In this document: in pieces, positions 1 through 31,067 of the stretch | Layout of the letters: each line of letters opens with the position of its first letter | How positions within the stretch are numbered: the stretch's first letter is position 1 | NCBI RefSeq assembly: GCF_030651745.1 | Contig: NZ_JAUSCC010000006.1 | Coordinates: 1 to 31,067, forward strand | DNA from: Methylophaga sp. | Lineage (GTDB): Bacteria > Pseudomonadota > Gammaproteobacteria > Nitrosococcales > Methylophagaceae | DNA: 31,067 bases | Direction: 5' to 3' | The notes under the pieces: generated by a model | What the model saw: only the letters and a program-made list of their open reading frames with translations | The model's database searches: none | What the model was told of the DNA's origin: nothing | Translations under genes and position numbers: made by a program

Positions 1-254
1 CTACGCACTAGCTGCTTAATAACCAGTGAATGCCGTTCGACCAGAGCCGTGCTTGTGCGTCTGGTATCGGGCGTCGACTCTCACAAGACCGTCTTGACGT
101 ATGCTTGGTACTGATAGACTAAAACTTAACAAGATCGCTTCTAGTTTTCCCTGTTCATCGGGTAGCTAGTAGTTAAATTAATAGATGAAATAAGCATGTA
201 GAGCTGAAGGCAGAGGATTTGCGGACGCGGGTTCGATTCCCGCCGCCTCCACCA
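1..254 (+). ncRNA. ssrA: tmRNA (SsrA), 3' portion, cut by the window start
   Basis: tmRNA rescues stalled ribosomes by acting as tRNA-Ala and as template for a degradation tag. The window opens inside the tag reading frame: bases 2-22 read Tyr-Ala-Leu-Ala-Ala followed by two TAA stops, the usual proteobacterial tag ending. Pseudoknot-rich sequence follows. The 3' tRNA-like end has a T-arm of the form GCGGG-TTCGATT-CCCGC and finishes in CTCCACCA, so the CCA is encoded and the mature end is at 254. The 5' acceptor half and the start of the tag lie outside the window. The identification is very secure. Confidence 0.96.
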
Positions 255-263
255 AAACAAAAT

Positions 264-287
264 AAACCACCTTTGGGTGGTTTTTTT
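264..287 (+). terminator. Rho-independent terminator of tmRNA
   Basis: A six-base-pair stem (ACCACC at 266-271, GGTGGT at 276-281) with a four-base loop is followed by a run of seven T. It sits ten bases after the CCA end of tmRNA. Confidence 0.9.
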
Positions 288-321
288 GTGCGTGAAAATT
301 ACTCAAAATTAAACGTTATTC

Positions 322-349
322 CTCGTTCCCACGCTCCCGCGTGGGAATG
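322..349 (+). repeat. REP element A (CTCG-headed palindrome)
   Basis: This is a 28-base unit starting CTCG, then a perfect 9-bp stem (TTCCCACGC at 326-334, GCGTGGGAA at 339-347) with loop TCCC. It lies about 50 bases before the RAYT gene. The same unit recurs at 1043-1070 (26/28 identical) and 8673-8700 (25/28), and in decayed form at 10357-10384. A short palindrome with a constant 5' tetranucleotide next to a RAYT gene is the classic REP arrangement. Confidence 0.88.
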
Positions 350-400
350 CCGGTGTGCTATGCTTTAGCTTCAGCAATGCTACGTAAAGGATTATGAGGC

Positions 401-931
401 ATGGGCCGAAGCCGCTATATATTTACCGATCCAATCCAACCACACTTTATGACCTTAACGGTATTAAATTGGATACCCGTTTTCACCCGCCCAGACACCG
501 TCAATATTTTATTCGACTCTTTTCGATTCATGATGAATGAGGGGATGAATATATATGCCTACGTAATTCTTGAAAATCACCTGCATCTTATTGCCCAAAG
601 CAAGCAACTAGATAAAGATATCGCACGATTTAAATCTTTTACTGCGCGTCGTTTAATTAGCTACCTTCAAGCTAATAGGATTCATACCATTCTGAAAGAG
701 TTGGATTCCCATAAAAAAGCTCACAAAAACGATCGGGCCCATCAGTTCTGGCAGGAAGGTGTTCATCCAGAACTGATACAGGGCGAGGCAATGATGCGTC
801 AAAAAATTGATTATATTCATCATAACCCGGTCAAACGGGGCTACGTGGATGAAGCTATTCATTGGCGCTATTCCAGTGCAAGAAATTATGCAGGAATGGA
901 TGGTCTGTTGGAGATTTGCCATGAATGGTGA
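401..931 (+). CDS. REP-associated tyrosine transposase (RAYT, Y1/IS200-like)
   Basis: This 176-residue protein belongs to the Y1 transposase superfamily, the single-domain HUH nucleases related to IS200/IS605 TnpA. The HUH pair is seen as His60 and His62 in ENHLHL, and the likely catalytic tyrosine is Tyr138 in IDYIHHNPVKRGYV. The MGRSRY start and the HHNPVKRG signature are typical of RAYTs rather than of autonomous IS200 enzymes. REP palindromes lie on both sides (322-349, 951-976, 1043-1070), as expected since RAYTs recognise and cleave REP DNA. Length fits the family. An AAAGGA stretch lies about nine bases before the ATG. No partner gene is present, so it is probably a domesticated gene that spreads REPs rather than itself. 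The family call is strong; whether it is active cannot be seen. Confidence 0.9.
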   Translation: MGRSRYIFTDPIQPHFMTLTVLNWIPVFTRPDTVNILFDSFRFMMNEGMNIYAYVILENHLHLIAQSKQLDKDIARFKSFTARRLISYLQANRIHTILKELDSHKKAHKNDRAHQFWQEGVHPELIQGEAMMRQKIDYIHHNPVKRGYVDEAIHWRYSSARNYAGMDGLLEICHEW

Positions 932-950
932 TACTGGTATAACTGACTGA

Positions 951-976
951 GGTTCCCACGGGGGACCGTGGGAACC
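951..976 (-). repeat. REP element B (first member of a REP pair)
   Basis: A perfect 10-bp inverted repeat, GGTTCCCACG (951-960) and CGTGGGAACC (967-976), surrounds loop GGGGAC. It lies 19 bases after the RAYT stop. An 18-base core (963-980) is identical to 8620-8637. It faces element C in the opposite orientation. Confidence 0.85.
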
Positions 977-1042
977 AGAATTACGGATGAGCAGTAGCGC
1001 CAGAACAGTAGAAGGACTGGCTGAGTATCAAAAGAGTTGAAT

Positions 1043-1070
1043 CTCGTTCCCACGTTCCTGCGTGGGAATG
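1043..1070 (+). repeat. REP element C (second member of a REP pair)
   Basis: This copy of the CTCG-headed 28-base unit has an 8-bp stem (TTCCCACG at 1047-1054, CGTGGGAA at 1061-1068). It ends just before the msrA stop codon. With element B it forms an inverted pair about 65 bases apart, comparable to a BIME. Confidence 0.86.
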
Positions 1071-1074
1071 CAAA

Positions 1075-1581
1075 TCAGCTTTTCGGCAACTTCCAATCCG
1101 GCCGGATGTAATGACAGGTGTAGCCAGTTGGATAATGTTGCAGATAATCCTGGTGTTCGGGTTCGGCTTCCCAGAAATCACTTACGGGTTCAACTTCAGT
1201 AACGACTTTGCCGGGCCATATTCCTGATTGATTGATATCTTCAATAGTCTGACGCGCAATTTCTGCCTGTTCATCGCTGGTGTAATAAATGGCTGAACGA
1301 TAACTCAAGCCACGATCATTGCCTTGTTGATTGGGTGTGGTTGGATCATGGATCTGGAAGAAAAACTCCAGTAACTGCCGATAAGTAATCTGCTGAGGAT
1401 TGAAGATGATTTCAATGCCTTCAGCATGGGTGCCATGATTTGGATAAGTGGCATTCGGAATATCCCCGCCGGTATAGCCAACTCGTGAGGAGATAACACC
1501 GGGTAATTTACGAATTAAATCCTGCATACCCCAGAAGCAACCACCGGCCAGTACGGCGCGTTCGGTATTTGTCTCGCTCAT
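1075..1581 (-). CDS. msrA: Peptide-methionine (S)-S-oxide reductase MsrA
   Basis: MsrA reduces the S epimer of methionine sulfoxide in proteins and free methionine, repairing oxidative damage with thioredoxin as usual reductant. The 168-residue protein has the family signature GCFWG at residues 14-18 with catalytic Cys15. It also has the GYTGG motif and a later Cys in the segment [12 protein letters not shown], which could be a resolving cysteine. The length is typical of the short cytoplasmic form and no signal peptide is seen. The ATG overlaps the msrB stop by four bases (ATGA), so the two genes are translationally coupled and together cover both sulfoxide epimers. A REP lies right after the stop. 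Confidence 0.96.
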
Positions 1582-2039
1582 TTAGCTTCTCCAAATGCTT
1601 CAGAAAACAGCTTTTTAAATTCGCCATAACCTTCAATATCAAGATCATCTACCGGAATAAATCGCAATGAAGCTGAGTTGATGCAATAACGCATACCACC
1701 GGCTTCTTCGGGACCATCGGGGAATACATGGCCAAGATGGCTGTCACCATGCACAGAGCGTACTTCAACACGGCGCATGCCCAGGTTGTCATCGAAGTTT
1801 TCACTTACATTTTCGCTTTGTACCGGACGGGTAAAACTTGGCCAGCCGGTGCCACTATCAAATTTATCAACCGATGCAAATAAAGGCTCCCCAGAAACGA
1901 CATCCACATAAAGTCCAGCTTCGTGATTATCCCAATAGGCATTATCAAATGGCGGTTCGGTGCCACATTGTTGGGTGACGTAATGTTGTTCCGGGGTGAG
2001 TTGTTCAACGGCTGTTGGCGTTTTTTTGTAATCTTTCAT
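1578..2039 (-). CDS. msrB: Peptide-methionine (R)-S-oxide reductase MsrB
   Basis: MsrB reduces the R epimer of methionine sulfoxide in proteins. The 153-residue protein shows the family blocks [28 protein letters not shown] and the catalytic segment [11 protein letters not shown], where Cys119 is the expected nucleophile. The two CxxC pairs that bind zinc in many MsrBs are absent, so this is the zinc-free type. Cys25 lies close before GTEPPF and could serve as a resolving residue, which is inference. An AGAGG lies about nine bases before the ATG. It is the first gene of an msrB-msrA operon. Confidence 0.96.
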
Positions 2040-2148
2040 GGGATTTGGCCTCTTTGCTTATTAGCTTGGATGTTTTTATAAACACTATAGGCAAATTACA
2101 GCGGTGTTTGTTCTTGTTTCTATTCAAAACTTAAATTAATTGGTCAAT

Positions 2149-2180
2149 CAGACAGTTCGGTAATCTGAACTGCCTGTCTG
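2149..2180 (-). terminator. Possible imperfect hairpin after the SDR pseudogene
   Basis: CAGACAGTTC (2149-2158) can pair with GAACTG...TGTCTG (2167-2180) with a small bulge. It lies ten bases beyond the SDR stop on the minus strand, but no T-run follows, so the terminator call is weak. Confidence 0.3.
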
Positions 2181-2189
2181 CTTATCTAA

Positions 2190-2945
2190 TTAAATACCCT
2201 GACCACCTGATGCTTCAATACGTTGTGCATTAATCCAGCCAGCTTCATCAGATAAGATTGCCGCCACTGCACCACCGATATCATCTGGCTGACCAACTCG
2301 GCCCAGAGCGGTAAGCTGGGCAATCTGATCATTAACTTCTTTGTTATCACGGACCATACCGCCACCAAAATCAGTTTCAATAGCGCCTGGTGCAATAGTA
2401 TTGACCGCAATACGGCGCTCACCGAGTTCTTTAGCCAGATAGAGCGTAAGTAATTCAACCGCAGCTTTCATAATTGCATATGCCACAAATCCGGGGTAAG
2501 CCAATCGGGTTAAGCCTGATGATACATTCAAAATTCGGCCGCCGTCTTTGATCAATGGCAACAGTTTTTGGGTTAGGAAAAACGGCCCTTTGATATGTTC
2601 TTTGCTCATTTGATCAAAATCGGCTTCAGTGGTTTCTACAAAGGTTTTGTAAACACCTGTGCCTGCATTGTTAATTAGATAATCAAACTGTGTTTAATGC
2701 CAAGTTGATTGCAATGCCTCTTTAACCTTATTGCCAAAACCAGAAAAACTTTCTGAATTTCTGACATCTAGTTGTAATGCAACCGCTTTTCTTCCTTTCG
2801 CTTCGATGGCTTTTAACACCGTGTCTGCTTCTTGCTTATTGGCATAGTAGGTAACAATAATGTCACGACCTTGATCTGCCAGATGCAAAGCCATATTTTT
2901 GCCAAGCCCACGGCTGGCACCAGTGATAAGTACAATTTTTGTCAT
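2190..2945 (-). pseudogene. Short-chain dehydrogenase/reductase interrupted by one in-frame TAA
   Basis: This is a classical SDR of about 251 codons, read on the minus strand from the ATG at 2945, which has a good AGGAG seven bases upstream. Residues 1-83 carry the dinucleotide motif TGASRGLG. A TAA at 2694-2696 stops translation. The very same frame then continues with FDYLINNAG, the usual NNAG motif, followed by a catalytic region with NVSSG and the Tyr-x-x-x-Lys of YAIMKAA, ending at 2190. The two halves are in one frame (336 bases between their ATGs), so the lesion is a single nonsense codon, not a frameshift. A restart at the internal ATG (2609) would give only the C-terminal half without the cofactor site. 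It is 34 bases downstream of another SDR gene and probably co-transcribed with it. It may be a recent pseudogene, a read-through case or a sequencing error. Confidence 0.85.
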
Positions 2946-2979
2946 TATTAAACTCCTGATAAATCAAATTGATAGTGGG

Positions 2980-3723
2980 TTAGAAAGCATGACCATGACT
3001 AGTCACACTGCGGATAATCAACTCGCTTACATCGACTTCATCGGGTTGCGAAACAACATAAAGCACGGCATTGGCCACTGCTTCTGCGTTCAGTGACATG
3101 GTACGTAACTGCGCAACTAAACCAGCTGCAGTTTCATCCGTAATATCATGGCCCAATTCGGTAGTGGTGACGCCAGGGGAGAGGACAGTGACTCGCAGAT
3201 TATTGGATTCCTGACGCAAGCCTTCGCTGATCGCTCGAACAGCATATTTACTGGCACAGTAAACAGCACAAGAGGATGCAACTGCCTGGGCACCAGTGGA
3301 AGCCGTGTTAATAATATGCCCATGGCCTTGCTCGTCCATAACGGGTAATACCGCTGCGATACCATTCAACACACCTTTAATATTGATATTGATGATGTTG
3401 TTCCATTCGTCCGTTTTTAACGCACGCATCGGTGCCAACGGCATAATGCCTGCGTTATTAAACATCACATCAACACGACCAAAGATGTCTTTGGCAAAGG
3501 CCACAAACTCGTTAACCTCATTGGCATTTGCTACATCCAGCTTACGATAGGCCGCTTGTCCACCAGCTTGTTGAATTTCACTGACAATGGTTTCAAGCCG
3601 ATCGGTACGACGTGCCCCAAGCACAACAATGGCGCCATTCTGAGCAAGTACTTTGGCGGTGGCTTCGCCAATACCACTGCTGGCACCGGTGATTAATACC
3701 ACTTTATTTTCTATATTCTTCAT
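2980..3723 (-). CDS. Short-chain dehydrogenase/reductase (SDR), NAD(P)-dependent
   Basis: This 247-residue protein is a classical SDR. It has the cofactor motif TGASSGIG (12-19), NNAG (89-92), a likely catalytic Ser142 and the Tyr155-x-x-x-Lys159 pair in YCASK. The GARRTDR segment after beta-2 resembles SDRs that prefer NADP(H), which is inference. The substrate cannot be told from sequence; it resembles the YdfG-like oxidoreductase group. The start is supported by GGAG about seven bases before the ATG. It is followed at 34 bases by a second, interrupted SDR and faces a divergent AraC-type regulator, so the pair is probably that regulator's target. Confidence 0.92.
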   Translation of the reverse strand: MKNIENKVVLITGASSGIGEATAKVLAQNGAIVVLGARRTDRLETIVSEIQQAGGQAAYRKLDVANANEVNEFVAFAKDIFGRVDVMFNNAGIMPLAPMRALKTDEWNNIININIKGVLNGIAAVLPVMDEQGHGHIINTASTGAQAVASSCAVYCASKYAVRAISEGLRQESNNLRVTVLSPGVTTTELGHDITDETAAGLVAQLRTMSLNAEAVANAVLYVVSQPDEVDVSELIIRSVTSHGHAF

Positions 3724-3777
3724 CCGTTATCTCCATTTGTTGTGTCTTAAGTGACTGTGCAAATGGTAGAGATGCAT

Positions 3778-3824
3778 TAGAAATAGTTGGATACACAGAG
3801 CTACAACATGATTGCCTATTTCTA
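3778..3824. promoter_or_regulatory. Inverted repeat in the SDR/AraC divergent promoter region
   Basis: A perfect 9-bp inverted repeat, TAGAAATAG (3778-3786) and CTATTTCTA (3816-3824), is separated by 29 bases. CTACAAC occurs twice in direct orientation (3801-3807 and 3822-3828). The position between two divergent genes suits an operator for the AraC-type protein. The function is inferred. Confidence 0.45.
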
Positions 3825-3856
3825 CAACTGACTATATTTCAAGCGACTTATGCTTT

Positions 3857-3862
3857 TATAAT
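3857..3862 (+). promoter_or_regulatory. Predicted -10 box for the AraC-type gene
   Basis: A perfect TATAAT lies 32 bases before the ATG. No good -35 is found at the right distance, which would fit a promoter needing an activator. Confidence 0.4.
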
Positions 3863-3894
3863 CAGGTTAACTAACCCTCTGGGATATATAGAAA

Positions 3895-4791
3895 ATGAAT
3901 GATCATCAGCGCACAGAACTTGCCCAGTTAATTGATAAATTCTCTACGGAAGAAGGTATTCAAAGTACAGCGATCCCCGGTGTTAACTGCATCCGACTGA
4001 CGGAAATTAATGATCGGTTACCGAGCGTTTACACCCCATCCCTATGCGTTATTGTGCAGGGCAAAAAGCGTGTGCTTCTGGAAGATGAAATCTATCAATA
4101 CCAGCCTTCTGAATATCTGGTGGCCTCTGTAGATTTGCCGGTAATTGGTCAGGTGATCGAGGGGAGTAAAGACAAGCCATATCTGTGTCTGCAGATTGAG
4201 TTGGATTTGCATCAACTTGCTGAATTGATCGTGCAGGCACGTCTACCGGTTAATAATAAAGCGCCAAGCCAGCGCGGTATTTTTGTTGGGGATGTGGATG
4301 AATCATTAGGGGATGGTGTATTACGTCTTGCCCGTTTATTAGATGCACCGCAGGATATTGCATTGCTGGCACCCATGATTAAACGCGAAATTTATTACCG
4401 ACTGCTCAAAGGACAATATGGCGAAGCAATTGCTCAGATGGCTCAAACCGGTAGTCATATGCAACGCATTTCAGCCGCGATTCAAGTTTTAAAAGCGGAT
4501 TACAACAAACCGATCAAGATAGAGGAGCTGGCGAGCCACGTTGGCATGAGTGTTTCGTCATTTCATAGCCATTTCAAAGCAGTTACGGCGATGAGTCCGT
4601 TGCAATATCAAAAGCGATACAGATTGCTTGAAGCACGAAAAATCATGTTAGCCGAGATGCAAGATGCCGCCAGTACTGCTTACCGGGTTGGTTATGAGAG
4701 TGCATCACAATTCAGTCGTGAATACGGACGAATGTTTGGCCATCCACCCAAACGCGATATGGACATGCTGCAAAAGCAGTCAATTGCGTGA
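3895..4791 (+). CDS. AraC family transcriptional regulator (AraC_N type, YqhC-like)
   Basis: This 298-residue regulator has an N-terminal AraC_N-type domain (about 15-170, with the segment YTPSLCVIVQGKK). The C-terminal pair of helix-turn-helix motifs (about 190-288) shows KPIKIEELASHVGMSVSSFHSHFK and the second-helix signature YESASQFSREYGRMFGHPP. This architecture is that of YqhC and relatives, which activate neighbouring aldehyde or alcohol oxidoreductase genes in response to electrophiles. Here the divergent neighbours are two SDRs, so the same logic probably applies. The ligand is unknown. Only a weak ribosome site (GGGA) precedes the ATG. Its stop lies ten bases from the stop of the convergent next gene, with no clear terminator between. 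Confidence 0.92.
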   Translation: MNDHQRTELAQLIDKFSTEEGIQSTAIPGVNCIRLTEINDRLPSVYTPSLCVIVQGKKRVLLEDEIYQYQPSEYLVASVDLPVIGQVIEGSKDKPYLCLQIELDLHQLAELIVQARLPVNNKAPSQRGIFVGDVDESLGDGVLRLARLLDAPQDIALLAPMIKREIYYRLLKGQYGEAIAQMAQTGSHMQRISAAIQVLKADYNKPIKIEELASHVGMSVSSFHSHFKAVTAMSPLQYQKRYRLLEARKIMLAEMQDAASTAYRVGYESASQFSREYGRMFGHPPKRDMDMLQKQSIA

Positions 4792-4801
4792 CTCTGTGAA
4801 C

Positions 4802-5263
4802 TCAGCTTAACGCCTGACAATCAGCAGCCACTACCTCAATACGACCAACATCTTCACTGTTCTTGTCTGAATATACATAAACAATTTTTGCACCGGCCTG
4901 CAGAACTGGTTGCATTTCCGCATTATTGCAAAGATTCGAGAGTAATTTTGGCTTGATATTCTCAAGCACAGCAGCCGAATCCACTTCTTCTATCGTCACC
5001 GTGGTCAAGGTATAAAAATAGGTGATCATATCGCCGGGGCCCGCCAACGCTTTTTCCAATCGGGTTTGATCATCAATTTTGATCGGTGCCTGTGCATTAA
5101 TGAATACCTCAGCTTCCATAAAGCCTTCTTCAATAGATTGCTCGTCTGATAACTGCTGACCACTGTCAGTTGAGGTTGATGGCTCATTTCGATTATTTAA
5201 AACAATTGCCAAAATGATAACGAGCGGGATTAATCCGATAGCTAAAAGTAACTTCTTATTCAT
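4802..5263 (-). CDS. Membrane-anchored periplasmic protein of unknown function
   Basis: I do not recognise a family for this 153-residue protein. It begins MNKK followed by about 18 hydrophobic residues (5-22), which form either an uncleaved membrane anchor or a signal peptide. No lipobox cysteine is present. After a low-complexity acidic Ser/Thr linker (about 26-48) comes a compact domain with two cysteines, Cys112 and Cys149, that could form a disulfide in the periplasm. It stands alone, convergent with the AraC-type gene. Base composition matches its neighbours. That it is a real gene is likely; the function is open. Confidence 0.7.
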   Translation of the reverse strand: MNKKLLLAIGLIPLVIILAIVLNNRNEPSTSTDSGQQLSDEQSIEEGFMEAEVFINAQAPIKIDDQTRLEKALAGPGDMITYFYTLTTVTIEEVDSAAVLENIKPKLLSNLCNNAEMQPVLQAGAKIVYVYSDKNSEDVGRIEVVAADCQALS

Positions 5264-5536
5264 TATGCTGCCTAGGTTTTAATTGGAATTAGAGTAAAAG
5301 TTTAGTCGCAAGCATACCGGTGGCCTAGTGAAAAACATAATAACCTGTTTCTTTAACGTAATTCGAAAATACTTAACTCAGGCTGGGGACAGAACAATCT
5401 CATCCAAAGACCACCGATTAACAAGCTCATGAGATTCATTCCATGTGCTGAATCAACCCACTAATGAACACATCGATTGTCACGCTTATCACTCGTATTT
5501 GTTATCCTTGCCAGCTGCATAAAAGAGAGCGTAAGG

Positions 5537-5671
5537 ATGCCGATAGCTGATTTTCAGACTGTGATGACGCCAGTGATCGAATTTTCGGAAACTGATTCTA
5601 TTCTTGATGTTGCAAAGCTAGTGAATGATTTTGCAATTATTTTCAACGCAAAATATACACAGCAAAACTAA
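5537..5671 (+). pseudogene. Possible CBS-domain gene fragment
   Basis: A 44-codon reading frame starts at an ATG preceded by GTAAGG. It encodes MPIADFQTVMTPVIEF and then a segment resembling the first strand and helix of a CBS domain (V-M-T-P...SILDVAKLVND). Where a CBS domain would go on to its conserved second half, the frame runs into the start of the helicase gene and stops. It overlaps the helicase start at 5625 by 47 bases. It may be a decayed remnant, a leader ORF or chance. The stretch 5264-5536 before it shows no gene. Confidence 0.3.
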
Positions 5672-8597
5672 ATCAACTTTGAATATTCATCTATTTCCAA
5701 TCTCTCACTGGCAATGGCTTACCGGAAAATTTCGTCTTGAGCTCTCGCATGTTGGTCTGACGGTAAACCAAAGACATTTTAATTTTCCTGAGCCTGATCA
5801 GAGCTGTTCACTTCGTGAAACGGGCTTGTTGATTATTCTCGAATGGGGTGAAAAACAGTTCAGTTTTTTAAGACAGCATGGTTTACACGATTTTTTAACC
5901 TCAGCATTGCAACAACGGCTGGAGTTCTGGAAAGCGGAATATTTACCTATCTATCAGCGTCTGGCTGAGGCGGAAGCTTTATTTAGACGCGATATCAAAA
6001 ACCATCAGCGTTATTTTCGTGCATCCCATATCAACATTCTCTTAGAAAAGTATCAGATCTATAAACCGGATTTCTCACATCTGCAGGCGTTTGATGAACT
6101 GGGATTGAATCGTGCAGCGGTGGATGGCCAGTTATATGAATTTCTGTTTCATACCAATGATTTTCAGCAGCGTTTCAATAATGGTTGGTGCCAATGGCAA
6201 TTGGGTCAGAATCAACAGCTTTTTGATCAACTTGAGGCCCATCCCCTAACCGATAATCAACGTTTGGCCTGTGTCACGGATGAAGATGCAGTACTGGTAA
6301 TTGCCGGCGCTGGAACCGGTAAAACCAGTACGATGGTCGCTAAAGCCAACTATCTGGTTGCCAATGGTTTGGCCAAACCTGAAGAGATTTTAATGCTGGC
6401 ATTTGGTAGTGATGCCCGTGATGAATTGCAACAAAGAGCCGATGAGTATGCAGTTCTAACAGGATTAAAAGTCAGTACTTTTCATCAGGCTGGCAGACAA
6501 ATCGTCAGTTTCTGTGAAGGGGCGACGACGGTGAGTGTACTGGCAACGGATGAACGTGAATATCAGAAGTTTGTGGATATTCAGATTGCTGAATTGTTAA
6601 AAACAGAGGGTATCCGCGATGATCTGAAACGTTTCTTTGGCAGTTATTTTTATCCGCAGCCAGATAATATCGCGTCTAAAACCTATGGTCAGTATCTGAA
6701 ATATGTAAAAGATAATGAAATCAGATCGTTATCTGGTGTTTTAGTGAAAAGCTTTGAAGAGCTGGAAATCGCCAATTATCTTTACAGCAACGGTATCGCG
6801 TTTGAATATGAGCCAACTTATCGTTCTGCTGACAGTGAAGCGGGTCGAAAAGCCTATCAACCAGATTTTTATCTGACCGATTTGAATGTGTTTTTAGAGC
6901 ATTTCGGGGTTGATAAAAATGGTCAGACGCGGGAAGGCATTGATGCTGAAAAGTATCAAAAAGAAATGCAATGGAAACGTGATGCTCACGAGAAAAACGG
7001 TACAACTTTATGGGAAACCTATAGTTGGCAATCGAAACTGGTGGGCGGCATCCCCAAGGTGTTGGATACCATGATTGTTAAACATTGCCAGCAAAACCAA
7101 ATCGCACTGGAAAACGTTATTCAACCGCTTGCCTATGACCAGTTTTTCGCTCAGCTTGCCAAATTGAAATTGGATACCGGGTTTTCAAAACTGATGGCAC
7201 AGTTTTTAAGTTTGTTCAAAGCGTCTGAAATGGGTGTTGATACCAAACAGATAAAAAAGATGAGCCCATATAATCAGACTCGTTGGGCCTTATTTCAAAA
7301 ATTGTTCAACTGGGTATATGAACGTTACGAAGCGGTTCTGCATGCTAACGGTACTATCGATTTTGCTGACATGATCAGTCGGGCCACGTTTCATGCTCAG
7401 CAGGACTATTTTCATGCACACACCAAACAATCTTTTCGGTTGAAGTATCTATTAGTTGATGAGTTTCAGGACATATCGCCGATTCGGGCGTCTTTTATTA
7501 AATCGATCCGATCGGCGAACCCTGGCTGTGGTTTGATGGGCGTCGGTGATGACTGGCAGGCGATTTACCGTTTTACTGGCAGTGATGTCAGGCTTACCAC
7601 GCAGTTTGAGCAGTTTTTCGGGGAGGCTGAAATTTTATCGCTGGATAAAACTTTTCGTTTTAATGATCGCATTGAAACTGTGGCTTCCAGTTTTGTGCAA
7701 AAGAATCCTCATCAGATTGCCAAACGGCTCAAGACGCACACAAAAAGCGATCAACGTGAAGTCCATATCATCACCGCAGCTAAAGAATCAGCGATTGAGC
7801 AGGCATTGGCACAAATACAGAATCAGCTGAATGGGCAAACCGCTTCGGTGATGTTTTTAGCTCGCTTTAAAAATTCATTACCGCCTTTAAAGCTCTATAA
7901 GTCACAGCACCGGAATCTGGTTTTTTCAGGCATGTCGGTGCATTCAGCCAAGGGAAAACAAGCCGATTTTGTGATCATTTTGGATGTTGTTAAAGGTAAA
8001 TATGGATTTCCCTCTGAGGTGCAAACTGATCCGATGCTGGAGGTTCTTTTACCTTCGCTGGAAGATTTCCAACATGCCGAAGAGCGACGTTTGTTTTATG
8101 TGGCGTTAAGTCGGGCTAAAAATACCGTTTTTATTCAGACGCAATTGGGTTCGGAATCTAGCTTTATTAAAGAACTCAAAGACTTCAGTAAGGATGTCAG
8201 TGTGTCTTTAGCTGCCTTACAGAATCACTATTTTGAAGAGGTACGTTGCCCAAGCTGTCTGGAAGGCCAACTGGTGCCGATTGAAGGTCAGTATGGTTTG
8301 TTCTATGCATGTTCGCTGGGGAAAAACTATTGTCCGACCATCGTGAAAACATGTCCGGAATGCAGTAATGCACCCTTAGTGATGAATGAAACACACTATT
8401 TATGTGCATCACCTGAATGTGGCTTTAAAGCAGAGCGTTGTCCTGCCTGTGAAACGGGCATGCTAAAACAGCGGTTCAATTCCAAAACGCATCAGCCGTT
8501 TCTGGGGTGTACTAACTTTAGTAAGCGAGGTGATGAGAAATGCTCGTTTACGCGGGAAGTGTTGTCAGCAAATAAGGATAAAGCTAACTCACTGTAA
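5625..8597 (+). CDS. HelD-like superfamily 1 helicase with inserted nuclease-like domain and C-terminal zinc ribbons
   Basis: This 990-residue protein matches the helicase IV (HelD) branch of the UvrD/Rep family, a 3'-5' ATP-driven DNA unwinding enzyme. The order is: HelD-type N-terminal region (about 25-205); Walker A GAGTGKTS (228-235); an insertion at about 375-475; Walker B DEFQD (612-616); GDDWQAIYRF (641-650); and motif VI VALSRAKN (826-833). The insertion carries PDFYL (Asp414) and FLEHFG (Glu425) after a Glu-rich helix, resembling a PD-(D/E)XK nuclease fold. The tail has three four-cysteine ribbons: Cys875/878/896/903, 910/913/927/932 and 939/942/962/973, like topoisomerase I zinc fingers. 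E. coli HelD is about 684 residues and lacks both additions. The ATG has a poor ribosome site, so a TTG about 50 bases later is a possible start. It stands alone. Confidence 0.92.
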   Translation: MILQLFSTQNIHSKTKSTLNIHLFPISHWQWLTGKFRLELSHVGLTVNQRHFNFPEPDQSCSLRETGLLIILEWGEKQFSFLRQHGLHDFLTSALQQRLEFWKAEYLPIYQRLAEAEALFRRDIKNHQRYFRASHINILLEKYQIYKPDFSHLQAFDELGLNRAAVDGQLYEFLFHTNDFQQRFNNGWCQWQLGQNQQLFDQLEAHPLTDNQRLACVTDEDAVLVIAGAGTGKTSTMVAKANYLVANGLAKPEEILMLAFGSDARDELQQRADEYAVLTGLKVSTFHQAGRQIVSFCEGATTVSVLATDEREYQKFVDIQIAELLKTEGIRDDLKRFFGSYFYPQPDNIASKTYGQYLKYVKDNEIRSLSGVLVKSFEELEIANYLYSNGIAFEYEPTYRSADSEAGRKAYQPDFYLTDLNVFLEHFGVDKNGQTREGIDAEKYQKEMQWKRDAHEKNGTTLWETYSWQSKLVGGIPKVLDTMIVKHCQQNQIALENVIQPLAYDQFFAQLAKLKLDTGFSKLMAQFLSLFKASEMGVDTKQIKKMSPYNQTRWALFQKLFNWVYERYEAVLHANGTIDFADMISRATFHAQQDYFHAHTKQSFRLKYLLVDEFQDISPIRASFIKSIRSANPGCGLMGVGDDWQAIYRFTGSDVRLTTQFEQFFGEAEILSLDKTFRFNDRIETVASSFVQKNPHQIAKRLKTHTKSDQREVHIITAAKESAIEQALAQIQNQLNGQTASVMFLARFKNSLPPLKLYKSQHRNLVFSGMSVHSAKGKQADFVIILDVVKGKYGFPSEVQTDPMLEVLLPSLEDFQHAEERRLFYVALSRAKNTVFIQTQLGSESSFIKELKDFSKDVSVSLAALQNHYFEEVRCPSCLEGQLVPIEGQYGLFYACSLGKNYCPTIVKTCPECSNAPLVMNETHYLCASPECGFKAERCPACETGMLKQRFNSKTHQPFLGCTNFSKRGDEKCSFTREVLSANKDKANSL

Positions 8598-8606
8598 AGA
8601 TAATCG

Positions 8607-8633
8607 GGTTTCCCTCGGAGGACCGTGGGAACC
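8607..8633 (-). repeat. REP element D (first member of second REP pair)
   Basis: This is an imperfect palindrome of the element-B type. Bases 8620-8637 are identical to 963-980 (18 of 18). It lies just after the helicase stop, in inverted orientation to element E. Confidence 0.8.
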
Positions 8634-8672
8634 AGAACTGACTTGAAGCTAGTCCTTAGATATGGCTCAAGG

Positions 8673-8700
8673 CTCGTTCCCATGCTCCTGCGTGGGAACG
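8673..8700 (+). repeat. REP element E (second member of second REP pair)
   Basis: This is the CTCG-headed 28-base unit, 25/28 identical to element A. CGTTCCCATGC pairs with GCGTGGGAACG with one G-T wobble. It ends ten bases before the stop of the next minus-strand gene. Confidence 0.86.
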
Positions 8701-8710
8701 ATGGTGCGTT

Positions 8711-9220
8711 TTATTTTTCTGCGGCAGAAAGTGCTTTATATTCCGCACACGCTTTATCTCGTTGAGTAGCGTGTTGTGGGCTTCTGGTTTGTCTGGCTTG
8801 CAATGTGAGCATGGAACAGGCTTGTTGAGCGTCCAGCAGCTCTGCTTCTCTGGCAGTTGGGATGGATATTTGTGCAATGGTCGGTTCATAACTGACAGCG
8901 GCTGAGCAGTACATATTTTCCAGTTTTGTATGTTTCCAGTGATTGCGCTTGTTGTTGGTGAGATGCGAGCAGGTTTCAGTAAAAAATGACTTGGCGGCAA
9001 TTGTGCATTGGGAATAGTCAGAGACTAGTTCATGTTTTGTCATCGCGCAAACTGAGGCGGGTTTAATTTTCCAGAATTGATAGTGATAATCGATTTTATG
9101 AGCTTGATATTCAATAATTTGTGTCTGCAAATCTCCACCTAACACATCGGAAACATGTAATTGCATTCCGCCCGTGATGGCACTGAGAAAAACTGAAAAC
9201 GCGACGCTGATTGACTCCAT
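8711..9220 (-). CDS. Six-cysteine protein of unknown function, probably exported
   Basis: I do not recognise this 169-residue protein. A hydrophobic N-terminus (about 5-20) could be a weak signal peptide or anchor, although it lacks the usual basic start. Six cysteines (58, 72, 84, 105, 135, 158) are spread through the chain, an even number that fits three disulfides in the periplasm. The C-terminal third is helical and rich in Ala, Gln and Arg. The ATG has a good GAGG seven bases upstream, which supports a real gene and this start. A REP pair lies directly downstream. No operon partner is present. Confidence 0.62.
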   Translation of the reverse strand: MESISVAFSVFLSAITGGMQLHVSDVLGGDLQTQIIEYQAHKIDYHYQFWKIKPASVCAMTKHELVSDYSQCTIAAKSFFTETCSHLTNNKRNHWKHTKLENMYCSAAVSYEPTIAQISIPTAREAELLDAQQACSMLTLQARQTRSPQHATQRDKACAEYKALSAAEK

Positions 9221-9280
9221 GTGCAGACCTCATCCAAATAGTATTGAAGACTTTACTTGAAACATGTCCTGATGTGATCA

Positions 9281-9316
9281 AAAAAGGCCAAACAAATCGC
9301 TTTGCTTGGCCTTTTT
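9281..9316 (-). terminator. Strong terminator after the HPF-like gene
   Basis: An 11-bp stem, AAAAAGGCCAA (9281-9291) and TTGGCCTTTTT (9306-9316), is followed by a T-run on either strand. It lies 23 bases beyond the stop of the minus-strand HPF-like gene. Confidence 0.85.
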
Positions 9317-9339
9317 AATTTTTGATTGTCGACGAGTTT

Positions 9340-9657
9340 TTATCTAGCTTGCATACGTTCAATAGTTGAGGTCAATAAGCGGGTTAATTTATCTGTCGCG
9401 CCGGTAAATGCTTGTTTGATGGTAGCTGCATCATGGGTGACTACACTGGGTTGGCGGCCTTCGATTCGAGCTTCAATCAGGCAACGGATATCATCAGCAC
9501 CACCACGGTTTTCACTGTTTTGATCGCTTAGATGTACTTCAACACGGGTGATATGGTCGTCAAACCGTTTTAGCGAATTCTGTAGTTCTTCACGAATAGA
9601 GTCTGTGAGGGTGTCATCGCCAGGGATGTGACGATCGGTATTAACTTGAATTTGCAT
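9340..9657 (-). CDS. Short HPF/RaiA-family ribosome-associated protein
   Basis: Proteins of this family (sigma-54 modulation protein/S30EA) bind in the 30S decoding channel and inactivate or pair ribosomes in slow growth. The 105-residue chain starts MQIQVNTDRHI and shows the beta-alpha-beta pattern ending in a long helix (TIKQAFTGATDKLTRLLTSTIERM). It lacks the C-terminal dimerisation domain of long HPF. The frame is open further upstream, to an ATG at 9723. I chose 9657 because GGAGG lies four bases before it and because the family begins here. It is a divergent member, with DRHI in place of the commoner start of the fold, and may act on a subset of conditions. It stands alone with its own terminator. 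Confidence 0.85.
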   Translation of the reverse strand: MQIQVNTDRHIPGDDTLTDSIREELQNSLKRFDDHITRVEVHLSDQNSENRGGADDIRCLIEARIEGRQPSVVTHDAATIKQAFTGATDKLTRLLTSTIERMQAR

Positions 9658-9723
9658 GTAACCTCCATTGGGTGAAATAAAATCGCTATACAGTAATGAC
9701 AGCTTTATTAAGCAAACATTCAT

Positions 9724-10042
9724 CTAACATGACGATAACGCATAAATCATGATAAAGATAACTTGTTTGATGTCCTTTAACCTAAAGCAAGCCGGTTATG
9801 GACTAGATCTTAAATTAGGTTTACCCAGTGATTTTCCAATCTGAATGAGTTTGGAAGCAACATTTGTTGAGCGCGGAAGCGGATTAATTTAATCAAATTT
9901 TGTTTCCACAATCGGCTAAGGAAAAAGAACGTAAAGAATAAAGCATTTTTGAATTTGTTCAGCAGGTGTTCAGTTTCATGGGGCTATAACGGAATCGTAG
10001 CTATTGATTTAGCTTTCGTCCCGAATTTAAAGGAGTCATCCT
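9724..10042. other. Intergenic stretch without a recognised gene
   Basis: About 320 bases separate the HPF-like gene from the small secreted protein, whose starts diverge. It should hold both promoters, but I see no clear -10/-35 pair, repeat or RNA motif. Confidence 0.5.
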
Positions 10043-10234
10043 ATGAACAGATTAAAGACATTTCTCTCGATAAGTGCATTAAGCCTTGCCAGTTCCGTCA
10101 GTGTCGCCGTAGCTGAAAATAAAGAACTTGAGCACAAAAAAGTAGATAATTTGACGACTACCATTGTGGATAGTCAGCAAAATCAAACGAAACCAACTGA
10201 CGCGATTTTCTGCAAAGAAACATCAGATAAATAA
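10043..10234 (+). CDS. Small secreted protein of unknown function
   Basis: This 63-residue protein has a clear Sec signal peptide, MNRLK followed by a hydrophobic core, with likely cleavage after AVA at residue 24. The mature part is about 39 polar residues with one cysteine near the C-terminus (FCKETSDK). The gene looks genuine: AAGGAG lies seven bases before the ATG and a perfect terminator follows its stop. No family is recognised. It is a single-gene unit, so neighbours give no hint of function. Confidence 0.72.
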   Translation: MNRLKTFLSISALSLASSVSVAVAENKELEHKKVDNLTTTIVDSQQNQTKPTDAIFCKETSDK

Positions 10235-10248
10235 AAACAAATTCCATG

Positions 10249-10287
10249 ACTGTTACCGATAGCGCACCTGTCGGTAACAGTTTTTTA
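10249..10287 (+). terminator. Strong terminator of the small secreted protein gene
   Basis: A perfect 10-bp stem, CTGTTACCGA (10250-10259) and TCGGTAACAG (10271-10280), is followed by TTTTTT. Confidence 0.93.
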
Positions 10288-10356
10288 TTGTCTCGAAACA
10301 GCCAAAATTCCATATTTTCCTGTGTGGAGCCGTACTTAACGTAAGCACATCTTTGA

Positions 10357-10384
10357 CTCGTTCACATCCTCCTGCTTGGGAAGC
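10357..10384 (+). repeat. REP element F, decayed copy
   Basis: This CTCG-headed 28-base unit matches element E at 23 of 28 positions. Stem-breaking changes (TTCACAT facing TTGGGAA) indicate decay. Confidence 0.6.
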
Positions 10385-10450
10385 ATAAATGGGGTTATTC
10401 AACCCAGTTTGATATTATGTTTCGGCTTTAATTATTGATAGTCCAAACAT

Positions 10451-10978
10451 ATGCCACATATTCTGCTCGACAAAACTCATCCACCCATTATTCAGGCCGC
10501 CATCAACTTAGGCGATTGGTTGCTTACGCTGGAAAATTTATCAGATGAAGATAAATCAGCAATTAAAGCGGTGCAGGATGCACTGAAAAAACTGCCTGAA
10601 ATTGATGAGGATATTCTGGCGATGTATGGTTTCAGCATCGAACGGGGGGATGCTGATAATGGTTTGGTGCGAGGCTGGGATGTTTCACTGGAATATGCCG
10701 CCAATGATGCAGAGCAGCAGGTAGGTTTGGAGGTTTTCAGCTCTTATATACCGCTTCCAGACACGACTGATGCCGCGGTGTTAGCGGAAAAAAAACAGCG
10801 TGAAGTGTATTTTCACTGGCCAGTAGGTGATATCTGCAGTTTTATTAAAGCCGAACAGGCACAACAATGGATTGCCGATGTCAGTCAGCCATTGCAGTTT
10901 ATCGAAGCCGGTGACAGGTTACGGATTGAGATCGTCTATCAACAGTTTTATGTTGAGCACGAATATCCACTTAGTTGA
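10451..10978 (+). CDS. Hypothetical cytoplasmic protein
   Basis: I do not recognise this 175-residue acidic protein. It has no signal peptide, membrane segment or cysteine cluster; the only cysteine is in VGDICSF. An N-terminal helical half (about 10-55) is followed by a mixed alpha-beta half with several alternating hydrophobic strands (for example WDVSLEYAAND, REVYFHWPVGD, LRIEIVYQQFYVEHEY). The ribosome site before the ATG is poor. Codon use and amino-acid composition look normal for a real gene. It is convergent with the baeRF gene, with a hairpin between. Confidence 0.65.
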   Translation: MPHILLDKTHPPIIQAAINLGDWLLTLENLSDEDKSAIKAVQDALKKLPEIDEDILAMYGFSIERGDADNGLVRGWDVSLEYAANDAEQQVGLEVFSSYIPLPDTTDAAVLAEKKQREVYFHWPVGDICSFIKAEQAQQWIADVSQPLQFIEAGDRLRIEIVYQQFYVEHEYPLS

Positions 10979-10985
10979 ATCAAAT

Positions 10986-11020
10986 CAAACTCTGCTGCCT
11001 AAGTAAGGCAACAGAGTTTG
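10986..11020. terminator. Hairpin between convergent genes
   Basis: CAAACTCTG (10986-10994) pairs with CAGAGTTTG (11012-11020). After one mismatch, TGCCT pairs with AGGCA around loop AAGTA. No long T-run follows on either strand, so termination would be Rho-assisted or weak. Confidence 0.55.
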
Positions 11021-11039
11021 TTGAAATGGAAATAGATGT

Positions 11040-12194
11040 TTAATGCCGATAAATAGCGGCAACACCAGTTTTACCCGGCATTTGTTCTGGTGACAGGATC
11101 CACACTTCGCCACCCATTTTTTCGACTAATTCACCCAGATCGTCTAATACATCATCGACTTCAGGATGACTGAGTTTGGCCGTTTCCACTTGGCCTGTTT
11201 CAGGATCCAGCCGCCCTTCAATATGATGACCTTCTTCAATCATCAGGGTATCTACGCGTCCAATAGCTGCGGCAGCAGCAACTTGCTGTAAATCATCATG
11301 ACCCAATTGATGTGCTTTGGCTTCGGAAAAGGCTTCAGCTAAAGCGGCTTGGCGTGCCAGATGCTGTGGTTCGACAATTTCCCAGATCCGTTGACGTAAC
11401 TCATCCAACGTAAAGCCTTCGGGATTGGCGGCCAGACCTTCTTCCATCAGATAGGAGTTATGACTGACTTTATGGAATAAATGGTGATGCTCTTTTACCG
11501 ATGCCAGGATCAATGGCAGTTGTGATTTTTTTGAAAAATGCTCGTGTACCTGTCTATCCACAAAGCGGAAAAAACGTTCATCATCCAGATCCAGAGTGTC
11601 TTTCCTGCCACCATGACCATGATGCATCGCGCCTTTCGCTCCTCCGACACCACCATAAGACGAAACCGAATGACGGGGATCGGTTAAATCATCTCCCAAT
11701 GCTTCAGCGATGGTTTGTGGAATATCGTCAGCAATTTCGATTTCATCCAGCGTATCGCGATTACCCTCAAACAGACGGAATTTGTCACGACTAAGGGCTA
11801 ATACCTGATAGCGATCAACTGCTTGCAGAAAACGGCGTAACGGTTTGATATGAAAGCTGTCTGCTGCAATTGCCTGTTCAGGCATGGTTTGTTGCAACAA
11901 ATAAACACGGAAAAAACCCGGTGCAGCAAACACGGCCAAACCATCTTGCGTGTAGTTCCAGAATAAGGGATCGCGTGCCAGTTTTTCGAACGGCTCAAGT
12001 AATTTTTTGATTTCAGCCGAGGAGTATTGTTGTTGTAATGATTTATCCAGCACTTTCAGTAAATTACGAAAACGGATAGGGTCCTGCTGGTTATCCGGCA
12101 TGGAACGATGAGTAGGCTGGTACAAAGATAAACACGGGGCATCATGAGATGCGGCTAATTCAGATAATGATTCTATGGTGAGTCTATCGGTCAT
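11040..12194 (-). CDS. baeRF-family (bacterial archaeo-eukaryotic release factor-like) protein
   Basis: The baeRF proteins are bacterial relatives of aRF1/eRF1; they are proposed to act on ribosomes in stress, but the role is not settled. This 384-residue protein has the family start CLSLYQPTHR and QQDPIRFRNLLK. A middle region contains a Gly/His-rich loop (GGVGGAKGAMHHGHGG), which is where release factors carry the GGQ loop; no GGQ itself is seen. The C-terminal domain ends EVWILSPEQMPGKTGVAAIYRH, like eRF1 domain 3 or L7Ae-type folds. The frame is open to 12299, but I chose the ATG at 12194 because AGGAG lies five bases before it and the fold starts there. It fits family 3 best. Confidence 0.82.
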   Translation of the reverse strand: MTDRLTIESLSELAASHDAPCLSLYQPTHRSMPDNQQDPIRFRNLLKVLDKSLQQQYSSAEIKKLLEPFEKLARDPLFWNYTQDGLAVFAAPGFFRVYLLQQTMPEQAIAADSFHIKPLRRFLQAVDRYQVLALSRDKFRLFEGNRDTLDEIEIADDIPQTIAEALGDDLTDPRHSVSSYGGVGGAKGAMHHGHGGRKDTLDLDDERFFRFVDRQVHEHFSKKSQLPLILASVKEHHHLFHKVSHNSYLMEEGLAANPEGFTLDELRQRIWEIVEPQHLARQAALAEAFSEAKAHQLGHDDLQQVAAAAAIGRVDTLMIEEGHHIEGRLDPETGQVETAKLSHPEVDDVLDDLGELVEKMGGEVWILSPEQMPGKTGVAAIYRH

Positions 12195-12603
12195 GACTTC
12201 TCCTAAAGCGTAAGTGATTAGGTTTGGGTCTGAAAAAACGCAGAGGTGGGACAACTTAGAAATTTGGCGAATGCCAATAAGTTGATTCCATCCTAACAAC
12301 AGGAGGCATGCTGTTCAACTTAAAAAAGCTTTATTTTTTAACTCGCTGAATTCTGTGATGAATTATTGAATGTGTATGTAATATTTTGTTATTTAAGTAA
12401 ATATTGTTGGCTGGTGTTTTCAATCACATGGTCAGCCGACAGTGCTGGATTGTCCACGATAGCCCATTTCTAATGAGAGCAGGCATTGTTTGCGTTATAA
12501 AAACCATCATGGATTTTATGACTTTCTGACTAAACCCAGGTTATTTACAGATGGATGAGTTTGACTGAGGATTATCCTTCTCAATACAGGGAAATCAGTT
12601 CAC
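12195..12603. other. Divergent intergenic region with a nested inverted repeat
   Basis: About 410 bases without a gene separate baeRF and the VTT protein gene. At 12252-12284, CAACTTA pairs with TAAGTTG and, inside, TTGGC pairs with GCCAA. This lies 58 bases before the baeRF start on its template side and could be an operator or a leader hairpin. I see nothing else clear. Confidence 0.4.
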
Positions 12604-13179
12604 TTGGAAAAATTCAGACAGCTGGGTTCGCGTTTAGTGAATTCAAAGCATATGTTGTGGGGCGTGGCGTTTGCTTCGTTTATGGAGTCGCTGATTGTAC
12701 CGATCCCACTGGAAACAATCCTGATCCCATTAATGCAGGCTCGTCGGGAAATGCTGTGGGCCATCAGTGCTATGGCGTTATTGGGATGTATGGTTGGAGC
12801 GGCATTTGGATATGCCATCGGCTATTTTGTGTTTGATCTGCTCGGACAACAATTGATCGCCATGTTTTCGACGCCAGAGCAGTTTGAATCCATTCGCCAG
12901 CAGATTCATCTGCATGGTTTCTGGTATGTGTTGAGTGTGGGTATTACACCGATCCCATTTCAGATTGCCATGCTGGCGGCCGGGGCGACTGGTTATGCAT
13001 TTTTGCTGTACATGTTGGCGACGACCATCTCTCGTGGTCTGCGTTATTTTGGTCTCGGTTTATTGGTATGTCTGTTTGGCAATCAGGCGCAAAACCTGTT
13101 TGAAGAACATAAAATCGGTGCATCGATTTTTATCATCGTATTGATTGGCCTTGTCTGGAGTTTGGTGTTATTTGGATAG
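12604..13179 (+). CDS. VTT/DedA-like inner-membrane protein (YqaA group)
   Basis: This 191-residue membrane protein has a hydrophobic profile with a re-entrant-like N-terminal segment carrying FMESLIVPIPLETILIPLM, then transmembrane stretches at about 50-80, 105-130, 132-155 and 170-190. The acidic-Pro pattern FxES...PIP near the start and the second half-repeat GITPIPFQIAMLAAG are typical of the SNARE-associated (VTT) superfamily, YqaA branch. Some DedA relatives translocate lipid carriers; for YqaA the function is unknown. The start is a TTG. No ATG lies between the upstream in-frame stop (12562) and this point, and a GGGA lies 11 bases before it. A start at the later ATG (12652) would cut the first conserved segment short. 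Confidence 0.82.
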   Translation: MEKFRQLGSRLVNSKHMLWGVAFASFMESLIVPIPLETILIPLMQARREMLWAISAMALLGCMVGAAFGYAIGYFVFDLLGQQLIAMFSTPEQFESIRQQIHLHGFWYVLSVGITPIPFQIAMLAAGATGYAFLLYMLATTISRGLRYFGLGLLVCLFGNQAQNLFEEHKIGASIFIIVLIGLVWSLVLFG

Positions 13180-13190
13180 TGAATTTTTCC

Positions 13191-13219
13191 TTGCCTGTTA
13201 GGGAGGCGATTCGTACACT
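13191..13219 (+). promoter_or_regulatory. Predicted sigma-70-type promoter of umuDC
   Basis: TTGCCT (13191-13196) and TACACT (13214-13219) are spaced by exactly 17 bases. Each matches 4 of 6 consensus positions. The predicted transcript would start about 25 bases before the umuD ATG. Confidence 0.5.
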
Positions 13220-13246
13220 TGATTAACTGTTTCAATTAATCAAGTG
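13216..13246. promoter_or_regulatory. Perfect inverted repeat overlapping the umuD promoter and ribosome site
   Basis: CACTTGATTAA (13216-13226) and TTAATCAAGTG (13236-13246) are exact reverse complements separated by nine bases. The element begins inside the predicted -10 box and ends four bases before the umuD ATG, so it could be an operator or an RNA hairpin that hides the ribosome site. It does not match the usual gammaproteobacterial LexA box (CTGT-N8-ACAG). Confidence 0.7.
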
Positions 13247-13250
13247 ATTT

Positions 13251-13874
13251 ATGACAATTCGCTCAAATACTCATGGCGGTCGCCGCGCTGGTGCAGGACG
13301 CAAAAAAGGTACTGTAATTAAAGAGCCGACCGCCGTGATGCGGATCCCTGAAAGTCAAAAGCCAGTAATTGCTGATTTTTTGAAGGCCTATCGACGTAAT
13401 CAATCCACCCATAACCAATCTACACATCTGGTCGACCAGCCAACTGTATTTGAACGCCCAACCATTTCACCAGCTAAACGCAGCTGGCCATTGTTCAGTT
13501 CTAAAGTAGCAGCAGGATTTCCATCACCTGCCGATGAGCATGTTGAAAAACGACTGGATCCCAATGAGTTTTTGATTGATGACGAAGAGGCGACTTTTTT
13601 TGTCACCATCCAAGGCTATTCAATGATTGATAGCGGGTTATTACCGGGTGATAAAGCAGTAGTGGATCGCTCTAAAAATGCCAGTGTCGGCGATATTGTA
13701 TTAGCAGTAGTCGACGGTGAATTTACCATCAAACTGCTGGCAAAAACCAAGCAGGGAACCCCTCGATTATTACCTGCCAATAATTCTGGCGAATATCAGC
13801 CAATCGAAATTAAAGAGGGTATGCAGTTTGAAATCTGGGGTGTAGTTACCGGCTCGTTTCGACGGTTTAAATAG
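13251..13874 (+). CDS. umuD: UmuD-like autoproteolytic subunit of DNA polymerase V, with N-terminal extension
   Basis: UmuD, after RecA-stimulated self-cleavage to UmuD', joins UmuC to form the SOS translesion polymerase. The 207-residue protein ends in an S24 peptidase domain (about 80-205). Its likely cleavage site is Ala88-Gly89 (KVAAGFPSP), its Ser nucleophile Ser124 (GYSM) and its Lys base Lys161 (FTIKLLAK). E. coli UmuD is 139 residues. Here an extra N-terminal part has a basic [12 protein letters not shown] motif (9-20) and then [20 protein letters not shown], which looks like a strand plus helix. Similar extensions are known in other UmuD-like proteins and might bind DNA. A short QSTH repeat (51-54, 56-59) lies in the linker. 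The stop is one base from the umuC ATG. The extension would be removed by cleavage. Confidence 0.92.
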
Positions 13875-13875
13875 C

Positions 13876-15153
13876 ATGTCACGCAGTATTGCACTGATTG
13901 ACGTGAATAATTTCTATGTGTCCTGCGAGCGGGTGTTTAATCCGAAACTGGCCGGTAAACCGGTGGTGGTGCTCAGCAATAATGATGGCTGTGTCATTTC
14001 AAGAAGCAATGAAGCCAAAGAGGATATTCCAATGGGCGCATCCTGGTTCAAGTTCCAGGACTTTGCTAAACAGAATCACATCACTGCTTTGTCTTCCAAT
14101 TATGCTTTATATGCAGATATGAGCAATCGGGTGATGCGGATCCTCAAGCAGTTTTCGCCCGATCAGGAGATCTATTCGATTGATGAATGTTTTCTGGATC
14201 TGAGTAGTTTTCAACATCTGGATTTATTACAGCACGGACAGCAAATCCGTAGTCGTGTCGGGCAATGTACCGGATTGCCGGTCAGTGTTGGCATCGGTGC
14301 CAGTAAAACACTAGCGAAGTTGGCAAATCATTGTGCAAAAAAACGGGCTGAGTTTGATGGCGTATGTGATTTTAATCAGCTAACGCCAGCCCAGCTTAAT
14401 CGTTTGCTGGATCAGTTGGATGTAGGCGACGTATGGGGCATTGGACGTAAACTGGCCGCCAAATTAAAACAGAATCATCGCATTAACACTGCACTGGATT
14501 TAAAGCAGGCCAATCCAGATACGCTGCGCCGTATCTACAGCGTAGTGATGGAAAAAACTATCCGAGAGCTTAACGGTATTGCCTGTATTGAACTGGAAGA
14601 GCCGGGCCTTGCTAAAAAACAGATCCTCAACTCCCGCAGCTTTGGTATTCCCGTGACAGATCTACAAAGCCTCACCGAAGCGGTCAGCTTTTATATCAGC
14701 CGGGCAGCTGTGAAATTGAGGCACCAACAATCATTAGCGGGCATGGTACAGGTCTATATTCACACCAGCCGTTATCGCACGGGGAAAGATTTTTACAGCA
14801 ACAGTTTCACAGTGGCTTTGCCGAACCCGTCGGATGACACACGGGTATTGGCAAAAAATGCATTGATTGCTTTGAAACAAATATATCGCCCTGGTTATTA
14901 CTACGCCAAAGCGGGTGTGATACTCACGGCAATTCAATCCAAGAGCGGCTATCAACCTGATATGTTTGCTGCAGAAAATGAGAGCATAAAATCTGATCAA
15001 TTAATGGCATTGATGGATGGGATTAATCACAGCATGGGAAGGGAAACGTTGCGATTGGCCAATCAGGGATTCGCTCGCCCGTGGAAGATGAAGCAGGAAC
15101 ATAAAAGTCCGGGTTATACAACAAACTGGCGGGACTTGCTTTCAGTCAGCTAA
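13876..15153 (+). CDS. umuC: DNA polymerase V catalytic subunit UmuC (Y-family)
   Basis: UmuC is the error-prone Y-family polymerase that copies past DNA lesions with UmuD'2 and RecA. The 425-residue protein has palm motifs [15 protein letters not shown] (Asp9) and [10 protein letters not shown] (Asp103, Glu104). The helix-hairpin-helix thumb shows [12 protein letters not shown]. The little-finger domain ends in a UmuC C-terminal region carrying QPDMF, a likely beta-clamp-binding motif. Length matches E. coli UmuC (422). It is the second gene of the operon and depends on the umuD promoter. The family call is secure. Confidence 0.97.
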
Positions 15154-15278
15154 GTAAAAGATTTTAAAAACTTTTTTATCAAAACTGTAAAAAAACTAAA
15201 CACATGCAGATCACCAAAGGCGAGTATGCTGAGAGTATCGCGCCAGATATGTTTTGGCCGAACCTAGAGATAACTATT

Positions 15279-15497
15279 ATGAACATTATTCGTCAAACAT
15301 CACTTATCGCTCTTTTAGCAACCGCCATGCTGGTAACAGCGGGCTGCGGCAATATGTCGAGCCGCGATAAAAACACAGCTGCCGGCGCCGGTATTGGTGC
15401 TGTTGGTGGAGCCATCTTAACCGGTGGTAGTGCTGTTGGTACTGTTGGTGGTGCCGCTGTAGGTGGCGTCATTGGTAATCAGGTCGGTAAAGATTAA
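15279..15497 (+). CDS. osmB: OsmB-like glycine-zipper lipoprotein
   Basis: OsmB is a small outer-membrane lipoprotein induced by osmotic and envelope stress; its exact role is unclear. This 72-residue protein has a signal peptide ending in the lipobox LVTAGC with Cys23. It then has RDKNTAAGAGIGAVGGAILTGG and the closing GGAAVGGVIGNQVGKD, which closely follow E. coli OsmB. The Gly-x-x-x-Gly spacing is a glycine zipper. The frame is open upstream to 15204, but the ATG at 15279 starts the signal peptide and has AGAGA upstream. A terminator follows. It forms its own unit. Confidence 0.9.
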   Translation: MNIIRQTSLIALLATAMLVTAGCGNMSSRDKNTAAGAGIGAVGGAILTGGSAVGTVGGAAVGGVIGNQVGKD

Positions 15498-15501
15498 TTA
15501 C

Positions 15502-15528
15502 CCGAAACCAAAAGACCGAAACCAAAAG
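15502..15528 (+). repeat. Short tandem duplication after osmB
   Basis: CCGAAACCAAAAGA (15502-15515) is followed directly by CCGAAACCAAAAG (15516-15528). It is probably a small replication slip just before the terminator stem. Confidence 0.7.
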
Positions 15529-15557
15529 CCCTGTCAGAAATGACGGGGCTTTTTTAT
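15526..15557 (+). terminator. Terminator of osmB
   Basis: AAGCCCTGTCA and TGACGGGGCTT pair around loop GAAA, with one mismatch, followed by a T-run. Confidence 0.9.
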
Positions 15558-15681
15558 TTGTGGCAGCTTATCAAGGCTGCGAATAGAATGTTTTTCTCTT
15601 AAGATTGTTGTACGGGCTCATAAGCGATTAAAGCGGGCCAACTCACTTAAAATCAACTGACAGCTGCACAAAGGAAAATGA

Positions 15682-16923
15682 ATGCCATTGCCAGATATCT
15701 TGGTGTTAATCGTTTTTATCGTGGTGTATTACACAATGGCTGTTGGCAAACTGCCCGGACTCAGTGCCGATCGTACCGGTATAGCGATGGCGGGGGCGTT
15801 TGTTTTACTCGCCGTGGGGTCGGTTGAAGTAGAAGCGCTTCCTGAGGTCATCGAGTTTCCGACGTTATTAATGCTGTTTGTTTTAATGTTACTGGGAGCT
15901 CATTTTGCTGCTGCCAATAGCTTTAATGTCTTGAGCCAATGGCTGAGTTATCGAGCCGACAGACCCAGATTGTTATTAGCTGGCGTGGTGATCAGCAGTG
16001 GTGTGCTGTCGATGGTATTGGTCAACGACATCGTGGTCTTCGCGTTTACTCCAGTCTTATGCATGGCATTGATCCGTCAGGGTTTGGACCCACGTCCTTA
16101 TTTATTGGCACTGGCTGGTGCAGCCAATGCCGGATCGGCAGTCAGTCTGATAGGCAATCCGCAAAATATTCTGATTGGCAGTGTTGGCGGCTTATCTATC
16201 CAGGCGTATTTTCTGCTGACCATTGTGCCGGTCATCATTGCCTTAGCCGTTGTCTATTTCGTGGTTTCATGGGTGTGGCGGCATCAGTTGCAGCAGGCCA
16301 CGATGATTCGTTACTGGGAAGATAGCCATTCCGCTGATCGCTGGCTGTTTATCAAAAGCTTATTAGCCACCGTGATATTAATCGTGCTGCTGGTGTTATT
16401 TTCTGAGCACCGTTATCAGATAGCGCTTGGTGTAGTGCTGGTCTTGTTATTGGGGCGGGTGATTAAAACTGATCGCTTGCTCCGCGAGGTGGATCTGCCG
16501 TTATTGGTGTTAATCGCTTCGTTATTTGTAGTGACAGCGACCTTCAGTGCGTTACCGATGACCGGCTCGGCAGTAAGTTATTTGGAAACACAGGGTTGGT
16601 TACCGGATAGATTGGCAGTGCTCATTCCATTTTCGTTAATTGCCAGCAACACTATTGGCAATGTGCCTGCAGTGATGTTGCTGTTGGGGGTGACAGAAGA
16701 CTTGTCGGTAGTGACTTTGCAAGGTCTGGCGCTGTTTTCAACGCTGGCAGGCAACTTGTTATTAACCGGCAGTCTGGCCAATATCATTGTGGCTGAACGT
16801 GCAGCCAGTCAGGGAATAAAACTCGGCTTTATCGATTTTATGCGGGTAGGGATCCCTGTCACGATATTGAGCATGATTCCGGCGGCAATTTGGTTTAGTT
16901 GGGCGACCGGCATGCGCTGGTAA
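15682..16923 (+). CDS. Ion-transporter superfamily permease (ArsB/NhaD/SLC13-like, YbiR group)
   Basis: This 413-residue polytopic protein has about ten to twelve hydrophobic segments. Two inverted half-repeats each carry a conserved re-entrant motif: VLVNDIVVFAFTPVLC plus AGSAVSLIGNPQNILIG in the first half, and ASNTIGNVPAVMLLL plus GSLANIIVAERA in the second. These are typical of the anion/sodium transporter superfamily that includes ArsB, citrate/Mg transporters and E. coli YbiR. The transported ion cannot be told; no arsR or arsC lies nearby, which argues against a dedicated arsenite pump. AAGGAA precedes the ATG. A shared bidirectional terminator follows it. Confidence 0.85.
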   Translation: MPLPDILVLIVFIVVYYTMAVGKLPGLSADRTGIAMAGAFVLLAVGSVEVEALPEVIEFPTLLMLFVLMLLGAHFAAANSFNVLSQWLSYRADRPRLLLAGVVISSGVLSMVLVNDIVVFAFTPVLCMALIRQGLDPRPYLLALAGAANAGSAVSLIGNPQNILIGSVGGLSIQAYFLLTIVPVIIALAVVYFVVSWVWRHQLQQATMIRYWEDSHSADRWLFIKSLLATVILIVLLVLFSEHRYQIALGVVLVLLLGRVIKTDRLLREVDLPLLVLIASLFVVTATFSALPMTGSAVSYLETQGWLPDRLAVLIPFSLIASNTIGNVPAVMLLLGVTEDLSVVTLQGLALFSTLAGNLLLTGSLANIIVAERAASQGIKLGFIDFMRVGIPVTILSMIPAAIWFSWATGMRW

Positions 16924-16940
16924 ATATAGCAGTTCATAAC

Positions 16941-16974
16941 AAAAAAGCCCTGTCATTGCTGGCAGGGCTTTTTT
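16941..16974. terminator. Bidirectional terminator
   Basis: AAAAAAGCCCTG (16941-16952) and CAGGGCTTTTTT (16963-16974) form a perfect 12-bp stem with A- and T-runs at the ends. It serves the permease gene (plus) and the BON lipoprotein gene (minus). Confidence 0.95.
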
Positions 16975-17005
16975 AATTTGGAACAGGTTCTCAAATAAAA
17001 CGGAT

Positions 17006-17341
17006 TTATTTAACCCGCATATCGTTTTTAACAGATTTTACGCCAGCCACACTGCGGGTGATAACCACAGCACGATTGATGTCTGCTTGTGAGCTGACAA
17101 AACCACTTAACTGCACAACACCTTTAAATGTTTCTACATTTATCTCGGCCACTTTAAGTGTTTCTTCATTAAGAATAGCGGCTTTAACTTTGGCAGTAAT
17201 CACACTGTCATCAATATATTCACCGGTGCCAGATTGAGTCGATGTGGAGGCACAGCCACTTAACGTGAGCAGAGCTGCACCACTTATCAGGCTGGTGGTT
17301 AACATCGTGACAAACAACAAACGTTTAGAAATTGTATTCAT
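17006..17341 (-). CDS. BON-domain lipoprotein
   Basis: BON domains occur in OsmY, Kbp and DolP and are thought to bind membranes or ligands in envelope stress. This 111-residue protein has a signal peptide with lipobox LSGC (Cys30). A single BON domain (about 42-110) follows, with IDDSVITAKVKAAIL, the VETFKGVVQLSGFV strand pair and the closing VAGVKSVKNDM. The residue after the lipidated Cys is Ala, so outer-membrane sorting is likely. It lies 62 bases after the diguanylate cyclase gene on the same strand and may be co-transcribed or have its own promoter. The terminator at 16941-16974 ends it. Confidence 0.9.
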   Translation of the reverse strand: MNTISKRLLFVTMLTTSLISGAALLTLSGCASTSTQSGTGEYIDDSVITAKVKAAILNEETLKVAEINVETFKGVVQLSGFVSSQADINRAVVITRSVAGVKSVKNDMRVK

Positions 17342-17403
17342 AATTTTTTCCAGAAAAGTCGTTTAAAACTGGTTTGGTAAATCAAAGTAGATGCCTAACG
17401 ACA

Positions 17404-18795
17404 TTAAGACTCGACTTCTCCAGATAGATTGTGTGGTTCGGAATAATAGAAGTTATTCTTGCCAGATTTCTTAGCGTGATACATGGCTCTGTCAGCGCAT
17501 TCCGTCAACTTAGTGGCATCTGTACCATCATCAGGATAAATGCTGATGCCGATACTTGCCGCTAGCATTATTTCGTTGTCATTTATTGTTAGAGGTTCAG
17601 CAATTGCCGTAAGTATTTGCTTTGAGACCTGTTTGGTGTCATCAGGCATTTCTATTTCACCTAACAAGATCAGAAACTCATCGCCACTACGTCGGCACAC
17701 GGTGTCGGTACTGCGGATACAATTGGTGATACGGTCAGCGACAGAGGAAAGTAACAAGTCACCTGTCAAATGACCGAATGTGTCATTGGATTTTTTGAAA
17801 TCATCCATATCCAAAAACAGCAACCCGACCCGTTTATTGTGTCGTTCAGCCATGCCAATCGATTGTGTCAGGCGTTCATTAAACAAAGCAAGGTTGGGCA
17901 ATCCTGTCAGATGGTCATACCATGCCAGCCGGCTGGTTTTTTCCATCATGGCTTCAGATTTTGCAACATCGTGAAAAACGATGACGGCACCTGTCACTTC
18001 TTTATCACGATTATGAATAGGCGCTGCCGAGTCTTCTATTTCAATCTCAGTGCCATCATGAACAATCAAGATACTGCCACTCGCCAGGGCAACCGTTTTG
18101 TTTTGCTGCATGGCAGTTGTAGCGGGATTTGGCGCTGTTTCTCGGGTTTCCCCATCAATGATATTAAATACTTCAAATAGTGGTTTACCAATGGCTTGCT
18201 GACGATCCCAGCCGGTCAAATGTTCTGCTTCAAGATTAAGATAGGTCACATTTCCGGCAAGATCGGTTGTCAGAACGGCATCGCCGATAGAATCGAGGGT
18301 AACTTGAGCGCGTTCTTTTTCTTCGAATAACGCGTTTTCAACTTTTTGTAACACTAACTCGAGAGCCTTGCGTTGCGAGATATCTTCGATCATCAACAGA
18401 CTTGCAAATGGATATTGACCATCTTCCAGCAATGATACATGCAGGCGAGTCCAGACCATGCTGCCATCATTACGGATCAGACGAATATCATTTTGTAGAG
18501 CGGTATGGTTGAGAACAGCGTTCTTCCAGCTGATATCCAACGAAGATACATCTTCGGCGTAGATGCATTTACGCCAATCGGTATCGATTATTTCACCGTC
18601 GGTATAACCCAAAATAAGATCATAAGCCTGATTCGAATATAAACAACGACGCTTTTCATCACACAGAACAATGCCTAGAGGAAATTCATCGCATAGTTTT
18701 TTCAGGTTCTCATAATCAAGTTGATCGCCTCGTTGCTTAGGCAGTATTTGCCAGATTGAATTATTGTCTGTGTAACGGGTGCGTAGGGTTCTCAT
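17404..18795 (-). CDS. PAS-PAS-GGDEF diguanylate cyclase
   Basis: GGDEF enzymes make cyclic di-GMP, which controls motility and biofilm. This 463-residue protein has two PAS domains (about 30-145 and 160-280) linked by a short helix, then a GGDEF domain (about 290-455) starting YDHLTGLPN. The active-site loop reads RRSGDEF (SGDEF at 370-374), a first-position variant common in active enzymes. The inhibitory I-site RSTD (361-364) lies exactly five residues before it. No transmembrane segment or EAL domain is present, so it is probably a cytosolic sensor. The frame can start at a TTG (18816); I chose the ATG at 18795, which has GGTGA eight bases upstream. It diverges from the Crp/Fnr gene across a region with repeated operators. 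Confidence 0.92.
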   Translation of the reverse strand: MRTLRTRYTDNNSIWQILPKQRGDQLDYENLKKLCDEFPLGIVLCDEKRRCLYSNQAYDLILGYTDGEIIDTDWRKCIYAEDVSSLDISWKNAVLNHTALQNDIRLIRNDGSMVWTRLHVSLLEDGQYPFASLLMIEDISQRKALELVLQKVENALFEEKERAQVTLDSIGDAVLTTDLAGNVTYLNLEAEHLTGWDRQQAIGKPLFEVFNIIDGETRETAPNPATTAMQQNKTVALASGSILIVHDGTEIEIEDSAAPIHNRDKEVTGAVIVFHDVAKSEAMMEKTSRLAWYDHLTGLPNLALFNERLTQSIGMAERHNKRVGLLFLDMDDFKKSNDTFGHLTGDLLLSSVADRITNCIRSTDTVCRRSGDEFLILLGEIEMPDDTKQVSKQILTAIAEPLTINDNEIMLAASIGISIYPDDGTDATKLTECADRAMYHAKKSGKNNFYYSEPHNLSGEVES

Positions 18796-18964
18796 TAATG
18801 AAATCACCCATGCCAAGGCATTTCACGAACGATATTCGGATGGCCATAATCAGCATGAATCGTTATAACGAATAGACAATATTCAACAAAATTTATGTTT
18901 AGCATGATGGCAATGCTCTCCAATTACATTTTTTTCAGAATAATATGGAACAAGCTGTTGCGTC

Positions 18965-18980
18965 TGTGCGTTTTCGTACA
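18965..18980. promoter_or_regulatory. Candidate Crp/Fnr-type operator, site 1
   Basis: TGTGCGTTTTCGTACA is an imperfect dyad, TGTGCG-N4-CGTACA, with one mismatch between arms. It lies between the diguanylate cyclase and Crp/Fnr starts. Confidence 0.6.
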
Positions 18981-19021
18981 AATGAGCTGCTTAATAAAAT
19001 ATTTCATGTCGAAATGATTTA

Positions 19022-19037
19022 TGTGCGTTACCGTACA
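19022..19037. promoter_or_regulatory. Candidate Crp/Fnr-type operator, site 2
   Basis: TGTGCGTTACCGTACA repeats site 1 at 14 of 16 positions, 57 bases downstream and in the same orientation. A half site TGTGCGTTA follows at 19055-19063. The rest of 18796-19175 holds no gene. Confidence 0.62.
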
Positions 19038-19175
19038 AACAATAAAAGGGGATTTGTGCGTTAATAAGGGATCAATCCTATTGTTTTTTCCTGTTTTGCA
19101 AACTCATATCAAATTTATGTGGGTAGTCAAAGCTGTCAAAACAGATCATTTATGTGAGCAAAAAGTTGTGAGTTT

Positions 19176-19886
19176 ATGAGTCTAGAGCATGACCCTTGTC
19201 AGAATAATCTTTTGGCAGCGTTGCCAAAGGACGAACTTGCACGTCTGTTACCTGATTTACAGTTAGTTGAAATGCCTTTGGGCGAAACGCTTTACTCTCC
19301 AGATACTCCGATGCAGCATGTGTATTTTCCCACGACAACAATTGTGTCCTTATTGCATGTGATGGAAAGTGGTGCTTCAGCAGAGATTGCTGTGGTTGGC
19401 AAAGAGGGCATTGTCGGTGTCTCTTTATTTATGGGCGGTGAAACCACCTCTAGCTGGGCGGTAGTCCAAAGTGCAGGATCTGCCTATCGTCTGACCGGAC
19501 AGCGTTTGAAAACAGAGTTTTTCCGGGCAGAGACATTGCAACGTTTATTGCTGCGTTATACTCAGGCGTTGATGACTCAGATGGCGCAAACCGCTGTTTG
19601 TAACCGCCATCACACAGTAGATCAGCAGTTATGCCGTTGGTTATTGTTAAGCCTGGATCGTTTACCTTCCAATGAACTGACCATGACCCAGGAGCTCATC
19701 GCTAATATGCTGGGAGTGCGTCGAGAAGGTGTCACAGAAGCTGCTGGGCATTTACAGCGCGATGGTTTGATTAAATACGTTCGGGGAAAAATCACGGTAC
19801 TCAATCGTGATGGATTGGAACACCGAGTCTGTGAATGTTATCGGGTTGTCAAAATTGAAACCGACAGATTAATGGATGGCAAATAA
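19176..19886 (+). CDS. Crp/Fnr family transcriptional regulator, first of a tandem pair
   Basis: This 236-residue regulator has an N-terminal cyclic-nucleotide-binding-type beta-roll (about 15-125, with YFPTTTIVSLL and AVVGKEGIVGVSLFMGG), a dimer helix and a C-terminal winged helix. The recognition region is LTMTQELIANMLGVRREGVTEAAGHLQ. The block NRHHTVDQQLCRWLL is characteristic of a Crp/Fnr subgroup distinct from true CRP. The cAMP-contacting Arg-Ser pattern is not seen, and there is no Fnr-type N-terminal cysteine cluster, so the signal is unknown. A weak GTGAG precedes the ATG. Two dyads plus a half site upstream suggest autoregulation. A paralogue follows 148 bases later. Confidence 0.9.
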   Translation: MSLEHDPCQNNLLAALPKDELARLLPDLQLVEMPLGETLYSPDTPMQHVYFPTTTIVSLLHVMESGASAEIAVVGKEGIVGVSLFMGGETTSSWAVVQSAGSAYRLTGQRLKTEFFRAETLQRLLLRYTQALMTQMAQTAVCNRHHTVDQQLCRWLLLSLDRLPSNELTMTQELIANMLGVRREGVTEAAGHLQRDGLIKYVRGKITVLNRDGLEHRVCECYRVVKIETDRLMDGK

Positions 19887-19958
19887 TCACGTTAAATAAA
19901 TCATTTGACTCTGTGTGTGCTGGCAGACAGATAGAGTCTAATTGTAAGCATATGCTCA

Positions 19959-20016
19959 GCTGATAAAGCGTGATACACCATCTTGGCACCGATAATCTCC
20001 GTGCTGTTTTATCAGC
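19959..20016. promoter_or_regulatory. Widely spaced inverted repeat between the two Crp/Fnr genes
   Basis: GCTGATAAA (19959-19967) and TTTATCAGC (20008-20016) are exact reverse complements 40 bases apart. The function is unclear and chance is possible. Confidence 0.3.
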
Positions 20017-20034
20017 AATTAATGGAGTTTCATA

Positions 20035-20778
20035 TTGCTTATTCGTGACAAACAACCACTTAATCATCTGATTGCCGACTTACCTGAATCTGAAAGAAAA
20101 CGTCTTATTGCCAAATGTGAGACTGTCGAGTTGGTTTTCAATGAAACGCTAACGACACCGGGAGAGCCTCTTAAATTTGCCTGGTTTCCCAATCAAGGCT
20201 TTATATCCTTAACTGTGCCCGCCGATGAACGATCCAATCTGGAAGTTGGCTTAATTGGTAATGAGGGCATGCTGGGTAATACCTTGGTGTTGGGCATTAA
20301 AACAGCACCATTACATGCGTTGGTTCAAGGGGCAGGGCAGGCATTACGGATATCGGTTGCTCATCTGCAGCAGCAGATTAACCATAGTCCTGCGCTGGAA
20401 GCCACGCTGAAAAAATATTTGTATGTAACAGTAGTTCAGTTATCACAAACTGCAGCCTGCACACGATTTCATTTGGTAGAAGCCCGGCTGGCCCGGTGGT
20501 TATTAATGACCCGCGATCGCGCTGAATCAAATCAATTTCGAATAACCCAACAGTTTCTGGCTTATATGCTGGGGGTACGCCGAGTGGGTATTACCAGAGC
20601 AGCCACCGCATTACATCAACGACAGTTGATCAATTATCATCGGGGCAGTATCACGATTACCGACCCTTCGGGATTAGAGGCTTCCGCATGTAGCTGCTAT
20701 CAAATAGATAAACAAACTTATCAGCGGATCATGCAATCGATGGATGATGATTTGCTTGATGATTCATTGGTTCGCTAA
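20035..20778 (+). CDS. Crp/Fnr family transcriptional regulator, second of a tandem pair
   Basis: This 247-residue paralogue of the preceding regulator shares its layout. The beta-roll shows FAWFPNQGFISLTV and LIGNEGMLGNTLVLG, followed by the signature CTRFHLVEARLARWLL and the winged helix FRITQQFLAYMLGVRRVGITRAATALHQ. The conserved GVRR..(V/I)T recognition helix suggests that both proteins may read similar DNA. It starts with TTG; GGAG lies seven bases before it, and no nearer ATG preserves the fold. The C-terminus carries an acidic tail (MDDDLLDDS). It probably has its own promoter, given the 148-base gap. A weaker copy of the dyad overlaps its stop and precedes the DUF3309 gene. Confidence 0.9.
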   Translation: MLIRDKQPLNHLIADLPESERKRLIAKCETVELVFNETLTTPGEPLKFAWFPNQGFISLTVPADERSNLEVGLIGNEGMLGNTLVLGIKTAPLHALVQGAGQALRISVAHLQQQINHSPALEATLKKYLYVTVVQLSQTAACTRFHLVEARLARWLLMTRDRAESNQFRITQQFLAYMLGVRRVGITRAATALHQRQLINYHRGSITITDPSGLEASACSCYQIDKQTYQRIMQSMDDDLLDDSLVR

Positions 20779-20784
20779 CGTACA
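20769..20784. promoter_or_regulatory. Candidate Crp/Fnr-type operator, site 3 (weaker)
   Basis: GGTTCGCTAACGTACA keeps the CGTACA half exactly and 4 of 6 bases of the other half at the same N4 spacing. It is centred about 65 bases before the DUF3309-type ATG. Confidence 0.45.
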
Positions 20785-20841
20785 GACAGAATGAATATTT
20801 GTTTATATCGTGCTTATTTAGTTGTCTGAAAGGGAAACGCC

Positions 20842-21000
20842 ATGAGCATAAGCACTATTCTGTTAATCGTTCTGATTTTAATATTGATCGGGGCAATTCC
20901 ATCTTGGCCGCACAGCAGAAACTGGGGTTATGGACCAACGGGTATAGTTGGGGTGTTATTGATTGTGTTACTGGTGTTATTACTGACCGGTCGAATTTAA
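20842..21000 (+). CDS. Small membrane protein, DUF3309 type
   Basis: This 52-residue protein begins MSISTILLIVLILILIGAIP, has a short polar turn SWPHSRNWGYGP, and ends with a second hydrophobic segment GIVGVLLIVLLVLLLTGRI. This hairpin of two membrane segments around a Trp/Pro/Gly turn fits the DUF3309 family, often found near stress genes; the function is unknown. AAGGGA lies about six bases before the ATG and a strong terminator follows, which supports it as a real gene despite its size. A possible Crp/Fnr-type site lies upstream. Confidence 0.85.
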   Translation: MSISTILLIVLILILIGAIPSWPHSRNWGYGPTGIVGVLLIVLLVLLLTGRI

Positions 21001-21023
21001 CCCGAATCTTACAGATTTGATTT

Positions 21024-21056
21024 AAGGCCCAGCTGAAATTCAGACGGGCCTTTTTT
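21024..21056 (+). terminator. Terminator of the DUF3309-type gene
   Basis: AAGGCCC (21024-21030) and GGGCCTT (21046-21052) form the stem, followed by T-rich sequence. It lies just beyond the stop of the convergent efflux adaptor gene. Confidence 0.9.
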
Positions 21057-21063
21057 ATGAACT

Positions 21064-22164
21064 CTATTCTGAGATATTGACCTTTATTCCCTCAGCCAAT
21101 CGGGCGTTAGGATTGAGGATGACACGATCATCGGTGACAAGACCCGACAGGATTTCTACTTCACTATTATCCAGCCGACCTACCCGAACATTTTTAATTT
21201 CAACCTGATTATCGGCATTCACCAGCATCACCGCTGGCTTGCCTTGAATGGTTTTCAATGCATTAACCGGAATACGTACTGCATCCGCTCGTTCCTGCAC
21301 CTGTATTGTCAGTTCACCACTTAAACCGGCCGGTAATTTCAGATCCGCATTTTCCAGCAGATATTCCACTCGCATGGTGCCGGTTTCACGATTAACTTCA
21401 CGAGAGATCCGCGAAATAGGTACTTCAATTTGCTGATTTCCCAGATCGGGCAAGGTCAGTTGGGCAGGTTGTTGCTGGTCGATAATAAATAACTGAGTCT
21501 GCGGAATATCAACAATGACCCGTAACTTATCAGTACGGCTAATGCGAAATAATGGCATAGCATCGTTGCGGGTAATACGATTGCCTCGTTCGGCCTGACG
21601 GCGGGTAATAATGCCATCAAATGGTGCCACGATGGCGGTATAGGCAAATTCATTTTCCAGCTGTTCCAGACGTGCTTGATAGGTCGCTAATGTCGCTTTG
21701 GCCACAGCCAGCTCGGCCTCACGTTCATCGACTTCCGTGGCATTGACGGCACCCGAATCCCGCAGATTGGTATAGCGTTTTGCTACCTTTTCGGTCAGAT
21801 CCAGCGTGGCTCTCTGCCGATTGATTTCGGCCTTGGCCTGCAGAATTTCCTGTTCCAGTTCAGGCGAGGAGAGTCGGGCTAACAAATCACCTTGTTTAAC
21901 TTCATCACCAATATCGACATGGCGGCTTTCCACATAGCCATCAGCACGGGCAAAAATATCTGATTGTTCAATTGCTTCCACGCGAGAGTTAAACACCAAG
22001 GGCTGATAACTTGATATCGATTGCGGCTGTGCAACGCGTACTGAGAGAATTTCCGGGGTAGTGGCAGGCCGTTCAATATTCGCTTCGGTTTCGGGCTGAA
22101 TATAAAACCACAAAGGCACAGCGATGACCGCAGCAACTAATATTGTCTTGGTTAAGTTTGGCAT
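21064..22164 (-). CDS. RND efflux periplasmic adaptor (membrane fusion protein)
   Basis: Adaptors of this type join an inner-membrane RND pump to an outer-membrane channel. The 366-residue protein starts with one hydrophobic segment (about 5-22). It then has the lipoyl half-motifs FARADGYVESRHVDIGDEVKQGDLLARL and YTAIVAPFDGIITRRQAERGNRI around a helical hairpin (about 105-160), followed by beta-barrel and membrane-proximal domains ending in NPNARLAEGIKVNISE. Its ATG is ten bases after the pump stop, with GAGG upstream, so the two are co-transcribed. No TolC-type gene is nearby, so the channel must be supplied elsewhere. The substrate is unknown. Confidence 0.93.
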   Translation of the reverse strand: MPNLTKTILVAAVIAVPLWFYIQPETEANIERPATTPEILSVRVAQPQSISSYQPLVFNSRVEAIEQSDIFARADGYVESRHVDIGDEVKQGDLLARLSSPELEQEILQAKAEINRQRATLDLTEKVAKRYTNLRDSGAVNATEVDEREAELAVAKATLATYQARLEQLENEFAYTAIVAPFDGIITRRQAERGNRITRNDAMPLFRISRTDKLRVIVDIPQTQLFIIDQQQPAQLTLPDLGNQQIEVPISRISREVNRETGTMRVEYLLENADLKLPAGLSGELTIQVQERADAVRIPVNALKTIQGKPAVMLVNADNQVEIKNVRVGRLDNSEVEILSGLVTDDRVILNPNARLAEGIKVNISE

Positions 22165-22174
22165 CGTGAGATCC

Positions 22175-25100
22175 TCAAATTGTCGGCAGTTTTATGGGCT
22201 GCGGACGTTTAATAAATTGCATAACCATGCTGAAAGTCCAGGGCACTAAAAATAATGAGGCAAATGTGCCCAGCATCAAGCCACCGATAACGGTGCGGGC
22301 CAAAGGCGCATTTTGTTCCCCACCTTCACCTAAAGCCAGTGCCATCGGCAATAAACCGATAATCATGGTCAATGCTGTCATCAATACCGGTCTTAGTCTT
22401 GTTGAGGCTGCTTCCCGAGCCGCCTCAAAAGCCGACATGCCTGCCACCCATTGATCACGGGCAAACGTTGTGACCAACACACTATTGGCAGTGGATACGC
22501 CAATGACCATGATAAAGCCCATTAGTGCCGGAACACTGATAGTGGTTCCAGTGAGCATTAAACCGATAATCGCGCCAGAAATGGCAATTGGCGCGCCGGA
22601 TAATGCGACCAAAGGCATGATCCACGAGGCGAAGTTAAACAGCATAATGATGTAGATGAAAAATACCGCCAGTAAAAAGCCGAATAATAAATCACGGTAA
22701 GCTTCATCCATGGCGGCAGCCTGACCCATGATCTCAATATCATTGCCGGGCACAACATCTTGTTTCAGTTCTTTTACAATCTGTTGGGTAGCTTTGTAAA
22801 CCGAACCTAAGTCAGTGTTTTCGGTATTGATTAATACATTGACCGTCGGCCGTAGCATAGTACGACCAATACTGCCCGATACATTGCGTGGTGTGATACT
22901 CGCAATACTGGCCAATGGCACGGTGATATTCGGATCACTGGTTTGTACCTGCAGATTCATCAAATCATCAGTGGTGCGTAATTTATGTAATGGTGTTCTG
23001 GTTTGCACCTCATAGGAAAAACCAAACACCGGATCGGACCAGAAACTGGGAGCAACAGTACCAGCTGACCCCAACGCTCCCAGTAAGCTGTTTATCGCAC
23101 CCTGTGTGGTTACACCGAGTTCGGCTGCCCGTTTGCGATCCAGATTGACGTAGTATTCCGGCAAAGCAAATACCTGCTGAAAGCCGATATCCACAGCACC
23201 TTCAACATCCTGCATTTTCTCAATTAAGCTTTCAGCTTTTGCGATGCTGGCGGGCAGGTTACGACCGGTAAAGCGGACGTCCAAAGCAGTTGGTGTACTA
23301 CCGGAAAGCGTTTGATTGGTAGTATCGGCCGCTTGAGAAAAGAATGTGACTTCCGGAAATTTCTCTTTCAACATTTGCCGGATGGCGGATTCATACTGGC
23401 TGCTCGGTTGATGGCCTTTAGCTAATTGGATTTGCAGCTCACCATCGTAAGAACCAATGGTAAAGCTATCTATCCAGGCGCGATTAATGGAGTCGGGCAT
23501 ACCAATGTTTTCAAACATAAAATCCAGTTCTTCAGCAGGAATGATTTTGCGTATTTCCTGTTGGATCTGAGCAAACTTATCTGCTGTCTGTTCGATGCGT
23601 GAACCGGTATCTACTCGCATATAAAACCGCATTAATCCGGCATCGGTTTTAGGAAAGAAATCACGGCCGATATCCTGTAAGGCAAAGCCGGCTGCGGTGA
23701 CAATCACAATGCCGATTAACGGGGCAATCAGAATATGTTTTTGCAAGCGACCAATGGTGTTTTGTAGATGTTGCTGGCCATTGTGCAGACGATGTTCCAG
23801 TGCCAGATGTAAATGCACTAACGGGTTTTTCGATTGTTTGGTTAAAGTCTTTTCGTTGGCCAGTAATAATTTGGCCAGCGTTGGAACCACTGTGCGAGAT
23901 AGTAAATACGATGCTGCCAGACAGGCAATGACCACAATTGCCATCGGCTGGAAGATATAACCTGCCACGCCGGTTAATAAAAATATCGGTGAAAACACAA
24001 TGCAGGTAGAGAGTGTTGAAACAAATTCTGGAAAGGCAACTTCACTGGCACTGGTGAGCACAGCACGGCTCGGTTCCATGCCGTCAGCCAGATGCCGTTT
24101 GATATTTTCAATTTCAACCAGTGCGTTGTCGACCAGGATACCAATTGCTAATGCCAGACCACCGAGACTCATTAAATTCAAGGTGTTACCGGTTAAATTT
24201 AATACAAATACTGCGGTCAGTAATGACAGGGGAATCGAGGTTAAAACAATTAAAGTCGCTCGGGATGAACCTAAAAACAGTAATACCATCAACGCGACCA
24301 GTGAGCCAACAATGAGAATTTCCATCTCGATATGATGTAAAGCAGTGCTGACAAACACCGACTGATCAAAAATAGGCGAAATGGTAATGCCCTCCGGTGC
24401 AGCCGCTTGTATCGATGGCAAGCGTTCCATCAGTTCATCAATAATGCCAACAGTGGATGCACCGCCAAGTTTAATCAGCGACACCATAACGGCATTTTGT
24501 CCGTTAACGCGGGCGATATTGGTTTGTAAGGCCGTGCCATCGCGGACATTTGCTACATCACGCAGTAATATCAGCTCGCCATTTCTAGCCCGGATCGGTA
24601 AATATTCAAAATCAGCCACTGCTTGAGGACTGGCATTAACTGTGATTTGCAATTCATTCTGCGCTTCACGAATACTTCCCGATGGCAGGGTCAGGTTCTG
24701 TTCATTTATCGCCCGGGTTACATCGTTGGCGGTTAATCCTTGAGCAAACAAAGCGTCCGGATCCAGATCCACCATGATCTGCCGGGTGGCACCACCATAA
24801 GGCAAAGTCATCCGGATACCATTAATCGATTGCACCATGCCGCGTAACTGCAAACGGGCAAAGTCGGCCAGTTGGCCATCAGTCAATGTGTCAGAAGACA
24901 TAACCAGCTGAATGATCGGTGTGCTGGATTGATTGTATTCGGCGACCAGCGGTGGTGAAGTACCTTCCGGCATTCGTCGTCGAATGGTTTGTGATACGCC
25001 TGTTACCTGCGCCATCGCGTTGGCAATATCGACCTCAGGATGGAAATCGATATGAATCACCGAGGTGCCGTTTAAGGTTTGCGAGCGGATTTCCTTAAGG

Positions 25101-25330
25101 TTATCCACATTATTCATAATCGCCACTTCACTGAAGGTGGTGATTTTGGAAGCCATTTCATTGGTGTTAAGACCGTTGTAGGTCCATACCACTTTTATAG
25201 AGGGTATATTGACGCTGGGTAATACATCGACAGGTAATTTAAGGTAGCTGATAAGCCCAGCTGCAAAAATCAGCAAGCTTAAAGCAGCCACAGAATAAGG
25301 TCGGGTTAGGGCATATCGCACCAGCCACAT
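22175..25330 (-). CDS. RND efflux pump, HAE-1-like inner-membrane transporter
   Basis: This large proton-driven exporter extrudes hydrophobic compounds through a trimer. The 1051-residue protein shows the RND pattern: a first membrane segment after MWLVRYALTRPYSV, a periplasmic porter domain, TM4 with LAIGILVDNALVEIENI including the conserved Asp, a second porter domain, and C-terminal segments with LMGFIMVIGVSTANSVLV and RLRPVLMTALTMIIGLLPMALALGEG. The frame is open to 25417, but I chose the ATG at 25330: RND proteins start at this point, AGAG lies about nine bases before it, and the longer start would run close to the divergent operator. It is first in the operon, divergent from a two-component system. 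Confidence 0.94.
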   Translation of the reverse strand: MWLVRYALTRPYSVAALSLLIFAAGLISYLKLPVDVLPSVNIPSIKVVWTYNGLNTNEMASKITTFSEVAIMNNVDNLKEIRSQTLNGTSVIHIDFHPEVDIANAMAQVTGVSQTIRRRMPEGTSPPLVAEYNQSSTPIIQLVMSSDTLTDGQLADFARLQLRGMVQSINGIRMTLPYGGATRQIMVDLDPDALFAQGLTANDVTRAINEQNLTLPSGSIREAQNELQITVNASPQAVADFEYLPIRARNGELILLRDVANVRDGTALQTNIARVNGQNAVMVSLIKLGGASTVGIIDELMERLPSIQAAAPEGITISPIFDQSVFVSTALHHIEMEILIVGSLVALMVLLFLGSSRATLIVLTSIPLSLLTAVFVLNLTGNTLNLMSLGGLALAIGILVDNALVEIENIKRHLADGMEPSRAVLTSASEVAFPEFVSTLSTCIVFSPIFLLTGVAGYIFQPMAIVVIACLAASYLLSRTVVPTLAKLLLANEKTLTKQSKNPLVHLHLALEHRLHNGQQHLQNTIGRLQKHILIAPLIGIVIVTAAGFALQDIGRDFFPKTDAGLMRFYMRVDTGSRIEQTADKFAQIQQEIRKIIPAEELDFMFENIGMPDSINRAWIDSFTIGSYDGELQIQLAKGHQPSSQYESAIRQMLKEKFPEVTFFSQAADTTNQTLSGSTPTALDVRFTGRNLPASIAKAESLIEKMQDVEGAVDIGFQQVFALPEYYVNLDRKRAAELGVTTQGAINSLLGALGSAGTVAPSFWSDPVFGFSYEVQTRTPLHKLRTTDDLMNLQVQTSDPNITVPLASIASITPRNVSGSIGRTMLRPTVNVLINTENTDLGSVYKATQQIVKELKQDVVPGNDIEIMGQAAAMDEAYRDLLFGFLLAVFFIYIIMLFNFASWIMPLVALSGAPIAISGAIIGLMLTGTTISVPALMGFIMVIGVSTANSVLVTTFARDQWVAGMSAFEAAREAASTRLRPVLMTALTMIIGLLPMALALGEGGEQNAPLARTVIGGLMLGTFASLFLVPWTFSMVMQFIKRPQPIKLPTI

Positions 25331-25417
25331 ATATAGCTTCTCTATGTTATTAAAATGGAATGTCTGGATTGCCGCGACGTTACGCAACCAGCTCTGTCGC
25401 GTAGAGTGCAGCGACAA

Positions 25418-25447
25418 AATTAAGACAATGTTAACGTTGCCTTAATT
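25418..25447. promoter_or_regulatory. 30-bp near-perfect palindrome between RND and two-component operons
   Basis: Arms start AATTAAG (25418-25424) and end CTTAATT (25441-25447), and the centre is GTTAAC at 25430-25435. Thirteen of fifteen base pairs of the dyad match. It lies 41 bases before the response-regulator ATG and 87 before the pump ATG. The outer CTTAAT-type halves recall PmrA/OmpR-family boxes. It is the best candidate operator of the response regulator. Confidence 0.72.
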
Positions 25448-25488
25448 CAATCAAATGAAAATAATGTTTTTATCGCGGATACACACTG

Positions 25489-26160
25489 ATGTATGTACTG
25501 ATTGTAGAAGATGATGCATTGATGGGGGAAGGTATACAGACCGGCCTTAATGCATTGGGTATCCAGGCGGAATGGGTTATGAACGCCAGTGGAGCGGAAA
25601 CCGCTATGTCTACTGCCAGTTTTGACGCGGTCATCCTGGATTTGGGGCTACCGGACGAAGATGGTATGCAATTACTTAGTCGCTGGCGGGATCGCGGTGA
25701 TAATGTGCCAGTGCTTATATTAACGGCACGTGATGCGGTTCCTGATCGCGTAAGCGGATTGCAGGCTGGTGCCGATGATTATATGAGCAAACCATTTGAC
25801 TTGACCGAACTTGCCGCCCGATTACACTCGCTGAGTCGCAGAGCTGCTGGCAGGGCCACTCAGGCTATCCAGCATGGCAGTTTGCAATTTGATCCATCCA
25901 CCTTGCAAGTCACTTTGAACAATAAACCGTTAACCTTATCGCGCCGGGAAATTACCGTGTTGGAAACCCTGCTGCAGCAACCCGGCAGAGTGGTCACAGC
26001 AGCACAGTTACAAGACAGACTCTATGGCTGGGCAGAAGGTATTGAAAGCAATGCTGTTGCAGTACATATCCATAATTTGCGCCGTAAATTGGGGGATGAT
26101 TGGATCGAAACGGTTCGTGGAGTTGGCTATCGTTTAGGAGCCGTCAATGAATCCGGCTAA
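25489..26160 (+). CDS. OmpR/PhoB-family response regulator (QseB/PmrA-like)
   Basis: This 223-residue protein has a receiver domain (1-115) with acidic Asp8/Asp9, phospho-acceptor Asp51 (ILDLGLPDEDG), Thr79 and Lys101. A winged-helix DNA-binding domain (about 128-220) carries LSRREITVLETLL and the recognition region SNAVAVHIHNLRRKLG. It resembles the QseB/PmrA/TctD branch. It overlaps the kinase gene by 14 bases, which indicates coupled translation, and diverges from the RND operon. It therefore probably controls that pump and itself. The palindrome upstream is a likely site. The ribosome site is weak (GGA). Confidence 0.94.
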   Translation: MYVLIVEDDALMGEGIQTGLNALGIQAEWVMNASGAETAMSTASFDAVILDLGLPDEDGMQLLSRWRDRGDNVPVLILTARDAVPDRVSGLQAGADDYMSKPFDLTELAARLHSLSRRAAGRATQAIQHGSLQFDPSTLQVTLNNKPLTLSRREITVLETLLQQPGRVVTAAQLQDRLYGWAEGIESNAVAVHIHNLRRKLGDDWIETVRGVGYRLGAVNESG

Positions 26161-27499
26161 AGCCAAAGATTATCTGCGCTGGCAATTATTGTGGCGCATC
26201 GGTATCGCCGTGTTGTTAATGTGGATATTACTGGCACCCTGGTTGTTGATGAGTGTGCAGAAAGAAATGCAAAACACGCTGGATAACCGGCTCGCTGCCT
26301 CTGCCAAAATGTTGATGTCATTGATGTCTCAGTATGATTTGGATCCGTTGGTAAAAGGTGTGCAGCGCAGTCCGCTTTTTGATCCAGCCAATAATCCTGA
26401 TTTACCCCCGACGTTGGCCTGCAAAGTCGCCAATATTGCAGGGGATATTATTGCTGTTTCACATGACGCTCCGCAGAATGTGCTGACTACCACACAACAG
26501 GGTTATCAAAATCGGATGCAGGATGGCGAAGCCTGGCGGGTATTTAATCTTTCTCAAGGCGGCCTAACCATAACCACAGCCGAACGACTGGAAACCCGCG
26601 ATACTCTGATGCGTTCAGTGGTTATTGCTGCCGGTGTGCCGTTTTTTCTGAGTCTGGCAGGTACATTGGCAGTGGTCTGGTTTGGCATATTGCATGGGTT
26701 TAAACCCTTACATAGCCTTAGTCAGAATATGGCAAAACGTAATACCGAAGATCTGACATCACTGGTGTGGGAACAACGTCCAGCTGAAGTCAGGCCGCTG
26801 GTCGATGAAATAAACCGTTTATTACAACGAATGCAGCAATCTTTGCTGCGAGAACGCCGCTTTACCGGCGACGTGGCACATGAATTACGTACGCCTTTGG
26901 CAGGCATCAAAACCCAATTACAGGTCGCCAGATTAACCGATGGTGGCAAGGCCATGCACGCCCTGTTACAAGCTGAAAAAGCTACCGACAGATTACAACG
27001 CACCTTGGATCAGCTGTTATTACTGGCAAGGGTGGAAGGTGATGGACAATTAACTGAATCGACACGCTTACCGATTGCTGAAATCAACAATATGGCCTTG
27101 AGTGATGTACAGCATCTTGCCAAACAACAAAAGGTAACCTTGCGTTGTAATGATGATGTGGATGAAAAAATTCAAGCCTCGGCAATTTTATTGTCAGCCG
27201 CTTTACGTAATCTGCTGGAAAATGCCATCCGTCACTCACCAGTAAATACGGTGATTACTTTATCGGCTACCTGTAAGGACGAAGACTTGCTTTGGACCGT
27301 CGAAGACGAAGGGCCAGGCGTTTCTGAAAAATTACTTTCCGAATTAACCCGGCGTTTTGTGCATGGTCATCACAGCGATGGCAGCGGACTTGGTCTTGCC
27401 ATCGTGGATGCCATTGTCAGACGTTTTAAAGGCGAATTACAGATTAAAAATGGCGCAACCAAAGGTTTGGTTGTCACAATCAGTATTCCGATGCAATAA
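26147..27499 (+). CDS. Sensor histidine kinase of the efflux-linked two-component system
   Basis: This 450-residue membrane kinase has two transmembrane segments (about 15-36 and 157-182) enclosing a periplasmic sensor region of about 120 residues. A HAMP-like linker, the H-box RRFTGDVAHELRTPLAG with His245, the N-box NLLENAIRHSP, and nucleotide motifs DEGPGV and GSGLGLAIV follow. It should phosphorylate the response regulator encoded just upstream. The sensor domain has no family I can name, so the signal is unknown; exported or envelope-damaging compounds are an inference from the pump next door. AGGAG lies six bases before the ATG, inside the upstream gene. Confidence 0.93.
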   Translation: MNPAKAKDYLRWQLLWRIGIAVLLMWILLAPWLLMSVQKEMQNTLDNRLAASAKMLMSLMSQYDLDPLVKGVQRSPLFDPANNPDLPPTLACKVANIAGDIIAVSHDAPQNVLTTTQQGYQNRMQDGEAWRVFNLSQGGLTITTAERLETRDTLMRSVVIAAGVPFFLSLAGTLAVVWFGILHGFKPLHSLSQNMAKRNTEDLTSLVWEQRPAEVRPLVDEINRLLQRMQQSLLRERRFTGDVAHELRTPLAGIKTQLQVARLTDGGKAMHALLQAEKATDRLQRTLDQLLLLARVEGDGQLTESTRLPIAEINNMALSDVQHLAKQQKVTLRCNDDVDEKIQASAILLSAALRNLLENAIRHSPVNTVITLSATCKDEDLLWTVEDEGPGVSEKLLSELTRRFVHGHHSDGSGLGLAIVDAIVRRFKGELQIKNGATKGLVVTISIPMQ

Positions 27500-27565
27500 G
27501 CCCAAAACCGAAAGTGTTATCGATTGTTGATTAGATAAGGCTAGTGGAAGATAGCCGATTACCAG

Positions 27566-28579
27566 TCAATTTTGCTGCAGCGGATTTTCTCGTTGCGGAT
27601 CCCATATGCGCTGCCAAACCCAGGTAAGTCCTTCTCTGGCATTTCGCGTCATGGGTAGTTGGTTTGGTGTTAACAGAGTGACCACATCATCGCTGATTTC
27701 TGCCAGTTGGAAACGGAAAAAGTAATTGGGCTCTAAGCCCATGCGTAGATCTGTCGCAATAATCTTATTGTCTAATTGTTCCAGCTTGTAGTTGTTGTGG
27801 GTAAACCAGTTAATCCGTTGCAGATCGGGCGAATCTGCTAATAATAATTTCAGCTCACTGCCACGATTAAACTGGCTGAATTCAAATTTGGCGTCACCAT
27901 CAAAAATGGAACGGAATACTTCGTAGTAGTTGGCCTCATCAATCACCACAATTCTCCATAACAGAGTGTTCAGCGGCGCTGGCGTGACTTTAATATGCTG
28001 ATAGTCGATCTGCTGCTCGGCCAATGCCTGATGCGTTTGTTGGGTTATCCAGTGTTGAGCGCCAACACTCCAGACAAGATAGGCCGAGCTGAATAACAGA
28101 CTGCCAAGCATGATTTGTCGACTCAGCCGCTGTCTGGCGGCAATTAAAATGGCCAGAAAGCCTGCGGCAAGCGGCAAACTATAAATCGGATCAATAATGA
28201 AAATGCTGCCAATCGAGGCAGGTGGTGGCATAAATGGCCAGAATAGTTGAGTGCCATAGACCGTCAGGGCATCCAAGCCACTATGGGTGACCCAGGCCAG
28301 CCAAATCACTAAAAACCATCGTCGAAAATCCAGCCTGTTGTCCACTTTACACATGAGCAAGGCCACTATCGGCGCAAGCAAACTCTGCACAATCCAGGAA
28401 TGTGTCCAGCTTCGGTGCAAAGTCATCGCATCCAGATCCGTTGCGTGCTGAATAAAGATATCCAGGTCTGGCAGTATGGCAAATCCCGCTCCGTATAAAA
28501 CTGCCGCTTTTGGTGCTTTGCGACCAGCAACCGCATAGGCTACTGCGCTACCAAGCAATGCCTGGGTAATCGTATCCAT
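27566..28579 (-). CDS. YdjM-like inner-membrane protein (DUF457 metal-dependent hydrolase family)
   Basis: This 337-residue protein has the DUF457/YdjM N-terminal half with about four to five membrane segments. Its conserved polar motifs are PDLD (Asp38, Asp40), LHRSWTHSW (His55, His60) and THSGLD, proposed to bind metal in a membrane-bound hydrolase. The C-terminal half (about 190-337) is a soluble domain with WRIVV and YYEVFRSIFDG patterns common in this family. In E. coli, ydjM is LexA-controlled; no LexA box is seen here. The substrate is unknown. It is convergent with the kinase gene; a weak hairpin (GGCTA/TAGCC, 27539-27556) lies between them. Confidence 0.85.
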   Translation of the reverse strand: MDTITQALLGSAVAYAVAGRKAPKAAVLYGAGFAILPDLDIFIQHATDLDAMTLHRSWTHSWIVQSLLAPIVALLMCKVDNRLDFRRWFLVIWLAWVTHSGLDALTVYGTQLFWPFMPPPASIGSIFIIDPIYSLPLAAGFLAILIAARQRLSRQIMLGSLLFSSAYLVWSVGAQHWITQQTHQALAEQQIDYQHIKVTPAPLNTLLWRIVVIDEANYYEVFRSIFDGDAKFEFSQFNRGSELKLLLADSPDLQRINWFTHNNYKLEQLDNKIIATDLRMGLEPNYFFRFQLAEISDDVVTLLTPNQLPMTRNAREGLTWVWQRIWDPQRENPLQQN

Positions 28580-28750
28580 GAATTGTTGAGCCTCTGTTTA
28601 GCAAATGTTTAAAGCAGACATTCAAGCTGCATTTAGGGTTCGTCAGTTATTGTGTTAATCCAGGATCTGAAAAATCAGGAAGATATCTTGCATTGCTAGG
28701 AAATTATCCTGTAAATTGCAGGAAATACCTCCTGATAGTGGAAATCTGTT

Positions 28751-30343
28751 ATGAAACAGCCGATGCCAAGCCCAACGCCGGGACAGGCCGATTTACAAGT
28801 AATTGTTAATGCCTTGAATACAGGACAGGTCGGCTTTGCTGAATCGGCATCCAAGAAGTTACTCAAATCCTATCCGCGTTCATTTCCTGTTCTCAATCTA
28901 TATGGTAATGCTTTGGCGGCGCAGAACAAATTCAAAGATGCCATAGCAGTGTTTCGTAAGGCGACGGAAATTGATCCTAATGTCCCCGAGATTTACTTCA
29001 ATATGGGAATTTTGCAAACCAATCTGAACCGCACTGATGAAGCCATAAACAGTTATAAGAAAGTTTTACGGTTAAAACCTGAACTGACCGATGCTTTATA
29101 TAACCTGGGATATGCTTTGCAGACCCAAAACCGTTTTGAAGAAGCCGGTATTTATTATCAAAAAGCCATTGAACAACAGCCTAATTTTCTTGAGGCCATC
29201 GCCAATCTCGGGGTGTGTCTGCAGGAGCAGGGTAGATTGGATGAGGCGGTAGCGGTTTATCAACGAGCCTTAACCATTTCACAGGATGCCAAACTGTATT
29301 TTAATTTAGGTACAGCACTGAAAAATCAGGGCAAATTGGCTGATGCGATTGCCACTTATAATCAGGCATTGGCATTAAAACCCGACTATGCCGAAGTGCA
29401 TAGCAATATCGGTGAAGTGCTGCGTGATCAGGGCCGTTATGATGAGTCTGTTGCTGCCTACAAACAGGCATTGGAACTGGATCCCAGCCTGCCATTAGCC
29501 AATTACAGTCTGGCCGTTTATCTCTATGACAGTGGTGATTTACAGCAGGCTTTGAATTATTTTCAGCATTCTCAATACGCTGACTGGCAGGAACGTTCTT
29601 TGTATTGTTTGTATAAAACCGGACGTTTTGATGAATTCAAACAAGGTCTGGATCAACTGAAAAAAGCTCGTCACAGCTCACCATTTTTGGCAACTTTAGC
29701 CGGGCATTATGCCGAGAACTTTGGCACGCTAAATGACTATAATTTCTGTAAAAATCCACTTGATTTAGTTTGTCATGTGCAGGTTCCAGAACTAAAAGGT
29801 GACAGTGAATTATTAAAACAATTACTGGCGGATATCGAACAGGCCGATATAGAAGAAAAAAGCCAGGGCCGCTTACATAATGGTGTGCAGTCTGCCGGAA
29901 ACCTGTTTAAACGCTCTGAAGCCAGCTTTCAGCAAATTGCCAAGTTGGTAGCACGAGCCATCGATGATTACCGTGAAAACCTGAAAGGGGAAAGCGGTAT
30001 TTTTGCCAAAGGCTTTCCTAAACAAACAGTGTTTGCCAGCTCCTGGTACGTCAAAATGAGAACCGGCGGGCATTTAACTTCACATATTCATGAAGAAGGC
30101 TGGGTGAGCGGGGCGCTGTATTTGGCCTTACCTAAGCAAAAAACGCATCCGGATGAGGGTAGTATCGAGCTGAGCACCCATGGTGATGATTATCCCAAAC
30201 AACATGACAATTTCCCCAGCAAAACCATTGCGCCGGAAGTGGGGGATATTGTCATGTTTCCATCATCAGTGTTTCACCGCACCATCCCGTTTAATTCGGA
30301 TGAAGAGCGGATCTGCATAGCCTTTGATCTGAAACCTGCTTGA
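28751..30343 (+). CDS. TPR-repeat protein fused to a 2-oxoglutarate/Fe(II) oxygenase-like domain
   Basis: This 530-residue protein begins with seven or so tetratricopeptide repeats (about 15-285), with recurrent patterns such as YFNMGILQTNLNRTDEAI and ALALKPDYAEVHSNIGEVL, suited to binding a protein partner. The C-terminal domain (about 335-530) matches the putative 2OG-Fe(II) oxygenase type. HIHEEGWVSGALYLALP supplies His445 and His447, GDIVMFPSSVFHRTIPF supplies His509, and EERICIAF gives Arg520 as the likely 2-oxoglutarate anchor. No signal peptide is seen. Such fusions resemble prolyl- or aspartyl-hydroxylase architectures and may hydroxylate a protein bound by the repeats, which is inference. 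It stands alone between two minus-strand genes. Confidence 0.88.
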   Translation: MKQPMPSPTPGQADLQVIVNALNTGQVGFAESASKKLLKSYPRSFPVLNLYGNALAAQNKFKDAIAVFRKATEIDPNVPEIYFNMGILQTNLNRTDEAINSYKKVLRLKPELTDALYNLGYALQTQNRFEEAGIYYQKAIEQQPNFLEAIANLGVCLQEQGRLDEAVAVYQRALTISQDAKLYFNLGTALKNQGKLADAIATYNQALALKPDYAEVHSNIGEVLRDQGRYDESVAAYKQALELDPSLPLANYSLAVYLYDSGDLQQALNYFQHSQYADWQERSLYCLYKTGRFDEFKQGLDQLKKARHSSPFLATLAGHYAENFGTLNDYNFCKNPLDLVCHVQVPELKGDSELLKQLLADIEQADIEEKSQGRLHNGVQSAGNLFKRSEASFQQIAKLVARAIDDYRENLKGESGIFAKGFPKQTVFASSWYVKMRTGGHLTSHIHEEGWVSGALYLALPKQKTHPDEGSIELSTHGDDYPKQHDNFPSKTIAPEVGDIVMFPSSVFHRTIPFNSDEERICIAFDLKPA

Positions 30344-30392
30344 GCCTGAATCGATGATGAAGATAGTCTGCCAAGGGCTGTAAATTGAAGTT

Positions 30393-30860
30393 TTAGAGGT
30401 TTTTAACCACTTCCAACACCTCATCAATGTGCTGTTTGACTTTGACATTACGCCATTCCTGAATCAGCTTGCCTTCAGTATCGATTAAAAATGTGCTGCG
30501 CACGATACCCATATATTCGCGCCCATAATTTTTCTTCAATTGCATCACACCAAATAAGTTGCATACGGTTTCATCACTATCGGAGAGCAAATCAAACGGG
30601 AATTGCTGTTTTTCCTTGAAGTTTTCATGAGCACGAATGCTATCTCTGGAAATACCAAAAATTACTGTGTTGTGTTGATTGAAGGTATCAATATGATCAC
30701 GAAAGTTTTGGCCTTCCAAGGTACAGCCAGGGGTACTGTCTTTGGGGTAAAAATAGATAAGCACATTTTTACCACGTAGCTCGGAAAGCCGGATGCTTTT
30801 ATCGCCAGTGGACGGTAATTCAAAATCCGGTACGGTTTGCTGCAAATTAACTGTCGTCAT
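30393..30860 (-). CDS. bcp: Thioredoxin-dependent peroxiredoxin, Bcp/PrxQ family
   Basis: Bcp reduces hydrogen peroxide and organic or lipid hydroperoxides. The 155-residue protein has the thioredoxin-like fold with YPKDSTPGCTLEGQNFRD, peroxidatic Cys46, and a conserved Arg in MGIVRSTFLID. The second cysteine five residues later, which E. coli Bcp uses for resolution, is replaced (GQ in this position), so it is the one-Cys-like variant; another Cys in ETVCNLFGV is further away. The frame is open to 30881, but I chose 30860 because GGAG lies eight bases before it. It diverges from dapA, a common neighbourhood in gammaproteobacteria. Confidence 0.93.
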   Translation of the reverse strand: MTTVNLQQTVPDFELPSTGDKSIRLSELRGKNVLIYFYPKDSTPGCTLEGQNFRDHIDTFNQHNTVIFGISRDSIRAHENFKEKQQFPFDLLSDSDETVCNLFGVMQLKKNYGREYMGIVRSTFLIDTEGKLIQEWRNVKVKQHIDEVLEVVKNL

Positions 30861-30889
30861 TAAACGTTCTCCATTGGTCATTATTATGT

Positions 30890-30935
30890 AGCCAGTACCT
30901 TATCCAAGGTAGCCCGGTCTTGTCATCTACTGGCT
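30890..30935. promoter_or_regulatory. Nested inverted repeats in the bcp/dapA divergent region
   Basis: AGCCAGTA (30890-30897) and TACTGGCT (30928-30935) are exact reverse complements. ACCTT and AAGGT form a small hairpin inside (30897-30910). It could be an operator or a leader structure. Confidence 0.35.
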
Positions 30936-30972
30936 GGCAAAGTACCATGCCAGTTTATTTTCGCGGAGTCTG

Positions 30973-31067
30973 ATGAATATGTTCAGCGGCAGTATGGTAG
31001 CACTGGTAACACCCATGCGGGCGGATGGCTCGTTAGACGGTGAAAGCCTGCGCAAGCTCGTTGATTT
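30973..31067 (+). CDS. dapA: 4-hydroxy-tetrahydrodipicolinate synthase, N-terminal fragment
   Basis: DapA condenses pyruvate with aspartate semialdehyde in lysine and diaminopimelate synthesis. The visible 31 residues, MNMFSGSMVALVTPMRADGSLD and on, match the DapA N-terminus, where the GSMVALVTPM strand starts the TIM barrel. The gene runs off the window end, so catalytic residues are not seen. Starts at 30973 and 30979 are both possible. GGAG lies four or ten bases before them, and many DapA proteins begin at the second Met. Confidence 0.92.
   Translation, partial: MNMFSGSMVALVTPMRADGSLDGESLRKLVD

Follow-up and report, generated by a model that had tools for sequence, protein, structure and literature searches.

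A conserved palindrome beside tandem Crp/Fnr genes of Methylophaga appears to be the landing site of an activator of small envelope and stress genes

Operators of Crp/Fnr-type regulators share the layout TGT-N10-ACA. The consensus of Escherichia coli CRP is TGTGA-N6-TCACA, and CRP contacts cAMP by residues E72 and R82; FNR recognizes the half site TTGAT and binds a [4Fe-4S] cluster by an N-terminal cysteine cluster; the operator of NtcA is GTA-N8-TAC. At class II Crp/Fnr-dependent promoters the operator is centred near −41.5, with the first base of the −10 element 29.5 bp from the centre. General stress regulons of the RpoS type include OsmY-like proteins. The palindrome described here, TMTGTRCGNTANCGYACAKA, resembles the E. 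coli CRP site in its length of 16 bp and its TGT...ACA ends, and its putative binder, Crp1, has the same fold as CRP, but the half site carries C-G in place of the A of TGTGA, and the predicted targets are envelope and stress proteins. As at class II CRP promoters of E. coli, sites lie at a predicted −41.5 before a candidate sigma70-type −10 (DUF3309, BON and dgc targets). Unlike in the FNR/FixK branch, the half site is not TTGAT and Crp1 has no conserved N-terminal cysteines. NtcA is the best match of Crp1 by sequence in the PDB (E 2e-8) and in NCBIfam, but the NCBIfam score is 33 bits against a cut-off of 245 and the operator differs. The target classes overlap those of RpoS-type regulons, whereas the candidate promoters are marked by a putative Crp/Fnr-type operator at −41.5. 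A literature search over titles and abstract openings, mostly outside subscription journals, returned no title describing the motif or the regulon, and within this coverage a Crp/Fnr-type regulator with such an operator and target set is apparently undescribed. DUF3309 itself came up in one paper of the collection searched.

The window, i.e. the whole stretch of 31,067 nucleotides analysed here, contains a leftward dgc gene followed by a BON gene, and divergent from these crp1, crp2 and a DUF3309 gene. The features of the locus are as follows.

17006 to 17341, minus strand: gene for a BON-domain (OsmY-like) protein, after dgc (PF04972, E 7e-20)
17404 to 18816, minus strand: dgc, encoding a PAS-PAS-GGDEF protein (Pfam), divergent from crp1
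18937 to 18942, minus strand: TATTCT, candidate −10 of dgc, first base 30.5 bp from the centre of site 1
18940 to 18945: TATTAT, overlapping TATTCT, 27.5 bp from the centre of site 1
18965 to 18980: site 1, TGTGCGTTTTCGTACA, putative operator assigned to the leftward dgc-BON genes; exact match, conserved in four aligned loci
19022 to 19037: site 2, TGTGCGTTACCGTACA, putative operator nearest to crp1; exact match, conserved in four aligned loci
19055 to 19067, plus strand: the so-called half site followed by TTAATAA, conserved as TGYGTTAATAA at a fixed distance from site 2
19176 to 19886, plus strand: crp1, encoding a Crp/Fnr-type regulator of 236 aa with the recognition helix VRREGVTEAAGHL (Pfam HTH_Crp_2 and cNMP_binding over cut-off)
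20035 to 20778, plus strand: crp2, tandem paralogue of 247 aa with the recognition helix VRRVGITRAATAL (HTH_Crp_2 over, cNMP_binding under cut-off)
20769 to 20784: site 3, GGTTCGCTAACGTACA, putative DUF3309 operator overlapping the 3′ end of crp2; 9 of 10 fixed positions
20806 to 20811, plus strand: TATCGT, candidate −10 of the DUF3309 gene, first base 29.5 bp from the centre of site 3
20842 to 21000, plus strand: gene for a small DUF3309 protein of 52 aa (PF11752, E 2.4e-23)

The BON and dgc genes, whose adjacency recurs in Methylophaga muralis (L002) and in genome G019, probably form one operon. Both of these relatives have the same gene order as the window and carry both upstream sites. Genes for an RND adaptor and an RND pump (21064 to 25417, minus strand) converge on the DUF3309 gene, a placement likewise kept in L002 and G019.

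Crp1 of the window is 90% identical to its counterpart in an unclassified gammaproteobacterial MAG (L001) and 88% identical to that of L002. It belongs to the Crp/Fnr superfamily by both PF00027 and PF13545, which score over cut-off, and its AlphaFold model (mean pLDDT 90.8) has Crp/Fnr-type proteins as best PDB matches. The NCBIfam CRP model was not listed for Crp1 at E 0.001, and it scored 26 bits for Crp2 at a cut-off of 266. The region corresponding to the cAMP contacts, as placed by eye, reads GVSLFMGGETTSSWAV in Crp1 and is without the R. The N-terminus of Crp1 holds C8 as its only cysteine, a position with Cys in 6% of 81 homologues. Cysteines 142, 153, 219 and 221 are near-invariant in the same homologues and three of them are kept in Crp2; they are a possible metal or redox site.

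A first-pass annotation, made from the letters of the window, had described two dyads of the pattern TGTGCG-N4-CGTACA before crp1, a half site behind them and a weaker dyad before the DUF3309 gene, and had proposed that one or both regulators bind there. The two dyads proved to be real: sites 1 and 2 match the pattern exactly and share 14 of 16 bases. By chance, both strands of the window together should hold about 0.004 exact matches (62134/4^12), which two far exceed. With up to three mismatches allowed, the window holds no excess of matches (18 found, 20.8 expected). Site 3 has two mismatches to it, as have further matches at 10321 and 23891, and taken alone is without significance within the window. 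The chance level of these looser matches would suit dyads that arose by accident and have no function. This reading is contradicted by the enrichment at crp1, DUF3309 and BON loci, the excess of exact sites, the conservation, the spacing and the composite scan presented below, and we regard it as practically negligible.

In an alignment of four dgc-crp1 regions (window, L001, L002, G019) both dyads stand out as conserved islands amid diverged DNA, in agreement with the conservation in relatives which the first-pass annotation had named as a check. The distance between the starts of sites 1 and 2 is 57, 53, 54 and 52 bp, respectively, and that between site 2 and TGYGTTAATAA is constant across the four loci. 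The proposed half site fared less well. The hexamer TGTGCG is indeed present at 19055 to 19060, but the aligned hexamer is TATGCG in two relatives and TATGTG in a third, so it is not counted as an operator half. This stretch more probably belongs to the crp1 promoter. Site 1 is assigned to the dgc-BON side, which it faces, and site 2 to the crp1 side, both as putative operators. The weaker dyad before the DUF3309 gene, which site 3 faces, is backed by three relatives with a 9-of-10 site 63–69 bp before the start, namely GGTACGCCAACGCACA in L209 and L215 and AGTACGCTAACGAACA in L214. A counterpart of the DUF3309 −10 is found at the equal position in L209, L214 and G019 (the genome of L215).

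At three more Crp1-type genes from the genus (G011, G002 contig 71, G019 contig 6) the 420 bp examined held no match; an 8-of-10 match precedes the gene of G011, and an exact site is located about 560 bp upstream of the one on contig 6 of G019. Exact TGTRCGNNNNCGYACA sites are present in 6 of 19 genomes of the genus, including three without a full-length Crp1 (G008 with two sites, G013 with one, G018 with two). The sequence TGTGCGCGTTCGCACA or its reverse complement recurs at G001:C54:2786, G002:C38:11200, G008:C1:3059931, G018:C9:181245 and G019:C5:138496, in genomes with and without Crp1. It is perhaps conserved coding DNA and not an operator. Some of the exact sites of the genus are copies of a single recurring 16-mer, perhaps coding.

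For a wider survey the best 80 of 287 Crp1 relatives were taken, which together with the gene of the window gave 81 loci. An expectation-maximization (EM) motif search, started from random seeds and covering the 350 bp upstream of each gene, yielded GTGCGCTAGCGCACAGAC as best motif, and refinement from this seed led to the palindrome TMTGTRCGNTANCGYACAKA. The pattern TGTGCG-N4-CGTACA was thereby given up as the full motif, as it widened to a longer palindrome with a central TA. Sites were scored on ten fixed positions with a threshold of nine. By this score a site was found within 350 bp of 40 of the 81 Crp1-type genes (mean of shuffled sequences 0.78, maximum 4), and none within that distance in the other 41. 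Presence of a site went with one recognition helix of Crp1: 31 of 48 loci with RREGVT had one, compared to 9 of 33 with other helices (p 0.0014). Small EM runs on the remaining helix classes (17, 10 and 6 loci) gave no trustworthy palindrome. Genome scans were run on the genomes of relatives. Among 33 genomes selected from those of the 80 loci, exact matches to TGTDCGNTANCGHACA number 51, versus three for the reversed pattern. These occurrences include sites before crp1 genes themselves and are spread over 21 of the 33 genomes, the other 12 having no exact site. One match, that of L140, falls within a long reading frame.

DUF3309 and BON genes were then considered as target sets, selected by protein family and hence independently of the motif. 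The DUF3309 Pfam model gave 41 matches in 28 of 37 genomes. Of 30 loci taken from these, 27 were readable, and a 9-of-10 site lies within 350 bp before 10 of these 27 DUF3309 genes (shuffles 0.2, maximum 2). For BON, 143 matches were obtained in 23 of 24 genomes and 12 of 30 loci had a site (shuffles 0.35, maximum 3); two of these 12 (L266 and L289) are two domains of one gene, whose site may lie inside a misplaced gene start. Together with the exact sites and their reversed control, these sets show enrichment of the motif before other genes of relatives, stress genes included, a check that the first-pass annotation had named. Furthermore, a PRC-barrel gene with a site occurs in both G001 and G019. 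Among the reading frames next to exact sites, 57 of 96 distinct ones were scanned, giving BON (5), HTH_Crp (5), OmpA (3), KGG (2), squalene-hopene cyclase (2), outer-membrane efflux (2), DUF3309 (1) and others; these neighbours were picked by eye without a matched control and their count carries little weight. In three Methylomonas loci (L168, L170, L175) exact sites separate Crp1-type genes from divergent squalene-hopene cyclase genes, hinting at a link to hopanoids; the cyclase of L175 is named from similarity seen by eye. On plasmids, Crp1 genes have KGG and YsnF genes (L324) or CsbD, glycine-zipper and desaturase genes (L325) as neighbours. In L325 there are two 9-of-10 matches, of which one has TAnnnT at 29.5 bp, L326 has a full site without TAnnnT at this distance, and one of the three plasmid loci has no site match.

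The position of the sites relative to candidate −10 elements was analysed for 75 sites, after dereplication, each read in the direction of a crp1, DUF3309 or BON gene. In 28 of them TAnnnT starts at exactly 29.5 bp from the centre, while other offsets have a mean of 1.17 and a largest count of 7 (at 8.5 bp). An earlier run (81 sites, 28 at 29.5 bp) had used targets chosen by eye and was replaced by this one with its family-defined BON set. By class, the spacing is found at 9 of 11 DUF3309, 8 of 13 BON and 11 of 51 crp1 sites, and on the opposite side of the same 75 sites 16 have TAnnnT at 29.5 bp, which fits divergent promoters. By its sequence this geometry is that of a class II activator at −41.5 in front of a putative sigma70-like −10. 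In the window the spacing is exact at site 3. Relatives of site 1 have TATGCT (L001 and L002) or TATCCT (G019) towards dgc, all at exactly 29.5 bp; in the window itself TAnnnT is absent at exactly 29.5 bp from site 1 towards dgc, and near 29.5 bp from site 2 towards crp1. The latter, and the absence of TAnnnT at 29.5 bp facing crp1 at 40 of the 51 crp1-upstream sites, is what would be expected if the site at crp1 served negative autoregulation while Crp1 activated its other targets. Against this, site 2 and TGYGTTAATAA are spaced alike in the four loci, and GTTAAT begins 30.5 bp from the centre of site 2, near class II spacing. We consider repression at crp1 possible and lean against it.

The site and its promoter element were combined into a composite pattern consisting of the site, GA, 19 bases and TAnnnT. 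In 143 genomes across the class this pattern has 18 matches in 12 genomes, compared to none for the reversed control. A Crp1-type protein (E ≤1e-30, a limit admitting more distant paralogues too) is present in 16 of the 143 genomes, which cover all 12 with a match, and none of the 127 genomes without such a protein carries one (Fisher p 1.9e-14, uncorrected for ancestry). With at least 55% identity required, 12 of 15 Crp1 genomes have a match versus 0 of 128 others, again uncorrected for ancestry. Genomes often hold several Crp-type paralogues, and shared ancestry can produce co-occurrence, so that another regulator which merely shares genomes with Crp1-type proteins might bind the motif. The strict co-occurrence speaks against this, as do the TGT-N10-ACA layout of the palindrome, expected of a Crp/Fnr operator, and a Crp-type gene beginning within 3 kb at 9 of the 18 matches; we judge it highly improbable. 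In the Methylophaga group, composite matches with 0–1 mismatches numbered 3 in G001, 3 in G002, 7 in G019 and 0 in G011, which has Crp1; the four genomes without Crp1 had 1 (G003), 0, 0 and 0. Two mismatches were too noisy to be used, as matches on both strands did not exceed the control in several genomes (matches/control: G001 8/6, G002 4/0, G019 12/1, G011 3/5, G003 4/9, G005 5/3, G006 3/8, G018 3/2).

The downstream reading frame of a composite match was usually taken as the longest within 350 bp (the second for L331 and L340), and a Pfam scan covered all 18 except L341. It identified BON (3), Ysc84 (2) and one each of CsbD, PRC-barrel, DUF5670, AI-2E transporter, Poly_export, Wzy_C, PAS histidine kinase, PAS-PAS-GGDEF, collagen repeat and Acetyltransf_6; two frames had no Pfam match. 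The PAS-PAS-GGDEF protein, from a genome outside the genus sample (G066), is 52% identical to the dgc product of the window, and its gene is divergent from that of a Crp1 homologue (79% identical to Crp1 of the window) with the site facing the cyclase.

As to which of the two regulators binds, the position of crp2 between crp1 and the DUF3309 gene could mean that binding is due to Crp2 or to a Crp1-Crp2 pair and that Crp1 does not suffice by itself. In line with this, crp1, crp2, sites and DUF3309 occur together in G001, G002 and G019, while G011 has Crp1 alone, a weak site and no DUF3309 match. A Crp2-type protein (at least 46% identity) was found in 10 of 23 genomes outside the Methylophaga set, the copy of G044 having an internal stop codon. 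Exact sites are present in 8 of these 10 and in 12 of the 13 in which none was found; the two fractions say little, because presence of sites largely guided the choice of the 23 genomes out of 33 (nine of the other ten are without a site). In addition, some of the 23 are drafts in which the gene may be missing. Nevertheless, the 12 genomes with exact sites and no Crp2-type protein found, the association of sites with the RREGVT helix, and the Crp2 helix RRVGIT, with V where most Crp1-type helices carry E, make Crp1 the likelier binder as predicted from sequence, and involvement of Crp2 as the real binder is unlikely. The earlier proposal that one or both proteins bind is thus narrowed towards Crp1. 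Crp2 may have another site or a modulating role. A 125-aa open frame at G008:C1:1596548-1596901 (L304) is 81% identical to residues 119–236 of Crp2 and without the sensor domain, perhaps a remnant.

Motif, conservation, promoter spacing, target classes and co-occurrence with Crp1 were computed; from these we infer that Crp1, presumably as a dimer, would bind the palindrome TMTGTRCGNTANCGYACAKA. Its position on the main targets would be −41.5, directly before a sigma70-like −10, from where it would act as a class II activator by recruiting RNA polymerase. For the window this predicts activation of dgc-BON from site 1 and of DUF3309 from site 3, with control of crp1 itself from site 2. Crp1-type proteins of other Beta- and Gammaproteobacteria would govern a regulon whose members are small envelope and general-stress proteins (BON, DUF3309, PRC-barrel, CsbD, KGG, Ysc84 and others). 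We assign a probability of roughly 0.8 to Crp1 being a class II activator of envelope and stress genes via this palindrome, including dgc-BON, crp1 and DUF3309. The first-pass proposal that the dyads are bound by a regulator of the locus, which would thereby control the locus itself, perhaps the diverging dgc, and DUF3309, is supported, at the level of putative binding, by conservation, enrichment at stress genes, class II spacing and co-occurrence with Crp1-type proteins. A further step would be an undescribed, widespread envelope-stress response of Beta- and Gammaproteobacteria, in which Crp1 senses by Cys 142, 153, 219 and 221 (e.g. metal or redox) instead of a cyclic nucleotide and is coupled to c-di-GMP by the adjoining dgc; this is speculative and we consider it rather doubtful.

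The repeated site thus appears to be a conserved landing site for a Crp/Fnr-type activator of small envelope and stress genes in a range of proteobacteria. Crp1-type proteins amount to at least 8000 candidates at E 1e-50, and their source names among the 120 matches listed are generic (Crp/Fnr family regulator, CRP-like, cAMP-binding protein); with a putative operator and target set they become testable. The composite pattern is specific enough (18 versus 0 in 143 genomes) for finding likely targets genome-wide. DUF3309, BON, CsbD, PRC-barrel, KGG and Ysc84 proteins are, in our view, often unexplained, and the common class II promoter predicted here would link them to one response. For an uncharacterised regulator family and for the DUF3309 protein this suggests a first likely role.
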